Of a DNA stretch of 64,000 nucleotides, positions 1-64,000 are shown one piece after another (positions within the stretch are counted from its first letter, which is position 1; the number at the start of each line of letters is the position of its first letter). This DNA comes from Sphingomonas sp. JUb134. Lineage in GTDB: Bacteria > Pseudomonadota > Alphaproteobacteria > Sphingomonadales > Sphingomonadaceae. Location: NCBI RefSeq assembly GCF_004341505.2, contig NZ_SLYP02000001.1, positions 3,000,501-3,064,500 of the forward strand, read 5' to 3'. Position numbers and translations under genes: made by a program. Below the pieces are notes generated by a model, which was given only the letters and a program-made list of their open reading frames with translations, did not search any database and was not told the origin of the DNA.

Positions 1-1639
1 GCGGGCCCTTCCAGCCGGCCTGATCGCACGCCGCCTTGTAGAACTGGAACTGCAGGATGCGCGCCAGGAAGTAGCGGGCGTACGGGGTGTTGCCGGGAAT
101 GTGGTACTTGCCGCCCGGATCGAAGCGGCTTTCGTCACGCGCCACCGGCGGCACGATGCCCTGGTACTGGAGGCGCAGCGCGTCCCAGCCCTTCTGATAC
201 TCGCCGGTCGGGATCTGGCCGGAGAAGACGCCCCAGCGCCACTTGTCCATCAGCAGGCCGAACGGCAGGAACGCAACCTTGTCCATCGCCTGGCGGAGCA
301 GGAGGCCGATGTCCTTCTCGGCGCCCGGCACCTGCGCGCGATCGAGCAGGTTGATGTTCACCAGATAGTCCGGCGTGATCGACAGCGCGACGAAGTCGCC
401 GATCGCCTCGTGGAAGCCGTCGTTGGCGCCGTTCATGTAGAGGAACGGCTGCCGGTTGTAGGCGCGCTGGTAGTAGTTGTGCCCAAGCTCATGGTGGATC
501 GTGACGAAGTCGTCCGAGTTCACCTTGGTGCACATCTTGATGCGGATGTCGTCCTTGCTGTCGATGTCCCAGGCGGAGGCGTGGCAGATCACCTCGCGGT
601 CGGCCGGCTTCACGATCTGCGAACGCTGCCAGAAGGTCTCGGGCAACGGTGCAAAACCGAGCGAGGAGTAGAAGCCCTCGCCCGCCTTCACCATCTTCAC
701 CGGATCGTAGTTCTTGGCCTTCAGCAGGTCGCCGATGTCGTAGCCGAGGTCACCCGTGCCCGCGGGGGCGACCACGTCATAGATGTTGCCCCATTCCTGC
801 GCCCACATGTTGCCCAGCAGGTCGGCACGGATCGGGCCGGTCTTCGCCTGGACGGCGTCGCCATACTTCTCGTTCAGCTTCCAGCGGACATAGGTGTGGA
901 GCGACAGGTAGAGCGGCTCGACCTCCTTCCACAGCTTGTCGGCCATCTGCGCGAACTGCTCGGGCGGCATGTCGTAGCCCGAGCGCCACATCGCGCCGAC
1001 GTCGGAGAAGCCGAGCTCCTTCGCGCCCTCATTGGCGATGCCCACCATCTGGGCATAGTCCTTGCGCATCGGTGCGCCGACATTGTCGTGCCAGCTGACC
1101 CACATCTCCTTGAGCTCATTGGGGTCGCGGCTGCTGCCCATCGCCGCCTCGATGTCCGATCCGTTGATCGGCTGGCCACCCTTGGTGCCCCGGCCCTTGC
1201 CATAGGAGGATGCCATGCGGGTGCTGATGTCGGACAGCTGCTGGGCGGCCCCCGGCCGGGTCGGGGCGGGCAGCGTGAGGCCGTTCTTCAGGATGTCGAG
1301 CTTGCGGCGGGTGTCGTAGGACAGGCCCTTCACGCCGTCGAACTTCGCCGCCTCGAGTGCGTAGCGCACGCCCATCTCGGTGCCGATCGCGCCGGACTTT
1401 GCGGCCAGCGCATCGGTGTCGTCGGTGATGTAGGTCGCGTTCACCCACGCGATGCGCGAGGCGTCGAGCGAATAGTCGGCAAACTCCTTCTCGGCGCGCG
1501 CGACCAGCGCGTCGGCATCGGCGGCCGTCGGAGCGGCGGTGCTGGCGGCGGGTGCAGCAGGTGCGGTCTGCGCAAACGCCGGTGCAGCAGCGGCAAGCGA
1601 GAGGGCGACGGCAAGCGTCGAGGCAGCGGTACGGAACAT
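1..1639 (-). CDS. M2-family zinc peptidyl-dipeptidase, secreted (3' end cut by window)
   Basis: About 546 residues are visible; the C-terminus lies beyond the window start. The start ATG at 1639 begins a signal peptide ending near AAAAPAFAQ, so the enzyme is probably periplasmic. The zinc site HELGH (about 478-495) and the downstream ligand motif FHEAIGD are those of M2 (angiotensin-converting-enzyme-like) dicarboxypeptidases, which usually have about 600 residues. A GGGGG tract lies just upstream of the ATG. It is expected to release dipeptides from peptide C-termini; the substrate is unknown. The neighbouring M28 and S9 peptidases suggest a peptide-scavenging stretch, but they are separate transcription units. 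Confidence 0.9.
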   Translation of the reverse strand, partial: MFRTAASTLAVALSLAAAAPAFAQTAPAAPAASTAAPTAADADALVARAEKEFADYSLDASRIAWVNATYITDDTDALAAKSGAIGTEMGVRYALEAAKFDGVKGLSYDTRRKLDILKNGLTLPAPTRPGAAQQLSDISTRMASSYGKGRGTKGGQPINGSDIEAAMGSSRDPNELKEMWVSWHDNVGAPMRKDYAQMVGIANEGAKELGFSDVGAMWRSGYDMPPEQFAQMADKLWKEVEPLYLSLHTYVRWKLNEKYGDAVQAKTGPIRADLLGNMWAQEWGNIYDVVAPAGTGDLGYDIGDLLKAKNYDPVKMVKAGEGFYSSLGFAPLPETFWQRSQIVKPADREVICHASAWDIDSKDDIRIKMCTKVNSDDFVTIHHELGHNYYQRAYNRQPFLYMNGANDGFHEAIGDFVALSITPDYLVNINLLDRAQVPGAEKDIGLLLRQAMDKVAFLPFGLLMDKWRWGVFSGQIPTGEYQKGWDALRLQYQGIVPPVARDESRFDPGGKYHIPGNTPYARYFLARILQFQFYKAACDQAGWKGP

Positions 1640-1695
1640 GGAACCCCCGGGTACGGAACGAATGCGCGCAACCTGCGCGCCCGCCCCGCCCGCGG

Positions 1696-2457
1696 TCAAG
1701 CGCCCAGGAAGTCCGCGATCGCCTGGCCCAGCTCCGGCTTGGTCACCGCGCTCATGTGCCCGCCCGGGACTTCGCGCAGCGTGGCGTTCGGCAGCAAGTC
1801 CGCGAGCGCGGCATGGCTGCCGTTGTCGCTGTCCTCCTCGCCCGCGACCACCAGCGTCGGCTGTTGGATCGCGGCGATCGCCTCGCGAGACGTATCCACG
1901 AAGGTGTCGAGGATGCCGAGCAGCGCGATCGGATCGCCCTTGGTGGTCTTCAGGAAAGCCTCGGCGAGCCACTCCGGTGTCCCACGTTCGTGCTTGCCGA
2001 GATTGGTGAGGATGTTGCGGAAGTGATCGGCCCGGCCGCTGGTGCCGGTCAGCCCCTCAAGTCCCATGCCCGCGACCACCAGCTTGGCCGGTGCAGCACC
2101 ACGCGCGACCATCCGCACCGCGGTGCGCCCGCCCAGTGAATAGCCGGCGAGGTCATAGTCGTCGAGGCCAAGGTGCCGGACCAGCGCCTCGCCGTCCTGC
2201 GCAAGCGCGTCCGCGGGATAGGCGGCAGCGTCGTGCGGACGGGCGCTGTGCCCATGCGCACGCAGGTCCTGCATGATGACCCGATAACCCTTGGCCGCGA
2301 TCTTGGCGGCGTGGCCGTAGCGGATCCAGTTGGTGTACGCGTCGCTGAAATAGCCGTGGATCAGCAGCAGCGGCCGGCCGCTGCCGCCCTCATGCCAGGC
2401 GATCTCGGTGCCGTCGAAGCTTTCGAAGCGGTGCGTCTCAGTCGGGAAGTCTGCCAA
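1696..2457 (-). CDS. Alpha/beta-hydrolase fold protein
   Basis: 253 residues, cytoplasmic (no signal peptide). The oxyanion-hole region reads LLLIHGYFSD, the nucleophile elbow GYSLGG, and the catalytic His lies in GGHMS near the C-terminus, so a Ser-Asp-His hydrolase is likely. The start is a TTG at 2457, the only start that gives a full N-terminal beta strand. It lies within the last codons of the upstream GFA gene (20-base overlap), so the two are probably translationally coupled. Substrate not predictable; esterase or haloperoxidase-like family members are equally possible. Confidence 0.85.
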   Translation of the reverse strand: MADFPTETHRFESFDGTEIAWHEGGSGRPLLLIHGYFSDAYTNWIRYGHAAKIAAKGYRVIMQDLRAHGHSARPHDAAAYPADALAQDGEALVRHLGLDDYDLAGYSLGGRTAVRMVARGAAPAKLVVAGMGLEGLTGTSGRADHFRNILTNLGKHERGTPEWLAEAFLKTTKGDPIALLGILDTFVDTSREAIAAIQQPTLVVAGEEDSDNGSHAALADLLPNATLREVPGGHMSAVTKPELGQAIADFLGA

Positions 2458-2881
2458 CGATTTTCATCCACCTGTCGCGCGTGGCTGGGTTCTCGTCGCC
2501 GCGATATTCGGGGAGGCCGCGCGTGTCGAGCCATTGCGGGTGCCAGCTCTCCACCCCGAAATGATGGCGCGGCTGGAAGCGGCCCGGAGAATCGAAGCTG
2601 CCGATCGTCAAGTCCATGTTCTCGCTGTCCGGGAATTCGAAGGTCAGCGGCGTGCCGCATTCCCGACAGAAGCCGCGACTGGCGATCGGGGACGAAGCGT
2701 AGCGATCGGGCTCCTGCTCCCACACCACCTCCGCCTTGCGGACGTTCTTGAACGCGATCGAGACGCCGCCGGTCGCGCGCTGGCACATGCGGCAGTGGCA
2801 CAGATAGGCATCGTCGTCGTGGATGGTCACGCGATAGCGCACCCGCCCGCACTGGCACCCGCCGGAAACCGTCTCGCGCAT
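2438..2881 (-). CDS. GFA (CENP-V/Gfa) family zinc-binding protein
   Basis: 147 residues with the family cysteine pattern: GGCQCGRVRY near the N-terminus, CHCRMCQ in the middle and CRECGTPL about residue 75-82. The family is named for glutathione-dependent formaldehyde-activating enzyme, but most members have no proven activity, so only zinc binding is claimed. ATG at 2881 is preceded by AGGAG at good spacing. It is the first gene of a two-gene unit with the hydrolase, and is divergent from the M28 peptidase. Confidence 0.88.
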   Translation of the reverse strand: MRETVSGGCQCGRVRYRVTIHDDDAYLCHCRMCQRATGGVSIAFKNVRKAEVVWEQEPDRYASSPIASRGFCRECGTPLTFEFPDSENMDLTIGSFDSPGRFQPRHHFGVESWHPQWLDTRGLPEYRGDENPATRDRWMKIVGRLPD

Positions 2882-3001
2882 CGCGCTTCTCCTGCACCCG
2901 TTTGCTGGACCACCTCGACATTGTGCGCCGCTTGGGCATCATTGTCGAAGGGGCGTCCGCCCCGCCCGCGATCCGTCGCTTCGTCAGGAGTCGTTCCGCC
3001 C

Positions 3002-4669
3002 ATGCCCTTCCGTTCCACGCGCCCTTCTCTGCGTCTCCTTGCACTCGCCGCGCTTGTCGGCACGTCCACCGCAGCGATCGCCGCACCCGCCAAGAAGCCC
3101 AGCTTCGACGTCGCGCGCGTCTCCAACGACATCAAGACGCTGTCGAGCGACGAATATGAGGGTCGCGGTCCCGCCACCCGCGCCGAGACCAAGACGATCG
3201 AGTACATCGCCGCGCAGTTCAAGGCAGCGGGACTGAAGCCGGCCGGCGACAAGGGCAGCTGGTACCAGGACGTGCCGCTGCTGCGCTCCGACATCGTCGG
3301 CACGCCCAGCCTGGCGATGGCGATCGGCGGCGCGAACAAGCCGCTCACCCAGGGCAGCGAGATCGCGGTGCGCGCCGCCTCGACCGGCCAGACCTCGGTC
3401 CAGCTGAACGCGGCACCGCTGGTGTTCGTCGGCTATGGCGTGAAGGCGCCCGAGCGCAACTGGGACGACTTCAAGGGCGTCGACCTCAAGGGCAAGATCA
3501 TGGTCGTGCTCGTCAACGACCCCGATTTCGAGGGCGGCGAAGGCGACTTCGGCGGCCGGCTGATGACGTATTACGGGCGCTGGACCTACAAGTACGAGGA
3601 AGCCGCGCGCCAGGGCGCGGCCGGCGTGCTGGTGATCCACGAGAGCGAGCCCGCCTCCTACGGCTGGGCGACGGTCAAGAACTCGAACACCAACACCATG
3701 TTCGACATCGTCCGAGCGAACCCCGCAGCCGCGCACACGCCGATGGAAGGCTGGATCCAGAAGGACCTCGCCGCCGAATTGTTCAAGGCGTCGGGCACCG
3801 ACTTCGAGGCGGCAAAGGCCGCGGCGCGCAAGGCGAACTTCCGGCCCATGCCGCTCAAGGCGACGATGACCGCCAGCTACCAGGTGAAGCCGGAGATCAT
3901 CACCTCGCACAACGTAGCCGGCATCCTGCGCGGCAGCCGCCACCCGGACGAGACCGTGATCTATTCGGCACACTGGGATCACCTGGGCATCGGCGCACCG
4001 GATGCGACGGGCGACACCATCTACAACGGCGCGCTCGACAATGCGTCGGGGACCGCCGCGCTGATGGAACTCGCCCGCGTTTATGGGAAGGGACCCAAGC
4101 CCGACCGGTCGATCCTGTTCCTGGCGGTGACGGCGGAGGAAAAGGGGCTGCTCGGCTCCGAATATTACGCCGACAACCCGCTCCGGCCGCTCGCGACCAC
4201 GGTGGGCGCGATCAACATGGACGGGCCGTTCGCGGTCGAGAAGACCACCGACTTCAGCATTTCGGGCGCGGCCAAGCTCGACCTGCTCACCATGCTGACC
4301 GAGGAAGCCGCGAAGTTCGGTCGCCACTACACGCCCGAGGCCCGCCCGGAAGCGGGGAGCTTCTATCGCTCCGACCATTTCCCCTTCGCCAAGCGCGGCG
4401 TGCCAGCCATTTCCTATGACGCGGGCCAGGAGCTGGTGAACGGCGGTGCCGCACGCGGGAAGGAGTTGAGCGACCTCTACACCCGCGACCGGTACCACCA
4501 GCCCGCCGACGAATATGATGCCGGCTGGAACACCAGCAGCTGGGAAGGCGACCTGACGCTGCTCTACAATCTGGGCGATCGCCTGGCGAACGGCCGCGTC
4601 TGGCCGAACTGGTCCGCCGACAGCGAATTCCGCGCCACCCGTGAGGAGACCGCGTCGCAGCGCAAGTAA
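3002..4669 (+). CDS. M28-family zinc aminopeptidase, secreted
   Basis: 555 residues. ATG at 3002 follows AGGAG (2986-2990) and gives a signal peptide ending ...TAAIAAPAKK. A PA-like insert occupies the middle. The M28 zinc ligands are visible in YSAHWDHLG, GALDNASGTAALMELA and TAEEKGLLGSEYY, with a later RSDHFPF. Such enzymes remove N-terminal residues from peptides in the periplasm or outside. Upstream open frame in the same phase extends to 2408, but lacks a ribosome site and signal peptide and was not used. Confidence 0.92.
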   Translation: MPFRSTRPSLRLLALAALVGTSTAAIAAPAKKPSFDVARVSNDIKTLSSDEYEGRGPATRAETKTIEYIAAQFKAAGLKPAGDKGSWYQDVPLLRSDIVGTPSLAMAIGGANKPLTQGSEIAVRAASTGQTSVQLNAAPLVFVGYGVKAPERNWDDFKGVDLKGKIMVVLVNDPDFEGGEGDFGGRLMTYYGRWTYKYEEAARQGAAGVLVIHESEPASYGWATVKNSNTNTMFDIVRANPAAAHTPMEGWIQKDLAAELFKASGTDFEAAKAAARKANFRPMPLKATMTASYQVKPEIITSHNVAGILRGSRHPDETVIYSAHWDHLGIGAPDATGDTIYNGALDNASGTAALMELARVYGKGPKPDRSILFLAVTAEEKGLLGSEYYADNPLRPLATTVGAINMDGPFAVEKTTDFSISGAAKLDLLTMLTEEAAKFGRHYTPEARPEAGSFYRSDHFPFAKRGVPAISYDAGQELVNGGAARGKELSDLYTRDRYHQPADEYDAGWNTSSWEGDLTLLYNLGDRLANGRVWPNWSADSEFRATREETASQRK

Positions 4670-4679
4670 GGCCGTGATC

Positions 4680-4702
4680 GGGAGCGGCTGGGCGCCGCTC
4701 CC
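4680..4702. terminator. Hairpin after the M28 peptidase
   Basis: An 8-bp perfect stem (GGGAGCGG / CCGCTCCC) with a 7-base loop begins 11 bases after the M28 stop codon. There is no T tract, so intrinsic termination is uncertain; it may act with Rho or protect the 3' end. Confidence 0.5.
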
Positions 4703-4816
4703 GCCGGCTCGGTGGCACGTCCCATGGACGCAGCGCCAAGCCGGCGATAGGAGCCCGTCAAAACAAGCGCATCAGGAGAGGCATGTCCTGCCGAGGCCCC
4801 CTTTTCGGAGCCCTTG

Positions 4817-5443
4817 ATGACGTCTGCCCGCCGCCCTTCCCCTTCCGACGGCATTCCGCACAGCAGTGCGGAGGATCTCTATGCGATGTTCGTCGGCTGC
4901 ACGCTTCTGGTGCTGGGGCTGGTGTTCCTGAAAGCGGCGGGACTGGTAACGGGCGGCATCGCCGGCATCGCGCTGCTCGTCTCCTACCTCGTGCCGCTTC
5001 CGCCGGGCGTGCTCTTCACGATCATCAACCTGCCCTTCTTCGCCTTTGCCTGGAAGGTGATGGGCGCGCGCTTCACGCTGCGCTCGATCGCGGTGAACGC
5101 GGGCATCGCGCTGTTCTCGGCGATCCGTCCCTACGCCTTCGAAGTCGGCACCGTGCATCCGTTGTTCGCGGCGCTGGTCGGCGGAACCGTGATCGGCATG
5201 GGGATCCTGTCGCTCGCGCGCCATGACGCCGCCGTGGGCGGGACCGGTGTGCTGACGCTCTGGCTGCAACGCGAACGCGGCTGGAACGCCGGGCGCACCC
5301 AGATTGCCCTCGACGTGGTGATCCTCGCGCTGGCGATCCCGGTGGTGTCGGCCCAGCAACTCGGCTGGTCGATCCTCAGCGCCGCGGCAATCAGCGGCAT
5401 CCTGATCGCCTGGCATCGGCCGGGCCGCTACACCGGCTATTGA
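4817..5443 (+). CDS. YitT-family integral membrane protein
   Basis: 208 residues, mostly hydrophobic, with about five to six membrane segments (LYAMFVGCTLLVLGLVFL, the GGIAGIALLVSYL region and others) separated by short loops. The GG.AGIALL region is characteristic of YitT (DUF161) proteins; the C-terminal DUF2179 domain of Bacillus members is absent. Function in this family is largely unknown (a transport role has been suggested). ATG at 4817 follows a TTG in phase at 4814. Converges on asd with a strong hairpin between. Confidence 0.8.
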   Translation: MTSARRPSPSDGIPHSSAEDLYAMFVGCTLLVLGLVFLKAAGLVTGGIAGIALLVSYLVPLPPGVLFTIINLPFFAFAWKVMGARFTLRSIAVNAGIALFSAIRPYAFEVGTVHPLFAALVGGTVIGMGILSLARHDAAVGGTGVLTLWLQRERGWNAGRTQIALDVVILALAIPVVSAQQLGWSILSAAAISGILIAWHRPGRYTGY

Positions 5444-5454
5444 GCGACGTGGCC

Positions 5455-5475
5455 GCCCCGGCGCGGCGCCGGGGC
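5455..5475. terminator. Palindromic terminator between yitT-like gene and asd
   Basis: GCCCCGGCGC and its exact reverse complement are separated by one base, giving a nearly perfect 21-base palindrome between two convergent genes. It can fold from either transcript, so a bidirectional stop is likely. Confidence 0.6.
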
Positions 5476-5485
5476 AGCCAGAGTA

Positions 5486-6514
5486 TCAGGCAGCCTTTTT
5501 GAGGTGCCGGCGGCCGAGCAGCTCGGCGATCTGCACCGCGTTCAGCGCCGCGCCCTTGCGCAGGTTGTCGCTGACGCACCACAGCACCAGGCCGTTCTCG
5601 ACAGTCGAGTCCTCGCGGACCCGGCTGATGTAGGTCGCGAACTCGCCGACGCACTCGATCGGCGTGATGTAGCCGCCGTCCTCGCGCTTATCGACCAGCA
5701 TGACGCCGGGCGCCTCGCGCAGGATGTTCTGCGCTTCCTCGGCCGAGATCTCATTCTCGAACTCGATGTTGATCGCTTCCGAATGGCCGACGAACACCGG
5801 CACGCGCACGCAGGTGGCGACCACCTTGACCTTGGGGTCCAGGATCTTCTTGGTCTCGACCACCATCTTCCACTCTTCCTTGGTCGAGCCGTCGTCCAGG
5901 AAGCTGTCGATGTGCGGGATCACGTTGAAGGCGATCTGCTTGGTAAACTTCTTCGCCTCGGCCGGGTCGCCGACGAAGATGTTGCGGCTCTGCTCGAAGA
6001 GCTCGTCCATGCCCGCCTTGCCCGCGCCGGACACCGACTGGTAGGTCGCGACGACCACGCGCTTGATCTTGGCGGCGTCGTGCAGCGGCTTCAACGCCAC
6101 CACCATCTGCGCCGTCGAGCAGTTCGGGTTCGCGATGATGTTCTTCGCGCGATAGCCGTCGATCGCCTCGGGGTTCACCTCCGGCACGATCAACGGCACG
6201 TCGGGGTCCATGCGGTAGAGCGACGAATTGTCGATCACCGTGCAGCCGGCGGCGGCGAATTTGGGCGCGTAGACCTTGGTGGCTTCGGAGCCGATCGCGA
6301 ACAGCGCCATATCCCAGCCGGTGGGATCGAAATGCTCGATGTTCTGGATCTTGTACTGCTTGCCGGTCTCGCCAAAGTCGACCGTGTCGCCGACCGACCG
6401 CGACGAGGCGAGCACCGCCAGTTCGTCGATCGGAAACTCACGCTCCGCCAGGATGTTGAGCATCTCCCGCCCGACATTCCCGGTCGCGCCTGCGACCACC
6501 ACCCGATAGCCCAT
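5486..6514 (-). CDS. asd: Aspartate-semialdehyde dehydrogenase
   Basis: 342 residues. It reduces aspartyl phosphate to aspartate semialdehyde with NADPH, the branch to lysine/diaminopimelate, threonine and methionine. The Rossmann motif GATGNVGREML is at the N-terminus and the catalytic cysteine lies in NPNCSTAQMV (about residue 130). Length matches the bacterial family. ATG at 6514 is chosen over the GTG at 6517 because GGAG sits about six bases upstream. It lies just below the S9 peptidase gene with a hairpin between. Confidence 0.96.
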   Translation of the reverse strand: MGYRVVVAGATGNVGREMLNILAEREFPIDELAVLASSRSVGDTVDFGETGKQYKIQNIEHFDPTGWDMALFAIGSEATKVYAPKFAAAGCTVIDNSSLYRMDPDVPLIVPEVNPEAIDGYRAKNIIANPNCSTAQMVVALKPLHDAAKIKRVVVATYQSVSGAGKAGMDELFEQSRNIFVGDPAEAKKFTKQIAFNVIPHIDSFLDDGSTKEEWKMVVETKKILDPKVKVVATCVRVPVFVGHSEAINIEFENEISAEEAQNILREAPGVMLVDKREDGGYITPIECVGEFATYISRVREDSTVENGLVLWCVSDNLRKGAALNAVQIAELLGRRHLKKAA

Positions 6515-6536
6515 CACTCACTCCACTCGCATTGCC

Positions 6537-6569
6537 GCCGCGGCGCTAGACCTTCTCCAGCGCCGCGGC
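6537..6569. terminator. Hairpin between the S9 peptidase gene and asd
   Basis: An 11-bp perfect stem (GCCGCGGCGCT / AGCGCCGCGGC) with an 11-base loop lies 10 bases after the S9 stop codon and 22 bases before the asd ATG, both on the minus strand. No T tract follows on that strand, so it could be a weak terminator or an attenuator. Confidence 0.5.
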
Positions 6570-6578
6570 AACCAAGCG

Positions 6579-8864
6579 TTACTTTGCTGCCGCGTTCTGC
6601 GGCTTTGGCGCAACAACATTGCGGTCCAGGAACGACAGGATTGTCTTCCACAGGTGCTCGCTGACCCCCGGCCCGCCGACCCGATGGGTGTTGCCGGGAT
6701 AGAACATCATCTCGAACGGCGTCGCCGTCCGCTGCATCTCGGCTGCGAACAGCGTCGAGTTGTCCAGGAACACGTTGTCGTCCGCCATGCCGTGGATCAG
6801 CAGCAGCGGATCACGAATCTTCGACGCCTCCGTCACCACACCCGAGGAGGCATAGCTCTGCGGATCGGTGCGCGGATCGCCCAGGTACCGCTCCGTGTAG
6901 TGCGTGTCGTAAAGCGCCCAGTCGGTGACCGGCGCGCCCGCGACGGCCGCGGCATAGACCCCCGGCGTCTTCTCCAGCATCTTCAGCGACAGATAGCCGC
7001 CATAGGACCAGCCATAGGTCGCGATCTTCGCCGCATCCACGAACGGCAGCGTCTTGAGGTAGTTGGCGCCTGCCAGCTGGTCCTCGACCTCAACCGTACC
7101 CATCGCGTGATAGAGCTGGTTCTCGAACGCCGTGCCGCGATTGTACGAGCCGCGATTGTCGATCTGGAAGAAGATCCAGCCCTGGTCGACCAGATACTGC
7201 GGCAGCGCGCCCTGCCAGCCGCGAGTCACCTGCTGGCCGGTGCCGGGGCCGCCATAATGCTGGAAGAACACGGGATATTTCTTGCCCGGCTCCAGCGGCG
7301 GCGTGATCATCTCCCAATGCAGCGTCGAGCCGTCCGCGGCCTTGATCGTCCCGAACTGCGTCTGGCGATGGCTGGCGGCGAACGGATAATAGGGGTGGTC
7401 CGGCCCGATCGCGTTCTCGTTGATCCAGGCGATCCGCTTGCCCGTGACGTCCGCCAGATAGACCTGCGCCGGCTGGCTTGGGCTGGAGCGCGTGATCAGG
7501 AAGCGGCTCGCCGCCCCGTCCATGGTGGCGCCGTTCCACCAGCCCTTTTCGGTGAGCCGGGTGACGTTGCCCGGCCGCTTGAGATCGAGCGCATAGAGAT
7601 GCTGCTCGAGCACGTCGTCCTTGTTGCCGGTGAAGAACAGCCGGCCCTTGGCCTCGTCGAAGCCGACCAGCGACTGGACCACCCAGGGCCCCTTGGTCAG
7701 CTGAGTCCACTTGCCCGCCTTCCAGCGGTAGAGATGGCCGAAGCCGTCGCGCTCGGAACGCCAGATGAGGCTCCCGTCCTTCATCACGCGATAGGCGTCG
7801 GACAGGTTGATCCAGCTGCGCTCGCCGGCCGTCTCGGTGAACAGCACGGTCGACTTGCCGGTGGCAGGGTCCACCCGCAGCATGTCGAGCCGCTTCTGGT
7901 CGCGGGTCTGGCGCTGGACCAGCATCGCCGAGCCATCCGGCAGCCAGTCGACGCGCGCGAGATAGATGTCGGGGTCGCTGCCCAGGTCGACCTTCACCTT
8001 GCCTGAGCCGTCCGGCTTCATGACATAGAGGTCGACCAATGCGTTGGGCGTGCCTGCCGCAGGGTAGCGCTGGTCATAGACCTTGGTGCCGGTGGCGCCG
8101 ATGGCGGCGCGGCTGAACACCTTCACCGGCGCCTCGTCGAAGCGCTCGACGGCGATGTAGCGTTCGTCGGGCGACCACCAATAGCCGGTGGTGCGATGCA
8201 TTTCCTCCTGCGCCACGAACTCGGCCTCGCCGAAGTGGACGGTGCCCGCGCCCTCGGTCGTCACCCCCTGCGCCGCACCGCCGGCGAGCGGCTGCACGAA
8301 CAGGTTCTGGTCGCGCACGAAGCTGACGAAGCGGCCCTTCGGGCTCACCAGCGGGTTGAGCTCGCCCGCCTGGGTCTCGGTGAGGCGGCGGACCTGGCCG
8401 TCGAGGGTTGCCAGGAACAGGTCGCCGTCCAGCGGCACCAAGATCGACTGTCCGTCGGGCGCGAAGTCATAGGCAACGATGCCGCGCGATCCCGCAATGC
8501 GCGCACGCTCGCGCTGCATCTTCTCGGCCTCGGACAGTTCCGCGCCCGATCCCACCTTCTTGGAATCGACCAGCATCCGCCATTCGCCGGTGGTCGCATC
8601 CATCGCCCACAGGTCGAAGCGCTCCTTCTCTTCGGGCCGGTTGCGCAGCACCGTCACATAGCGGCCGTCGGGCGAGATCTGCAGGTTGCGCGGCGCGGTG
8701 CCGTTGAGGTCGGGGCTGCCGAACACACGCGCGAGCGTCAGCGTCTGCTGCGCGTCCTGCGCTGCCTGCGTCACCGCCGCCGGCTGTGGCGATCGGGCCA
8801 GATCAGCAGCCATGGCAGCGGTTCCGCTCGTCATCATGGCAACGCCCAACACCCATCTCAACAT
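6579..8864 (-). CDS. S9-family dipeptidyl peptidase IV-like enzyme, secreted
   Basis: 761 residues. ATG at 8864 gives a signal peptide (MLRWVLGVAMMTSGTAAMA). Residues to about 500 form the beta-propeller (DPP IV N-terminal domain, with the QEEMHRTTGYWWSP stretch carrying the two Glu that anchor the substrate amino group). The C-terminal hydrolase domain has the nucleophile in GWSYGGY, Asp in HGMADDNV and His in GNTHRV. It should remove X-Pro or X-Ala dipeptides in the periplasm. The open frame upstream to 9215 has no ribosome site and was left out. Confidence 0.93.
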   Translation of the reverse strand: MLRWVLGVAMMTSGTAAMAADLARSPQPAAVTQAAQDAQQTLTLARVFGSPDLNGTAPRNLQISPDGRYVTVLRNRPEEKERFDLWAMDATTGEWRMLVDSKKVGSGAELSEAEKMQRERARIAGSRGIVAYDFAPDGQSILVPLDGDLFLATLDGQVRRLTETQAGELNPLVSPKGRFVSFVRDQNLFVQPLAGGAAQGVTTEGAGTVHFGEAEFVAQEEMHRTTGYWWSPDERYIAVERFDEAPVKVFSRAAIGATGTKVYDQRYPAAGTPNALVDLYVMKPDGSGKVKVDLGSDPDIYLARVDWLPDGSAMLVQRQTRDQKRLDMLRVDPATGKSTVLFTETAGERSWINLSDAYRVMKDGSLIWRSERDGFGHLYRWKAGKWTQLTKGPWVVQSLVGFDEAKGRLFFTGNKDDVLEQHLYALDLKRPGNVTRLTEKGWWNGATMDGAASRFLITRSSPSQPAQVYLADVTGKRIAWINENAIGPDHPYYPFAASHRQTQFGTIKAADGSTLHWEMITPPLEPGKKYPVFFQHYGGPGTGQQVTRGWQGALPQYLVDQGWIFFQIDNRGSYNRGTAFENQLYHAMGTVEVEDQLAGANYLKTLPFVDAAKIATYGWSYGGYLSLKMLEKTPGVYAAAVAGAPVTDWALYDTHYTERYLGDPRTDPQSYASSGVVTEASKIRDPLLLIHGMADDNVFLDNSTLFAAEMQRTATPFEMMFYPGNTHRVGGPGVSEHLWKTILSFLDRNVVAPKPQNAAAK

Positions 8865-8973
8865 CCCGTCGCGTCTCCGTGGAACACGCCTGCGGACGCA
8901 GGCGCCGGCCGCGTTATCGCGGCGCCGGAGCCCCGGGTAAAGCGCTGGTTCGTACTGAGGACGGCGCGCACGC

Positions 8974-9009
8974 AAAAGGGGCGCGGAAGGCTGTCGCCCT
9001 CCACGCCCC
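8974..9009 (-). terminator. Rho-independent terminator of rplS
   Basis: A 10-bp stem (8978-8987 with 9000-9009, one G-T pair in the RNA) and a 12-base loop are followed on the minus strand by TTTT (8974-8977). It lies 27 bases after the rplS stop. Confidence 0.75.
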
Positions 9010-9036
9010 CAAAGCGGACCCGATGGGTGCCGGCCG

Positions 9037-9423
9037 TTACTCGGCGGCAGCAGCCGTCGGGCGCGGGTCGCGACGCTCGGCGATACGCGCCGACTTGCCG
9101 GTGCGGCCACGCAGGTAATAGAGCTTCGCACGACGCACCACGCCGCGGCGAACCACCTCGACCGAGTCGATGTTCGGCGAGTACAGCGGGAAGACGCGCT
9201 CGACGCCCTCACCAAAGCTGATCTTGCGGACCGTGAACGACGAGCCCATGCCCTTGTTCGAGCGCGCGATGCACACCCCCTCGTAATTCTGGACGCGGGT
9301 GCGCTCGCCTTCCACGACCTTCACGCCGACGCGCAGCGTGTCGCCCGCGCGGAATTCCGGAATCTTCTTCGCCTCGTTGAACTTGGCGATCTGCTCGGCT
9401 TCGAGCGTCTGGATGAGGTTCAT
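9037..9423 (-). CDS. rplS: 50S ribosomal protein L19
   Basis: 128 residues, an L19 with the conserved core [24 protein letters not shown] and the [15 protein letters not shown] stretch. It sits at the 30S-50S interface. ATG at 9423 is supported by GAGGAAG about five bases upstream, which lies inside the end of trmD; only one base separates the trmD stop from this ATG, so the two are coupled. A short Pro/Ala-rich tail (RPTAAAAE) ends the protein. Confidence 0.98.
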
Positions 9424-9424
9424 G

Positions 9425-10156
9425 TCAATCTTCCTCGTCATGTCGCCGCGCGCCAGAGGGAGGTCGGACCCGAGCGCCCTCATGGCGCTCCCACAGATCC
9501 GGCCTCCGTAGCCGTGTATCGACCTCGGCCCTGTGCTTTCGCCAGGCCGCGATCTTCGCATGATCCCCCGATCGCAGCACTTCGGGGATCGTGCGCCCTT
9601 CCCATGTCACTGGTCGGGTATATTGCGGGTACTCGAGCAGCCCCGTTTCGAAGCTCTCGTCATCCCCGCTGGAAGCGGCGCCCATTACGCCGGGAAGCAG
9701 CCGAATGCAAGCATCCAGCAGCACCAGCGCCCCCATCTCGCCGCCCGACAGCACATAGTCGCCGATCGACACCAGCTCGATGTCGCGCGCCTCGAACAGG
9801 CGTTCGTCATAGCCCTCGAACCGGCCGCACAGCACGGTGACGCCAGGTCCTTGCGCCAGAGCGCGCACCCGCTGCTGGTCGAGCGGGCGTCCGCGCGGGC
9901 TCATCGCGATCACTGGGCGATCGTCGGCAACGCTGTCGAGTGCGGCGGCAAGGACGTCGGCGCGCATCACCATCCCCGCCCCGCCGCCGGCCGGCGTGTC
10001 GTCGACCGAGCGATGCTTGTCGGTCGCAAAGTCGCGGATCTGCACCGTCTCGAGCGACCAGCGGCCCTCGCGCAGCGCCCGGCCGGCAAGCGAAGTGCCG
10101 AGCGGGCCGGGAAACATTTCCGGGTAAAGCGTTAGGACGGTAGCGGTGAAAGACAT
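9425..10156 (-). CDS. trmD: tRNA (guanine-N1)-methyltransferase
   Basis: 243 residues. It methylates G37 of tRNAs with S-adenosylmethionine, guarding the reading frame. SPOUT trefoil-knot motifs are seen: GGGAGMVMR near the N-terminus, [19 protein letters not shown] and [14 protein letters not shown] at 10156 starts [17 protein letters not shown]. The gene is the classical partner of rplS, but here its upstream neighbour is on the opposite strand, with only 28 bases between the two starts. Its promoter must lie in that gap or inside the neighbour. Confidence 0.97.
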
Positions 10157-10184
10157 GCCCGCCCCATTGACCGATGGAGACAGG

Positions 10185-11114
10185 ATGACAAGTTCCGAGA
10201 CGCGGCCCGACGACTGCATCATCATCGGCGCTGGCCCCGCCGGCCTCACCGCCGCCATCTATCTGGCGCGCTTCCACCTTTCGATACGGCTGTTCGACTG
10301 CGGCTCCAGCCGCGCGGCGATGATCCCCTGCACGCGCAACCACGCCGGCTATCCCGAAGGAATCAAGGGCACCGATCTGCTCCGGCTGATGTATGCCCAG
10401 GCCAAGCGCTACGGGGCCCACCGGGAGCTTGCGGAGGTCACCGGCCTCTCCCGCGAGGAGGACGGGTTCGCCGTCCGGATCGGCGATCGGATCGCGCGCG
10501 CCCGCACCGTGCTGCTGGCGACCGGCGTGGTGAACCACCGGCCCAAGAGCCTCCCGAACGACGTTCACGATGCCGCGCTCGCCCGCGGACTGCTGCGCTA
10601 CTGCCCGATCTGCGACGGCTATGAGGTGACCGACAAGCGCGTGGGCGTGATCGGTACCGGCGATCACGGCATGCGCGAGGCGCTGTTCCTGCGCGGCTAT
10701 ACCCGCGACGTGACGCTGATCGCGCCGGAAGCCGAGCATGGGCTGGACGACGCCTGCGCGGCGAAGCTGGATGCCGCCGGCATCCAGCGGGTGGATGGGC
10801 CCTGCGGCGGCTTCGCGATCGAGGGGGATCAACTGGCGCTCGATACCGCTGGCGGGCGGATGGCGTTCGACAGCGTCTATCCCGCGCTCGGCTCCCGCAT
10901 CCGCTCGCACCTGGCGGTGGAGGCAGGCGCGCGGGCAAGCGAGGATGGCTGCCTGGAGGTCGACGACCACCAGCGCACCTCCATCCCGGGCCTGTTCGCG
11001 GCGGGTGACGTGGTGAAGGGCCTGGACCAGATCAGCCATGCCATGGGCGAAGCCGGCGTCGCGGCCACCACGATCCGCAACACGCTCAGCGAGCAGTCGC
11101 CGCTCTGGCGTTAG
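10185..11114 (+). CDS. FAD-dependent NAD(P)H oxidoreductase, thioredoxin-reductase-like
   Basis: 309 residues, the size of bacterial thioredoxin reductases. The FAD motif [15 protein letters not shown] is at the N-terminus, a redox-active CPICDGYE sits near residue 145, the NAD(P) motif reads GTGDHG (the second glycine pattern is unusual), and the FAD-binding end has [12 protein letters not shown] at 10185 follows GGAG at six bases. It may be a thioredoxin- or ferredoxin-type reductase; the CxxC favours disulfide chemistry. It sits alone on the plus strand inside a minus-strand ribosomal block, overlapping the next gene's stop codon. Confidence 0.85.
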
Positions 11115-12373
11115 CCCAGGGCGTGCAGCTTCTCCGGCGCGGTGCCCTCCGCACCGCGCACCGCCCGTTCGACTTCGGCCTCGCTCAGGCCGAAGTCGCC
11201 GAGTGCATAGCGGTGGCCCGCCAGCCGGCGGTGCCGCCGCTGGTCCAGGTAGCGCTGCATCCGGCTCCGCACGGCGTCTGTCAGCGGCAGGTCGAGCATG
11301 CGATAGACCCGCTGCATCTCCCGCTCCCAATCTTCGCCGATCGCCTCGAAGCCCACGTCCACCTGCGGGACGTCCGCCACCGCGCGCGCGGCCCGCATCC
11401 GCCGCTCCCGCAACGCCACCTTGCGCACCCACTCCGCCCCGATCCAGTGGCGGTCGACGTGGTCCGACTGCACGCGCATCTGGCTGTGCACCAGCGATGC
11501 CGAGGACGCGACCACGGCCGATGCCGGCCGGTCGAGGCAGACGAGCCGCGCGTCCGGGAAGGCCTCCAGCAGCGAGTCCAGATCCTGCGCGAACTGGGGG
11601 AGCTTGAGCACCCACGGTCGGTGCTCCCGGTCCTCTCGCCCCTTCCGGAGCCACGCCACCGTCTGCAACAGCCGCTTGAACTCGGCATAAACGGGGCGCG
11701 TGTCCATCGCCTCGCTAGCGGCCGCGAAGCTCGGGATGCGCCACTGCGCCTCGAACGCCGCGCCGAAGATCGACACATTGTGCAGCCCGATCTCCTCGTC
11801 CGCCGCTTGCAGGGCGGTGGGATGGATGGTGCGGAACTCCGGGTTCAGCCATTCCGCACAGCGCAGGCCGATCCACGCCCGCACCCGCCGGTCGTCGAGC
11901 CAGCGGCGCCGCGCGATCGGCACCGGATTCCAGCTTTCGAAGAAGCGGGTGTGCGCCAGCCGGGGATCACAGGCGAGCAGCCGCTGCATGCGCGTACTTC
12001 CCGAACGCATCTGCCCCAGCACGATGATCGGCCGGGGAATAGGTTGATCGAGGACTTCCGGATGCCGCCGCCAGAGCGCATGGACGCGCGCCCGATCGGC
12101 CAGGGCTGCGACCAGTTGGCCATAGGCGATCACGGTTCCGAGCGGCGACAGCGCCGCCTCTTCCTGCAGCGCCTGGGTGAGTCGCTCCAGCCGCTCCTCC
12201 CACCCGCTGCCGCTTCCCAGCTCCTGGAGGCCGGTTCGCGCGCGGGCGGCGGCGATCAGGTGATCCGGCTCCAGAACGGGTCGCGAAAGCCAGCCGCGAC
12301 TCCATGCCTTTTCCAGCAGCCCGCTCACGCGGGCGTTGCGGCGGTGCTGCGCGGAAGGGGCGACGAGTTCCAA
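11111..12373 (-). CDS. Sulfotransferase-family protein
   Basis: 420 residues. The PAPS-binding phosphate loop is seen as GQMRSGSTRMQRLL at about residue 120, followed by FFESWNP, and a second site around LVCLDRPASAVVASSASL resembles the 3'-phosphate-binding segment. Such proteins move a sulfuryl group from PAPS to a sugar, lipid or peptide; the acceptor is unknown. The start is uncertain: TTG at 12373 with GGAG nine bases upstream, or GTG at 12328. Its stop overlaps the stop of the convergent oxidoreductase. The glycosyltransferase next to it suggests a shared surface-glycan role. Confidence 0.75.
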   Translation of the reverse strand: MELVAPSAQHRRNARVSGLLEKAWSRGWLSRPVLEPDHLIAAARARTGLQELGSGSGWEERLERLTQALQEEAALSPLGTVIAYGQLVAALADRARVHALWRRHPEVLDQPIPRPIIVLGQMRSGSTRMQRLLACDPRLAHTRFFESWNPVPIARRRWLDDRRVRAWIGLRCAEWLNPEFRTIHPTALQAADEEIGLHNVSIFGAAFEAQWRIPSFAAASEAMDTRPVYAEFKRLLQTVAWLRKGREDREHRPWVLKLPQFAQDLDSLLEAFPDARLVCLDRPASAVVASSASLVHSQMRVQSDHVDRHWIGAEWVRKVALRERRMRAARAVADVPQVDVGFEAIGEDWEREMQRVYRMLDLPLTDAVRSRMQRYLDQRRHRRLAGHRYALGDFGLSEAEVERAVRGAEGTAPEKLHALG

Positions 12374-12493
12374 GCGAGAGATCTCCGGCAGCCAAGATCG
12401 AGGGCCCTCGCTGGCAAGCAGAAAGAACCCGCCCGCCAGCGCCGAGTGCCACCCGCCGTTTTTAAGGGCTGGGTCGCCCGTGGATAGCCCGCG

Positions 12494-13984
12494 TTATCCG
12501 CGCCGTTGCGCGTGCCGCGTGCGCAGGTAGAGCGACAGGATACCGGAGGGCGACTGCATGCGGCGGTAGGCATTGCGTTCCGCCCAGCCGCGAAGCGGAG
12601 CGTCCAGCCCGCCGGGCGCCGCGGGGGTCGAGCGCACCTCGCCGCCGGTCACGATCGCCGGCGGCGGCGCGCTGCTCAGCACCCGGTCCAGGCTCTCGCG
12701 CGTGACCATGTGCATCCGCTGCTCCTCGGCCGGCGTCGCCAGCCCGCGCATGCGGAACAGGAACGGCCCCATGGCGAAGCGCGGGTCGATGTCGAGCTTG
12801 CCGCCCGCAAACCGCTCCGGCGACAGGCTGACCGCCTTGCCCGGCATGCCGCTGTCGTCCAGATGCTCCCCCAGCCAGTCGCCGTCCGCCACCGCGAACA
12901 GGATCGGCGAGCCGCCCCGCAGCGCCGCGATCGACTCGCTGGTCGTCCGCCAAAGCCCCAGAACCAGGGTTAAGGCCAGCACCAGCCGCAGGCTCCTGCG
13001 CGGAGCGATCGGCCCATGGATCGCGCCGAACCGGACGAACAGCGGCGGCAGGATCGGAATGACGTATTGGCGGAAGCTCGGCTGCGGCAGCATCGCGGCG
13101 ATGCAGCCGGCGATGATCAGCCAGTCGAGTGCGACGCCATGGCGGTCCCCGCCGTGGCGGAACCGCCGCCAGAGCACCAGCGCGAGCACCACCAGCGCAG
13201 GCCCCTGGACCAGGAACCAGGCGAGCCGGCCGAGCGTCGTCGGGAACTCCAGCATGTGCGCCTGCTCGTTGAGCATCCGCCATTGCTGCGGCGCGACCAG
13301 CGAATATTCGAAGACGCCGAACAGGAAGCTCTCCGGCGCGATCGCCAGCAGCACCAGCGTCGGCACCACGCCGACCGCGCCGCCCAGCGCATAGGCCGTG
13401 GCGCTGCGGAAGCGGTCGCGACGCCCCTCGTACAGCATCACCGCGAACAGCACGCCCGCCGGCACGATGTAGCTGATCTTGACCGACACGGCCGCACCGA
13501 ACGCGAGCCCGGCCAGGAAGACGCGCCGGTTCGGGCGGATCCGCAGGTGCGTGTCGACCAGCAGCCAGATGCCCAGCGCCTCGAAGAACACCGGCAGCGC
13601 GTCGTTGCGTGCGACGCCGCCGGCAAAGATCATCGCGTCGCACAATGCCAGCATGACGGCGGCGGCAAGGGCCCGCTGCGGCGTTCCCCCCGCCGCCTTT
13701 GCCGCCAGGTAGACGAACACGATCGCCCCGGCGGCGGCCGCCGCATTGGCGAGCCGCAGCGCAAGAAATAGCCAGCCTTCCTCGACAAAGGCGAACGGCG
13801 CGAGAAGAAAGGGCTGCAGCGGCGTCTGCAGGTACATGAAGTCCCGGAACGGCAGCCCGTACCGCATCAGTTCCACGGCCGCGACATATTGGCTCTCGTC
13901 GCGGTTCAGCGGCAGTACCAGTGCGGCGAGTACGAACAGCGTCAGGGCTGCGAGGAGCAGCAACGGAGCAGGCTTGCGAAACAT
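12494..13984 (-). CDS. GT-C type membrane glycosyltransferase (ArnT/PMT-like)
   Basis: 496 residues with about ten hydrophobic segments. The first periplasmic loop carries the acidic NRDESQYVAA motif typical of polyprenyl-phosphate-sugar-dependent GT-C enzymes, placed right after the first membrane helix. It should transfer a sugar from a lipid-linked donor on the periplasmic side of the inner membrane. ATG at 13984 (MFRKPAPLLLL) is preferred to a TTG at 14020. Lies between rimM and the sulfotransferase, all on the minus strand, breaking the usual rimM-trmD order. Confidence 0.8.
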   Translation of the reverse strand: MFRKPAPLLLLAALTLFVLAALVLPLNRDESQYVAAVELMRYGLPFRDFMYLQTPLQPFLLAPFAFVEEGWLFLALRLANAAAAAGAIVFVYLAAKAAGGTPQRALAAAVMLALCDAMIFAGGVARNDALPVFFEALGIWLLVDTHLRIRPNRRVFLAGLAFGAAVSVKISYIVPAGVLFAVMLYEGRRDRFRSATAYALGGAVGVVPTLVLLAIAPESFLFGVFEYSLVAPQQWRMLNEQAHMLEFPTTLGRLAWFLVQGPALVVLALVLWRRFRHGGDRHGVALDWLIIAGCIAAMLPQPSFRQYVIPILPPLFVRFGAIHGPIAPRRSLRLVLALTLVLGLWRTTSESIAALRGGSPILFAVADGDWLGEHLDDSGMPGKAVSLSPERFAGGKLDIDPRFAMGPFLFRMRGLATPAEEQRMHMVTRESLDRVLSSAPPPAIVTGGEVRSTPAAPGGLDAPLRGWAERNAYRRMQSPSGILSLYLRTRHAQRRG

Positions 13985-14071
13985 CGCGGGCGGCCTAGCC
14001 AGCGGCCGCAGGGGCGGCAAGCGACGAATTATGACAATCTTGCAACAGCTTGCCGGGTCGTCACGCGTGTC

Positions 14072-14563
14072 TCAGACCTCGATGAAGGCCGTCGTGATCA
14101 CCAGTCGGTCGCCATTCCATTCCGGAACCGCGTCGGCCCGCATCGGGACCATGAAGCGCTTGCCCGTCGGACGCTCGATCTCGAGCACGTCGCCCGCGCC
14201 GAAATTCTCGACGGCGACCACGGTGCCGAGCGGTTCGTCCGTATCGGAGACCGCGGCGAGCCCGATCAGGTCCGCGTGATAATATTCGCCTTCCTCCAGC
14301 GGAGGCAGGCTGTCGCGCGGCACCCACAGCTGGGTACCGCGCAACGCCTCGGCCCCGTCGCGCGAGGAGACCTCGGCAAAGCGGGCGATGGCGCCATTGT
14401 TACCCGGACGCACCGACCGGAGCGTCAGGGCGCCGCCGTTCAGCACGGTGTGCGCGCCCAGGTCTTCGGCGAAGACCTTGAGCCGCACCTCGCCCGCGAT
14501 GCCGTGCGCGCCGATCGCGACGGCGAGCACCACCCGGCGCTCGCCGTCTGCGTCCGGCTCCAC
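14072..14563 (-). CDS. rimM: 16S rRNA processing protein RimM
   Basis: 163 residues from GTG at 14563, the usual RimM size. RimM binds ribosomal protein S19 and helps mature the 30S head. The family core begins VVLAVAIGAHGIAGEVRLK, and a PRC-barrel domain follows (GEYYHADLIGL, VPMRADAVPEW). An ATG at 14677 would add 38 Pro/Arg-rich residues, but has no ribosome site and poor third-base usage. The GTG is one base after the stop of a small acidic frame, suggesting coupling. Start remains unproven. Confidence 0.9.
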   Translation of the reverse strand: MEPDADGERRVVLAVAIGAHGIAGEVRLKVFAEDLGAHTVLNGGALTLRSVRPGNNGAIARFAEVSSRDGAEALRGTQLWVPRDSLPPLEEGEYYHADLIGLAAVSDTDEPLGTVVAVENFGAGDVLEIERPTGKRFMVPMRADAVPEWNGDRLVITTAFIEV

Positions 14564-14564
14564 C

Positions 14565-14714
14565 TCAGGCGTCGGGAGATCCGTCGCCGCCGCCGGGGGC
14601 GTCGTCGGCACCCTCCGCGGGATCGGGCGTCGAGACGCCGGTGTTCGCACCGGTGTCCGGGGACGACGAGTCGTCATGGTCGTTGGCGCCGTGCTGTTCG
14701 GGATCGATGGTCAT
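14565..14714 (-). CDS. Putative 49-aa acidic protein between rpsP and rimM
   Basis: An open frame of 50 codons including stop begins with ATG at 14714, seven bases after a strong AAGGAG (14722-14727), and stops one base before the GTG start proposed for rimM. The product is Asp/Gly/Pro-rich (DPEQHGANDHDDSSS..., PGGGDGSPDA), disordered-looking, with no recognised domain. Almost every codon ends in C or G, unlike the overlapping rimM-phase frame. It may be a real small protein or a leader that couples rimM translation to rpsP. Not known to me from any family. Confidence 0.5.
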   Translation of the reverse strand: MTIDPEQHGANDHDDSSSPDTGANTGVSTPDPAEGADDAPGGGDGSPDA

Positions 14715-14788
14715 CGTGCCGCTCCTTCTGCCGGCCCGCCCCTTGCAGGCGGGTTCGGCAGAAGAAACGCACGAATGCCCGTTTGGGC

Positions 14789-15172
14789 TCAGGCCTCGGC
14801 GGTCTCGGCCGGTGCCTCGGCAGCGGCAGCCGCCTCGGCCGCCTTGGCCGCACGCTCTTCAGCGCGCTCGGTAGCCTTTTCGCCCGGCTTGCCCTTGTTC
14901 GGGTTGTTGCGCGCGGTGCGCTCCTTGACGCCGGCTGCATCCAGGAAGCGGAGGACGCGGTCGGTCGGCTGCGCGCCGACGCTCAGCCAGTGCTTCGCAC
15001 GCTCGGTGTCGAGCACGACGCGCTTTGCGTCGTCCTTGGCGAGCAGCGGGTTGTAGGTGCCGACCTTCTCGATGAACTTGCCGTCACGCGGGCTGCGCGC
15101 GTCGGCGACCACGATCCGGTAGTAGGGGCGCTTCTTCGAGCCACCGCGCGACAGACGCATGCTGATTGCCAT
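14789..15172 (-). CDS. rpsP: 30S ribosomal protein S16
   Basis: 127 residues. The S16 core covers about residues 1-80 (IRL-type start [21 protein letters not shown], then [15 protein letters not shown]). An Ala/Glu-rich tail of about 40 residues after KGKPGEKA is longer than in E. coli (82 aa total) but common in alphaproteobacteria. ATG at 15172 has AAGGAA upstream. It follows ffh by about 77 bases on the same strand. Confidence 0.98.
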
Positions 15173-15249
15173 GGGATTTCCTTCTTCTTTCTACTCGTGG
15201 CCGCGGCAATCGCCGGACCGTTGGTTGCTGATTGCTCCTTTCGGAGCGC

Positions 15250-16755
15250 TCACTTCTTCTTGATCAGATTCTCGAAGCCGGGGGGCAGCTGCATGCCGCC
15301 CTTGCCGCCCCCGGGAAGCCCGGGCAGGCCGCCGCTACCGCCGGCCTTGCTCATCATGTCGCCAAGCTCGGCGCCGCCCAGCGCATTGCCCAGGCCGGCC
15401 ATGCCGCCGCCCGGACCGCCCTTGCCAAGCATCGCCATCATGCCCTTCAGACCGCCCATCTTCTTGAGCTTCTTCATGGCCGTGGACATTTCCTGATGCA
15501 TCTTCAGGAGCTTGTTCACGTCCTGCACCGTGGTGCCGGACCCCTTGGCGACGCGGATCTTGCGCTTGGCGTTGAGCAGTTCGGGCTTCGCGCGTTCCTT
15601 GGGCGTCATCGACGTGATCATCGCGTCCATGCGCAGCAGGATCTTTTCGTCGACCGCACCGGAGGCCATCGCAGCCTGCGCCTTCTTCATGCCCGGGATC
15701 ATGCCGGCCAGCGCACCCAGCCCGCCCATGCGGCGCATCTGCTGGAGCTGCGCGCGCAGGTCGTTCATGTCGAACTGACCCTTGGCCATCCGGTTGGCGA
15801 TGCGCTCGGCATCCTCCGCCTGGATGCTCTCGGCCGCACGTTCGACCAGCGACACCACGTCGCCCATGCCCAGAATGCGGCCGGCGACGCGCTTCGGGTG
15901 GAACGGCTCGATCGCGTCGAGCTTTTCGCCGACGCCCGCAAACTTGATCGGCTTGCCGGTGACCGCGCGCATCGACAGCGCCGCACCACCGCGCGCATCG
16001 CCGTCCATGCGGGTCAGCACGACGCCCGTCAGCGGCACCTGTTCGGAGAAGCTGGTCGCGACGTTGACCGCGTCCTGGCCGGTGAGCGAATCGACCACCA
16101 GCAGCGTCTCGTTCGGACGGGCGATGTCGGACACCGCCTTCATCTCGTCCATCAGCGCCTGGTCGACGTGCAGGCGGCCCGCAGTGTCGAGCATCAGCAC
16201 GTCGAAGCCCTGGAGCTTCGCCGCCTGCAGCGCACGCCGTGCAATGTCGACCGGCTGCTGGCCCGCCACGATCGGCAGCGTCGCCACCTCGACCTGCTGG
16301 CCCAGCACCGCCAGCTGCTCCTGCGCGGCCGGACGGTTGACGTCGAGCGACGCCATCAGGACCTTCTTGCGCTCGCGGCCCGACAGAAGCTTTGCGAGCT
16401 TGGCCGTCGTGGTGGTCTTGCCCGAGCCCTGGAGACCCACCAGCATCACCACCGCCGGCGGCGTGACCGCGATGTCGAGCTCGGCCGTGTCTGGCCCCAG
16501 CATGTCGACCAGCGTGTCATGGACGATCTTGACGACCTGCTGCCCCGGCGTGACCGAGCGCAGCACGTCCTGGCCGATCGCAGCCTCGGTCGCCTTGTCG
16601 ACGAAGGAGCGCGCGACCGGAAGCGCGACGTCGGCCTCCAGCAGCGCCACGCGCACTTCGCGCATGGCGGTACGCACGTCGGCTTCGGTCAGCGCACCAC
16701 GGCCCCGCAGGCGATCGAAGACGCCTCCCAGCCGGTCGCTCAAGCTATCGAACAC
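15250..16755 (-). CDS. ffh: Signal recognition particle GTPase Ffh
   Basis: 501 residues. Binds signal peptides and 4.5S RNA and docks on FtsY for co-translational membrane insertion. N domain, then G domain with GLQGSGKTTTTAKLA (P loop), DTAGRLHVDQ and TRMDGDARGGAAL, then a Met/Gly-rich M domain (QQMRRMGGLGAL, MNKLLK-type helix, GGMQLPPGF). GTG at 16755 (FDSLSDRLGG) has GGAG seven bases upstream; a longer frame to 16866 lacks one. Its RNA partner lies at 43.4 kb and its receptor FtsY at 20.4 kb. Confidence 0.97.
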   Translation of the reverse strand: MFDSLSDRLGGVFDRLRGRGALTEADVRTAMREVRVALLEADVALPVARSFVDKATEAAIGQDVLRSVTPGQQVVKIVHDTLVDMLGPDTAELDIAVTPPAVVMLVGLQGSGKTTTTAKLAKLLSGRERKKVLMASLDVNRPAAQEQLAVLGQQVEVATLPIVAGQQPVDIARRALQAAKLQGFDVLMLDTAGRLHVDQALMDEMKAVSDIARPNETLLVVDSLTGQDAVNVATSFSEQVPLTGVVLTRMDGDARGGAALSMRAVTGKPIKFAGVGEKLDAIEPFHPKRVAGRILGMGDVVSLVERAAESIQAEDAERIANRMAKGQFDMNDLRAQLQQMRRMGGLGALAGMIPGMKKAQAAMASGAVDEKILLRMDAMITSMTPKERAKPELLNAKRKIRVAKGSGTTVQDVNKLLKMHQEMSTAMKKLKKMGGLKGMMAMLGKGGPGGGMAGLGNALGGAELGDMMSKAGGSGGLPGLPGGGKGGMQLPPGFENLIKKK

Positions 16756-16972
16756 GTACCTGCTCCACTTCCATGTCCTCCGTCCGGCGCCCAAGCAAAA
16801 CACGCCGGCGGACGAAACCTCGTCGGCCGGCGTCGCCCGTGGGCGTTCGCATGGATGCCGTCCCATTGAGGAACGACGGTGGCCCGATAGCGGATTGCGC
16901 CGAACTGGGCAAGTCGTGCGCGGAACCGGCAGGATTTAACCCGATCTACATACCTGTGGCGGACAAGGAGTC

Positions 16973-18628
16973 ATGCGCTCGCGGCTTCCTCTCGGCACGA
17001 TCTTCGCCACCGATCGTTCAGGCAGGTTGCGTCCTTCCTCGGACGCGCTGCTGCTGGGGATCGGCATCGCCTCGCTGCTGCTCCTGGTCGGGATCGGCAG
17101 CACGCTTCTCGCCAGCACGCTCGGGGTTTGGCTTGGGGGCGGACCGCCGCCACAGCGGCTGCTCGTCGTGGCGCTGCTGCTCAACCTCGCGCTTATGCTG
17201 CTCGGGTGGAATCGCCACCAGGCGCAACGCGCGGCCGCGCAGGCGCAGGAGGCCGCCGAAGAACACGCCCGCGCGCTGGCAGCCCCCGACCCGCTGGCGA
17301 TCCTGCTCGATCGCAAGGATTTCGCCTCCGAGGGCGCCGCCCTGATCGAGCGCGTCGGCCGGACGCGCGGCGCGGTTGCGCTGCTGCTGGTCGACCTCGA
17401 TCATTTCAAGGCGATCAACGACATGCACGGCCAGCCGGCCGGCGACGTCGTGCTTCGGCACGCGGCGACCGCGCTGATCGAGACGATGCCGCCCGGCAGC
17501 CGCATCGCGCGCATGGGGGGCGACTCCTTTGCCTGTGCGCTGTCGATCGCCCCTGCCCAGCCGGCGCAGGTCCAGCGGCTCGCCGAACGCCTGCTGGCCC
17601 GGCTCTCGCAGCCGGTCGACGTCGGGGGCGTGCGCTGCCAGGTCACCGCCTCTGTCGGGGTTGCTTGCTCGGGCGCGGACTGCCCGTCGATCAAGGCGCT
17701 GATGCGCGCAGCCGACATCGCGCTCTATACGGCCAAGCGGAACGGCCGCGATCGCTTCGCCTGGTTCGACCGTTCCATGGAGCGCGAGCTGCACAGTCGA
17801 AACGACCTGGAAGAGGCGCTGCGCATCGCCATTCCGCAGGGGCAAATCCTCCCCTTCTTCGAACAGCAGATGGACCTCGTGACCGGCGACCTCGACGGGT
17901 TCGAGGTATTGCCCCGCTGGCAGCACCCGGCACGCGGCCTGCTGGAAGGGGAATCCTTCTTGCCGCTCGCGGAGGATACCGGCCTCGTCGCCGACCTGTC
18001 CTTGTCGCTGATGCGCCAAGCATTCGACGCCGCCCGCGACTGGGACCCGTCGCTCTGCCTCTCGGTCAATCTCTCGCGCTGCCAGCTCCGGGACGCCTGG
18101 CTCGCACAGAAGATCCTGAAGCTCCTCACCGAAACCGGCTTCCCTGCGCATCGGCTCCAGGTGGAAATCACCGAGAGCGCGCTGTTCGACAACCTGCCGC
18201 TGGCGCAATCGATCATCGGCAGCCTGAAGAACCAGGGCGTGCGGGTCGCGCTGGACGATTTCGGCACCGGCTATTCCAGCCTGGCCCATTTGCGCGCGCT
18301 GCCGCTCGACCGGATCAAGATCGATGCCAGCCTCGTCCAGTCCATGGCCGGCAGTGCGGACGCGACGGCCATCGTCAACGCGATCGCGCGGCTGGGAGAG
18401 AGCCTGAACCTGCCCGTGACTGCGCAGGGCGTGCCGAACGAAGCCGTCGAGACGCGTCTGCGCGGGATCGGCTGCGCCAAGGCACAGGGGCTGCGCTACG
18501 GCCCGCCGCTTTCCACCGCGGGCGTTCGCCGGATGCTGGCCGAGCGTCGCCAGCTCGTCGCGCGCCCTGCCCCGGACGCGCCCGTTCCACTCCCGCTCGA
18601 CGTTACCAACCAGCGCCTGGTTGGCTGA
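16973..18628 (+). CDS. Membrane GGDEF-EAL domain protein with degenerate active sites
   Basis: 551 residues. Two N-terminal membrane helices (about 27-50 and 60-78), a GGDEF domain (about 120-280) and an EAL domain (about 290-530). The GGDEF signature reads GGDSF, losing a metal/catalytic acid. In the EAL domain, FEVLPRW replaces EALxRW, DDFGTGYSSL and IKID are intact, but the late AEGVE motif reads AQGVP. Both activities may be weak or lost, so a c-di-GMP sensing or scaffold role is possible. Its 3' end overlaps the convergent DUF924 gene by 26 bases. Confidence 0.9.
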   Translation: MRSRLPLGTIFATDRSGRLRPSSDALLLGIGIASLLLLVGIGSTLLASTLGVWLGGGPPPQRLLVVALLLNLALMLLGWNRHQAQRAAAQAQEAAEEHARALAAPDPLAILLDRKDFASEGAALIERVGRTRGAVALLLVDLDHFKAINDMHGQPAGDVVLRHAATALIETMPPGSRIARMGGDSFACALSIAPAQPAQVQRLAERLLARLSQPVDVGGVRCQVTASVGVACSGADCPSIKALMRAADIALYTAKRNGRDRFAWFDRSMERELHSRNDLEEALRIAIPQGQILPFFEQQMDLVTGDLDGFEVLPRWQHPARGLLEGESFLPLAEDTGLVADLSLSLMRQAFDAARDWDPSLCLSVNLSRCQLRDAWLAQKILKLLTETGFPAHRLQVEITESALFDNLPLAQSIIGSLKNQGVRVALDDFGTGYSSLAHLRALPLDRIKIDASLVQSMAGSADATAIVNAIARLGESLNLPVTAQGVPNEAVETRLRGIGCAKAQGLRYGPPLSTAGVRRMLAERRQLVARPAPDAPVPLPLDVTNQRLVG

Positions 18629-19181
18629 GATAAGCCAGTTCCTCCGCGGTCGAGTCGCGGCCCAGCGCGGCGTTGCGCGACGGAAAGCGACCGAAGCGCT
18701 CGATCACCTCCGCATGGGCCTGTGCGAACGCCAGGTTCGTCTCCAGCCCCGTTTCGGAAAAGCAGCGCAGGGCGAAGCGCTGCACGCCCCGATCCTCCGA
18801 ATGCATCAGCGGCATGTAGAGAAAGGCCCGGCGCGGCGGCTCGAACTTCGGCGCATAGCCCGCTGCGATGCCCGACAGCGCCAGTTCCAGCCCGAGCGGA
18901 TCGGCCGCGAACGCCGCTGCCGACCCGCGGTATAGGTTGCGCGAGAACTGGTCGACCAGCAGGATTGCCGCCAGCAACCGCTCGGGCGTGTCGCGCCATC
19001 CTTCGGCGTCCGTCGCGACCACCGCATCCCGCAAGGCGCCGAACCGCTCGCGGATGGCCGCATCCAGCGCCTCATCCTTGGCGAAATGCTGCTCCGGCGA
19101 GAGCTCGTCGAACCAGAAGTGCAGCACGGCATCCGCCGCGCGTTGGACTTCGCTTGGGTCCGCCCCTAGATCAGCCGCCAT
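18603..19181 (-). CDS. DUF924-family protein
   Basis: 192 residues matching the family outline: VLHFWFDELSPEQHFAKDEALD near the start, LAAILLVDQFSRNLYRGSAAAFAADPLG, then FLYMPLMHSEDRGVQ. The fold is an all-helical TPR-like domain; no activity is established. ATG at 19181 follows a GGGGG tract. The start codon shares the palindrome CATG with the divergent mtaB start, so no promoter lies between the two genes. Confidence 0.88.
   Translation of the reverse strand: MAADLGADPSEVQRAADAVLHFWFDELSPEQHFAKDEALDAAIRERFGALRDAVVATDAEGWRDTPERLLAAILLVDQFSRNLYRGSAAAFAADPLGLELALSGIAAGYAPKFEPPRRAFLYMPLMHSEDRGVQRFALRCFSETGLETNLAFAQAHAEVIERFGRFPSRNAALGRDSTAEELAYLSQPGAGW
18606..18624. terminator. Perfect inverted repeat in the overlap of two convergent genes
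   Basis: CCAACCAG and CTGGTTGG flank a three-base loop (CGC). The repeat lies between the minus-strand stop (18603-18605) and the plus-strand stop (18626-18628), inside both coding sequences. It can form the same hairpin from both transcripts, so a bidirectional end signal is plausible; no T tract is present. Confidence 0.45.
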
Positions 19182-20427
19182 GCCGCCCCCTTCTTCCGTG
19201 TTACCCGAGGTGATTTCCCTCGGCTGCCGGCTCAACATCGCCGAAAGCGAAACGATCCGCACGCTGCTAGGGTGCCGGGATGCGGTGGTTGTCAACAGCT
19301 GCGCCGTGACCAACGAGGCCGTGGCCGGCACCCGGCGCGCGATCCGCCGCGCGCGCCGCGATCGGCCGGACGCGGAACTGATCGTCACCGGTTGCGCAGC
19401 GCAGATCGATCCGCAGGGCTTCGCCGCCATGCCGGAGGTCGATCGCGTGATCGGCAACGCCGACAAGCTGCTGCCCGAGGCATGGGCCGGCCAGGAACCG
19501 GTGCGCGTGTCGGACTGGGACGCCGTGCGCAGCAATGCGCCGCACCTCGCCCCCGCCTTCGCCGCCCACGTCCGGGCGTTCGTGGAGGTGCAGAACGGCT
19601 GCGACCATCGCTGCACCTTTTGCGCCATCCCCTTCGGCCGCGGCCCTGCCCGCTCCGCACCGGCCGGTGCGGTGGTGGCGCGAGTCGCCGAGGTCGTCGC
19701 CGCCGGACACCGCGAGGTGGTGCTGACCGGCGTGGATCTCACCAGCTACGGTCACGACCTGCCCGGCCAGCCGAGCCTGGGCCAATTGGTCGAGCGCATC
19801 CTCACCCATGTGCCCACACTCGAGCGGCTGCGGCTGTCGTCGCTCGATTCGATCGAGATCGACGACCGGCTGATGGCGCTGCTCACCGGCGAGCCGCGGG
19901 TGCTGCCGCACGTCCACCTCTCGCTCCAGGCCGGCAATGACCTGATCCTCAAGCGGATGAAGCGCCGCCATCTGCGCGCCGACGCCGTAGCGATGGTCGC
20001 ACGGTTGAAGGCCGCGCGCCCGGAGATCGCGATCGGGGCGGACCTGATCGCCGGCTTCCCGACGGAGGATGACGCGATGTTCGCGGATACGCTGGCGCTG
20101 CTCGACGATTGCGACATCGTCCATGCGCACATCTTTCCGTTTTCGCCGCGTGCAGGAACGCCGGCTGCGCGCATGCCACAGGTGAACCCAGGCGTGGCGC
20201 GGGAGCGCGCGGCCACGCTGCGCGCCCGTGCGGCCGAGCGCCGTACGGAATGGCTGCGCCGGCACGTCGGCACGCGGCAACGTGTTCTGGTGGAACGACC
20301 CGGCGACCGCGGACATGCGGAAGCCTTTGCGGAAGTAGGATTGGATCGAACAATGCAGGCAGGGACCATCGCCGACGTGGCAATCATCGCCGTCGAGCAG
20401 AACCGGCTGGTGGGAGTGGCGGCATGA
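19180..20427 (+). CDS. mtaB: tRNA t6A37 methylthiotransferase MtaB
   Basis: 415 residues. A radical-SAM enzyme converting t6A37 to ms2t6A37 in tRNA. The N-terminal UPF0004 domain has cysteines in SLGCRLN, VNSCAVT and TGCAAQ for one iron-sulfur cluster. The radical-SAM cluster motif is CDHRCTFC (about residue 145), and a C-terminal TRAM-like region follows. ATG at 19180 has no visible ribosome site; GTG at 19198 is an alternative. First gene of an operon with ftsY and yciB, joined by ATGA overlap. Confidence 0.93.
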   Translation: MPPPSSVLPEVISLGCRLNIAESETIRTLLGCRDAVVVNSCAVTNEAVAGTRRAIRRARRDRPDAELIVTGCAAQIDPQGFAAMPEVDRVIGNADKLLPEAWAGQEPVRVSDWDAVRSNAPHLAPAFAAHVRAFVEVQNGCDHRCTFCAIPFGRGPARSAPAGAVVARVAEVVAAGHREVVLTGVDLTSYGHDLPGQPSLGQLVERILTHVPTLERLRLSSLDSIEIDDRLMALLTGEPRVLPHVHLSLQAGNDLILKRMKRRHLRADAVAMVARLKAARPEIAIGADLIAGFPTEDDAMFADTLALLDDCDIVHAHIFPFSPRAGTPAARMPQVNPGVARERAATLRARAAERRTEWLRRHVGTRQRVLVERPGDRGHAEAFAEVGLDRTMQAGTIADVAIIAVEQNRLVGVAA

Positions 20428-21359
20428 GCGCATCGTGGCACGAACGGCTGCTCGGGGGCTTTCGCAAGACCTCTGACCGGCTGATGGGAAACCTCGCCGG
20501 CCTCTCGGCCGCGCGACTGGACGAAGAGACGCTCGACGAGATCGAGGAGGCGCTGATCGCCTCCGATCTTGGGCCGGAGACCGCCGCGCGCGTCCGTGCC
20601 CGGCTCGCCGAGGGCCAGTATGAGCGCAACATGGAGGAGCTTGGCATCCGCCTGGTGGTGGCCGAGGAGGTCGAGCGCTCGCTCGCCAAGGTCGCGAAGC
20701 CCCTGGAGATCGAGGCGTTTCCGCGCCCGCAGGTCATCCTGGTGATCGGCGTCAACGGTTCGGGCAAGACCACCACCATCGCCAAGCTCGCCAAGACCCT
20801 GGTCGACCAGGACTATGGCGTGATGCTCGCCGCCGGCGACACCTTCCGCGCCGCCGCGATCGGCCAATTGCGCACCTGGGCCGAGCGGATCGGCGTGCCG
20901 ATCGTCTCGGGCGCCGAGGGCGGCGACGCCGCCGGTATCGTCTATGAGGCGGTGAAGCAGGCAACGGCTACCGGCATCGACGTGCTGATCGTCGACACCG
21001 CCGGGCGCCTCCAGAACAAGCGCGAGCTGATGGACGAGCTCGCCAAGATCCGCCGCGTGCTCGGCCGCCTCAACCCGGAGGCGCCGCACGATGTGGTGCT
21101 CGTGCTCGATGCCACGACCGGCCAGAACGCACTCAACCAGATCGAGGTGTTCAAGGAGACCGCCGGCGTCACCGGCCTCGTCATGACCAAGCTCGACGGC
21201 ACGGCGCGGGGCGGCGTGCTGGTCGCGGCGGCCGAGCGCTACGGCCTGCCGATCCACGCGATCGGCGTCGGCGAGACCGCTGACGACCTGCGCGGCTTCG
21301 ACGCCAATGAAGTGGCCCGCATCATCGCCGGCGTCGACCAGGGAAGGAACCTGCGATGA
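20424..21359 (+). CDS. ftsY: Signal recognition particle receptor FtsY
   Basis: 311 residues, short because it lacks the long acidic A domain of E. coli FtsY, as usual in alphaproteobacteria. NG domain: [18 protein letters not shown] (P loop), [37 protein letters not shown], and the C-terminal [16 protein letters not shown]. It docks the Ffh-ribosome complex at the inner membrane. ATG at 20424 overlaps the mtaB stop (ATGA), and its own stop overlaps the next start. Confidence 0.97.
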
Positions 21360-21994
21360 GCACGACCGCGCCGCCGAAGGAGGCGAGCCCCGGGCTGCGC
21401 ATGGCGCTCGACTACGGGCCGCTGGCCGTGTTCTTCGCTACCAACCTGCTTGCCGGCAAGCTGCACCTGCCCAACATGGTTGACAGCCTGGCGCGCGTGC
21501 TGATCGCGACGGCCGCCTTCATGGTGGCGACCTTCGTCGCCATCCTGGTGTCGCACATCAAGACCGGTCGCATCTCGCCGATGCTGTGGATCACCGGCGG
21601 GCTCGTCCTCGTGTTCGGGGGGCTCACGCTCTGGTTCCGCGACGACACCTTCATCAAGGTGAAGCCGACGATCGTCTATGCGATGTTCTCGGCCATCCTG
21701 GGCTTCGGTCTCGCCACCGGTCGGCCGCTGCTTCAGTCGCTGCTGGAGGGCGCCTACCCGGGCCTCTCAGCCGAGGGCTGGCGCAAGCTGACGATCAACT
21801 GGACCGGCTTCTTCGCCGCCATGGCGGTGCTCAACGAACTGGTCTGGCGCAACACCAGCTGGGACTTCTGGGTCGGCTTCAAGCTGTGGGGTGCGGTGCC
21901 GCTGACGCTGTTGTTTGCGATCGCCAACGTGCCGATGCTGCTGCGCCACGGCCTGACGACGGAAAAGGAAGCGCCGGTTCCGCCCGAGGGCTGA
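21356..21994 (+). CDS. yciB: Inner membrane protein YciB / septation protein A
   Basis: 212 residues with about five to six membrane helices. Family signature near the N-terminus: LDYGPLAVFFATNLL, then KPTIVYAMFSAILG and LNELVWRNTSWDFWVGFKLWG. YciB proteins (also called IspZ) affect envelope and septum integrity. ATG at 21356 overlaps the ftsY stop. A strong terminator 33 bases after the stop ends the operon. Confidence 0.94.
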   Translation: MSTTAPPKEASPGLRMALDYGPLAVFFATNLLAGKLHLPNMVDSLARVLIATAAFMVATFVAILVSHIKTGRISPMLWITGGLVLVFGGLTLWFRDDTFIKVKPTIVYAMFSAILGFGLATGRPLLQSLLEGAYPGLSAEGWRKLTINWTGFFAAMAVLNELVWRNTSWDFWVGFKLWGAVPLTLLFAIANVPMLLRHGLTTEKEAPVPPEG

Positions 21995-22026
21995 GCCGCG
22001 GCACTGCCCGCTTCCTCCGGAAACAC

Positions 22027-22057
22027 AAAAGGCGCGCCAGCAATGGCGCGCCTTTTT
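22027..22057. terminator. Bidirectional Rho-independent terminator
   Basis: AAAA, an 8-bp stem GGCGCGCC / GGCGCGCC with a six-base loop, then TTTTT. It ends the mtaB-ftsY-yciB transcript on the plus strand. On the minus strand it follows directly (3 bases) after the stop of the last small gene of the cold-shock unit, with TTTT in that direction too. Confidence 0.9.
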
Positions 22058-22060
22058 GGT

Positions 22061-22198
22061 TCATCCGAGCACTTCGCGAACCGCAGCACGGGCGATCGCC
22101 TGCATCTGGCGATCCGCGGCCGACTGTCGGCGGGCCGTTGGAACGGCGGCTTCGGGAATGGGGAAACTGGAGGTGTTCTGCGTGGTAAAAAACTTCAC
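22061..22198 (-). CDS. Putative 45-aa protein downstream of the cold-shock gene
   Basis: GTG at 22198 starts a 45-residue basic-amphipathic product (KFFTTQNTSSFPIP..., ending MQAIARAAVREVLG). AGGA lies seven bases upstream and overlaps the stop codon (TAG, 22207-22209) of the preceding small gene, suggesting coupling. The stop is three bases before a strong terminator, which supports the frame being translated. No family recognised; could be a regulatory or unstructured small protein. Confidence 0.5.
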   Translation of the reverse strand: MKFFTTQNTSSFPIPEAAVPTARRQSAADRQMQAIARAAVREVLG

Positions 22199-22206
22199 TC
22201 GGTATC

Positions 22207-22395
22207 CTAAAGGACGGGGACCGGCCCGGCACCTTCGCGTTCGGCGCGAAGCTTGTCGACGCGCTCCTGGCGCTCCGCCATCGCCACCCAGGCCGCTTCG
22301 GCCCGGAGACAACGATCGCGCACCATGTCCAGCGTCGCCGCCTCTGCATCGGCATGGGCCTGTGCGGCGTGCTCACGATAGCTTAGCTGTGCCAT
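22207..22395 (-). CDS. Small helical protein of unknown function (62 aa)
   Basis: 62 residues, charged and probably all-helical (HAAQAHADAEAATLD, AERQERVDKLRAERE). ATG at 22395 has GGAG about nine bases upstream. It lies 62 bases after the cold-shock gene with a strong hairpin between, then leads into a still smaller frame. Looks like a real gene; I do not recognise the family. Confidence 0.65.
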   Translation of the reverse strand: MAQLSYREHAAQAHADAEAATLDMVRDRCLRAEAAWVAMAERQERVDKLRAEREGAGPVPVL

Positions 22396-22419
22396 GGACG
22401 GGTCTCCCGTAAAGAGCTC

Positions 22420-22441
22420 GGCGGCGCCGGATGGCGCCGCC
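22420..22441 (-). terminator. Hairpin between cold-shock gene and small gene
   Basis: Perfect 9-bp stem (GGCGGCGCC / GGCGCCGCC) with a four-base loop, starting 15 bases after the cold-shock stop codon. Only a weak T run (CTCTTTAC) follows on the minus strand, so partial termination or attenuation is likelier than a full stop. Confidence 0.55.
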
Positions 22442-22456
22442 GGGTCGCCGTCCGAC

Positions 22457-22669
22457 TTAGTCGGCCGGCTGAAGGTTCACCGCTGCCATCTTGCCGCGGC
22501 GATCCTGCTCCAGCTCGTACGAAACGCGCTGGTTCTGGTTGAGGGTGATCATGCCGGCCCGCTCGACTGCCGTGATGTGGACGAAAGCGTCGTCGCCGCC
22601 CGTATCCGGCGCGATGAAGCCATAGCCCTTGTCGGCATTGAAGAACTTGACGGTGCCGAGAATGCTCAT
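22457..22669 (-). CDS. Cold-shock-domain protein
   Basis: 70 residues, a single cold-shock domain with RNA-binding motifs KGYGFI (RNP1) and DAFVHI (RNP2). Such proteins melt mRNA structure. The C-terminus reads GKMAAVNLQPAD. About 200 bases of untranslated leader lie upstream, long enough for the thermosensitive leader known in the cspA family. Two tiny genes follow before a terminator. Confidence 0.93.
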   Translation of the reverse strand: MSILGTVKFFNADKGYGFIAPDTGGDDAFVHITAVERAGMITLNQNQRVSYELEQDRRGKMAAVNLQPAD

Positions 22670-22873
22670 GGGGTATTCCTTCTTATCGGCGCGCCCGCGT
22701 GTCGGGAGCGCTTGCGCTCAAACACAGGGAAAGAAGGAAGCGGGAGCCGCAAAGCGCCGAAAACCGTCAATATGCGACTGTAGCAGCGCTTATATGGCAG
22801 CGCAGGGCAAAATTAACAAGGATGTCCGACCAAATATTTTCGACCGCCATCAGGATTTTCCACCGCGTCGTAA
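22670..22873 (-). promoter_or_regulatory. Leader/promoter region of the cold-shock gene
   Basis: This gap is AT-richer than its surroundings (for example 22800-22880) and holds no convincing gene. It must contain the promoter and leader of the cold-shock gene. An AAGGAA-type ribosome site lies next to the ATG at 22669. I could not fold the leader. Confidence 0.45.
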
Positions 22874-22904
22874 AAACAAAGGGCGGGAAGTTTCCTTCCC
22901 GCCC
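22874..22904 (-). terminator. Rho-independent terminator of superoxide dismutase
   Basis: Perfect 9-bp stem (22881-22889 with 22896-22904) and six-base loop, followed on the minus strand by TTTGTTTTT. It lies six bases after the dismutase stop codon. Confidence 0.9.
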
Positions 22905-22910
22905 CGTCGT

Positions 22911-23522
22911 TCATGCCTTGGCCGCTTCGTAGCGCTGGTTTGCCACGTCCCAGTCGACGACATTCCACCAGGCCTTCAGATATTCGGGCCGGGCGTTGCG
23001 ATAGGTGATGTAATAGGCGTGTTCCCAGACGTCATTGCCCAGGATCGGCGTGCCCTTCACCGGCGCCACGTCCATCAGCGGATTGTCCTGATTCGGGGTT
23101 GAGGTGATGGCGAGTTCGCCGTCCTCGCCCACGATCAGCCAGGCCCAGCCGGAACCGAACTGGTTCGCACCGGCGGTGTTGAACTGCTCCTTGAAGGCCT
23201 CGACCGAGCCGAACTTGGCGTCGATCGCGTCCTTGAGCGCGCCGGTCGGCTGCGAGCCGCCGCCCTTCATCGTCTTCCAGAAGAAGTCGTGGTTCCAATA
23301 GCCGCCGCCGTTGTTGCGCAGCTTGGCCGGCGCGCCCGACATGTTGGCCAGGATCTGCTCAATCGTCTTGCCCTCAAGGGTCGGGTCCTCGCCGATCGCC
23401 TCGTTCAGCTTGTCCGTATAGGCCTTGTGATGCTTGTCGTGGTGGAGCGTCATCGTCTCCTTGTCGATGGTCGGCTCCAGCGCGTCATAGGCGTAGGGCA
23501 GCGGGGGAAGTTCGAAAGCCAT
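22911..23522 (-). CDS. Superoxide dismutase, Fe/Mn family
   Basis: 203 residues. Metal ligands are seen in LHHDKHHKAY, WNHDFFW and DVWEHAYY. Often annotated sodB, but two metal-selectivity sites look manganese-like: NNGGGYWNH (Gly where FeSOD has Gln) and NQDNPLM (Gln where FeSOD has Ala/Gly). The enzyme could thus be Mn-specific or cambialistic. It dismutates superoxide in the cytoplasm; no signal peptide. It stands alone with its own terminator. Confidence 0.96.
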   Translation of the reverse strand: MAFELPPLPYAYDALEPTIDKETMTLHHDKHHKAYTDKLNEAIGEDPTLEGKTIEQILANMSGAPAKLRNNGGGYWNHDFFWKTMKGGGSQPTGALKDAIDAKFGSVEAFKEQFNTAGANQFGSGWAWLIVGEDGELAITSTPNQDNPLMDVAPVKGTPILGNDVWEHAYYITYRNARPEYLKAWWNVVDWDVANQRYEAAKA

Positions 23523-23650
23523 GACGGTTCCTCCTTGATGGATTTTGCGATGTCGAACGCGGGCGCGACCGGATGGCTCCGGTCGTTACGGTCGCGTTCT
23601 AGGTAAGCTGCGGTGCGCCGTGCGCAACCTCCGATCGGCGCATGCGCAGG

Positions 23651-24688
23651 TCATCCGCCGCCCTGCCCCAGCAGATTGTGCCGGCGCAGCGCGTGGCGCA
23701 GCTGGTCGTAGCTCAGCCCCAGCGCCTCCGCCGTGGTGCGCTGGTTGAAGCGGTTCTCGGCAAGCGCGCGCGACAGCAGCTCGCGTTCGAAGCGGTTGAC
23801 CCGCGTCTTGAAGTCGGCCGGCTCGAAGTCGTGCTCCACCGGCACCTCGGCCGTCGTTGGCGGCCCCGGCTCGGCCACGGCGGGCGCCACCGATGCGGGT
23901 GCCTGGCCGCGCGGACGATAGGGCGATGCGAAGGGGTCGATCTCGATGCCGTCGATCGGCCCCGGACGTTCCCAGCGATAGACGGCGCGCTCCACCACAT
24001 TGCGCAGCTCGCGCACGTTTCCGGGCCAGGGATGGCTGGTGAGCGCGTCGAGCGCGGCGGGGCCGAAACCCGGCCACACCTCGCGCCCGATCTCCGCCGC
24101 CATGCGGCGCCCGAAGAACTCGGCGAGCACTGGGATGTCGCCGGCGCGCGCACGCAGCGGCGGCAGCGTCACCACTTCGAACGACAGCCGGTCGAGCAGG
24201 TCGGCACGGAAGGTCCCCGCCGCCACACGATCGGGCAGATGCTCGTTGGTCGCCGCCACGATGCGGACGTCGACGTGGAGCGGCCGCGAGGATCCGATCC
24301 GCGTCACCTCGCCATATTCCACCGCGCGCAGCAACCGGTCCTGCGCCGCCATCGACAACGTACCCAGCTCGTCCAGGAACAAGGTACCGCGATCGGCCTC
24401 CTCGAACCGTCCTGCCCGCGCCTTGGTGGCCCCGGTGAAGGCGCCCGCCTCGTGCCCGAACAGCTCTGCCTCGATCAGCGTCTCCGGGAGGGCCGCGCAG
24501 TTCATCACCACCAGCGGCTGGTCCCAGCGGGGCGACAGGCGGTGCAGACGCTCGGCCACCAGTTCCTTGCCGGTCCCGCGCTCGCCGATCACCAGCACCG
24601 GGCGGTCCAGCGCCGCGGCGCGGCTGGCCCGTTCCAGCGTGTCGAGGAAGGCCGTCGACTGGCCGATGACTTGGGTCGTGCGCTCCAT
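23651..24688 (-). CDS. pspF: Sigma-54 activator PspF
   Basis: 345 residues without an N-terminal sensing domain, as in PspF. The AAA+ domain has GERGTGKE (Walker A), the sigma-54 contact loop GAFTGA, LFLDELGTL (Walker B) and HPWPGNVRELRN. A proline-rich linker follows, then a Fis-type helix-turn-helix (TTAEALGLSYDQLRHALRRH). It is divergent from the psp operon. In known systems PspA holds PspF inactive until membrane stress. ATG at 24688 starts MERTTQVIGQS. Confidence 0.94.
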   Translation of the reverse strand: MERTTQVIGQSTAFLDTLERASRAAALDRPVLVIGERGTGKELVAERLHRLSPRWDQPLVVMNCAALPETLIEAELFGHEAGAFTGATKARAGRFEEADRGTLFLDELGTLSMAAQDRLLRAVEYGEVTRIGSSRPLHVDVRIVAATNEHLPDRVAAGTFRADLLDRLSFEVVTLPPLRARAGDIPVLAEFFGRRMAAEIGREVWPGFGPAALDALTSHPWPGNVRELRNVVERAVYRWERPGPIDGIEIDPFASPYRPRGQAPASVAPAVAEPGPPTTAEVPVEHDFEPADFKTRVNRFERELLSRALAENRFNQRTTAEALGLSYDQLRHALRRHNLLGQGGG

Positions 24689-24788
24689 GCCGGAAGCTTG
24701 GCGCAGTTTCCCAACTGTTAGCAACGGCTTTGTTGCGGCACGACGACGACACTCCCGAGCACGGCGGATTTCTGCCATTTCTGAAAAC

Positions 24789-24804
24789 TGGCACGGCTCC
24801 TGCA
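24789..24804 (+). promoter_or_regulatory. Sigma-54 promoter of the psp operon
   Basis: TGGCAC at -24 and TGCA at -12 with exactly ten bases between the invariant GG and GC, the sigma-54 spacing. It lies 56 bases before the first small gene and 100 bases from the divergent pspF start, leaving room for PspF sites upstream. Confidence 0.85.
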
Positions 24805-24859
24805 ATGCAAGGGACAAGCTCAGCAATCGGGCAGCACAACAGGTTCAGGGAGCACCACG

Positions 24860-25006
24860 ATGACGACCTACAACGCTACGAGCCTCAGCCGGACCCTCGC
24901 CAGCCTGATCGGCGCCTTGGTCCTCAGCACGGTGACGCTGGCGGCAACGACCAGCACCGGCCCGGCTCCGGCCTTCGCAGTATCCGCCGGCCACGCGATC
25001 GCGTGA
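24860..25006 (+). CDS. 48-aa membrane/secreted peptide, first gene of the psp operon
   Basis: ATG at 24860 follows AGGGAG (spacing seven) and encodes 48 residues: a polar N-terminus (MTTYNATSLSRTL), a hydrophobic helix (ASLIGALVLSTVTLAA) and a small-residue tail ending GHAIA. It sits directly behind the sigma-54 promoter and ahead of pspA, so it should be the most strongly induced product. Could be a membrane-damage sensor, a signal-peptide-like peptide, or a leader. Family unknown to me. Confidence 0.7.
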   Translation: MTTYNATSLSRTLASLIGALVLSTVTLAATTSTGPAPAFAVSAGHAIA

Positions 25007-25014
25007 CCGACGGC

Positions 25015-25050
25015 GGGCCGGGGCGGGATGTTGCCCCCTCGCCCCGGCCC
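25015..25050 (+). terminator. Strong hairpin between the 48-aa gene and pspA
   Basis: Perfect 11-bp stem (GGGCCGGGGCG, 25015-25025, with 25040-25050) and 14-base loop, starting nine bases after the small gene's stop. No T tract follows, so it may attenuate or stabilise the upstream mRNA rather than end transcription. Confidence 0.6.
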
Positions 25051-25079
25051 AACCGGAACACACACAGGAGTTTGAATCG

Positions 25080-25745
25080 ATGGGTATCTTTTCCCGCACC
25101 CGAGACATCATCGCCGCCAACGTCACCGATCTGCTCGACAAGGCGGAAGATCCCTCCAAGATGATCCGCATGATCATCCTTGAGATGGAGGAGACGCTGG
25201 TCGAGGTTCGGGCATCCGCCGCGCGCACCATCGCCGATCAGAAGGAGATGCGTCGCCACATCGCCAAGCTGCAGGGTCTGCAGGAAAGCTGGACCGAAAA
25301 GGCCGAGCTCGCCCTGTCGAAGAACCGCGAGGATTTGGCCAAGGCGGCGCTGATCGAGCGCAAGAAGGCCGCCGACATGGTCGAGCAGCTTTCCGGCGAG
25401 ATCCGCGTCCTCGACGACTCGCTGCGCAGCTCGGAAGAGGACATCGCCAAGCTGCAGAACAAGCTGCGCGAGGCGCGTACCCGCCAGAACGCGATCATGA
25501 CCCGGCTGGAAAGCGCCAACAACCGCAGCCGCCTGCGCGAGATGTATGCCGGCTCCAAGACCAACGAGGCGTTCAGCCGCTTCGAGGTGCTGGAACGCCG
25601 CGCCGATCTGGCCGAGGGTCGCGCCGACGCGCTGGGCATGGGTCAGGTCAAGACGCTGGAGGAAGAGATCGCCGAGCTCCAGTCGGCCGAAAAGATCGAC
25701 GCCGAGCTCGCCGCCCTGAAGGCGCGCATGAACAAGGAGGGCTGA
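25080..25745 (+). CDS. pspA: Phage shock protein A
   Basis: 221 residues, an ESCRT-III-like PspA/IM30 protein made almost wholly of helices. The start GIFSRTRDIIAANVTDLLDKAEDPSKMIRMII is the usual amphipathic membrane-binding helix and first core helix; long coiled coils follow. It binds damaged inner membrane and inhibits PspF. ATG at 25080 has AGGAG upstream. The next gene starts one base after its stop. Confidence 0.97.
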   Translation: MGIFSRTRDIIAANVTDLLDKAEDPSKMIRMIILEMEETLVEVRASAARTIADQKEMRRHIAKLQGLQESWTEKAELALSKNREDLAKAALIERKKAADMVEQLSGEIRVLDDSLRSSEEDIAKLQNKLREARTRQNAIMTRLESANNRSRLREMYAGSKTNEAFSRFEVLERRADLAEGRADALGMGQVKTLEEEIAELQSAEKIDAELAALKARMNKEG

Positions 25746-25746
25746 G

Positions 25747-26016
25747 ATGGACGACTTCCTCTCCGTCGCGGTGCCGATCGTCACGCTGTTCATCGGACTG
25801 CCGTGGCTGATCCTGCACTACATCACGCGGTGGAAGCAGGCGCCGACCCTGACCGGTGAGGACGAGAAGCTGCTCGACGAGATGCACTTCACGGCCCGCC
25901 GGCTGGAAGAACGCCTCCAGACGATCGAACGCATCGTCGCTGCCGACAACCCGGATTTCCGTCCTTCCGCGCCGGACGCTGCGGACCGTGAAATCGACTT
26001 TTCCCGGAGGAACTGA
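25747..26016 (+). CDS. pspB: Phage shock protein B
   Basis: 89 residues. One N-terminal membrane helix (VAVPIVTLFIGLPWLILHY), then the PspB pattern KWK-like TRWKQAP, LDEMHFTARRLEERLQTIERIV. E. coli PspB is about 74 residues; the extra tail ends DAADREIDFSRR and resembles the ends of the four following proteins. AAGGAGG precedes the ATG. Acts with PspC as membrane-stress sensor. Confidence 0.93.
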   Translation: MDDFLSVAVPIVTLFIGLPWLILHYITRWKQAPTLTGEDEKLLDEMHFTARRLEERLQTIERIVAADNPDFRPSAPDAADREIDFSRRN

Positions 26017-26017
26017 G

Positions 26018-26398
26018 ATGACCGCGCAACGCACCAAATTCTACCTCGACAAGCAGAATGCGAAGTGGTCGGGCGTGTGCTCCGGCATCGCGGACTACAC
26101 CGGTGTCGAGACGATGTGGATCCGCATCGGCGCCGTCCTGCTGACGTTGGCCGGCGGCTTCCCCTGGACCCTCATCGCCTATGCGATGATCGCCTGGATG
26201 GCGCCCAAGAAGCCGGTCGGCCTCTACGACAGCGAGGAGGATGCGAAGTTCTGGCAGGGCGTGCGCTCCAACCCGAAGCGCTCGACCGCGGAGATCCGCT
26301 CCACCTTCCGCGACATCGACCGCCGGCTGGCCGACATCGAGATGTTCTACACCAGCCGCAACACGCGCCTGGCCGACGAGATCGACAGCCTGCGCTGA
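26018..26398 (+). CDS. pspC: Phage shock protein C
   Basis: 126 residues. The PspC domain covers about residues 5-70 (FYLDKQNAKWSGVCSGIADYTGV, then a hydrophobic helix WIRIGAVLLTLAGGFPWTLIAYAMIAWMAP). The cytosolic tail ends with RLADIEMFYTSRNTRLADEI followed by DSLR, which aligns without gaps to the ends of the next three proteins. GGAGG precedes the ATG at 26018. Confidence 0.94.
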   Translation: MTAQRTKFYLDKQNAKWSGVCSGIADYTGVETMWIRIGAVLLTLAGGFPWTLIAYAMIAWMAPKKPVGLYDSEEDAKFWQGVRSNPKRSTAEIRSTFRDIDRRLADIEMFYTSRNTRLADEIDSLR

Positions 26399-26431
26399 GC
26401 GATTCCCGGGGGGCAAACAGGAGGAAGTATC

Positions 26432-26722
26432 ATGAGCTGGAGTGGACCGGGTTTCGTCATCGCCCTGATCGCGATCTCGACCTTCGGATTGGTGCTCAAC
26501 AACTGGATCCCTGCCCGCCACGGCTATCCGGTGGAGAACGAGTGGTCGGGCCTCAGCCGCAAGGAGGACCCCGAAGCCGAGCGCAAGATCGCGCTGCTTT
26601 CGAGCGAGAACGAGCGCCTGACCGGCAAGATCGGCCGGCTGGAAGAGCGGATCGCCGTGCTCGAGCGCATCGCCACCGATCCCGCCGCCCGCACGGCGCG
26701 CGAAATCGACGCGCTGCGCTGA
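26432..26722 (+). CDS. PspB-like small membrane coiled-coil protein
   Basis: 96 residues. One membrane helix (about 7-25), then RHGYPVENEW, a charged segment, and a coiled coil with ERLTGKIGRLEERIAVLERI, ending REIDALR. The RHGYP..W motif recurs in the next protein (KHGYPLDGAW). AGGAGG precedes the ATG. It is probably another envelope-stress partner of the PspA/B/C set; no family name is claimed. Confidence 0.85.
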   Translation: MSWSGPGFVIALIAISTFGLVLNNWIPARHGYPVENEWSGLSRKEDPEAERKIALLSSENERLTGKIGRLEERIAVLERIATDPAARTAREIDALR

Positions 26723-26744
26723 GCCCGACGAGAGGAGATCTGAG

Positions 26745-27071
26745 ATGAGCCCAGAAAAATACGCGCTGCTCCAAGGCCTCTTCCCCCTGATCGTGACCAT
26801 CGTCGCGGTTGCGGTCACCGGATGGGTCATCACCACCTGGATGCGCATCAAGCATGGCTATCCGCTCGATGGCGCCTGGGGGCAGGCCGTCTATCCGCAG
26901 AAGAGCGAGGAAACGATCGAGCGGGTTCGCCTGCTGAGCCAGGAGAACGCCCAGCTCCGTGCCGAACTCGGATCGGTCAAGGACCGGCTCGCGACGGTGG
27001 AGCGCATCGTCACCGACAGCGGCGCCCTGCTCTCCCGCGAAATCGACCAGCTGCGCGACCGCGCGAACTGA
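26745..27071 (+). CDS. PspB-like small membrane coiled-coil protein
   Basis: 108 residues. A membrane helix (LFPLIVTIVAVAVTGWVITTWM), then IKHGYPLDGAW, and a coiled coil with LRAELGSVKDRLATVERIVT ending SREIDQLRDRAN. Shares the HGYP..W motif and the terminal module with the preceding gene, so the two look like tandem duplicates that diverged. GAGGAG lies upstream of the ATG. Confidence 0.85.
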   Translation: MSPEKYALLQGLFPLIVTIVAVAVTGWVITTWMRIKHGYPLDGAWGQAVYPQKSEETIERVRLLSQENAQLRAELGSVKDRLATVERIVTDSGALLSREIDQLRDRAN

Positions 27072-27081
27072 AGGACCGACC

Positions 27082-27348
27082 ATGAGCCCTATTCTGATCC
27101 CGATCCTTGCGCTGATGATCCCGATCGTCGCGATCATCGGCAAGACCTTCGTGAAGCCCTGGCTCGATCATCGTGAGCGGGCGCTGGAGCTCGAAGCCAA
27201 CAAGCTCGCGGAAAAAGCGGCGCAATATGCGGCGCAGACGGAGCGGCTGGAGCAGCGGGTGCGCGTGCTGGAACGCATCGTCACCGACCGCGGCCTGGAT
27301 CTTTCCGACGAGATCGAGCGGCTGCGCGACCAGCCGCCGCTCAACTGA
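27082..27348 (+). CDS. PspB-like small membrane coiled-coil protein
   Basis: 88 residues. A hydrophobic N-terminus (ILIPILALMIPIVAIIG), a basic KPWLDHRERALELEANKLAEK stretch, and the module RVRVLERIVTDRGLDLSDEI followed by ERLR. Lacks the HGYP motif of its two neighbours. Ten bases after the preceding stop; AGGA lies before the ATG. Confidence 0.8.
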   Translation: MSPILIPILALMIPIVAIIGKTFVKPWLDHRERALELEANKLAEKAAQYAAQTERLEQRVRVLERIVTDRGLDLSDEIERLRDQPPLN

Positions 27349-27381
27349 CCACCCACGTCCACGCCCCATCGGAGCAGCGAC

Positions 27382-27621
27382 ATGACGGACCCGAATCTCA
27401 CCCTCGTCCTCGCCACCAGCGGCCTCGCCGCCGTGGCTATGGTCACCGCCGCAATGCTTGCGGGCTGGCGCGGCTGGCTGGCGCTCAAGCGGCAGGAACT
27501 CGCCCGGGTCGAAAGCGGCGAAGCGCCCAGCTTCGGCCACGCCGGCACCCGCATCGAACTCGCCGACCTCAAGGAGCGCATCCGCAAGCTGGAAGCCATT
27601 GCCGCCGGGGTCGACCTCTGA
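27382..27621 (+). CDS. Small membrane protein, last of the psp set
   Basis: 79 residues. A membrane helix (LATSGLAAVAMVTAAMLAGW) is followed by WLALKRQELARVESGEAP and a helix LADLKERIRKLEAIAAGVDL, which matches the front half of the terminal module but stops before the EID-x-LR tail. GGAGC precedes the ATG. A 9-bp hairpin follows its stop, so the psp transcript may end here. Confidence 0.75.
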   Translation: MTDPNLTLVLATSGLAAVAMVTAAMLAGWRGWLALKRQELARVESGEAPSFGHAGTRIELADLKERIRKLEAIAAGVDL

Positions 27622-27628
27622 TGCCGGC

Positions 27629-27653
27629 GCGGCGGCCTTTTGCCGGCCGCCGC
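27629..27653 (+). terminator. Hairpin at the end of the psp operon
   Basis: Perfect 9-bp stem (GCGGCGGCC / GGCCGCCGC) with a seven-base loop, eight bases after the last psp-type gene and 20 bases before sufE. No T tract follows. Confidence 0.5.
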
Positions 27654-27673
27654 CAGCTGCTACCGGGCTGCGC

Positions 27674-28084
27674 ATGCAGTCCCTCGACGACATCCTCGAT
27701 GAATATGGCTTCCTCGATCCGGACGACCGCTATCGCCTGCTGATCGATCTGGGCCGCGCGCTGGAGCCCATGCCCGACGCGCTGAAGACCGATGCTACGC
27801 TGGTGCGGGGCTGCTCTGCTTCGGTGTGGGTCTACCCCACCCGGCGCGAGGACGGGACGCTCCACTTCCTGGCCGACAGCAACGCCGCCATCACCAAGGG
27901 AATCATCGCGCTGGTCCTCTCGGCGGTGCAGGACCAGAGCCCGGCGGCAATCCTCGCGACCGACGTTCCCGCGGCCCTCGCCCCCTTCGACTTGTCGAAG
28001 CAGCTGAGCTCCAACCGGACCCAGGGCATTCCCAACATGATCGCCCTGATCCGCCACGAGGCCGAACGCTACGCCGCCGGCTGA
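27674..28084 (+). CDS. sufE: SufE cysteine desulfurase accessory protein
   Basis: 136 residues. Accepts persulfide sulfur from the desulfurase SufS for iron-sulfur cluster assembly. The active cysteine lies in LVRGCSASVWV (about residue 48), and the SNAAITKGIIALVLSAV and SSNRTQGIPNMIALI segments are typical. Length matches E. coli SufE. ATG at 27674. No other suf genes are nearby. Its stop lies in a 28-base palindrome shared with the convergent gene. Confidence 0.94.
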   Translation: MQSLDDILDEYGFLDPDDRYRLLIDLGRALEPMPDALKTDATLVRGCSASVWVYPTRREDGTLHFLADSNAAITKGIIALVLSAVQDQSPAAILATDVPAALAPFDLSKQLSSNRTQGIPNMIALIRHEAERYAAG

Positions 28085-28103
28085 GGCGGCCGCCTCAGCC
28101 GGC
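28076..28103. terminator. 28-base perfect palindrome holding both stop codons
   Basis: The first 14 bases (GCCGGCTGAGGCGG) are followed directly by their exact reverse complement. The sufE stop TGA (28082-28084) lies in the left arm and the convergent gene's stop (28095-28097 on the minus strand) in the right arm, at mirror positions. A likely bidirectional terminator; the plus side continues TCTCTTT. Confidence 0.65.
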
Positions 28104-29192
28104 TCTCTTTCCCTCCGGCTTCACCGGCAGCGCCGACCACGGCAGCACCGCCCAGTCGGGGCCGTCGCAGGCGCGCATCACGCGGGCAAAGCTCGCGCCA
28201 AGCCACAGCCCCTCCGGCGTCAGCCGCCAGGCCGGGAAGTTCCACACGTCCGGATCCGTATAGTCGCATTCCTCCCCATCCGAGTCGACGGGCTGCATCT
28301 CCTGTGGATGGTAGCGCTGGAGAAGCTTCACCACCGCGGGGGCAAAGGTCTGCGCGCGATAGCCATACCAGCGGTCGCTATCCTCGGGCGGGGTCGGTGC
28401 CGGACCGAACCGCAGCACCGCGTCCAGCTTCAGCTCCCGGCCGGTGTGCGCGTCGAAGCTGTGCCCAGCGGTCCCGAAGTCCGGATGGGCGGCACCCGCG
28501 CACGACCAGCTCGTCTGCCAACCATAGCTGACATAGTCGCGTCCCAGCCACGGCTTGCCCTCGACCCCGCCGTCCACCCCCGGTTCGCCGCCGATGTCGG
28601 TGCAGCTGAGCCAGCGGCTGACCTCGCGCCATTGGTCTTGCGCAAGGAGCACGTTCATCGCCGCCATCGGTTGCGCGGCATAGCCGCTCTCCAGGCGGAA
28701 AAGACGGACGCCGCTCTTCGGCTCGCGGTGCCAGCGGATAGGCTTGCCGTCGACCTGCTCGACGGCCTCGGGCTCCAGCGTCAGCCCGGACAGTTGCAGC
28801 CGCTCGTGCAGCGAAAGCTCCGGCGGCAGATCGGCAGGAAGGTCCTTCGCAGTGGTGACGCGCGCGAGCCGAACCGAGAAGCGGCGCTTGGCCGCGGTGG
28901 TCAGCGTGCCGACAAGGCCGCCGCCTTCCTCACGCAGTTCCAGGCGATCCTGCGTTGCCCGCGCCTCCAGCGTCAGTGCGTTGCCGCGGCGCTCTCCCTG
29001 CAGGGCCAAGTCCAGCCGGCTCGACAGGTAGAAATAGCTGCCCCAGGCGTCCTCCCCCTTGCCGTCCTCCTCCAGGGTGAGAACGACCCTGCTGCGCCCC
29101 ACCGTCCCCTCGAAACTCCGCGCAGGTTCGCTTTGCGCCGCAGCCGGAGAGACGGCCACGACCAGTGCCGTAAGGGTCAGGAGAATACGCAA
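28095..29192 (-). CDS. Secreted protein of unknown function
   Basis: 365 residues starting at a TTG (29192) that gives a clean signal peptide, RILLTLTALVVAVSPAAAQ; GTG at 29216 is an alternative. The N-terminal part (FEGTVGRSRVVLTLEEDG) resembles a beta-rich domain that could bind a ligand, and the C-terminal part (LDAVLRFGPAP, later WRLTPEGLWLG) resembles DUF3298/RsiV-like domains. Three or four cysteines suggest disulfides. No catalytic motif recognised. Confidence 0.75.
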   Translation of the reverse strand: MRILLTLTALVVAVSPAAAQSEPARSFEGTVGRSRVVLTLEEDGKGEDAWGSYFYLSSRLDLALQGERRGNALTLEARATQDRLELREEGGGLVGTLTTAAKRRFSVRLARVTTAKDLPADLPPELSLHERLQLSGLTLEPEAVEQVDGKPIRWHREPKSGVRLFRLESGYAAQPMAAMNVLLAQDQWREVSRWLSCTDIGGEPGVDGGVEGKPWLGRDYVSYGWQTSWSCAGAAHPDFGTAGHSFDAHTGRELKLDAVLRFGPAPTPPEDSDRWYGYRAQTFAPAVVKLLQRYHPQEMQPVDSDGEECDYTDPDVWNFPAWRLTPEGLWLGASFARVMRACDGPDWAVLPWSALPVKPEGKRAG

Positions 29193-29272
29193 GGGCAGAT
29201 CCGCAAGAGAGGGCACGACCGAGCCGCAGATACTGCCCAGGCGGATTGCACCGTCAAGCGAGCAAGCGGCCG

Positions 29273-29602
29273 CTAATCGGCGTCGGCGGTATGAGTCTTC
29301 TGCTCCGACAGCCCCAGTTCCTGCGCCAGCCCGTCGAGGTCGGCGCCCGGGCTCACCAGCAGCCACTCGCCCGGCCTCGCCCCATCGATCACCGTCACGG
29401 CACGCTTGGGACAGACGCCCAAGCAGCGCGTCTCGACGATACCTGCCCGCGCCTTCGGCCCCTTCTTCAGCCCCAGCCGCTTGCGCAGCGCCTTGGTCAG
29501 CGGCTGGTCGCCGTCCGGTCCGAAGCCGCCATCGAGCTTGCGCGAGCATTTGCCGCACACCAGCACCGCCCGCGACCAGCGCGCGCGGACCGCGGGCTTC
29601 AT
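29273..29602 (-). CDS. Thioredoxin-like [2Fe-2S] ferredoxin
   Basis: 109 residues. Two cysteines near the start (VCGKCSRKL) and two later (TRCLGVCPKRAV) match the Cys pattern of the thioredoxin-fold [2Fe-2S] ferredoxin family. Short enough to be a stand-alone electron carrier. ATG at 29602 overlaps the stop of the J-domain gene (ATGA), so it is translated in the same operon; a GTG at 29614 is less likely. Confidence 0.85.
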   Translation of the reverse strand: MKPAVRARWSRAVLVCGKCSRKLDGGFGPDGDQPLTKALRKRLGLKKGPKARAGIVETRCLGVCPKRAVTVIDGARPGEWLLVSPGADLDGLAQELGLSEQKTHTADAD

Positions 29603-30135
29603 GCGGGCTTCCACTGCCGCCGTTCCTCGGCGACCCGCAGCACCTCATAGGCCGCCTGGATCGCCTGGAAGCGAACCGCGGCTTCTTTGTCGCCGGGGCG
29701 CACGTCGGGGTGGCTGGACTTGGCGAGGCGGCGCCAGGCACTCCGCACGGCCTCGAAGTCGGCATCGACCTCCAGCCCCAGCACTTCTAGCGCGCGCATC
29801 TCGTCGCGGGAACGGGTACCGTCCCCGGAGCCACCCCAGGCGTAATGCGAGGCATTGGCATAGCCGTCGGCGGTGCGCTGCTCGCTCGCCTCCCGCCGCT
29901 TCGCCTCTTCCTCGTCCAGCCCTTCGAAGTAGTTCCAGTTCCGGTTGTACTCGGCTGCGTGCGTCTCGCAGAAGTACCACCGGTCGGGGTTGTTGGGCGA
30001 CTTGGGCGCAGGCCGGTCGCCGGGGGCTTCACAGCCGTGCCGGTCGCAAAGGCGCACGCGCGTAGCCTGGCGCTCGGCTTCGTAACCGCGCCAGCGGGGA
30101 AATCCCCAATCGTTGGATCGACTTGAGCGGACCAT
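29599..30135 (-). CDS. J-domain (DnaJ-like) protein
   Basis: 178 residues. The J domain is at the C-terminus (about 120-178): RALEVLGLEVDADFEAVRSA, the HPD motif in KSSHPDVRPGD, and FQAIQAAYEVL. The N-terminal half has CDRHGCEAPG and a WYFCETHAAEYNRNWNYFEG segment with two pairs of Cys/His that could bind zinc. It should stimulate DnaK on a specific client. ATG at 30135. Divergent from the SulP gene by 155 bases. Confidence 0.9.
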   Translation of the reverse strand: MVRSSRSNDWGFPRWRGYEAERQATRVRLCDRHGCEAPGDRPAPKSPNNPDRWYFCETHAAEYNRNWNYFEGLDEEEAKRREASEQRTADGYANASHYAWGGSGDGTRSRDEMRALEVLGLEVDADFEAVRSAWRRLAKSSHPDVRPGDKEAAVRFQAIQAAYEVLRVAEERRQWKPA

Positions 30136-30290
30136 CGCCTTCCAGATAGCCCCCCTGCCGCGCCGCACAACCCAGCTCCATGGGAAACAAAACGTAATTA
30201 TTTCCCGCTGCCGCCCCAGCCCGGTGGTGTTTTATATGCTGTGCCGCATGCGTCCCAGACGCTTTTACCCGATCAAGAGAAGGTACCGCG

Positions 30291-31871
30291 GTGTCCTTGG
30301 CCTCTAAATTTGCGACAAGCTGGCGGCAGGACGTGCCGGCCTCGATCGTGGTGGCGCTCGTCGCGCTGCCCCTCTGCCTGGGGGTCGCACTGGCGTCCGG
30401 CGCGCCCCTGTTCTCAGGCCTGATCTCGGGCATCGTGGGCGGCATCGTCATCGGCATGCTCAGCAAGTCGCCCCTGTCGGTCAGCGGCCCGGCAGCCGGC
30501 CTGACGGTGATCGTGCTCGACGCGATCCAGCGCCTGCCGAGCTATGAGGCGTTCCTGCTGGCCGTGGTGCTGGCAGGCTGCATCCAGCTCCTCTTCTCGG
30601 TTTCGCGCGGCGGCATTCTCAGCGAGTTCGTCCCCTCGTCCGTCATCACCGGCATGCTCGCCGCGATCGGCCTGATCCTGATCCTCAAGCAGTTCCCGCA
30701 CGCGATCGGCTATGACGCCGATCCGGAAGGCAGCTTCTCGTTCTGGCAAGGCGATGGCGAGAACACCTTCTCCGCGATCGGCCGCGTGCTGCGCGAGCAG
30801 ATCGTGTGGGGCGCGGCAATCATCGCCGCAATCTCCCTCGCCTTCCTGTTCTGGTGGGATCATGCCAAGCCCAAGGAAGGCCCGCTGCGCTTCCTTCCCG
30901 GTCCGCTGGTCGTGGTCGTCGGCGCGGTGCTGATCAACGCCCTGTTCGGGATGGTCGCGCCGAACCTTCAGGTCCAGCCGTCGCACCTGGTCAGCGTGCC
31001 CGTGGCCGCAGGCCTCGGCGAGTTCATCGGCCTGTTCACGACCCCGGACTTCGGCCAGATCAGCAATGCGGCGGTGTGGAGCACCGCCGTCACGCTCGCG
31101 ATCGTGGCCAGCCTCGAATCGCTGCTGTCGGTGAAGGCGATCGACGAGATCGACCCCAAGCGCCGCACCACCGACAAGAACCGCGAGCTGTTCGCGCAGG
31201 GCAGCGGCAACATCGTGGCCGGCCTGATCGGCGGCCTGCCGGTCACCTCGGTGATCGTCCGCAGCTCGGCCAACGTCGACGCCAACGCCAACAGCCAGCT
31301 CTCCACCATCCTGCACGGCTGCTGGCTGCTGCTGAGCGTGCTGCTGATCCCCGCGATCCTGAACCTGATCCCGCTGTCGGCACTCGCCGCGGTGCTGATC
31401 GCCACCGGCTACAAGCTCACCAAGCCGTCGCTGTTCACCAAGCGCTTCAAGCAGGGCTGGACCCAGTTCGTGCCGTTCGTCGTGACGGTCGGCGCGATAC
31501 TGTTCACCGATCTGCTGGAAGGCATCGTGATCGGCCTGGTCGTCGGCTTCATCTTCGTGATCGGCCGCAACTTCCGTCCGGCGATCATCTTCGTCCAGGA
31601 CGGCGACAGCTGCATGATCCGCGCCCGCCGCAACCTCTACTTCATCCACAAGTACGAGCTGCAGAAGGAACTCGCGAAGGTTCCGGACAACACTCACGTC
31701 CTGATCGACCTGTCGGCCACCAGCTACGTCGATATCGACAACATCGACATCATCAACGCGTTCGTCCGCAACGCGCAGTTCCGCAACATCGGCGTGATCG
31801 TCCGTGGCGACGTCGGCGAGCAGACGGCGTCCAAGATCCAGGCGCCGCGCAAGGAGGTCGTCTTCGCATGA
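30291..31871 (+). CDS. SulP-family anion transporter (likely bicarbonate)
   Basis: 526 residues. About ten to twelve membrane helices with the SulP pattern (DVPASIVVALVALPLCLGVA near the start, GLIGGLPVTSVIVRSSANV in the middle) and a C-terminal STAS-like domain (HVLIDLSATSYVDIDNID). GTG at 30291 has AGAAGG upstream. The ATGA overlap with a beta-carbonic anhydrase makes bicarbonate the likeliest substrate, as in BicA-type and SulP-CA pairs; sulfate is the alternative. Confidence 0.9.
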   Translation: MSLASKFATSWRQDVPASIVVALVALPLCLGVALASGAPLFSGLISGIVGGIVIGMLSKSPLSVSGPAAGLTVIVLDAIQRLPSYEAFLLAVVLAGCIQLLFSVSRGGILSEFVPSSVITGMLAAIGLILILKQFPHAIGYDADPEGSFSFWQGDGENTFSAIGRVLREQIVWGAAIIAAISLAFLFWWDHAKPKEGPLRFLPGPLVVVVGAVLINALFGMVAPNLQVQPSHLVSVPVAAGLGEFIGLFTTPDFGQISNAAVWSTAVTLAIVASLESLLSVKAIDEIDPKRRTTDKNRELFAQGSGNIVAGLIGGLPVTSVIVRSSANVDANANSQLSTILHGCWLLLSVLLIPAILNLIPLSALAAVLIATGYKLTKPSLFTKRFKQGWTQFVPFVVTVGAILFTDLLEGIVIGLVVGFIFVIGRNFRPAIIFVQDGDSCMIRARRNLYFIHKYELQKELAKVPDNTHVLIDLSATSYVDIDNIDIINAFVRNAQFRNIGVIVRGDVGEQTASKIQAPRKEVVFA

Positions 31872-32503
31872 GAGAGTACAAGCACCTGCTCCTCGCCAAC
31901 AAGGCATGGGCAGCCGAGCGGCTGGAAGAGCGCCCCGACTATTTCGAGCGTCAGATCGCCGGCCAGCAGCCGGAGTTCCTGTGGATCGGCTGTTCCGACA
32001 GCCGGGTCGCAGCGGGGCAGCTGACCAACACGCCGCCGGGCGGCATGTTCATCCACCGCAACGTCGCCAATCTGGTGAACGAGGACGACATCAACCTGAT
32101 GTCCGTGCTCGAATATGCGGTCACCGTGCTCAAGGTCCGGCACATCATCATCTGCGGCCATCACGGCTGCGGCGGCATCAACGCAGCATTGGAAGGCGGC
32201 GCCACCGGGTTCCTCGGCAAGTGGCTGCGCAATGCCGAACAGGTCTATCGCGACCATCAGGACGAAATCGATTCGCTGCCGGAAGGCCAGCGGGCGAACC
32301 GCCTGGTCGAGCTGAACGTCCGCGACCAGCTGGTGCGGCTAGCGCGCACCTCGATCGTGCAGGACGCGTTCGCCGCGGGGCAGACGCTCTACCTCCACGG
32401 CTGGGTCTATGACCTGCGCGACGGCCTCATCAAGCCGATGATGGAGATCGATTCGACGACGCCGCTCGGCGAAGTGCCGCGGCCCCAGCCGGTCCTCGTC
32501 TGA
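31868..32503 (+). CDS. can: Beta-carbonic anhydrase
   Basis: 211 residues. Interconverts CO2 and bicarbonate. The zinc ligands are seen in the CSDSR motif (Cys at about 42, with the Asp-Arg dyad) and GHHGCGG (His and Cys at about 98-101). Length fits the E. coli Can type. ATG at 31868 overlaps the stop of the SulP transporter, so transport and hydration are produced together. Confidence 0.96.
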   Translation: MREYKHLLLANKAWAAERLEERPDYFERQIAGQQPEFLWIGCSDSRVAAGQLTNTPPGGMFIHRNVANLVNEDDINLMSVLEYAVTVLKVRHIIICGHHGCGGINAALEGGATGFLGKWLRNAEQVYRDHQDEIDSLPEGQRANRLVELNVRDQLVRLARTSIVQDAFAAGQTLYLHGWVYDLRDGLIKPMMEIDSTTPLGEVPRPQPVLV

Positions 32504-32520
32504 CCCACTCCAACCCCCTC

Positions 32521-32546
32521 CCGGGTGCAACCCCTCCTGCACCCGG
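32521..32546 (+). terminator. Hairpin after the carbonic anhydrase gene
   Basis: Perfect 9-bp stem (CCGGGTGCA / TGCACCCGG) with an eight-base loop, 17 bases after the stop codon. No T tract. From here to 32667 I see no other feature. Confidence 0.5.
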
Positions 32547-32667
32547 CGCGTCGGTCCGTCCTGCCTATCGTCCCTGGGTATCGTGGCGGACCGGCGCAAC
32601 CCATCTCGCCCGATCGGGTGCCGCCTTCGCGCACCGTCACGGCGAAGACGCAGCGCCCGGCGGGAAC

Positions 32668-33050
32668 GCGTCAGAGGGTCTGTAAGCCGGGTTCTGTCCA
32701 CCCGCGCGAGGCGGGATAGGCGACCATTCCTCTAGGACGACGCTCGCGCGCCGCCTCCAGCAACCAACCCGGACGACGGGCCGGAACGAGGCCCATGTGC
32801 CGTCCCTATTCGGTCTTGCTCCCGGTGGGGTTTGCCATGCCGTTCCTGTTACCAGGCCCGCGGTGCGCTTTTACCGCACCCTTTCACCGTGACGTGGCCG
32901 AAGCCGTCGCCGTCTGCTCTCTGTGGCACTTTCCCTGGGGTCGCCCCCGCCGGGCGTTACCCGGCACCGTCGTTTCCGTGGAGCCCGGACTTTCCTCGCC
33001 CCCGTTCTTACAAACGGGGCCGCGGCCGCCCGACCCTCTGACCGGGCCCG
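32668..33050 (-). ncRNA. rnpB: RNase P RNA (M1 RNA)
   Basis: The minus strand reads the universal 5' core (GAGGAAAGTCCGGGCTCC near 33000-32980) and the 3' core around 32700-32680 (ACAGAACCCGGCTTACAGA). The ends pair: GACCCTCTGAC at 33032-33042 with GTCAGAGGGTC at 32670-32680 forms helix P1. It is the catalytic subunit that cuts 5' leaders from tRNA precursors. Size about 380 bases fits bacterial type A. Ends are approximate. The protein partner rnpA is not in this window. Confidence 0.95.
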
Positions 33051-33082
33051 CCTAGCGCAGCTTCGCCGCCGGGGAAAGCCGC

Positions 33083-33772
33083 TCAGTCGTCGCCCTGCGG
33101 CTTGGGCAGCAGGAGGGCCAGCAGCAGCGAGCGGCACTCGCCGTCGATGACCCCGTCCACCATCTCCGGCCGGAAGCGGCGCTGGAAAGCGGTGACCGCC
33201 GCGACCGGATCCTCGACGTCATAGCCGAACCGTTCGAGCGCGAGCAGGAAGCCGGCGTCGCTCCAGTGCGGGTCCATCAGGTTCTGGGTGGGCCGCGGCA
33301 GGGCCAGCCGCAGCCGTGCGAGCTTGCCCCACGGAAAGAGCTCGCCGGGGTCCTGCTTGCGCGCCGGTGCGATGTCCGAGTGGCCGACCACGTTCCCGCG
33401 GGTGATGGCGTAGCGCTGCTTGATGTCGGCGACCAACCGGATCACCGCGTCGATCTGCTCGTCGGGAAACGGGACATAACCCCATTCATGACCCGGATTG
33501 ACGATCTCGATGCCGACGGAGGCCGAATTGATGTCGGTCACCCCCCGCCAGTGCGAGCGGCCGGCGTGCCAGGCCCGCCTTGCCTCGTCCACCATGCGGA
33601 CGGCGGTGCCGTCCTCGGCGACGAGATAGTGGCACGACACCTTCGCCTCTGGATCGGCCAGCCGGGCGATGGCGGAGGCGGCGTCCTGCATGCCGGTATA
33701 ATGCAGCACCACCATCGTGACCGGCAGCGAACGATCGTCGAAGTTCGGCGAAGGCCTGTCGATAAACTGCAT
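33083..33772 (-). CDS. N-acetylmuramoyl-L-alanine amidase, AmpD type
   Basis: 229 residues. Amidase_2 domain: VVLHYTGMQDAASAI with the first zinc His, GIEIVNPGHEWGY, and a late GHSDIAPARKQDPGELFPW with the second His and Asp. A short C-terminal helical repeat (SDAGFLLALERFGYDVEDPVAAVTAFQRRF) resembles a peptidoglycan-binding domain. No signal peptide, so it probably recycles cytoplasmic muropeptides, though AmiD-like roles cannot be excluded. ATG at 33772. Confidence 0.93.
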   Translation of the reverse strand: MQFIDRPSPNFDDRSLPVTMVVLHYTGMQDAASAIARLADPEAKVSCHYLVAEDGTAVRMVDEARRAWHAGRSHWRGVTDINSASVGIEIVNPGHEWGYVPFPDEQIDAVIRLVADIKQRYAITRGNVVGHSDIAPARKQDPGELFPWGKLARLRLALPRPTQNLMDPHWSDAGFLLALERFGYDVEDPVAAVTAFQRRFRPEMVDGVIDGECRSLLLALLLPKPQGDD

Positions 33773-33879
33773 GCACCCGTTCCCAAGCTACGCCGAAGCG
33801 ATGCGTCGCCCGCCGGGCAAAGGCAAGCCGGGGGCCTGGCGGCGCTACGCGCGGCCGCCGGAGCGTGGCGACCGGGCGA

Positions 33880-34245
33880 TCAGGCGAGCCCGATGATCTG
33901 GAACTTGCTCTCCAGCGTCTCGCGGTCGAACGGCTTCATCACATATTCGTCGGCGCCCGCCTCGATCGCGGCGCGGATATGCGCCATGTCGCCCTCGGTG
34001 GTGCAGAACACCACCTTGGGCCGCTGCGGCAGCCCGGCGTCCTTCAACGCGCGCAGGAAATCCATGCCGCTCATCACCGGCATGTTCCAATCGAGCAGGA
34101 TGGCATCCGGAGGCGTTGCGATGCAGCTGGCGAGTGCCTCACGCCCATCGCCCGCTTCGCGAACCTCGAACCGGAGCGCTTCCAGAATGTGGCGTGCGAC
34201 CTTGCGGATGACCTTCGAATCGTCAACGACCAGACAGCTTTTCAT
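33880..34245 (-). CDS. cheY: Single-domain response regulator, CheY-like
   Basis: 121 residues, just a receiver domain: acidic pair in VVDDSK, phosphoacceptor Asp in LLDWNMP, Thr in FCTTEG and Lys in MKPF. ATG at 34245 has AGGGGG at good spacing; another ATG three bases upstream is too close. It probably takes phosphate from the CheA encoded just downstream in the map (upstream in the operon). Confidence 0.92.
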   Translation of the reverse strand: MKSCLVVDDSKVIRKVARHILEALRFEVREAGDGREALASCIATPPDAILLDWNMPVMSGMDFLRALKDAGLPQRPKVVFCTTEGDMAHIRAAIEAGADEYVMKPFDRETLESKFQIIGLA

Positions 34246-34295
34246 CATTTCCCCCTGAAACCCTGATCGCACGCCCGGCCCGATCTTGCGAGGGC

Positions 34296-34724
34296 TCACG
34301 CAGGCTGAACAATCGAGTCCAGGAGCGTGGCGGGATCGAGCACCAGGATGCGTTCCCCGGCGCGCACGGCGGCTGCCCGCACCACCCGGCGCCAGGCCAC
34401 CGGCAGGTCTCCGCCCCCGTCGAGCGGTTCGGGCCGGAGCGCGACCGCATCGTGCAGAGCATCGACCAGCAAGGCATAATCATGCCCCTCGACCGTCGCC
34501 ATCACCGCCTGGTTCGAGGCCATGCTGCTGCGGGCGAGGCCGATCGCACGCGGCGTGTCGATCACCGTCACCACCCAGCTGCGCAGCGCCGCCAGGCCCA
34601 GCACCGCGCGGGGAGCCCGTGGGACGGGAGTAATCTCCTTGAGTTCGACGGCGTTGCCGGGCCGGTCGGAGGCGATGGCGACCACCTGGTCGGCGATCCG
34701 CGCAACCAGGTAGAGCCCCTTCAT
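34296..34724 (-). CDS. cheW: CheW-like coupling protein
   Basis: 142 residues with a CheW fold (LYLVARIADQVVAIASD..VELKEITPVPRAPRAVLGLAALRSWVVTVID). It would link CheA to receptors. ATG at 34724 overlaps the cheA stop as ATGA. No receptor (MCP), cheR or cheB gene lies in the window. Confidence 0.85.
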   Translation of the reverse strand: MKGLYLVARIADQVVAIASDRPGNAVELKEITPVPRAPRAVLGLAALRSWVVTVIDTPRAIGLARSSMASNQAVMATVEGHDYALLVDALHDAVALRPEPLDGGGDLPVAWRRVVRAAAVRAGERILVLDPATLLDSIVQPA

Positions 34725-37066
34725 TGCAGCGCGCCCGCAGTTCGGGTGCAGCTTGCGACCGCGGCGAGCAGCGCGTCCGAATCATAGCGGTAGATGCTGG
34801 TGTCGCCGGGTCCTGCCGGATCGGGCAGGTTGCGCAGGCGGATGACCGGGGGACTGCCCGGGCGCTCGGAAACCAGGGTCGCGCGCGCAGCCGCTTCGGT
34901 CATCAGGACGACGGCGGGCGGCTCCCACGATGCGCGACCGAGCGCGACGCGATAGCCGTGCTGTTCCAGCAGCGGCCCGATAAACGCCGCCAGGGGCCCA
35001 TAGGCCGGTGCGGCGAGCAGGCAGAGCGGCCCGCCGGCCAGCCCGGATGGCGTGGCGGGTTCCAGCTGCGCAAGCAGCCAGTCTACGTCGATCAGCTCGA
35101 TGCGCTGCTTGTCGAGCACCACCGTGCCCGCAATCCGCCCTGCCGTGCCTGCGGCCTCCACCACCTCGGGCAGGTACACGAGATCCGTGGCGTGCCGCGC
35201 GGCATAGGCGAGCTCCTGTCGGCCGTTGCTGAGGCGCAGCACGGTCATCTCTGCACCATCGTCGACCGGGGCCACTGCCTCGGCCGCCAGCCACTTTCCG
35301 TCCAGCAAGAGCCGCAGGCGCCCGTCCGCGACGTGGACGGCTTCGGATCGGGCCAGCTGGATCCGGTCCACCGCCGCGAGCGGCACCACCCGGCGAGCGC
35401 CGTCGAGATCGACGAACACCAGCCCTGGCGGACCGTCCCCGTTCGCTGCCGCTTCCTCGGGAGGCTTGTCTTCCAGGCTTTCGCTCGGCGGCGGGGGAAA
35501 TCGGACGCCGGCTGCGCTGGCGATCCCGGCGCAATCGAGCAACAGCATCGGCTTGCCGCTGTCCGGCAACGTCGTTCCGGCGTAGATGCCCGTGGCCATC
35601 ACCGGCGGGGACGCGGGCTTCACGACCAGTTCCTGGTGGTCGAGCACCGCGTCGACGGCAAGGGCAAAGCAGCCATTCGGCGCGTTGACCACGATCAGCG
35701 TCTGCGGCTCTGTACGCGGGGCGGCCAGCTCCAGCAGCGTGGCCAGGTCCACCACCGGTATCCGGCGTGTTCGCACCTCCACAAGCTCGGTCCCGTCCTC
35801 CTCCCGGATACGCGCGCGCGGACCGGCAACGATCTCCTCCACGACTTGGCGCGGAAGGGCGAAGCGCTGCTCGCCGACTGCCACCAGGACCGCGGGGATG
35901 ATCGACAGCATCAACGGCGCCTGGATCTGGATCCGCAGGCCTTCGCCTGGCCGGTTCTCGAGTTCGATCCGGCCGCCGATCTGCTCGACTGCCGACCGTA
36001 CCACGTCCATGCCGACGCCCCGCCCGGAGATCGGCGTCGCCGCGTCCCGCACGGACAGACCGGGTTCGAAGATCAATTCGGCACCTGCGGCCGGATCGAG
36101 CGCGCGGAGCTCCGCTTCGCGGCGGCTGCCGGAGGCGGCAAGCTTTTCGATCAGGCGGTCGACGTCGATCCCGCGTCCGTCGTCGATGACCTCCAGCACG
36201 ATCTGGTTGCCGGCCTGGCGAGCGGCGATCGTCAACTGCCCCGCCTCGGGCTTGCCGGCGCCATGCCGCTCGGCTGCGCTCTCGATGCCGTGGTCGATCG
36301 CGTTGCGGACCATGTGCACCAGCGGATCGCGCATGACCTCGACCATGTCGCGATCGATCTCGATGTCGCTTCCCTCCAGCTTCAGCGACACCGTCTTGCC
36401 GAGCTCTGCCGCGGTATCGCGGACCAGGCGGGGAACCGCTGCGAACAGCGTCTCGATCTTCTGCATGCGGGTGCGCGTCACCGCATCGCGCATCTCGGCG
36501 ATGGAAAGCGACAGCCGCGCCAGCGCCGCCTCGACGCCAGGATCGACGCTTCCCCGCCGCAGCAGACGTGCCAGTTCGTTGCGGGCGAGCACCATGTCGG
36601 ACATGCCGGCCATCATCCGGTCGAGCAGGCCCACCCCCAGCCGCACGCTGCGGGCGCCGGTGCGCGGCACGGCCGCAGGAAGCGGCGCGACGTCGGGGCC
36701 GCCCGGCCCCAGCGCGGCGATCAGCGCCGCCTCATCGTCTTCCGGCACGGCAGCGCCCCCATCGAGCGCTTCGACGAGCGCCCCGATGCGATCGACCACC
36801 GCCAGCACGGCGTTGACCAGTGCACGATCCGGCGCGCGCGTACCCGCCCGCACGTCCGCCAGCACGTCCTCGGCAGCGTGGCTCAGCCGCAGAAGCCGCG
36901 GCAGCCCCAGGAAGCCGCAGCTCCCCTTTACGGTGTGGACGAAGCGGAAAATGGCATCGAGCCGTGCGCGGTCGCCCGGCGATGCCTCCCAAGCCACGAT
37001 TTCGCCGGACAACGCCTCCAGCGTCTCGCGCGTCTCTGCGATGAACTCCCGGAGAAGATCGTCCAT
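34721..37066 (-). CDS. cheA: Histidine kinase CheA with extra CheW-like and degenerate receiver-like domains
   Basis: 781 residues. Hpt domain with phosphoacceptor His in FVHTVKGSCGFLG (about residue 40). P2 is absent. A dimerisation helix pair (about 160-215) is followed by the kinase core with HMVRNAIDHGIE, DDGRGID and GRGVGMDVV. Two CheW-like segments follow (about 400-520 and 560-690), then a C-terminal 90-residue stretch that resembles a receiver but lacks the usual acidic pair. ATG at 37066 (MDDLLREF) is chosen; ATG at 37093 is possible. Confidence 0.9.
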   Translation of the reverse strand: MDDLLREFIAETRETLEALSGEIVAWEASPGDRARLDAIFRFVHTVKGSCGFLGLPRLLRLSHAAEDVLADVRAGTRAPDRALVNAVLAVVDRIGALVEALDGGAAVPEDDEAALIAALGPGGPDVAPLPAAVPRTGARSVRLGVGLLDRMMAGMSDMVLARNELARLLRRGSVDPGVEAALARLSLSIAEMRDAVTRTRMQKIETLFAAVPRLVRDTAAELGKTVSLKLEGSDIEIDRDMVEVMRDPLVHMVRNAIDHGIESAAERHGAGKPEAGQLTIAARQAGNQIVLEVIDDGRGIDVDRLIEKLAASGSRREAELRALDPAAGAELIFEPGLSVRDAATPISGRGVGMDVVRSAVEQIGGRIELENRPGEGLRIQIQAPLMLSIIPAVLVAVGEQRFALPRQVVEEIVAGPRARIREEDGTELVEVRTRRIPVVDLATLLELAAPRTEPQTLIVVNAPNGCFALAVDAVLDHQELVVKPASPPVMATGIYAGTTLPDSGKPMLLLDCAGIASAAGVRFPPPPSESLEDKPPEEAAANGDGPPGLVFVDLDGARRVVPLAAVDRIQLARSEAVHVADGRLRLLLDGKWLAAEAVAPVDDGAEMTVLRLSNGRQELAYAARHATDLVYLPEVVEAAGTAGRIAGTVVLDKQRIELIDVDWLLAQLEPATPSGLAGGPLCLLAAPAYGPLAAFIGPLLEQHGYRVALGRASWEPPAVVLMTEAAARATLVSERPGSPPVIRLRNLPDPAGPGDTSIYRYDSDALLAAVASCTRTAGALQ

Positions 37067-37117
37067 AAAGTCCCTGTTTCCCCGGATAGACATGCCTGCC
37101 CCCGGGTTAAGAGGGGG

Positions 37118-37756
37118 TTAGCTCCGCGGGAAGGAGGCGCCGAACAGCAGCACGTCCGCCTCCGGAGGCGAGACCTGGAGCGTGCCGCCGCTCTGCTTCA
37201 CCAGCGCGTGGGCCAGGAAGGCCGCCGCCGCGCGCGGCGCCAACAGGTCCCCCTCCCCCGACAGCGCGTCGCGCAGTTCGGGGTCCAGCACGATCCGCGG
37301 CCCATCCGCACGCACGACGATCTCGACGCCACTCGCGTTCGTCTCGGCGCCGATGTCGAGCTGGCCGCCGCGGACCAGTGCGTCGCCGCCGATCAGCGCC
37401 AGGTTCAGCAGCGCCTTGATCGCGGGCTTGGGGAGCGTCGGCTCGGCGACCATCCACCCGAGCTTCACCCGGTGGTTCTCCGAGAAAAGCCCCTCGATCG
37501 CCGCGCGTGCCTCACGCGTGTCGACCACGTCGCCGAAGCCGCCGGCGGCGCCAAAGGCCAGGCGGAAGAACTTCAGCTTGTTGGCGGAAGCGCGCGCGCT
37601 CTCTGCCAGCAGTTCCAGGCAGCGCGCCCGCATCGCCGGGTCCTGCTCGTCGGCCAGCAACTCAAGCCCGTTGTTGAGCGCGCCGACCGGGCTGAGAAGA
37701 TCGTGGCACAGCCGGGAGCACAAGAGGCTCGCGAAGTCGGTGGCGCTGATCTGCAT
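37118..37756 (-). CDS. chpT: Histidine phosphotransferase ChpT
   Basis: 212 residues. A pseudo-histidine-kinase fold: a helical hairpin with the phosphorylated His in LCHDLLSPVGALNNGLELL, then an ATPase-like domain without the usual ATP motifs. In Caulobacter it passes phosphate from CckA to CtrA and CpdR. It precedes cheA on the minus strand, so the chemotaxis-like genes may be tied to cell-cycle control, or merely adjacent. ATG at 37756. Confidence 0.88.
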   Translation of the reverse strand: MQISATDFASLLCSRLCHDLLSPVGALNNGLELLADEQDPAMRARCLELLAESARASANKLKFFRLAFGAAGGFGDVVDTREARAAIEGLFSENHRVKLGWMVAEPTLPKPAIKALLNLALIGGDALVRGGQLDIGAETNASGVEIVVRADGPRIVLDPELRDALSGEGDLLAPRAAAAFLAHALVKQSGGTLQVSPPEADVLLFGASFPRS

Positions 37757-37822
37757 GGCGGAAATCCGATCGAAATGGGTGTTCGGCGCACCTTCTGACG
37801 CTGCCGGACGGTCTCCGCAACC

Positions 37823-38236
37823 TCAGCCGACAAAGCGTAGCGGGACCGGGACGAACCGCCCGGCGACGGGTCCTTCCGCCACCGCGCGCCAGCAGCCGAG
37901 CGTCTCGGCATTGGCGATGATCCACAAGGCGCCGTCGGCGTACGACGCGGCCGCATCGGCGCTGGAAGGACGCACCGGCCCCCTGGGATGCGAGTGATAG
38001 TGGCCCAGCACCGCAGGCCCGCCTCCGCGCGCGGCGCGGTGGGCCGTGAGCAGCGCGGACGGATCGATCTCGAAGGTGGTCGTCGGGTCCGCGGCGACAT
38101 TGGCGGCCGGCATCAGCGCCGTGACCCGGCCGGGCTCGCCCAGAAGCAGCCCGCACACCTCCCGGTCGGGCGAAGCCGCCGCGGCATCGCGGATCGCCTG
38201 CGCGATCCCGGTTGCAATCTCCAGCGTCATTCCCAT
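37823..38236 (-). CDS. JAMM/MPN (M67-family) metalloprotease
   Basis: 137 residues. The JAMM motif is complete: an acidic residue in REVCGLLLGE and then HYHSHPRGPVRPSSAD (HxH...S..D). Bacterial members often cut the C-terminal tails of ubiquitin-like sulfur carriers or act alone in cysteine metabolism. Start may be 38236 or 38230. Only 11 bases separate it from the divergent pseudouridine synthase. Confidence 0.88.
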   Translation of the reverse strand: MGMTLEIATGIAQAIRDAAAASPDREVCGLLLGEPGRVTALMPAANVAADPTTTFEIDPSALLTAHRAARGGGPAVLGHYHSHPRGPVRPSSADAAASYADGALWIIANAETLGCWRAVAEGPVAGRFVPVPLRFVG

Positions 38237-38247
38237 CTAGCTAGAAC

Positions 38248-39198
38248 ATGATCCGGGGGGATTCCATCATTGCGGCGCAGGTCGCCGAGGCAGCCGACGG
38301 GTGGCGTCTGGACCGTGCACTCGCGCACGCGCTGCCGGACCTGTCGCGTGAGCGGCTGAAGGCGCTGATGACGTCCGGCAAGGTGCTGGCGAGCGACGGC
38401 ACCGCTGCCTCCGATCCCTCGCGCAAGGCGCGCGCCGGCGACCGGTTCGATATCCACGTCCCCGCGCCCGAGCCGGCGGACAATGTGGCGCAGGACATCG
38501 CGCTCACCGTCGTGTTCGAGGACGAGCATCTGATCGTCGTCGACAAGCCCGCCGGGCTGGTCGTCCATCCGGCCGCGGGCAATCCGGACGGAACCCTGGT
38601 CAATGCGCTGCTCCACCATTGCGCCGGGCAGCTGTCCGGCATCGGCGGCGTCGCGCGGCCCGGCATCGTCCACCGTATCGACAAGGACACCTCGGGGCTC
38701 CTGGTCGCGGCCAAGCACGACCAAGCGCACGAGGGACTGGCACGCCAGTTCAAGGCGCACTCGATCGATCGTCGCTACCAGGCGATCGTGTCCGGGCGCC
38801 CGAAGACCGGCAGCGGCACCATCGACGCGCCGCTCGCGCGCTCGTCCACCAATCGCAAGAAGATCGCCATTGTCCAGGGCGGCAAGCGCGCGGTGACCCA
38901 TTGGTCGCTGGTGCGTCCCCTGCGCGAGGCGGCGCTGGTGGAGTGCCGGCTGGAGACGGGACGCACCCATCAGGTGCGCGTCCACATGGCCTCGATCGGC
39001 CACCCCCTGGTAGGCGATCCGGTGTACGGCCGGGCGCGTCCGCAGCACCGCGAAGCCCTGGAAACCCTGGGTTTCCGGCGTCAGGCACTGCACGCGGCAC
39101 ATCTAGGGTTCATCCACCCTGTACTAAGGCACGCTTTAGCGTTCCATAGCGAAGTTCCGGCAGACATGCAGGAACTGTTGCACCATCTTCACGTATAA
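38248..39198 (+). CDS. RluD-family 23S rRNA pseudouridine synthase
   Basis: 316 residues. An S4 RNA-binding domain (WRLDRALAHALPDLSRERLKALMTSGKV) leads the RluA-family catalytic domain with the active Asp in HRIDKDTSGLLVAAK. ETGRTHQVRVHMASIGHP and the GDPVYG motif follow. It isomerises uridines in rRNA (RluD modifies helix 69); the RluA/RluC/RluD choice cannot be settled by sight. ATG at 38248. Confidence 0.92.
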   Translation: MIRGDSIIAAQVAEAADGWRLDRALAHALPDLSRERLKALMTSGKVLASDGTAASDPSRKARAGDRFDIHVPAPEPADNVAQDIALTVVFEDEHLIVVDKPAGLVVHPAAGNPDGTLVNALLHHCAGQLSGIGGVARPGIVHRIDKDTSGLLVAAKHDQAHEGLARQFKAHSIDRRYQAIVSGRPKTGSGTIDAPLARSSTNRKKIAIVQGGKRAVTHWSLVRPLREAALVECRLETGRTHQVRVHMASIGHPLVGDPVYGRARPQHREALETLGFRRQALHAAHLGFIHPVLRHALAFHSEVPADMQELLHHLHV

Positions 39199-39249
39199 GC
39201 TGGCGCGCGCTTTTCGAGGAAAGCCTGCGCAAATAAGGGAGAAGCGATC

Positions 39250-40155
39250 ATGGCTAGCGGCAGCAACGTCCCCGCGACGATTCCCGCATTGGGCGGCGAA
39301 GCGAGCCTCAACCGCTACCTGTCGGAGATCCGGAAGTTTCCGATCTTGGCGCCCGAGCAGGAATATATGCTTGCCAAGCGGTTCCAGGAGCATGGCGACA
39401 CCGAGGCTGCGGCGCAGCTGGTGACCAGCCACCTGCGGCTCGTGGCCAAGATCGCGATGGGCTATCGCGGCTACGGCCTGCCCGTGTCCGAGCTCATCTC
39501 GGAGGGCAACATCGGCCTGATGCAGGGCGTGAAGAAGTTCGAGCCGGACCGGGGCTTCCGCCTCGCGACTTATGCGATGTGGTGGATTCGCGCCTCGATC
39601 CAGGAGTTCATCCTGCGCTCGTGGAGCCTCGTGAAGATGGGCACCACCGCGGCGCAGAAGAAGCTGTTCTTCAACCTGCGGCGCATGAAGTCCAAGCTCG
39701 ATGCGTTCGAGGACGGCGACCTCAGCCCCGAGCATCTCGCCAAGATCGCGACCGATCTGGGCGTGACGGAGGAAGAGGTCACCTCCATGAACCGCCGCAT
39801 GGCGATGGGCGGCGACACGTCGCTCAACGTCCCCATGCGCGAGGATGGCGAGAGCCAGTGGCAGGATTGGCTGGCCGATGAGGGCCCGCTGCAGGACGAG
39901 CGCGTTGCCGATGCGCAGGAAGCCGATGTCCGCCACGGCATGCTGGTCGAGGCGATGGACGACCTCAACGACCGCGAGAAGCACATCCTGACCGAGCGGC
40001 GCCTGACGGACGACCCCAAGACGCTGGAGGAACTCTCCCAGGTCTATGGCGTCAGCCGCGAGCGTGTCCGCCAGATCGAGGTGCGCGCGTTCGAGAAACT
40101 GCAAAAGGCGATGATGCGCCTGGCCGGCGACAAGCGCCTGCTCGCCACCGCCTGA
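39250..40155 (+). CDS. rpoH: RNA polymerase sigma-32 (heat shock)
   Basis: 301 residues. Region 2: LVTSHLRLVAKIAMGYRGYGLP and GNIGLMQGVKKFEPDRGFRLATYAMWWIRASIQEF. The RpoH box is QKKLFFNLRR (about residue 135). Region 4 ends with GVSRERVRQIEVRAFEKLQ. It recognises heat-shock promoters. ATG at 39250 has GGGAG upstream. The 50-base gap to the upstream gene carries no promoter that I can place with proper spacing. Confidence 0.97.
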   Translation: MASGSNVPATIPALGGEASLNRYLSEIRKFPILAPEQEYMLAKRFQEHGDTEAAAQLVTSHLRLVAKIAMGYRGYGLPVSELISEGNIGLMQGVKKFEPDRGFRLATYAMWWIRASIQEFILRSWSLVKMGTTAAQKKLFFNLRRMKSKLDAFEDGDLSPEHLAKIATDLGVTEEEVTSMNRRMAMGGDTSLNVPMREDGESQWQDWLADEGPLQDERVADAQEADVRHGMLVEAMDDLNDREKHILTERRLTDDPKTLEELSQVYGVSRERVRQIEVRAFEKLQKAMMRLAGDKRLLATA

Positions 40156-40247
40156 TCTTCCGGGGCGCGCCATCGGGTGCGTCCCGGCCCGCACCTAGGG
40201 GCGTACGGGCGGTTCCAATCCGTCACGCTTCGCTATAGCGGTCGGCC

Positions 40248-40952
40248 ATGGTCGCCGCAGTCCGAACCCGATCGCCCGTCCGCCGCCTGCTCGGGTGGCT
40301 CGTCAAGCTCGCGCTGGGCTTCGTGGCTCTCTCCGTGGCCATGACAGTGGTCTACCGCTTCGTGCCCGTTCCCATCACCTGGACGATGCTGGGCGACGTC
40401 TTCACGGGGCATGGGGTCACCAAGTCCTGGCGCTCGCTTTCCCGCATCGATCCGGACATGGCGCGCGCGGTCATCGCGGGCGAAGATTCCGGCTTCTGCT
40501 CGCACAGCGGCTTCGACTTCGACGCCATTGCCGACGCCGCCAAGCGCAACGCGCGCGGCGGGCGCATCCGCGGCGGCTCCACGATCAGCCAGCAGACGGC
40601 GAAGAACGTGTTCCTGTGGCAGGGCGGAGGTTATGTCCGCAAGGCTCTGGAAGCGTGGTTCACGCTGCTGATCGAGAACATCTGGGGCAAGCGGCGGATC
40701 ATGGAGGTGTACCTCAACGTCGCCGAAACCGGCATCGGCACCTATGGTGTCGAGGCGGGCGCGCGCCGCTACTTCAAGCATGGCGCCGATACGCTTTCAC
40801 CGTCGGAGGCGGCACGGATCGCCGCGGTGCTGCCATTGCCCAAGAAGCGGGCTGCGATCGCGCCGCACGGCTTCACGCGCCGGCACGGCAACACCATCGC
40901 CGCTCGGGTGGGCGTAGTGCGCCGGCAGGAACTGGACGCCTGCCTCCGCTGA
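40248..40952 (+). CDS. mtgA: Monofunctional peptidoglycan glycosyltransferase MtgA
   Basis: 234 residues. One membrane anchor (about 15-40), then a GT51 domain with the catalytic Glu in IAGEDSGFCSHSGFD and the motifs GGSTISQQTAKN and KRRIMEVYLNVAETG. It polymerises lipid II into glycan strands at the outer face of the inner membrane. ATG at 40248. Convergent with a small membrane protein gene 20 bases away. Confidence 0.95.
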   Translation: MVAAVRTRSPVRRLLGWLVKLALGFVALSVAMTVVYRFVPVPITWTMLGDVFTGHGVTKSWRSLSRIDPDMARAVIAGEDSGFCSHSGFDFDAIADAAKRNARGGRIRGGSTISQQTAKNVFLWQGGGYVRKALEAWFTLLIENIWGKRRIMEVYLNVAETGIGTYGVEAGARRYFKHGADTLSPSEAARIAAVLPLPKKRAAIAPHGFTRRHGNTIAARVGVVRRQELDACLR

Positions 40953-40972
40953 GATCAGGCGCCCGTCCGAAC

Positions 40973-41245
40973 TTACTTGGTCTCGCCGTCCGCGGCGTCG
41001 CTCACCGCGCTGCCGGCCTTGTCGGCGGCATCGCCGACGCTCTTGGCCGCGCCCGCGATCGCCTCGGTCTGGATCGTGTCGTTGTTGCTGGCGCGCAGCA
41101 GGAAATAGCCGCCGATCAGCACTGCGATCAGCAGCACGATGGCGAGAAGCGCAGTGCCGCCGCCGCCGCTGCGGCGTTCCACGACCGTGGTGTGCGGTGC
41201 AGCGCCCGTGGTGGTGGTAGTCGTATCCACGCGATCGTCGGACAT
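40973..41245 (-). CDS. Small single-pass membrane protein of unknown function
   Basis: 90 residues. A Thr-rich N-terminus (DDRVDTTTTTTGAAPHTT), one membrane helix (ALLAIVLLIAVLIGGYFLL), and an Ala/Asp-rich helical tail (AAKSVGDAADKAGSAVSDAADGE) that looks like a short periplasmic amphipathic helix. ATG at 41245 follows AAGGGAG. Family not recognised. Confidence 0.7.
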   Translation of the reverse strand: MSDDRVDTTTTTTGAAPHTTVVERRSGGGGTALLAIVLLIAVLIGGYFLLRASNNDTIQTEAIAGAAKSVGDAADKAGSAVSDAADGETK

Positions 41246-41330
41246 GGCATTCACTCCCTTCCGTTTCGAATGCGGATCAACTCCGCCTTCGAAACGAAAG
41301 TTCCCGATCGGCCGACGATGACCCGCCCCA

Positions 41331-41654
41331 TCAGAACGGCAGCTTGAAGCCCGGCGGGAGCGGCAGGCCGCTGGTGAGCTTGGACATTTCGCCCTGGCTG
41401 GCGGCGTCCGCCTTGGCGCGCGCATCGTTGAGCGCCGCTGCGATCAGGTCTTCCAGCATCTGCTTTTCGCTAGGCTGAAGCAGCGAGTCATCGATGTCGA
41501 CGCCGAGGATCCGGCCCTTTGCCGACGCGCGGATCTTCACCAGCCCGCCGCCGGACTGGCCCTCGACCTCGATCGTGTCGAGGCTGGCCTGCGCCTTTTC
41601 GAGTTCGGCCTGCACGTTCTGCGCCATGGCCATGATGTCGTTGAGGTCCTTCAT
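41331..41654 (-). CDS. ebfC: YbaB/EbfC nucleoid-associated protein
   Basis: 107 residues, the usual length. The core is LNDIMAMAQNVQAELEKAQASLDTIEVEGQ then GGGLVKIRASAKGRILGVDI and MLEDLIAAALNDARAK. A DNA-binding dimer. ATG at 41654 overlaps the dnaX stop (ATGA), the standard dnaX-ebfC pair (recR, often next, is not here). Confidence 0.95.
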   Translation of the reverse strand: MKDLNDIMAMAQNVQAELEKAQASLDTIEVEGQSGGGLVKIRASAKGRILGVDIDDSLLQPSEKQMLEDLIAAALNDARAKADAASQGEMSKLTSGLPLPPGFKLPF

Positions 41655-43333
41655 CGAGCGATGCTCCCGTCCTTGCGTTTCCAGTGATCGAGTTCGGCGC
41701 CCGGAAAGGCCGCCATGGCCGCCACTACCAGCGGCGACGCCAGTATCTCCGCGCGCTCCGCCTCGGCCTGTGCCGCCAGCGTTTCGCGCAGCGTCGGGTT
41801 CCCCGCCCCCTCGCCGATCAGGATGCTCCACGTCTGGCCGGTGATCTCCCGAAGCGCCAGGCCCAGGTCACGGGTGAAGTCGGTCGGCAGCGGCCGCGCG
41901 CCCGACATTTCGAGCTCCGGCGGCTCCAGGCGGATCGGGCGGACATGGTTGCGGACCTGCACCTGCAGGGTGTGGCGGCCGTGCTTTTCCAGCAGGTCGG
42001 CGATCGCCTCGACGCTGTCGGGCAGCGCCGGCGTTGTCGGCTCCGGCTCGGCGACGGCGACCGGCGCCGGGGCAGGCGCGGGTGCGCTGCTGCCTTGGAG
42101 CGGAACCCCGCCGGGGAGCACCGGTCCGCGCCCTTCCGCCAGCGCACGGGCAAGCTCGCCCGGGTCGGGTAGGCTCGACGCGTGGATCACACGCAGCAGC
42201 GCCATCTCGCAGGCTTCGATCGGCAGCGCCGCGCGCGCGACCTCGTCATGCCCCTTCAGCAGCAGCTGCCACAGCCGGTGGACCATGGGGAAGGACAGCG
42301 ACTCCGCCCAGTGGGCGAGCGCCTCGCGCTCCTCGGCCGACTGCCCGGCCGGCGCCGTCGCCCCCACCTTGGCCAGCGTCACGCCGTGCACCGTCTCCAG
42401 CAGCGTGCGAAGCACCGCCTGCGGATCGACGCCCAGGTCGTACTGGCCGCGCAGCGCCGCGAGCGCGGGCGCCGCCTCCCCCGCGAGCAACAGCCGGAAG
42501 AGTTCGCGAATCGCCCCCCGATCGGACAGGCCCAGCATCGCCCGGACGGCATCGGCGCGCACGCCCTCGCCTTCCATGCCGGCATGGGCGATCGCCTGGT
42601 CGAGGATCGATAGGCCGTCGCGTGCCGAACCTTCCGCCGCCCGCGCGATCAGCGCCAGCGCCTCGGGCTCTGCCTCGAAGCCCTCGGCCGCCACCACATG
42701 CGCGAAATGCTCGGCGAGCAGCTCGGCCGGAATCCGGCGCAGGTCGAACCGCTGACAGCGCGACAGCACCGTCACCGGCACCTTGTTCACCTCGGTCGTG
42801 GCGAACAGGAACTTCACATGGCCCGGCGGCTCCTCCAGCGTCTTGAGCAGCCCGTTGAAGGCCGCCTTCGACAGCATGTGAACTTCGTCGATGATGTAGA
42901 TCTTGTAGCGCGCCGACACCGCGGCGTAGCGCGACGCCTCGATGATCTCGCGGATGTCGTCGATGCCGGTGTGGCTGGCGGCGTCCATCTCGATCACGTC
43001 GATGTGGCGCCCCTCGGCAATCGCGCGGCATGGCTCGCACACCCCGCACGGGTCGATCGTCGGGCCACCCTGCCCGTCCGGGCCGATGCAGTTGAGCGCC
43101 TTGGCGATCAGGCGCGCGGTGGAGGTCTTGCCGACCCCGCGCACCCCGGTGAGCAGGAAGGCATGCGCCAGCCGGTCGCGCTTGATCGCGTTCCCCAGCG
43201 TGGTGACCATCGCATCCTGGCCGATCAGCTGGGAAAAGGTCTGGGGCCGGTATTTGCGTGCCAGCACGCGATAGGCGTCCGCCTTGGCGGCGGGCTGCGG
43301 CGTCTCGCCCAGGTCTAGGAAGGAATCGGACAT
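41651..43333 (-). CDS. dnaX: DNA polymerase III subunits gamma and tau
   Basis: 560 residues. AAA+ clamp-loader ATPase: GVRGVGKTSTARLIAK (Walker A), zinc site CxxCEPC (PCGVCEPC), YKIYIIDEVHMLS (Walker B), and SRCQRFDLRRI. A proline/alanine-rich hinge about residue 405-425 precedes the tau C-terminal domain. I saw no clear A-tract frameshift site, so separate gamma production is not claimed. ATG at 43333. Confidence 0.97.
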   Translation of the reverse strand: MSDSFLDLGETPQPAAKADAYRVLARKYRPQTFSQLIGQDAMVTTLGNAIKRDRLAHAFLLTGVRGVGKTSTARLIAKALNCIGPDGQGGPTIDPCGVCEPCRAIAEGRHIDVIEMDAASHTGIDDIREIIEASRYAAVSARYKIYIIDEVHMLSKAAFNGLLKTLEEPPGHVKFLFATTEVNKVPVTVLSRCQRFDLRRIPAELLAEHFAHVVAAEGFEAEPEALALIARAAEGSARDGLSILDQAIAHAGMEGEGVRADAVRAMLGLSDRGAIRELFRLLLAGEAAPALAALRGQYDLGVDPQAVLRTLLETVHGVTLAKVGATAPAGQSAEEREALAHWAESLSFPMVHRLWQLLLKGHDEVARAALPIEACEMALLRVIHASSLPDPGELARALAEGRGPVLPGGVPLQGSSAPAPAPAPVAVAEPEPTTPALPDSVEAIADLLEKHGRHTLQVQVRNHVRPIRLEPPELEMSGARPLPTDFTRDLGLALREITGQTWSILIGEGAGNPTLRETLAAQAEAERAEILASPLVVAAMAAFPGAELDHWKRKDGSIAR

Positions 43334-43431
43334 GTCGGCCGATCCTTAGCGGCTCGCGCAGCGGCTGTCGAAGCCGCCGGCTGCAAAGAGGCGGCTCGCA
43401 ACGCCTGCGAACGACGAACCAGCGATGGGTT

Positions 43432-43527
43432 GAGGTGGGAGCCGGAACGACCCGGTACGGAATCGTTGCGGCTGCTTCCTTCCGGACCTGACCGGGTTGG
43501 CGACGGCACCGTCCGCCCGACTCCCGC
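43432..43527 (-). ncRNA. ffs: Signal recognition particle RNA (4.5S, small type)
   Basis: The minus strand carries the universal tetraloop-and-bulge core GGTCCGGAAGGAAGCAGCC (43470-43488), flanked by pairing arms AACCCGGTCA and TACCGGGTCG. It binds Ffh. Ends are approximate. It lies about 100 bases upstream of dnaX on the same strand, a common location. Confidence 0.93.
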
Positions 43528-43590
43528 GCGCCATATGGACAAGGGGCGACCGCATGGCAAGCCCGGCGTCACTCCTGCGGGTGGCGGTGC

Positions 43591-44040
43591 TCAGACGCCC
43601 CGCGGCGGGTCCGTTCCGGCCACCGGCGCGGGAGGCGGCGGAAGCGACACCTCCTGCGCCATCGCAGCGACATCGGCGATGTGGCGCTGCAGCCGCTCCA
43701 CCATCCGGACGGCCGCGGGGTGGTATTCCTCCCAGCGTTCCACGGCATCTTCCGCAATCCAATGCCGCTGGAATGCGCGGAAGCTCTCGGTCAGCTCGAT
43801 GCAATCGATCTTCATCGCCCGGGCGAGCGCCGCGTTCCGGGCATTGCCGCACGCGATGACCGGATCGAAGATCTCGCGGTGGACGAACTGATGATAGGAG
43901 GTCAACAGCCGCCCCATCGCGTTCCGGCGCGTCGCCAGAAAGGCCGCGGATGGGCGCAGCTGCGGATCGTGGAGAGGCGGCTCGCCCTCTTTGAGCAGCG
44001 CCAGCATCCAGCCGTGATGATCCTGCAACCGCTGCAGCAT
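43591..44040 (-). CDS. Small hemerythrin-like helical protein of unknown function
   Basis: 149 residues, probably an all-helical bundle. Histidines spaced along helices ([52 protein letters not shown]) resemble hemerythrin-type iron ligands, but the exact HHExxH-type set is not convincing. ATG at 44040 follows GAGGGGA. Stands alone between the SRP RNA and dcd. Confidence 0.6.
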
Positions 44041-44237
44041 GCTCGCTCCCCTCGTGCACAATGGCGACGAAGCCCCGCGGAACCTGTACTTTTTCTCTCA
44101 CTTCCCGCTCATCGGCGCAACCAGTCTGGCGGAGGACAGCGCGTTGCGTCAGGCGTGCCCGCTGGCTTGGCCGGCAATGTGGGGTTGCCGACGAAGCCAA
44201 AGCGGGCAAAGGCTCCCCGCCAAAGCAGGGGGACACC

Positions 44238-44792
44238 ATGGCGATTCTTTCCGACCGCTGGATCCGGGAACAGGCGGTCGAGCACCGCATGATCGAGCCC
44301 TTCGTCGAGGCCCAGCGCCGCGAGGGCTGCATCAGCTACGGCCTGTCCTCCTACGGCTATGACGCGCGGGTGGCGGACGAGTTCAAGATCTTCACCAACG
44401 TCGATTCGGCGACGGTGGACCCCAAGGATTTCGCGTCCAACAGCTTCGTCGACCGGCAGACCGACGTGTGCATCATCCCGCCCAACAGCTTCGCGCTGGC
44501 CCGCACGGTGGAATATTTCCGCGTGCCCCGCGACGTGCTGGTGATCTGCCTGGGCAAATCGACCTATGCGCGCTGCGGCATCATCGTGAACGTGACCCCG
44601 CTCGAGCCCGAGTGGGAGGGCCATGTCACGCTGGAATTTTCCAACACGACCCCCCTCCCGGCCAAGATCTACGCCAACGAGGGTGCCTGCCAGTTCCTGT
44701 TCCTGAAGGGCAACGAGCCCTGCGAGACCAGCTACGCCGACCGCGCTGGCAAATATATGGGCCAGCGTGGGGTCACGCTGCCCCGGCTGTAG
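44238..44792 (+). CDS. dcd: dCTP deaminase
   Basis: 184 residues. Makes dUTP from dCTP, the source of thymidylate in many bacteria. Motifs: [13 protein letters not shown] near the start, [34 protein letters not shown] with the catalytic Glu, and a C-terminal [23 protein letters not shown] at 44238 has AGGGGG upstream. Confidence 0.97.
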
Positions 44793-44829
44793 GGGCGCCT
44801 TCCCTCCCGCTTCCCGCTTAGGCCGGTTA

Positions 44830-44858
44830 GCCGGTCTTGCTCCGAGCACCGGACCGGC
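44830..44858. terminator. Nested hairpin after dcd
   Basis: GCCGGTC (44830-44836) pairs with GACCGGC (44852-44858), and inside it TGCT pairs with AGCA. It begins 37 bases after the dcd stop. No T tract. A probable transcript end or processing site. Confidence 0.45.
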
Positions 44859-45329
44859 CTCGAGCGGAGTTCCCGCTCCATGGACGGCCGACCGGCAGTG
44901 AAGCGCAGGACGGCTGAGGCCAGCGAACCCCTGGGGCCCCGTTGGATGCCCATGCTGTGCCGGGCTGCGGCGTCATGAACGTCACCTCTCTGCCCGTCGC
45001 CACGGCCGTGTAGCCTGCGGACTGATGCTGGTCCCCTGGTGGCCAGCTCGGCGTGCATGGGCGACGAGTCGGAGCTTGGCCGGGTCAATTCCGGATCGTG
45101 AAAGAACGCTCGGTAGAGGGCCCCCCGTGGTGCCGGCGCCTCGCTGGCGGTCAGGCCACGCTCACGATCGGCTGGCGCAGCAGAGGGCCGTCGCCCGTCC
45201 CGAGGAAGACCCGAGTTTCCGTAGAGCGCCGCTGGGCCCTTCAGGCGCGGCTCCGCGCCCCGGCGATCAACGCCGCCTCCCTTCCCGATACGAAACCGGC
45301 CCCGCCTTTTCAGCGGCGCCCCAGACAGC
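44859..45329. other. Unassigned 470-base stretch between dcd and the exbD unit
   Basis: No convincing protein gene: all frames have low-quality composition, mixed third-base usage and no ribosome sites. There are small inverted repeats (for example GAGCGG...CCGCTC at 44862-44878), but no tRNA, T-loop motif or tmRNA tag could be read on either strand. It might hold a structured RNA or a decayed gene. Confidence 0.4.
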
Positions 45330-45333
45330 AAAA

Positions 45334-45364
45334 CGCCCGCGCGGAGATCCGCGCGGGCGCTTTT
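45334..45364. terminator. Terminator of the tonB-exbB-exbD-exbD operon
   Basis: A 12-bp perfect stem (CGCCCGCGCGGA with its complement at 45348-45359) closing a two-base centre, with TTTT on the plus side and AAAA before the left arm, so it also gives TTTT on the minus strand. It lies 28 bases beyond the exbD stop. Confidence 0.85.
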
Positions 45365-45392
45365 CGATCGCTTGCTGGTCCGGCGAACCGGA

Positions 45393-45818
45393 TCAGAAGT
45401 CGTTGCGGTACTGCTCGTTGCCGACGAACCCAAGCTTGGTCACGTTGGACCGCTTGATGATCGACAAGATGCCGTCCACGACCTCGTAGCGGGCGTTCGC
45501 GTCGGGCTGGAAGTGGAGTTCCGGCTCCGGCGACATCGCCGCGGTCTGGTCGAGGTACTGACGCAGCGTCACTTCGTCGACCGTCGCACCGTTCCAGGTG
45601 ACGACGCCGTCCGCCGTGATCGCAATCTTGTTCTTTTGCGGGTCCACCGTCACGACGTTCCGGTCGTCGGGCTGGGGCAGATCCACCTTCACCGCATGCG
45701 TCTGGATCGGGATAGTGATGATGAACATGATGAGGAGCACGAGCAGGACGTCGATCAACGGCGTCGTGTTCATTTCCATCATCGGCTCGCCGTCATCGCG
45801 GCCGCCACTCATTGCCAT
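45393..45818 (-). CDS. exbD: ExbD/TolR-family biopolymer transport protein (second copy)
   Basis: 141 residues. A short cytosolic N-terminus, one membrane helix (PLIDVLLVLLIMFIITIP) with the essential Asp in NTTPLIDVLLVLLI, and a periplasmic domain. Works with ExbB to turn proton flow into TonB motion. GGAG lies upstream. It follows a longer paralogue by 28 bases. Confidence 0.94.
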   Translation of the reverse strand: MAMSGGRDDGEPMMEMNTTPLIDVLLVLLIMFIITIPIQTHAVKVDLPQPDDRNVVTVDPQKNKIAITADGVVTWNGATVDEVTLRQYLDQTAAMSPEPELHFQPDANARYEVVDGILSIIKRSNVTKLGFVGNEQYRNDF

Positions 45819-45846
45819 GTGAGACTACTCCTCGAAAACGCCGGCA

Positions 45847-46326
45847 TCAGAGACGGGGCGTGCCGCCCGGCTCGGGCTCCGAGATGAAGCCGACCTTGGC
45901 GAAGCCGGCCGACTGCATCGTGTAGATGGTGCCGCCGATGCAGCGGTACGGGGTGTTCACGTCACCGCGGATGTGGACCTCGGGAAGCTCAACGCCCGGA
46001 GCGTTCGGGCCGCCCTGACGTGCGACCTCGTCCTCGAGCTTCTTGACCGCGCGCTCGCGAAGTTCGCCGCTGCTGACCGGCGTGAGGTTCCAATACACCT
46101 CACAGCTGTTGCCGGAGCCGCGTACGGAGAGCGACACGTTTTCAGGCTTGGTCGTCGTCGGCTCGAACTCCACCTTCGGAAGCTGCAGTTCCACCGACTG
46201 GACCACCACCGGCACTGCGATCAGGAAGATGATCAGAAGCACCAGCATCACGTCCACGAGCGGCGTGGTATTGATGTCCGAAAGCGGCTTTTCTTCGGAG
46301 CCGTCGCCGCCAACACTCATCGCCAT
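45847..46326 (-). CDS. exbD: ExbD/TolR-family biopolymer transport protein (first copy)
   Basis: 159 residues. The same layout as its neighbour: INTTPLVDVMLVLLIIFLIA with the essential Asp, then a periplasmic domain that is longer and holds two cysteines (SCEVYWNL, PYRCIGG), which may form a disulfide. Tandem exbD copies are known in some TonB systems of Gram-negative bacteria. Lies between exbB and the other exbD. Confidence 0.94.
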   Translation of the reverse strand: MAMSVGGDGSEEKPLSDINTTPLVDVMLVLLIIFLIAVPVVVQSVELQLPKVEFEPTTTKPENVSLSVRGSGNSCEVYWNLTPVSSGELRERAVKKLEDEVARQGGPNAPGVELPEVHIRGDVNTPYRCIGGTIYTMQSAGFAKVGFISEPEPGGTPRL

Positions 46327-46399
46327 AAGGCTATCCTATTCTCGTTTTCGTCACGTCGTCCGCCGGGCCGTGAAGCCCGGCGGCGAGGTAGGTATCCGC

Positions 46400-47206
46400 T
46401 TACGGACGGGTCGGCACGCCACCGGTCTGGCCGGCGGTCGTGGTGCCGGTCACCGGCTTCGCAGCGGTCGCGGCCGGCTTGGCAGCAACGGTCGACTTCG
46501 AAGCGAGCGTCGGGCGAACCGCACCGTTCGAGGCCAGGAAGCCCAGCACGTCGTTCGAGAAGGCCGACAGGTCTTCCGCGATCGACTTGTTGCGGCGCTG
46601 CAGCCAGTTGTAGGCGAGCACGGCGGGAACCGCGACGACCAGACCGATGGCGGTCATGATCAGCGCTTCACCGACCGGGCCGGCGACGTCGCCGATGGCG
46701 GCCTGGCCAGCGGCACCGATCTTCACCAGCGCGCGGTAGATGCCGACCACGGTACCGAACAGACCGACGAACGGCGAGGTCGCGCCGACGGTCGCGAGGA
46801 ACGCGAGGCCCGCACCGAGCTTCGAGTTGATCGCGGCTTCCGAACGCGCCAGCGAGCCGTGCAGCCAGTCATGCGCCTCGACCGGGTCGGTCAGCTTAGC
46901 GTGCTGCTCCTGAGCGGCGAGGCCGTCGTCGACGATCTGGCGATAGGCCGAGTTCTTGTCGAGCTTGGCAGCGCCTTCGCGCAACGAGTTCGACTGCCAG
47001 AAGGTCGCGCGGACGCGCTTCGCCTGGTTGATGATCTTCTGCTGCTCGAACAGCTTGGTGAACAGGATGTAGAACGAGCCGACCGACATGATCACCAGGA
47101 TGGCGAGCACGGTCCAGGCGATCGCACCGCCCTGCTGCAGAGCTTCCCAGAAGCCGAAGTTCGGAGCGCCGGCGGGAGCCCCGGCAGCAAAGATGTTGGT
47201 GAGCAT
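46400..47206 (-). CDS. exbB: ExbB/TolQ/MotA-family proton channel protein
   Basis: 268 residues. Three membrane segments: AIAWTVLAILVIMSVGSFYILF, LAFLATVGATSPFVGLFGTVVGIY, and ALIMTAIGLVVAVPAVLAYNWL, the last two with the family pattern (T and G residues in GTVVGI; conserved A-x-P). An Ala/Thr-rich tail (KSTVAAKPAATAAKPVTGTTT) is added. With ExbD it forms the motor for TonB. ATG at 47206. Confidence 0.95.
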   Translation of the reverse strand: MLTNIFAAGAPAGAPNFGFWEALQQGGAIAWTVLAILVIMSVGSFYILFTKLFEQQKIINQAKRVRATFWQSNSLREGAAKLDKNSAYRQIVDDGLAAQEQHAKLTDPVEAHDWLHGSLARSEAAINSKLGAGLAFLATVGATSPFVGLFGTVVGIYRALVKIGAAGQAAIGDVAGPVGEALIMTAIGLVVAVPAVLAYNWLQRRNKSIAEDLSAFSNDVLGFLASNGAVRPTLASKSTVAAKPAATAAKPVTGTTTAGQTGGVPTRP

Positions 47207-47252
47207 TGTGAGATGTATCCCTTACAGAAGCATGCGCGAATGGTTCTAAGGT

Positions 47253-47274
47253 GCCCGGCGCCGCGGCGCCGGGC
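47253..47274 (-). terminator. 22-base perfect palindrome between tonB and exbB
   Basis: GCCCGGCGCCG is followed directly by its exact reverse complement. It lies nine bases after the tonB stop and 46 bases before the exbB start on the minus strand. No T tract, so it may tune tonB versus exbB mRNA levels. Confidence 0.5.
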
Positions 47275-47283
47275 CTTGTACGA

Positions 47284-47967
47284 TTATTGGTCTTCGAGCT
47301 TCCAGGTCACGCTGAGCGGATAGGTCGAGGCGACCGGATTGCCCGCTGCGTCCTGTGCCGGCGTGAACCGCACGCGGCTCTTGGAGATCCGGCACGTCGT
47401 CTGGTCCAGCGCGGAGTTGCCGCTCGAGGAAGTGACGACGCAATCGGTCACCCGACCATCGGTGCCCACGGTCAGCTTTGCGCTGACGCGACCTTCGGCG
47501 CCCTCGCGAACCGCCGACGGCGGATACGCATCACGGCCGAAGAACTGGCCCGGATTACCCTTCAGACCCGCCTTCTTGCTGATCGCAGGCGGGGCCGGCG
47601 GAGCGGGCGGCGCAGGAGGTGCCGGCGGCGCGGCGACCGGAACCGGATTGTACGTCGGCGGCGGCGTCGTCACCGACTGGATGACCACCGGCGGCGGCGT
47701 CTGCACGCGCACGATCGGCGGCGGCGTCACCACCGGCGGCGGCGACTGCGGCGGCTGATCCGGCGGCGGCGGCGGCGGCGGCGGAACTTCCTCAGGCGGG
47801 GGCGGCGGCTCGACGATGTCGAACGTGTCCAGGTCCTCCACCTGCTTCTTCACGTACTTGTACGCGAGACCAGATATAAATGCGTACCCAATGAGCACGT
47901 GCAGCAACGCCACGACGGCGATTGCGACGATGCGCCCAGGACCCGCTTTTTGATCAGCATAGGCCAT
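47284..47967 (-). CDS. tonB: Energy transducer TonB
   Basis: 227 residues. One N-terminal membrane helix (IVAIAVVALLHVLIGYAFI) with the conserved His, a proline-rich span (EPPPPPEEVPPPPPPPP and later APPAPPAPPAPPA), and the C-terminal TonB fold (YPPSAVREGAEGRVSAKLTV, ending SVTWKLEDQ). It carries energy to outer membrane TonB-dependent transporters. ATG at 47967 follows AAGGAG. First gene of the operon. Confidence 0.95.
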   Translation of the reverse strand: MAYADQKAGPGRIVAIAVVALLHVLIGYAFISGLAYKYVKKQVEDLDTFDIVEPPPPPEEVPPPPPPPPDQPPQSPPPVVTPPPIVRVQTPPPVVIQSVTTPPPTYNPVPVAAPPAPPAPPAPPAPPAISKKAGLKGNPGQFFGRDAYPPSAVREGAEGRVSAKLTVGTDGRVTDCVVTSSSGNSALDQTTCRISKSRVRFTPAQDAAGNPVASTYPLSVTWKLEDQ

Positions 47968-48193
47968 TCAGCAACAAAACTCCTTAAGCCTCACACCGAG
48001 TGGTACGGAGCGCGTTCGCAGCCCGCGACCTTGCATCCGCACCATCGCCGTAGCGCTGCTGGGAACACCGCCGATTCTCTATCGTGGCACTTTCCGCGAC
48101 GCAAACGCTTTGTCAGACGCAACAAAAGTGCAATCGTCGGTACGAACGCCCGCATCTTGAATCGGCCTAGGTCGATGCTGCAAGATCGCGTAG

Positions 48194-49060
48194 ATGCTGG
48201 CAACCATGTTTCGACTTTATCCTGCATCCGCATCGGCGGCACTGCTGCTTTTCGCCCCCCTTTCGCCCGCGGCAGCGGCACAGCAAAGCGCGCCCGTCGA
48301 GCAGCCCGCCGTCGGCTATGCGGAGATCGCAGACCTAGTACTCGCGGCGCCGCTGGTGATCGACGCGACGATCACCAGCGCGACCCGCATCAAGGGTGCC
48401 GAGGCCGCGGGCGTCGCTGTCAATGCGGCCCGCTTCTACGTCGAGGCGCAGGTGGGAGCATTGATCCGCGGCTCGGGCGCGATGCCGGCGCGAATCGGCT
48501 ATCTCGTTGACGTTCCGCTGGATTTCCGGGGACGCGCGCCCAACCTGAAGAAGACGCGGGTGCTGATCTTCGCCCGCCCGGTCGCCGGCCGGCCCGACCA
48601 GGTACAGCTCGTGCAACTCGATGCGCAGCGGAGTTGGAGCCCGGCGCTCGACGCGCGCGCACGCGGTGTCGTCCGGGAGATCCTGGATCGCAACGCGCCC
48701 CCGGCGATCACCGGCATCGGCAACGCCTTTCACGTCGTGGGCACGCTGCCGGGCGAGGGAGAGACGCAGATCTTCCTGAAGACGGAGACCGGCGACCCGG
48801 TGTCGCTGCTCGTGCTGCGCCGCCCGAATCAGCCGCCGCGCTGGGCCGTTTCGTTCGGGGACATCGTCAATGAGGGCGCCGGTCCGCCGCAGCGGGACAC
48901 GCTGGGTTGGTACCGACTCGCCTGCGGGCTCCCCCGCAGCCTGCCCGCATCCGCCCTGGAGACGCAGGACGAACAGGGCGCGCGAATCGCCGCCGAGGAC
49001 TATCAGTTCGTGCTGCGCTCGCTCGGCCCCTGCCACGCCGGGCCCGCCGCCGGCGCCTGA
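48194..49060 (+). CDS. Secreted protein of unknown function
   Basis: 288 residues with a signal peptide (LYPASASAALLLFAPLSPAAAAQ). The mature part has VIDATITSATRIKG, RVLIFARPVAGRPDQVQLV and a C-terminal LACGLPRSLP...PC pair of cysteines. No domain recognised. ATG at 48194 or 48206. Its 226-base upstream region is shared with tonB, divergent. Ends 21 bases before the minus-strand SDR stop. Confidence 0.75.
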   Translation: MLATMFRLYPASASAALLLFAPLSPAAAAQQSAPVEQPAVGYAEIADLVLAAPLVIDATITSATRIKGAEAAGVAVNAARFYVEAQVGALIRGSGAMPARIGYLVDVPLDFRGRAPNLKKTRVLIFARPVAGRPDQVQLVQLDAQRSWSPALDARARGVVREILDRNAPPAITGIGNAFHVVGTLPGEGETQIFLKTETGDPVSLLVLRRPNQPPRWAVSFGDIVNEGAGPPQRDTLGWYRLACGLPRSLPASALETQDEQGARIAAEDYQFVLRSLGPCHAGPAAGA

Positions 49061-49072
49061 TCTTGCACGAAA

Positions 49073-49095
49073 GCGAGGGCGTCAGTCGCCCTCGC
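49073..49095. terminator. Inverted repeat with the SDR stop codon in its loop
   Basis: GCGAGGGCG and CGCCCTCGC flank a five-base loop that contains the minus-strand stop (49082-49084). It sits between convergent genes, 13 bases after the plus-strand stop. On the minus strand TTTCG follows. A likely bidirectional end signal. Confidence 0.55.
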
Positions 49096-49870
49096 CGTCG
49101 CGGGCGAGATGGACGAAGTCCCGTTCGAACCGGCGTAGATTGGCGCCTCCGTCCACGAACAGCACCTGCCCGGTCGTCGCCCGCGCACCGGCCAGGAACA
49201 GCACCGCATCGGCGATGTCGTCGGGTTCCGGCAAGCGCGCGAGCGGCATGAGGCCGGCGAGTCGCGCCACCTGTTCGGGCGTGTAATCCGCGGTCGGCAT
49301 CGTCAGCCCTGGCGCCACACCGTTCACGCGGACGCCCGGCTTCAGCGCATAGGCAAGCGTGCGGGTGACCTCCGCCAGCGCCTGCTTAGAAATCGTGTAG
49401 GCGAGCTGGTCGGCAGGCGGCTGGACGATGCGCTCGTCCAGCATGTTGATGACACAGGTTCCTTCCGGCGGTGCCTGCGCCGCAACCGCGGCTGCGAGCG
49501 CGAACGGTGCCGCCGCGTTCACCGCGAAGTGCCGCACCAGCGCGTCCATGCCGGGCACCGCAGCGTCCTCGGCGCGGAAGCAGGAGGCGTTGTTGACCAG
49601 AAGCGTCACCGGCTGCCCGAAATGCGCCGCTACGCTCGGCACGAGTCCCGCCACCGCCTTCGCATCGGAAAGCTCCGCTGCGAAGCATCGGTGCGGCGCG
49701 CCCGCAGCCTCGAGGCGGGCGAGGAGATCCGCGTCCGGTTCACCTTCGCTACTTGCGTGCAACGCCAGCGCATAGCCCGCCTCCCCCAGCCGCGCCGCGA
49801 TATGCGCGCCGAGCCGTCGGTAGCTTCCGGTGACCAGCGCCAGCGGGCGGGCAGCGGCAGGCGATGTCAC
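49082..49870 (-). CDS. Short-chain dehydrogenase, pteridine-reductase (FolM)-like
   Basis: 262 residues. The nucleotide motif TGSYRRLG has the TGxxxRxG form seen in pteridine reductases rather than the usual TGxxxGIG. The active site reads INMLDERIVQ with Asp where most SDRs have Ser, then YTISK. Pteridine reductase PTR1 has the same Asp-Tyr-Lys set. Its ATG overlaps the stop of folB (ATGA), so a role in dihydrofolate or dihydromonapterin reduction is likely. Confidence 0.85.
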   Translation of the reverse strand: MTSPAAARPLALVTGSYRRLGAHIAARLGEAGYALALHASSEGEPDADLLARLEAAGAPHRCFAAELSDAKAVAGLVPSVAAHFGQPVTLLVNNASCFRAEDAAVPGMDALVRHFAVNAAAPFALAAAVAAQAPPEGTCVINMLDERIVQPPADQLAYTISKQALAEVTRTLAYALKPGVRVNGVAPGLTMPTADYTPEQVARLAGLMPLARLPEPDDIADAVLFLAGARATTGQVLFVDGGANLRRFERDFVHLARDGEGD

Positions 49871-50238
49871 GGGCGGTGACGCACCAGCCGGATTCCGATC
49901 GATTCGCTCGCTTCGGCGATCGCAAGCTTCACGATCGACACCTCCACCCGCTGCACGCGCGGATCGGAGATGAACAAGGTGCGTGCGATATGGTCCGCAA
50001 CCCCTTCGATCAGCGTGAAATGTACGCCCTGCGGCAACGCCTCGCTCGCCGCGTGCTTCAGGTCGAGATAGCTCTTGGAGGCCGACAGCGGCGTGTCGGG
50101 CGCGAAATGTTCGGGGCAGTCGAGGTCCACCGTCATCGAAATGCGCAGCGGCTGCGGCAGGTGCGTCTCCTCGGAATAGACGCCGGTCAGAACCTGCACT
50201 TCGAAGTCGTGTACCTGGAGTTGGAGAAGATCGCGCAC
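49867..50238 (-). CDS. folB: Dihydroneopterin aldolase
   Basis: 123 residues. Cleaves dihydroneopterin in folate synthesis. Motifs: VLTGVYSEE (the T-G-V-Y/F-x-E-E pattern), DLKHAASEALPQGVHFTLIEGVADHIART with the catalytic Lys region nearby, and VEVSIVKL. GTG at 50238. Overlaps the SDR gene by four bases. FolX-like epimerase activity cannot be excluded. Confidence 0.92.
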   Translation of the reverse strand: MRDLLQLQVHDFEVQVLTGVYSEETHLPQPLRISMTVDLDCPEHFAPDTPLSASKSYLDLKHAASEALPQGVHFTLIEGVADHIARTLFISDPRVQRVEVSIVKLAIAEASESIGIRLVRHRP

Positions 50239-50409
50239 CGTTGGCTGTCCCTTATGGTTCGATTCGTCCCCTAGCAGATGGGAAGGCCTCGGGAAGCTGC
50301 CCTTCCGGAGAGCACGACGGCCGCCCGTGATTCAGCTTTGCGTCCGCCCGCACGGGGGCTAAACGCGCGCGCCCTCGGCAATCCCGCCGGGGAGGAGTCG
50401 TCTGCTTCC

Positions 50410-50925
50410 GTGATCCACCTCGTCCCGCTTGCCCAGATCGCCCCGCACCAGGTCGAAGCGTTGCTCGACCGCGCATTCGGGCCGGGTCGCCATGAGCGCA
50501 CCGCCTATCGCGTGCGTGCCGGGACTCGCGCGATCCCGGAGCTCAGCTTTGCAGCGGTGGCGGAAGACGGCGCGCTGCTCGGCACCATTCAGTGCTGGCC
50601 GGTCGCCCTCGCCTGCGACGACGGCGAGCGCGTGGCGATGGTGATGGTGGGGCCGGTGGCGGTGGAGCCGGCCGCGCAGCAGGGTGGCATCGGGCGCATG
50701 CTGATGCGCCACATGCTCGACGCCGCGGACGCGATGCGCGATCCGCTGCCGCTGATGCTGATCGGCGATCCGGAATATTACGGCCGCTTCTTCGGCTTCG
50801 ACGCAGCGCACACGAGCCGCTGGCGCCTTCCTGGGCTCTTCGAAGCGCGCCGCCTGCTGGCCCGCGGTACGGGAGTTCCGGAGTGCGCGGGCGAGCTTCA
50901 GCCACGCCGGGTCGTGCCGGACTGA
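50410..50925 (+). CDS. GNAT-family N-acetyltransferase
   Basis: 171 residues. Acetyl-CoA-binding motif A: VGPVAVEPAAQQGGIGRMLM (the Q/RxxGxG/A loop is seen as QQGGIG). The C-terminus includes LMLIGDPEYYGRFFGFDAA. The family puts acetyl groups on amines of proteins or small molecules; the substrate is unknown. GTG at 50410; an extended frame upstream to 50278 has no ribosome site and is unlikely. Confidence 0.88.
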   Translation: MIHLVPLAQIAPHQVEALLDRAFGPGRHERTAYRVRAGTRAIPELSFAAVAEDGALLGTIQCWPVALACDDGERVAMVMVGPVAVEPAAQQGGIGRMLMRHMLDAADAMRDPLPLMLIGDPEYYGRFFGFDAAHTSRWRLPGLFEARRLLARGTGVPECAGELQPRRVVPD

Positions 50926-50977
50926 GGGTTGTGCGGGGTTGCGCCCGCGCGCCCGGGTCGCCATCGAAGGTCGGGTC

Positions 50978-51547
50978 ATGCCCATGCGCCCCCTCCCCGA
51001 TCTCGCCTCGCTCTCCCTCGCAGAGATTGCCCAGCTGATGGAGGAAGACCGGCTGCCGCCGGTCGAGCGCTGGAATCCGACGCATTGCGGGGACAGCGGC
51101 ATGACGATCCTGCGGGACGGCCGCTGGCTTCACGAGGGGGCGCCGATCACCCGCGAATCGATGGTGCGGCTTTTCTCCACCATCCTGCGCCGCGAGCCCG
51201 ACGGCAGCTACGTGCTGGTAACCCCCGTGGAAAAGCTCTCCATCGCGGTGGAAGATGCGCCGTTCGTGGCAAGCGAGCTTCGCGCCGAGGGCGAGGGCAC
51301 CGAAAGCCGGCTGATCTTTCGCCTGAACACGGGCGACCTGGTGCTGGCGGACGCGGGCCATCCCCTGCGCTTCGAACAGGGCGCGGGCGGCCCCCTGCCC
51401 TATCTGCAGGTTCGCGGCGGGATGGACGCGCGCATCGCGCGGCCGGTCTATTACGAGCTCGTCGAGCGCGCGCTGGCGCGTGAGGGACAGGATCCCGTCC
51501 CCGGCCTGTGGAGCGCGGGCAGCTTCTTCCCGCTCGACGCGGCATGA
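50978..51547 (+). CDS. DUF1285-family protein
   Basis: 189 residues with the family outline: PPVERWNPTHCGDSGMTILRDG near residue 30-50, RLFSTILRREPDGSYVLVTPVEKLSI, and a C-terminal ARPVYYELVE. Structures of the family show two PH-like beta domains; function is unproven. ATG at 50978 has GAAGG upstream. Its stop overlaps the Nudix start as ATGA, and CCA-adding enzyme follows, so these three form an operon. Confidence 0.87.
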   Translation: MPMRPLPDLASLSLAEIAQLMEEDRLPPVERWNPTHCGDSGMTILRDGRWLHEGAPITRESMVRLFSTILRREPDGSYVLVTPVEKLSIAVEDAPFVASELRAEGEGTESRLIFRLNTGDLVLADAGHPLRFEQGAGGPLPYLQVRGGMDARIARPVYYELVERALAREGQDPVPGLWSAGSFFPLDAA

Positions 51548-52137
51548 CGCTTGCCGAACGGCTGCGTGCCGGCCTCGCGCAGCCGGCGCAGATGCCGCTG
51601 CTGACCGGGGATTTCGACGAGGATGAAGTGGCGGCCGTCCGCTGGCGCGAGGCGGCGGTACTGGTCGCGGTCACCGACCGGGAGGAGCCGGGCATCCTGC
51701 TGACCCAGCGGACCGCGACGCTGCGCAACCATGCCGGCCAGATCGCCTTTCCCGGCGGCCGCATCGATCCGGAAGACCCCGATCCCGTCGCCGCCGCACT
51801 GCGCGAGGCAGAGGAGGAAGTGGCGCTGCCGCGCGAGGCCGTCGACGTGGTGGCCAGCCTCGACCGCTATCGCACCGCCACCGGCTTCACCGTCACGCCC
51901 GTGGTGGGCGTGGTGGCGCCCGACCTGCCGCTCGCCCCCAACCCGCACGAGGTGGCCGCGGTGTTCGAGGTGCCGCTGGCTTTTCTCCTCGACACGGCCA
52001 ACCACGCCAAGGGGCACGCAAGCTGGCGCGGCCGGGAACGGCATTATTACGAGATCTGGTTCGAAGGCTGGAGAATATGGGGTGCTACGGCAGCGATGCT
52101 GGTGAACTTGTCGCGGAGGCTCGCGTGGACGGCCTGA
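51544..52137 (+). CDS. Nudix hydrolase, CoA pyrophosphatase type
   Basis: 197 residues. The CoA-type signature is seen: ILLTQRTATLRNHAGQIAFP then GGRIDPEDPDPVAAALREAE and EEVAL (Nudix box). It would split CoA to phosphopantetheine and 3',5'-ADP. ATG at 51544 overlaps the preceding stop. Its C-terminus ends inside the next gene's first codons (13-base overlap). Confidence 0.9.
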   Translation: MTLAERLRAGLAQPAQMPLLTGDFDEDEVAAVRWREAAVLVAVTDREEPGILLTQRTATLRNHAGQIAFPGGRIDPEDPDPVAAALREAEEEVALPREAVDVVASLDRYRTATGFTVTPVVGVVAPDLPLAPNPHEVAAVFEVPLAFLLDTANHAKGHASWRGRERHYYEIWFEGWRIWGATAAMLVNLSRRLAWTA

Positions 52138-53333
52138 CGCTGCCTGCCGCCGATTGGCAGGACCGGCCCGGGCTCGCCGCCCTTGCGGACGCGTTGGGCG
52201 GCGATCGCGGCGAAGCCCGCTTCGTGGGCGGCGTCGTCCGCGACACGCTGCTCGGCATCGCCGCCGCAGACCTGGACGTTGCCACCGCCCATGATCCGCA
52301 AACGGTTCTGGCGCGCCTGAAGGCCGCCGGCATTCGCGCCGTTCCCACCGGCCTTCAGCACGGCACCATCACCGCGGTGCTGGAAAGCGGCGCGGTGGAG
52401 GTCACCACCCTTCGCCGCGACGTGGCGACCGACGGACGACACGCCACCGTCGCCTTCACGGACGACTGGCGCGAGGACGCGGCGCGGCGGGATTTCACCA
52501 TGAACGCGCTCTATGCGGACATGCTCACCGGCCGGATCACCGACTATTTCGACGGCGTTGCCGATCTGCGCGCCGGCCGTGTGCGCTTCATCGGCGATCC
52601 GCTCCGCCGCATCGCCGAGGATCACCTGCGGATCCTGCGCTTCTTCCGCTTTCTCGCGCGCTTCGGCGACACGCCCGACCCGGAGGGTCTCGCCGCCTGT
52701 GTCGCGCGCGCGAACGACTTGATGGCGCTGTCTCGCGAGCGGGTCGCCGACGAGCTGCTCAAGCTGCTGGTGGCGCGCTCGGCCGTGGAGGTCGTCGGAT
52801 TGATGCAGGCACACGGCATCTTCGTGCCCGTCCTGCCGGAGATCGAATCGGCCAGCGTCGCCCGGCTCGCCCGCCTGGCGGCCCGGGAGCAGGCCTGTGG
52901 CGTCGCCCCAGACGCGATTCGCCGGCTGGTCGCGCTGATCCCTGCGGAGGCGCTCGAGTCCGTCGGCGCCCGGCTCAAGCTTTCCAACGCGCAGCGCAAG
53001 CGGCTGGCGCTGGCGGCAAGTGCCGAGGGGATGAGCTCCCCGCGCGCGCTCGCCTATCGCATCGGAACCGAAGGGGCGATCGACCGCCTGCTGCTGTCGG
53101 ACGATCCGGAAGCGGCGGGCGCCGTCGCCGACCTCCTCGACTGGGTCCGCCCGCAGTTTCCGTTGACCGGCGGCGCGCTGGTCGCGCGCGGCATCGGCAA
53201 GGGCCCGGACGTCGCCCGCGCCCTGCGGCGCATCGAGGATCAATGGATTGCGGAAGGCTTCCCGGACGCGGCGCGCGTCGAGGCGCTAACCGTGGCGGAA
53301 CTCGATCATCGGTTGCGCTCCAGCAGCAGTTGA
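52125..53333 (+). CDS. CCA-adding tRNA nucleotidyltransferase
   Basis: 402 residues. Class II nucleotidyltransferase: VGGVVRDTLLG, the catalytic DLDVATAH (DxD), RRDFTMNALY, and the nucleotide-choice segment with EDHLRILRFFRFLARFG. It builds or repairs the CCA end of tRNAs. GTG at 52125 has GGAGG seven bases upstream. The 3' end overlaps the convergent GGDEF-EAL gene by 28 bases. Confidence 0.94.
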   Translation: MDGLTLPAADWQDRPGLAALADALGGDRGEARFVGGVVRDTLLGIAAADLDVATAHDPQTVLARLKAAGIRAVPTGLQHGTITAVLESGAVEVTTLRRDVATDGRHATVAFTDDWREDAARRDFTMNALYADMLTGRITDYFDGVADLRAGRVRFIGDPLRRIAEDHLRILRFFRFLARFGDTPDPEGLAACVARANDLMALSRERVADELLKLLVARSAVEVVGLMQAHGIFVPVLPEIESASVARLARLAAREQACGVAPDAIRRLVALIPAEALESVGARLKLSNAQRKRLALAASAEGMSSPRALAYRIGTEGAIDRLLLSDDPEAAGAVADLLDWVRPQFPLTGGALVARGIGKGPDVARALRRIEDQWIAEGFPDAARVEALTVAELDHRLRSSSS

Positions 53334-54946
53334 TAGGCACGCTCGGCATCGACCGGGCGGGCATAGAGATAGCCCTGCCCATAGTCGCAGCCGAGCGCGC
53401 CCAGCGTCTGCTCCAGCGCCTCGGTCTCGATCCCCTCGGCGGTGGTGCGCATGCCCAGCGTCTGCGCGAGGCTGAGCACCGCGCGTACGATCGCCACCTT
53501 GTCGCGGTTCGCGAGCATCCCCGACACGAAGCTGCGATCGATCTTGAGCAGGTCGATCGGCAGGCTCTGGAGATAGCCCAGGTTCGAATAGCCGGTGCCG
53601 AAATCGTCCATGGCGATCGTGGTGCCGAGCGCCTTGAGCGCCCGAAGCGTCTCGGCGGTGGGGTCCCGGTCGCTGACGATCGCACTTTCGGTCAGCTCGA
53701 TCGTCAGCCGCCGCGGCGCCAAATTGTGCGCCGCAAGCGTGCGCTCCACCAGGGCGACCACATTGTCCCGCCGCAGCTGGACGGCGGAGAGGTTGACGGC
53801 GACCGTCAGTCCACAGCTCGCCCCGCTCACCCGGTCCCAGCCGGCGAGGGTGCGCATCGCCTCGTCCAGCGCCCACCGGCCCATGGGCACGATCAGTCCG
53901 GCTTCCTCGGCCACGGGAATGAACCGGGCGGGCGGGATCTCTTCCCCCGCCTCCGTCCGCCAGCGCGCCAGGGCTTCGAACGAGACGATCCTGCCCGTCG
54001 CAAGGTCGCAGATCGGCTGGTAGTGGAGGTGCAGATTGCCGGAGTCGATCGCCCGGCGCAGCTCGGTCTCGATCGAGAATTCGGCACGCATCACGTCCAG
54101 CGCCTCGGACCGGTACACCTCCGGAAGCCCCGTGCGCTTGGCACGCTTCGCTGCGAACTGCGCGTGGCGGACCATGTCCTCGTGATCCGCGGCCAGGCTC
54201 GCGCCCAGGGCGATCCCGATCGAGCAGCCGATGCGAACCTCGAAATCCGAAAGAGTGAACGGGATCGCCAGGGCGCCCCGAATCCGCTCCGCCACCTCGG
54301 TGGCGTCATCGCTGCGACTGACGCCCGACAGGAGGATCGCGAACTCGTCCCCGCCGGTCCGCGCCAGCACGTCCGGCTGGCGCAACGCCCCTTTCAGGCG
54401 GCGAGCGACCGAGATGAGCAGTTCGTCTCCGACGATGCCGCCCAGGCAGGCGTTGATGCGGCTGAACCGGTCGAGGTTGAGTGCGAGGACCGCGTATTGT
54501 TCGCGCCCGCCCTTCGCCAGCACCTCCTCCAGCCGATCCTCGAAGCCCGCGCGGTTGGGAAGTCCGGTGAGCGCGTCGATCGCCATCTCGCGCCGCAGGC
54601 TGTGCTCCGTCCGCTCCTCGGGCGTGCGGTCGATCAGCGACAGCAGGCAACGACGGGCACGCGCCCCGCTGCGCCGGGTGAGCACTACCCGATAGTAGCG
54701 CGCATCAACCGCTTGCCCGAGCGTCCATTCGAACACGTCCCGAAGCGCATCTCCCTCCAGGAACCGGTGGATGCGCGCCCGCATGTCGCTGCAGTCGAGC
54801 GCGCCCTTCGGCCCCGCCTCGGCATCGATCTGTCGGAAGCCGCTGTTGATCCGGGACAGGGTGACCTTGCCATCGCGAAGCGTCGCCACCGCCGCGGGCA
54901 TCGGCAGAACGTCCAGGAACGGCTCGGTCGCCAGGGATCGGCTCAT
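53306..54946 (-). CDS. GGDEF-EAL bifunctional c-di-GMP protein
   Basis: 546 residues. An N-terminal PAS-like region, then GGDEF with an intact signature GGDEF (RTGGDEFAIL, about residue 225), then EAL with FEALARW, VNLSAVQLR, ELTESAI, DDFGTGYSNL, LKIDRSF, and TAEGIETEA all intact. Both making and breaking of c-di-GMP are possible. ATG at 54946 has GGAG upstream. The other GGDEF-EAL protein in the window (17-18.6 kb) lacks several of these residues. Confidence 0.93.
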   Translation of the reverse strand: MSRSLATEPFLDVLPMPAAVATLRDGKVTLSRINSGFRQIDAEAGPKGALDCSDMRARIHRFLEGDALRDVFEWTLGQAVDARYYRVVLTRRSGARARRCLLSLIDRTPEERTEHSLRREMAIDALTGLPNRAGFEDRLEEVLAKGGREQYAVLALNLDRFSRINACLGGIVGDELLISVARRLKGALRQPDVLARTGGDEFAILLSGVSRSDDATEVAERIRGALAIPFTLSDFEVRIGCSIGIALGASLAADHEDMVRHAQFAAKRAKRTGLPEVYRSEALDVMRAEFSIETELRRAIDSGNLHLHYQPICDLATGRIVSFEALARWRTEAGEEIPPARFIPVAEEAGLIVPMGRWALDEAMRTLAGWDRVSGASCGLTVAVNLSAVQLRRDNVVALVERTLAAHNLAPRRLTIELTESAIVSDRDPTAETLRALKALGTTIAMDDFGTGYSNLGYLQSLPIDLLKIDRSFVSGMLANRDKVAIVRAVLSLAQTLGMRTTAEGIETEALEQTLGALGCDYGQGYLYARPVDAERAYQLLLERNR

Positions 54947-55068
54947 GTCCTCTCCGGAAGGACCCGGGTTTCCGGCATCCTCGTGTGCGCTAGATCGCCG
55001 TTGCGAAAGCAGTACCATCCACTTCGGATTAGGTCCGGTGCGTTAATGCTGCGTTTCGAACGATCGTC

Positions 55069-57318
55069 TCAGTCGAAGCGGTTGTCGCGCGGGAATCCGG
55101 TCGGCGGCATGCGCCCCGCAGCACCGCGCGCGGCGCGCCACGGGCTCAGGTCCGCCTCGGTGCGCACCCGGCCGGTCTCGCCACCCATCGTCCAGCTGAG
55201 CCCGTCCGCGAAGCGCAAGGTGCGCACGTCGGACAGGCCTCCGTCGCGGAAGCGCTGGAGTTGCACGCCCTGCCCGCGCGCGAGTTCGGCCACTTCCGCA
55301 AGCGGGAACACCACCAGCTTCCGATTGTCGCCGATCGCCGCGACATAATCGTCCTCGGGCGCAATCGGTCGGATGACGCGCAAGCGCGCACCCGGGCGGG
55401 GCGTCATCACCTGCTTCCCCTTGCGGGTTTCGGCGATCACGTCGGCGATCCGGACGATGAAACCGCGCCCGTCGCTCGCCGCCAGCAGCAACCGATCCGA
55501 CTGCGCCGCCCGCAGGAAGCCCGCGATCTCGGCATCGCCGTCCATGTCCACCATCGCGCGCACCGGCTCGCCGAAACCGCGCCCGCCCGGCAGCTTGTCG
55601 GCGCCGAGCGTGTAGAAGCGGCCCGCATCGGTCGCGAGCAGCAGCTTGTCCGTGGTGTGCGCGTGGAACGCGAACAGAGGGCCGTCGCCTTCCTTGAACT
55701 TCAGCGTCTCGGCCGCCGCCAGGTCGTTGTGCCCCTTGAGCGCGCGGATCCAGCCGCGCCGCGACAGCACGACGGTGATCGGCTCGCGCTCGATCATCGC
55801 CTCTAGCGGGATTTCGCGCGCGGGCGCCGCCTCTTCCACGCTGGTGCGGCGCTTGCCGAGCGCGGTCTCCGGGCCATAGCGATCGCGCAGCTTCGCCATG
55901 TCGCGCTTCAGCCGCGTGCGCTGGCGCGCCTCGGAGCCGAGCAGCAGCGTCAGCTCCGCCTTTTCCTTCTCCAGCTCGCCGCGTTCGCGCCGAAGCTCCA
56001 TCTCCTCGAGCCGGCGCAGCGAGCGCAGCCGCATGTTCAGGATCGCCTCGGCCTGGCGGTCGGTGAGCTGGAACTCGGCCATCATCACCGCCTTCGGCTC
56101 GTCCTCGGTGCGGATGATCTCGATCACCCGGTCAAGGTTGAGGAAGGCGATGATATATCCGTCGAGCAGTTCCAGCCGGTCGGCGATCTTGGCCAGGCGA
56201 TGTTCGGAGCGGCGGCGCAGCACCACGAACTGGTGGTCGACCCACGCCCGGAGCACCTCGCGCAAGCTCATCACCCGCGGCGTGCGCGTCGCGTCGAGCA
56301 CGTTGAGGTTCAGCGGCACGCGCGTTTCCAGGTCGGTGAGCCGGAACAGCCCGTCCATCAGCGTCGCGGGGTCCACCGTGCGGCTGCGCGGCTCCAGCAC
56401 GATGCGGATCTCGGCGTCCGACTCGTCGCGGATGTCACTGAGGATCGGCAGCTTCTTGTCGTTGATGAGGGTCGCGACCTGCTCGATCAGCTTGCCTTTG
56501 GCGACGCCGTACGGGACCTCGGTCACGACGATGCGGAAGCCACCGCCCTTCTCGCGCTCCACGTCCCAGCGCGCGCGCACGCGAAAGCCGCCGCGGCCGG
56601 TCGCATAGGCCTCGGCAATGGCGGCAGGGGGATCGACGACGATGCCGCCGGTCGGGAAGTCCGGTCCCTTCACATGCGCCAGCACCGCCGCGTCGTCCGC
56701 CTCCGGCTGGTCGATCAGCATGGCGGCCGCGTCGAACAGCTCGGCGGCGTTGTGCGGCGGGATGGACGTCGCCATGCCGACCGCAATGCCGGCAGCGCCA
56801 TTGGCGAGCAGGTTCGGGAACAGCCCGGGGAACAGCTCCGGCTCCTGCTCCTCGCCATTATAGGTGGGGCGGAAATCGACCGCGTCCTCGTCCAGGCCCG
56901 CCATGAGGTCGATCGCGACCTGGGTCAGCCGCGCCTCGGTATAGCGATAGGCAGCGGCATTATCGCCGTCGATGTTGCCGAAGTTGCCCTGCCCGTCGAC
57001 CAGCGGATAGCGGAGCGCGAAGTCCTGCGCGAGGCGGACCATCGCGTCATAGACCGACTGGTCGCCGTGCGGGTGGTATTTGCCGATGACGTCGCCAACG
57101 ACGCGCGCGCACTTCTTGTACCCCGCCGCCGGGTCCAGCCGCAGAAGCCGCATCGCCCACAGCAGCCGGCGGTGCACCGGCTTCAGCCCGTCGCGGAGAT
57201 CGGGCAGCGAGCGCGCGGTGATGGTGGAGAGCGCATAGACGAGGTAGCGCTCGGACAGGGCACTGTCGAACGGTGCATCGACGATCGCGTCGAACGGGTC
57301 CTTGAAGTCGGTCGCCAT
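55069..57318 (-). CDS. parC: DNA topoisomerase IV subunit A
   Basis: 749 residues. Cuts and rejoins DNA to unlink sister chromosomes. The N-terminus [51 protein letters not shown], and the catalytic Tyr in [10 protein letters not shown] are clear. A C-terminal beta-pinwheel domain (from about residue 490) has [15 protein letters not shown] and later repeats. The separately named gyrA has a longer C-terminus; size and repeats favour ParC. ATG at 57318. Confidence 0.95.
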
Positions 57319-57523
57319 CGCCACCGCGGATAGCAGGCGCGCCCCTTGTTCCACAACCGTTCCGTGTGCCCGCCCCCGCTTTCGGCAGACCGCGCTCGTC
57401 CGCGTCGAGACGCACGCCTGATTGCGACGCCCGGCCCTCTTCGCTATAGGCGCCGCCATCCCGCCCCGGCAGCACGCAAGCGCGCGCGCTTCCGGGGCCG
57501 ATCGTTTTGGAAGGGTTCCGCAC

Positions 57524-58303
57524 ATGGCTCGCCGCCGCCAGATCTACGAGGGCAAGGCCAAGATCCTGTACGAGGGCCCCGAGCCCGGCACGTTGATCCA
57601 GTATTTCAAGGACGACGCGACCGCGTTCAACGCCCAGAAGAAGGGCACGATCAACGGCAAGGGCGTGCTCAACAACCGCATCTCCGAGCACATCTTCACG
57701 CTGCTCGGCCAGATCGGGGTGCCCACGCACTTCATCCGCCGCCTCAACATGCGCGAGCAGCTGATCCGCCAGGTCGAGATCGTTCCGATCGAGGTCGTGG
57801 TGCGCAATGTGGTCGCCGGCTCGCTGTCGAAGCGCCTGGGCATCGAGGAGGGGCAGCAGCTGCCCCGCACGATCGTCGAATATTACTACAAGGACGATGC
57901 GCTCGGCGACCCGATGGTCACCGACGAGCATATCCTGGCGTTCGGCTGGGCCGCGCAGGACGAGCTGCACGACATGGCCGACATGGCGATTCGCGTGAAC
58001 GACTTCCTGGCTGGCCTGTTTGCGGGCATCGGCATCCGCCTGGTCGACTTCAAGCTCGAGTTCGGCCGGATCTGGGAAAACGACTTCAGCCGCATCATCC
58101 TGGCCGACGAGATCAGCCCCGATGGCTGCCGCCTCTGGGACATGGCCACCAACGAGAAGCTCGACAAGGATCGCTTCCGCCGCGACCTGGGCGGAGAGGT
58201 CGAGGCCTATCAGGAAGTGGCCCGCCGGCTGGGCCTGCTGCCCGAGGGCGGCGACACCGCCGTGCTCGACATGGAAACCCATCGCAAGAAGCGCGGCCGC
58301 TAA
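57524..58303 (+). CDS. purC: SAICAR synthetase
   Basis: 259 residues. Joins aspartate to CAIR in purine synthesis. Motifs: [48 protein letters not shown] and [11 protein letters not shown] at 57524. The 205 bases upstream are shared with divergent parC and should contain both promoters. Next come purS and purQ, 87 bases downstream. Confidence 0.97.
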
Positions 58304-58390
58304 GCCGTTCCGGCTCCGGCAGCGCTTGCCTGGCAGGCGCACCGGGGCCATAGCCGCCGCCATTACCTTCCACGCACTGCCCGAGGTCCC

Positions 58391-58633
58391 ATGAAACTCC
58401 GCATCGTCGTGACGCTCAAGAACGGGGTGCTCGACCCGCAGGGCAAGGCCATCCAGCACGCGCTGGGGTCGCTCGGCTTCCAAGGCGTCGCCGACGCCCG
58501 CGTCGGCAAGCTGATCGAGCTCGACGTCGCCGACGACACCAGCGACGAGGCGATCGACCAGATGTGCCGCAAGCTGCTCGCCAACACGGTGATCGAGAAC
58601 TACCGCATCGAGCGCCAGGACAGCGTCGCGTGA
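58391..58633 (+). CDS. purS: Phosphoribosylformylglycinamidine synthase subunit PurS
   Basis: 80 residues, the small subunit bridging PurL and PurQ. The sequence [21 protein letters not shown]...[14 protein letters not shown] is characteristic. ATG at 58391. The stop overlaps the purQ start. Confidence 0.95.
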
Positions 58634-59295
58634 AGACCGCAGTCGTCGTCTTCCCGGGCTCGAACTGCGATCGCGACATCGCGGTGGCGCTCGAACAGGT
58701 GACCGGCCAGGCGCCGGTGATGGTGTGGCACGGCGACACCGATCTGCCGGACGGCATCGGTCTGGTCGCGGTCCCCGGCGGCTTCTCCTACGGCGATTAC
58801 CTGCGCTCGGGCGCGATCGCCGCGCGCTCGCCGGTGATGCGCGCGGTGGTTGCAGCCGCGGGCCGCGGCCTGCCGGTGCTGGGCATCTGCAACGGTTTCC
58901 AGATCCTCACCGAAACCGGCCTGCTGCCGGGCGCGCTGATGCGGAACGCGCGGCTGAACTTCGTCTGCCGCGATGCGCCGCTGACGGTGGCCAACGCCAC
59001 CTCGCGCTTCACCCGCGGCTATAGCGAAGGCGAAACGGTGACGATCCCGGTCGCCCACCACGACGGCAACTATTTCGCCGACGACGAGACGCTCGATCGC
59101 CTGGAGGGCGAAGGCCAGGTCGCGTTCCGCTATGCGGGCGTCGTCAACGGCTCGGCCCGCGATATCGCCGGCGTGCTCAACGCGCAGGGCAACGTGCTCG
59201 GCATGATGCCGCACCCCGAGCGCCGCATCGAAGCCGCGCACGGCGGCACCGATGGCCGTCGCCTGTTCGAGGGACTGGTCGAAGCGCTCGCCTGA
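58630..59295 (+). CDS. purQ: Phosphoribosylformylglycinamidine synthase subunit PurQ
   Basis: 221 residues, a class I glutamine amidotransferase feeding ammonia to Pur[18 protein letters not shown] at the start, the nucleophile Cys in GICNGFQIL, and His-Glu in HPERR near the end. GTG at 58630 forms GTGA with the purS stop. purL is not in the window. Confidence 0.97.
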
Positions 59296-59311
59296 GCGGG
59301 CGCTTCTCCCC

Positions 59312-60034
59312 TCACGCCTTCAGCCGGAACGGCGAGAAGTCCGTGCCCCGGTCGAACACGTCCACGCCCTCTGCGCGCTTGAGCCGGTTCACCACCGCAT
59401 AGGTGACCGGCGTCAGCACCACTTCCCAGCCGACCTTGAGCGCCCAGTTGGTCGCCATCACCGTCAGCACCTGCGACGTCGGCCACACGCCCAGGAACGC
59501 GGCCGGATAGAAGATCAGGCTATCCGCCCCTTCCCCCACGATCGTCGATCCGATGGTGCGCGCCCACAGCATCCGCCCCTCGGTCAGCAGCTTCATCTTC
59601 GCCATCACATAGGCGTTGACCAGTTCGCCGACCCAGAAGGCCGCGACCGAGGCGAAGACGATGCGCGGCACCTGGCCGAACACCGCCTCATAGGCGCGCT
59701 GCCCCTCCCAGCCGGGCGCCGGCGGCAGCGCCACCACCACCGCCGACATCAGCGCCATGAACAGCACCGCGGCAAAGCCCGCCCACACGCACCGGCGTGC
59801 CCGCGCAAAGCCATAGACCTCGGTCAGCACGTCGCCGAGCACGTAGGAAATCGGGAAGAACAGGATGCCCGCGCCGAACACGAAGCCGCCGAGCGGCCCT
59901 TCCCCGCCGATCGTCGCGACCTTGCCCGCCCCCAGCACGTTCGAGAGCAGCAGGATGGCGACAAAGGCGGCCATCGCGAAGTCGTAAAAGCGGAAACCGG
60001 ACACGCTGCGCGCGTCCGCGGGTGCCGGCGTCAT
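59312..60034 (-). CDS. Queuosine precursor transporter (YhhQ family)
   Basis: 240 residues with about six membrane helices. The family pattern is visible: FVAILLLSNVLGAGKVATIGG and PISYVLGDVLTEVYGFARARR, then WVGELVNAYVMAKMKLLTEG. Likely takes up preQ0/preQ1 for queuosine tRNA modification. ATG at 60034. Ends 16 bases from the convergent purQ stop. Confidence 0.9.
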   Translation of the reverse strand: MTPAPADARSVSGFRFYDFAMAAFVAILLLSNVLGAGKVATIGGEGPLGGFVFGAGILFFPISYVLGDVLTEVYGFARARRCVWAGFAAVLFMALMSAVVVALPPAPGWEGQRAYEAVFGQVPRIVFASVAAFWVGELVNAYVMAKMKLLTEGRMLWARTIGSTIVGEGADSLIFYPAAFLGVWPTSQVLTVMATNWALKVGWEVVLTPVTYAVVNRLKRAEGVDVFDRGTDFSPFRLKA

Positions 60035-60119
60035 GCTCCCCCTCTCTCCAGAAACGGGATGGCGCGGTTATGAGGATGGTTCCGCTTCGGCGCAATGCGC
60101 GCTAACGGAACGCGTGCGT

Positions 60120-60196
60120 GCGCCCGTAGCTCAGTTGGATAGAGCACGAGCCTTCTAAGCTTGGGGCCGCTGGTTCGAATCCAGCCGGGCGCACCA
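60120..60196 (+). tRNA. tRNA-Arg (anticodon TCT)
   Basis: A full cloverleaf of 77 bases with encoded CCA. The acceptor GCGCCCG (60120-60126) pairs with CGGGCGC (60186-60192), and the D arm region is AGCTCAGTTGGATAGAGC. The anticodon stem CGAGC/GCTTG (one G-T pair) carries loop CTTCTAA with TCT at 60154-60156, and GGTTCGAATCC is the T arm. Reads AGA/AGG codons. Confidence 0.97.
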
Positions 60197-60207
60197 ACGA
60201 CTCCCCC

Positions 60208-60792
60208 TCAGCGCAGCGCGACGGCCTGGCCGGCGAAATCCTCGGCCAGCACCTGTTCGATCGGGCGCGCGATCCCGCGGGTCAGCGCCTGCGGCACGGT
60301 CACGCGAAAGCCGCGCTCCACCAGTCCGTCAATCGCCCAGCGCACGCAATAGTCGGCAGCCACCCCGATCACCACCGCGTCCTCCACGCCCCGCGCCCGC
60401 AGGTCCCGGAAGAACGCGTCCCGGTCCGCGGACACGCCCTCGCGCACCGGCTCCACGCGAAGACCCGGCTCCTCCCACATGGCGAACACGCCCTTTTCCA
60501 GCCGGTAGGTCGGGATCGCCGGATCCACCACCTCGGGATCGAGCACATTCTGCCAGCCCGGCGTCTCGCGCACGCAGTGGATCGGGAACTGCTGCGCCTC
60601 GGGCAAGCCCGGATAGGTGTCGGCGAAGTGGGTATCGAAGGTGAAGAGCACCGCAGCGGTCTCCTCGGGCGCAAGCGAGGCCAGCCACTCGGCCATGGGT
60701 GCCGCCAAGGCATCTGCGCCCGCAACGGCCAGGGCGCCGTCCGGGTTCATGAAATCCGCCTGGGTGTCGACCACCACCACGACTTTCTTCAC
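60208..60792 (-). CDS. pncA: Nicotinamidase-like cysteine hydrolase
   Basis: 194 residues. Asp of the catalytic triad in VVDTQADF, metal ligands in FDTHFADTYPG, and the active Cys in GVAADYCVRWA; a Lys comes in YRLEKGVF. It turns nicotinamide to nicotinate for NAD salvage. GTG at 60792 follows GAGGAGAAGG. An isochorismatase-type relative is the alternative, but the metal site favours nicotinamidase. Confidence 0.9.
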   Translation of the reverse strand: MKKVVVVVDTQADFMNPDGALAVAGADALAAPMAEWLASLAPEETAAVLFTFDTHFADTYPGLPEAQQFPIHCVRETPGWQNVLDPEVVDPAIPTYRLEKGVFAMWEEPGLRVEPVREGVSADRDAFFRDLRARGVEDAVVIGVAADYCVRWAIDGLVERGFRVTVPQALTRGIARPIEQVLAEDFAGQAVALR

Positions 60793-60848
60793 GGCCTTCT
60801 CCTCACGCGTGGGTGTCGCGCACGCCCTCGTCCGGCAGCGTCGGCGGG

Positions 60849-61913
60849 TCAATCCCCGCGCGCCGCGGCTTCGCGGTCGAGCAGCACGCGCTTGCGGTCC
60901 GTGCCCCAGCGATAGCCCGACAGGGCGCCGTCGCTGCGAAGCACACGATGGCACGGGATCGCCAACGCGTGCGCGTTGGCGGCACAGGCACCCGCGACCG
61001 CGCGCACCGCCTCGGGTGCGCCGATCCGCTTCGCGATCTCCGAATAGCTCGCGGTCGCCCCCGCCGGGATCGCGCGCAGTTCCTCCCACACCCGCCGTCG
61101 AAAAGCGGTGCCGCGGATGTCGAGCGGCAGATCCAGCGTGGCGGCAGGAGCCTCCACGAACGCCACCACCTGCGACACCATCGCGGCAAAATCGTCGCCG
61201 CCCGGCTCCAGTTGCGCGTTGGCGAAGCGACGGCGAAGGTCTGCCACCAGCGCATCGGCATCGTCGCCCAGGAGCAGCGCCGCGATTCCTGCGGCGCTCG
61301 CGGCGACCAACAGATGGCCGAGGCTCGTCGGCGCGACGGCGAAGCGCAGGGTCTCGGCCGCGCCACCCTGGCGATAAACACCGGGCTTCATCCCCAGCAC
61401 CGCGTCCGCCTCGGCATAGAAGCGGCCGCTCGAACCATAGCCGGCGGCGTGGATCGCCTCGGTGACACCGGCGCCCGCTTCCAGCGCCGCCCGTACCCGC
61501 CCGGCACGGTGCTCCGCGGCATAGGCGCGGGGCGTGACGCCCGTCACCGCCTTGAAGCGGCGCTGGAAGTGGCTCGGGCTCATCTCGGCTGCGGCGGCGA
61601 GTGCCTCAAGCGTCGGCATGGTCTCGGCCATCTCAATCCTGCGGCACGCCGCTGCGATCTGGTCGAGGCCGGCCGTGCGCATGCCGTCCGCATCGGGCCG
61701 GCACCGCAGGCAGGCCCGAGCGCCCGTCCGGCGCGCGTCCGCGAGCGTCGCGTGGATCGTCACATTCTCAGGATTGGCGGTGCGCGAGGGGCAGGACGGC
61801 CGGCAGTACACGCCCGTCGTCGCCACCGAGTACCAGAACTGCCCGTCCGCGGCCGCGTCGCGGGCAACGATCCGGGCCCAGCGCGGGTCTTGTGCAACAT
61901 GCTGCTGTGTCAT
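60849..61913 (-). CDS. ada: Bifunctional DNA repair/activator protein Ada
   Basis: 354 residues. Domains in order: Ada zinc/methyl-acceptor domain with four Cys (TGVYCRPSCPSR and RACLRCRPD), an AraC-type helix-turn-helix (about 95-185), and an O6-alkylguanine transferase domain with the active PCHRV (AIPCHRVLRSDG). It takes methyl groups from damaged DNA and becomes a transcription activator. ATG at 61913 has a strong AGGAGG upstream. Divergent from the next gene. Confidence 0.95.
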   Translation of the reverse strand: MTQQHVAQDPRWARIVARDAAADGQFWYSVATTGVYCRPSCPSRTANPENVTIHATLADARRTGARACLRCRPDADGMRTAGLDQIAAACRRIEMAETMPTLEALAAAAEMSPSHFQRRFKAVTGVTPRAYAAEHRAGRVRAALEAGAGVTEAIHAAGYGSSGRFYAEADAVLGMKPGVYRQGGAAETLRFAVAPTSLGHLLVAASAAGIAALLLGDDADALVADLRRRFANAQLEPGGDDFAAMVSQVVAFVEAPAATLDLPLDIRGTAFRRRVWEELRAIPAGATASYSEIAKRIGAPEAVRAVAGACAANAHALAIPCHRVLRSDGALSGYRWGTDRKRVLLDREAAARGD

Positions 61914-62039
61914 CGCGACCTCCTGCCCCACGCCTGCCTCATGCCGCAGCGCGACACACTCCGTTCCTTGCGCTTCAATCCAAGATAGTGGCACCGACCA
62001 GGAGCACCAACACGCATCGCCGCGAAAGGAACATCCACC

Positions 62040-63074
62040 ATGCTGAACGTCGGGCTGATCGGTTTCGGGCTTGCGGGGCGCGCGTTTCATGCGCCGCTGA
62101 TCGCCGCCACCCCCGCCCTCCGCCTCGCCGCAGTCGTCACGTCGCGTGCGCAGGAAGTGGCAGCGCTGTATCCGGAGGCTCGTGCCGTGGCCTCCGTCGA
62201 CGCCCTGCTCGCGGACCCTGCGATCGATCTGGTGGTGGTGGCGACGCCGAATGACACTCATGCGCCGCTCGCCCGCGCCGCGCTGGAGGCCGGCAAGCAT
62301 GTCGTCGTGGACAAGCCCTTTGCCCTCAGCGTCGAGGATGCGCGCGAACTTGCCGTGCTTGCCGTGACGCACGCGCGGATGCTCACCGTCTTCCACAACC
62401 GGCGCTGGGACACGGACTTCCGCACGGTCGAGCATCTGCTGCGCGACGGCACGCTCGGCGAGGTGCACCTCGCAGAACTGCGCTGGGACCGTTTCCGTCC
62501 CGCCATCAAGCAAGGCTGGCGCGAGACCCCGCACGCCGGCGCAGGATTGTTGGCCGACCTCGGCCCGCACCTCATCGACCAGGCGATCCGCCTGTTCGGC
62601 GTGCCGGAGGCGGTGTCGGCGGACATCGCGATCCAGCGGGAGGCGGCGCAGGTGGACGACTATTTCGAGCTGACGCTCCACTATGGAAGCCGCCGGGTGA
62701 TCCTGGGCGCCGCCTCTCTGGTCGCGGCCCCCCGCCCCCGCTTTGCGTTGCACGGAACGCTCGGCAGCTTCGTGAAATACGGCATCGATCCGCAGGAGCC
62801 GGTGCTGCGCGCGGGCGGAACCCCGTCCGACCCCGGCTATGGAGTCGAGCCGGAATCCGCCTGGGGAACGCTTTTCGACGGCGAGGCCGGGGAGCGTCGC
62901 CTGCGCAGTGCTGCCGGGATTTGGCCGCGCTTCTATGAACAGGCCGCGGCCGCCATCGTCGAGGGCAGCGCTCCGCCCGTCGAGCCGGAGGATGCCATCG
63001 CGGGTCTCGAATTGCTCGAACTCGCCCGGCAATCCGCATGCGAAGGACGTCGACTTCGCTTCCCCAGGCGCTGA
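62040..63074 (+). CDS. Gfo/Idh/MocA-family oxidoreductase
   Basis: 344 residues. N-terminal NAD(P) fold with GLIGFGLAGRAFHAPLIA, the family Lys in HVVVDKPFALS (usually EKP), and a C-terminal alpha/beta domain. FHNRRWDTDFRTVEHLL and LLADLGPHLIDQAI follow the YdgJ-type pattern. Acts on a sugar or sugar alcohol, unknown here. ATG at 62040. Confidence 0.9.
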   Translation: MLNVGLIGFGLAGRAFHAPLIAATPALRLAAVVTSRAQEVAALYPEARAVASVDALLADPAIDLVVVATPNDTHAPLARAALEAGKHVVVDKPFALSVEDARELAVLAVTHARMLTVFHNRRWDTDFRTVEHLLRDGTLGEVHLAELRWDRFRPAIKQGWRETPHAGAGLLADLGPHLIDQAIRLFGVPEAVSADIAIQREAAQVDDYFELTLHYGSRRVILGAASLVAAPRPRFALHGTLGSFVKYGIDPQEPVLRAGGTPSDPGYGVEPESAWGTLFDGEAGERRLRSAAGIWPRFYEQAAAAIVEGSAPPVEPEDAIAGLELLELARQSACEGRRLRFPRR

Positions 63075-63129
63075 TCCGAATATTTTTATCGCGGCATCCG
63101 CAACGTCCCCGATGTCTTGCCACCATTGC

Positions 63130-63524
63130 AGTTGCTAGGGTCAGGACCCATTGATGTGATCGTCGCGATCTGATTCAGGCTCCGCGAGGAGACCGGAATG
63201 AGTGACCTGTTTTGGCTGACGGATGAGCAGATTGAGCGGCTGCGGCCGTTCTTTCCCAAGAGCCACGGCCGGCCGCGGGTGGATGACCGACGGGTTCTGA
63301 GCGGCATCGTCTTCGTCAACCGCAATGGGCTGCGCTGGCGAGATGCGCCCAGCGCCTATGGGCCACACAAGACGCTCTACAACCGATGGAAGCGCTGGGG
63401 TGAGGCAGGCGTGTTCACGCGGATGATGGAAGGGTTGGCGGCGGCAGGCGCCGAGCCGAAGACGGTTATGATCGACGCCACCTACCTGAAGGCGCACCGC
63501 ACGGCATCGAGCCTGCGGGTAAAA
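63130..63524 (+). mobile_element. Truncated IS5-family insertion sequence
   Basis: Left part of an IS with its transposase frame up to about 63524. The likely left end is near 63135 (ctagggtcaggacccat, unproven). The right half, including the second transposase frame and right end, is missing from the window. It begins 60 bases after the oxidoreductase stop. Confidence 0.65.
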
Positions 63525-63650
63525 CGTATGGCTCGCCCCGTCGGCAAGCGGTTTGTGTCTGATGTTCTGAGCAGTCTGCGAAAACGTATCCGGCCTTCCA
63601 ACACGAGGTTGTTGGCCAAGATGGAGATCCGCGCGTCCTGGTCCTCATAA
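63198..63650 (+). pseudogene. IS5-family transposase, N-terminal half, broken
   Basis: The first about 108 residues are a typical IS5-family (DUF4096) N-terminus: WLTDEQIERLRPFFPKSHGRPRVDDR, NGLRWRDAPSAYGPHKTLYN and VMIDATYLKAHRTASS with the first catalytic Asp. After SSLRVK (about 63524) the sequence stops matching the family and the frame runs to a stop at 63650 through unrelated DNA, so the catalytic domain is lost. GAGGAG precedes the ATG. Confidence 0.8.
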
Positions 63651-63776
63651 AGGGGCCGGCATCGAGTGCCATTTTTAGCCATAGGGTTCCGGGACACCGG
63701 TCGACTGTCAGGCCATCTTTCACTCACCTCCCGCAGACATCATTTAGCTGGCGCAAGGCGCGCCGGCCGAGCTTGT
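63525..63776 (-). mobile_element. Non-coding DNA joining the IS5 remnant to an IS110-type element
   Basis: About 250 bases without a credible gene lie between the IS5 break and the IS110 transposase stop. The short repeat AAAACGTAT occurs at 63521-63529 and again at 63581-63589, each preceded by CTGCG-like bases. IS110-type elements carry non-coding ends that can encode a guide (bridge) RNA, so this may be the element's end region. Confidence 0.45.
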
Positions 63777-64000
63777 TCAGGCTGCTTGTGCAACCGGATC
63801 GTAGGTGCGCTCGTGTCGCAGCAGCGCCCACACGATACGCGCCATCTTGGCGGCCAATGCCACCACGACGGTGTTGTGATGAGAACGTGAGAGGAGACCG
63901 CGCAGCCAGGCGCCAAGTCGCGTATCGCTCTTGCTCATGACCGGCAGGGACGCACGCGCACCTTGGATCAGGTTCTTGCGCAGGTAACGGCTCCCACGTT
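63777..64000 (-). CDS. IS110-family transposase, C-terminal end (cut by window)
   Basis: The last 73 residues are visible, read from the window end: GSRYLRKNLIQGARASL, then a basic stretch and VVALAAKMARIVWALLRHER before the stop at 63777-63779. This GARA...NKMARI-type ending is typical of the transposase_20 domain of IS110/IS1111 enzymes, DEDD-type recombinases guided by a bridge RNA. The N-terminus lies beyond the window. Confidence 0.75.
   Translation of the reverse strand, partial: RGSRYLRKNLIQGARASLPVMSKSDTRLGAWLRGLLSRSHHNTVVVALAAKMARIVWALLRHERTYDPVAQAA

Follow-up and report, generated by a model that had tools for sequence, protein, structure and literature searches.

The psp operon serves to protect the membrane during stress. 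In E. coli it takes the form pspABCDE, with pspD and pspE placed after pspC. The on state has been described as one in which PspA is bound by the C-terminal domain of PspC (PMC5596341). In one account, PspC no longer interacts with PspA in a Yersinia V125 mutant and the E. coli V105D change abolishes PspC-dependent signalling, the latter being a statement its authors give without data (PMC6003685). "PspB duplicates" within psp operons have already been published, as has a PspC fused to a divergent PspB (Ravi et al. 2024, PMC11237479), and AOL22920.1 is the example offered there of PspB copies in a pspFABC operon. The locus described below reflects the same type of event and, because such duplicates are already in print, the sphingomonad set is a large, lineage-wide variant of the published PspB duplication. 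Neither "Sphingomon" nor "Erythrobacter" occurs in the main text of that paper, and its passages on the duplicates give no copy number, no G4 gene and no shared PspC end (PMC11237479). A literature search found no paper joining phage shock, PspB and sphingomonads.

The psp Locus

We analyzed a 64-kb stretch of sphingomonad DNA, here called the window (table 1). Like E. coli, it has a divergent pspF and the A-B-C gene order, but in place of pspD and pspE it carries PspB-like genes after pspC. The products of pspF, pspA, pspB and pspC all score above curated cut-offs which, together with the divergent pspF and a sigma-54-like site, identifies the locus as a psp operon. This site, TGGCACGGCTCCTGCA, is the sole match to TGGCACRNNNNTTGCW with 1 mismatch in the 64-kb window; allowing up to 2 mismatches gives 17 matches, not above chance. 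S. parapaucimobilis has, by reading of its sequence, a similar site 5' of its own small ORF, and a 48-aa hypothetical protein is annotated there at the position equivalent to the small ORF of the window. The latter has no match among the Pfam and TIGR family models. From pspA to sufE the genes of the window are spaced by 1-52 bases, and in relatives the neighbouring genes of the cluster often overlap by 4 bases. The terminator-like stem is weak evidence by itself, since 2 such 12-bp sites were found against 2.1 expected in shuffled sequences.

Table 1. Features of the psp locus, in window coordinates
Feature	Position	Strand	Basis and details
pspF, sigma-54 activator, divergent	23651-24688	-	TIGR02974, 474.2 bits, above cut-off
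Promoter-like sigma-54 (-24/-12) site TGGCACGGCTCCTGCA	24789-24804	+	1 mismatch to TGGCACRNNNNTTGCW
Small ORF, 48 aa, hydrophobic, between promoter-like site and pspA	24860-25006	+	ORF list
pspA	25080-25745	+	TIGR02977, 274.7 bits, above cut-off
pspB	25747-26016	+	PF06667, 86.3 bits; module core R56-V64 at 25912-25938
pspC	26018-26398	+	TIGR02978, 120.4 bits, residues 6-125; 24-residue module at 26324-26395
G1, PspB-like, single TM, HGYP motif (type I)	26432-26722	+	Module at 26648-26719
G2, PspB-like, single TM, HGYP motif (type I)	26745-27071	+	Module at 26985-27056
G3, PspB-like, single TM, type II (AEKAAQYA)	27082-27348	+	Module at 27256-27327
G4, single TM, first module half only	27382-27621	+	Conserved tail at 27550-27618
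sufE-like gene, syntenic cluster end	27674-28084	+	PF02657, 120.8 bits
Terminator-like 12-bp stem, cluster end	28076-28103	+	Stem search

Relationships among the Operon Proteins

The first-pass annotation of this DNA proposed that PspC, G1, G2 and G3 share a gapless terminal module of 24 residues. The module itself is confirmed, with 10-14 identities of 24 per pair; its terminal position holds for PspC (residues 103-126) and G1 (73-96), whereas in G2 and G3 it occupies residues 81-104 and 59-82. Among the 824 window frames of at least 40 aa, each of the four modules has the remaining three as its top three other matches (scores 44-66, with no further frame above 38). The PspC family model TIGR02978 matches through its last position, at residue 125 of 126 of the window's PspC, so the module belongs to ordinary PspC. 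It resembles the C-terminal domain of that protein (TIGR02978 positions about 82-121), the V105 region included; unlike PspC, G1-G4 have no PspC domain (PF04024) in a Pfam search. Both residues of the R-x4-E motif are invariant in the alignments of PspB (47/47), PspC (46/46), G1 (32/32), G2 (39/39) and G4 (41/41), and in that of G3 the R is present in 62/63 and the E in 60/63. The motif is also in 42/42 sequences of G5, a gene discussed below, a count obtained with a pattern that itself sought R-x4-E. The "displaced REID" that had been read as a part of the module in PspB is not one: it occurs in 1 of 47 PspB sequences, the window's alone. G4 was correctly seen to keep the first module half only, and conservation of this half within the G4 family is strong: 41/41 sequences are identical at 12 of the 21 columns scored.

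Could such similarity be the product of convergence between charged coiled coils rather than of homology? Several weak Pfam coiled-coil matches to the operon proteins would agree with this, as would the weak direct hhalign match of PspB to PspC (12%). A single-sequence search of the window's genome with PspB (E <= 10) retrieved nothing beyond PspB itself, so its tie to the other proteins needs profiles. The annotation had held that its proposal would fall if profiles did no better than unrelated coiled coils; in fact the six operon proteins stand above both the controls and the genome background. When the window's whole genome (4.1 Mb) was searched with a profile built from relatives and containing no window sequence, these six took the first six places, ahead of every other frame (G2, 8.8e-27; G1, 3.3e-25; G3, 1.3e-23; PspC, 9.3e-4; G4, 0.027; PspB, 0.056; next match, 0.30). 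By hhalign, G1, G2, G3 and G5 match one another at 98.8-99.9% and PspC at 93.1-94.5% (G3, 93.1%); against PspB the values are 92.0% for G3, 82% for G2, 71% for G1 and 29% for G5. G4 matches G3 at 94.7%, G5 at 91.7% (16 columns) and PspB directly at 0.8%. The FtsB, AtpF and PspA controls lie far lower, at no more than 8.3%, and reversed profiles at no more than 19.2%. A module HMM, likewise built without window sequences, gave 24.2 bits with E. coli PspB (residues 7-63), 7.3 bits with E. coli PspC and at most -0.8 bits with the window's PspF, SufE, PspA and small ORF. Coiled-coil chance is largely refuted by the hhalign controls and the genome-wide search, and we regard convergence as highly improbable; the sequence comparisons support the module as a homologous unit common to the operon proteins.

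G1-G3 lie under the curated PspB and PspC cut-offs: G3 reaches 13.1 bits against the 25.6 of PF06667 and 14.4 against the 51.7 of TIGR02976, G1 reaches 12.5 against that same 51.7, and G2 has no PspB match with either model. As members of a PspB-like superfamily they are recognised by a profile match to PspB over the TM plus helix (71-92%, controls at most 8.3%), and the PspB and G3 profiles align across columns 1-72 of each (64 columns). Because the similarity spans the TM plus the helix, the name PspB-like paralogues suits G1-G3, to judge from these profiles, better than a view of them as unrelated proteins with an acquired terminal module. G1 is a near full-length paralogue of G2 (34% identity over G2 residues 15-105 of 108, E 5.6e-17). 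By hydropathy, each of G1-G4 has a single hydrophobic segment in its N-terminal part, with a flank of net positive charge after it, as in PspB, and the predicted layout of G1-G3 is that of PspB, a TM and then a cytoplasmic helix. With PspB, G1-G3 share the predicted N-terminal TM, the R-x4-E helix and the place in the psp operon; unlike it, they also contain the second module half, EI(D/E)xLR, which is present in PspC, and G1 and G2 carry an HGYP linker. The profile matches of G4 make it a more distant relative, in which the first module half is retained. AF2 monomer models of G2 (helices 3-36, 45-49 and 54-107) and G3 (a single helix, 5-82) are long helices with a pTM of 0.33, uninformative on partners. 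Sequence search found no solved structures of PspB or PspC relatives, the five structure matches of PspB at E 0.5-1 being unrelated proteins.

Distribution of the Module Genes

The Sphingomonadaceae live in soil and water, and 138 of the 149 genomes of this family searched have a module match, with at least three matches, PspC included, in 115. Among 385 alphaproteobacterial genomes there were 17 with a match; five of these were Sphingomonadaceae and the others mostly weak, and a class-wide spread was rejected. The extra-gene set is, as these searches trace it, a Sphingomonadaceae trait, and the annotation's expectation that close relatives would carry it was borne out. Between pspC and sufE, the operons examined have from 0 to 6 extra copies. 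G4 is found in 40/43 Sphingomonadaceae operons and G5 (type III), a further module gene absent from this window, in 39/43, typically just 5' of G4. A sufE-like gene comes after the module genes in most relatives examined. Of 81 named loci, every one selected via a G2 match, 80 have pspA, pspB and pspC together. One relative (L319) has pspFABC-sufE with zero extra copies, which indicates that the set is not indispensable.

Module genes also stand alone or in pairs away from psp operons, in Thalassotalea-like, f153 and f5 genomes, where no psp gene was recognised within the stretches of ~10 kb around them; two Sphingomonadaceae genomes (L079 and L080) encode a zinc-ribbon-like protein with the module outside psp. 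The module is therefore not Psp-specific, and these cases would suit a distinct family of membrane proteins that has a function of its own and whose genes, in sphingomonads, just happen to be transcribed along with psp. We consider this reading improbable, however: in all 43 of the Sphingomonadaceae operons examined the copies lie 3' of pspC, and PspA is also present in 8 of 8 tested genomes with module matches outside the family.

Possible Role of the Extra Proteins

We propose that a PspB-like gene has probably been amplified within an otherwise ordinary PspF/sigma-54 pspABC operon and that its products join PspB and PspC as docking or tuning parts; the homology, the operon position, the lineage-wide conservation and the variable copy number are what the sequences themselves document. 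G1-G4 would be produced together with PspABC upon PspF induction and would lie in the inner membrane, their helix facing the cytoplasm, where this shared helix may let them mix with PspB and PspC. They could act as added PspA docking sites, compete with PspB for the C-terminal domain of PspC, or do both. In this way they would adjust the switch that releases PspF and recruits PspA to the membrane, in its threshold, its strength or the range of its inputs. G4, with its half module, might be a capped or modified partner.

E. coli PspC V105 falls inside the module, as a check of its position confirmed, and because that residue is tied to PspC-dependent signalling, docking to PspA, PspC or PspB is the likeliest candidate role of the module proteins. 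The aligned residue is Y in 37/46 PspC and A in 20/32 G1, 41/41 G4 (these by alignment) and 29/42 G5, and this variation implies that PspA binding is not required of every copy. Sharing the helix of the known sensor proteins, the extra proteins may supply the stress sensor with additional parts for docking or tuning. The natural series of zero to six copies of a switch-implicated helix, with changes at a PspA-linked position, is a ready-made set for mapping the residues that bind PspA, PspB or PspC. A more ambitious reading, which we hold to be doubtful, is a combinatorial sensor in which PspB, PspC, G4 and as many as six module proteins, up to about nine membrane proteins in all, would share an exchangeable docking helix and, in varying mixtures with PspA, connect different envelope stresses to one PspF switch. 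The copies would receive different stress inputs through their differing TM segments and linkers and, if this were true, the 0 to 6 extra copies would tune the response species by species.

It is also conceivable, if rather unlikely, that the extra proteins are PspF-induced effectors that stabilise the membrane under stress, or act as a scaffold for it, in the manner of PspG or PspD, with no signalling and with a helix serving only for hetero-oligomers. Their genes continue the run of core genes on its 3' side, and their number ranges from 0 to 6 while pspABC is retained, as would be expected of accessory parts; effector functions have also been attributed to PspB and PspC (PMC6003685). Nonetheless, the extra proteins resemble the signalling pair PspB/PspC, and the E. 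coli PspD translation, inspected by eye, lacks such a module.

A mobile or plasmid origin was rejected: one record of a plasmid collection matches, and it is a large replicon with chromosomal-type neighbour genes. A search with G3 gave 6,360 matches, and among the best 120 of these most of the named ones are called hypothetical protein; the docking and tuning role proposed above may suggest a possible role for this large group of proteins.

Results

The psp Cluster and Its Additional Genes

The window contains a complete psp cluster made up of pspF, a small ORF, pspA, pspB, pspC, four small genes that we call G1 to G4, and a sufE-like gene (see table). When compared with family models, PspF, PspA, PspB and PspC pass the curated cut-offs and G1–G4 pass none; among named relatives, the closest to G2 (97%) comes from S. 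desiccabilis. Duplicates of PspB in psp operons have already been reported (Ravi et al. 2024, PMC11237479), and some relatives already carry the database name "Phage shock protein B". As far as literature searches show, what is new is the scale of the phenomenon, its lineage-wide conservation, the series from zero to six copies, the G4 type and the connection with the end of PspC. Most of the sphingomonad psp clusters that we saw have a sufE-like gene after the module genes.

Features of the psp cluster in the window
Feature	Position	Strand	Remark
pspF		minus	above curated cut-off
sigma-54 site	24789–24804		sole match in the window at 1 mismatch
small ORF	24860–25006	+	48 aa, hydrophobic; between sigma-54 site and pspA
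G1	26432–26722
G2	26745–27071
G3	27082–27348
G4	27382–27621
sufE-like gene	27674–28084	+	after G1–G4
terminator-like hairpin	28076–28103		such sites no commoner than in shuffles

A Shared Terminal Module

The ungapped 24-residue C-terminal module claimed by the first-pass annotation is exact in PspC, G1, G2 and G3, any two of which are identical at 10–14 of the 24 positions; among 824 reading frames of the window, the three best other matches of each module are the other three. The whole genome was then searched with a profile (A1) of 24 relatives of G1, G2, G3 and G5, all from other genomes, G5 being a type III module gene usually located just before G4 in relatives and absent from the window. 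Only G2 (8.8e-27), G1 (3.3e-25) and G3 (1.3e-23) are strong standing alone; PspC (9.3e-4), G4 (0.027) and PspB (0.056) come next, ahead of unrelated frames at 0.30 and 0.35, and gain weight because ranks 4–6 in 4.1 Mb all belong to the same operon. PspB as a single query found no gene in the genome but itself.

The families used in profile–profile comparisons came from the operons that were fetched and contained the window's own rows; selection by length left 19 rows for PspA and 46 for PspC. G1, G2, G3 and G5 match one another at 98.8–99.9% and PspC at 93.1–94.5%, and their matches to PspB descend from G3 (92%) through G2 (82%) and G1 (71%) to G5 (29%); the direct match of PspB to PspC is only 12%. 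G4 matches G3 (94.7%), G5 (91.7%, over 16 columns), G1 (70.4%) and G2 (37.8%), with less than 1% for each of PspB and PspC. The similarity withstood comparison with unrelated proteins, since the controls FtsB (27 rows), AtpF (30) and PspA (19) reached 8.3% at most and reversed profiles 19.2% at most.

The likeness of G3 to PspB spans both the transmembrane segment and the helix (columns 1–72 of both profiles), and a module HMM that excluded the window sequences matches E. coli PspB with 24.2 bits (residues 7–63) and E. coli PspC with 7.3 bits. The R and E of the R-x4-E motif occur in all aligned PspB, PspC, G1, G2 and G4 sequences, and in 62 and 60, respectively, of 63 G3 sequences. In each of G1–G4 a single hydrophobic segment lies at the N-terminal end, and the flank after it carries net positive charge. 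G3 is predicted to be a single helix (residues 5–82, pLDDT 79). In the G2 model (pLDDT 78), a transmembrane helix and a helix of 54 residues are joined by the HGYP linker, which contains a short helix and is of low confidence. G1–G3 are therefore PspB-like paralogues, whose predicted cytoplasmic end adds the second half of the module, as in PspC; they fall below the curated PspB cut-offs and hence are not classed as PspB proper. G4, which has only the first half, is probably a more distant relative.

Distribution of the Module Genes

All counts from genome searches are lower bounds. With G2 alone as query, at least 61 of the 64 listed Sphingomonadaceae genomes and at least 8 genomes outside the family matched (147 sampled in the order). 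The set's expected presence in close relatives was confirmed by the A1 profile, which matches at least 138 of 149 Sphingomonadaceae genomes: one match in 10 genomes, two in 13, three in 34, four in 39, five in 28, six in 11, seven in 2 and eight in 1, counts that may include PspC and matches elsewhere in the genome. Nine of the 11 genomes without an A1 match also lack a PspA match; in another (G598) the contig ends inside pspC, and in the last (G566, locus L319) the cluster is pspFABC-sufE and lacks any extra gene. At L319 the sufE-like gene stays although no module gene is left.

Of 52 loci fetched, 6 without PspA and 3 from another family were set aside. In the remaining 43 operons, G4 left out, there are one (1 operon), two (1), three (13), four (15), five (10) or six (3) module genes; G4 occurs in 40. 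Two more operons (L320, L321) have G4 and no module gene. Among 81 named loci, chosen by their G2 match, pspA, pspB and pspC were all recognised in 80, and module genes number 2–6 per locus. One operon (L059:5896–6416, +) has two adjacent type III genes with nearly the same end (IAVEKEDTLSRQIE), a near-identity of sequence that suggests a recent duplication or gene conversion.

At least 17 of 385 genomes match in a class sample (5 of them Sphingomonadaceae) and at least 46 of 398 in a phylum sample, where 19 Sphingomonadaceae have 3–6 matches (18 genomes) or 2 (one genome), and 27 others have 1–2 each. In 11 genomes outside the family, 12 distant loci carry single or paired module genes, and no psp gene was recognised within the 10-kb stretches. 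Outside Sphingomonadaceae, one locus (L179) has an extra PspB-like gene between pspB and pspC, and three from another family of the same order (L069, L070, L083) have one module gene after pspC. PspB-like module genes, stand-alone or tandem, were seen in Thalassotalea-like and other genomes outside Sphingomonadaceae (L287–L298, L177, L068, L071), with no psp genes recognised near them. Two proteins of ~130 aa encoded away from psp genes in two Sphingomonadaceae genomes (L079:4228–4617, L080:4513–4905) combine a CxxC zinc-ribbon-like N-terminus with a G1-like module, here used in a protein without an evident transmembrane segment; that of L079 scores 22.5 bits against PF20097 (DUF6487), just below the cut-off of 24.

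Possible Role of the Additional Helices

In E. coli PspC, V105 belongs to the segment RYVTS and falls within the module, and the leucine zipper reported at residues 77–98 lies directly before the module or at its edge. Cytoplasmic PspB–PspC contacts reportedly silence the response in Yersinia, to judge from a paper's title. The residue aligned with V105 is V in G2 (33/39) and G3 (36/63), A in G1 (20/32), G4 (41/41) and G5 (29/42), and Y in PspC (37/46); from this variation, the module copies may not be equivalent.

Published work describes a complex of PspB and PspC in the membrane; when the response is on, the C-terminal cytoplasmic domain of PspC binds PspA and PspF is freed (PMC5596341). 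Loss of the PspC–PspA interaction is reported for a Yersinia V125 mutant, and abolished PspC-dependent signalling for E. coli V105D (the latter by the authors' statement, given without data), V105D being without influence in the same authors' PspF assay (PMC6003685). E. coli PspC is said to have two topologies and to need its leucine zipper for interaction with PspA (PMC3068692). The additional helices could join this exchange of partners among PspA, PspB and PspC, and might serve as added docking sites for PspA or as competitors for PspC.

The Small ORF

At the place of the small ORF, S. parapaucimobilis has an annotated 48-aa hypothetical protein (L182, 3412–3558). Inspection by eye of 17 sphingomonad loci showed, at the same place, hydrophobic ORFs of similar length with a final A in 11, and L327 has one too; the counterparts in relatives have diverged in sequence. 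The ORF is a possible candidate for a PspF-controlled small envelope protein. The S. parapaucimobilis psp cluster (NZ_CP155749.1, 772580–782852) is on an 880-kb replicon labelled as a plasmid, and its neighbours are ftsY, superoxide dismutase and sufE.
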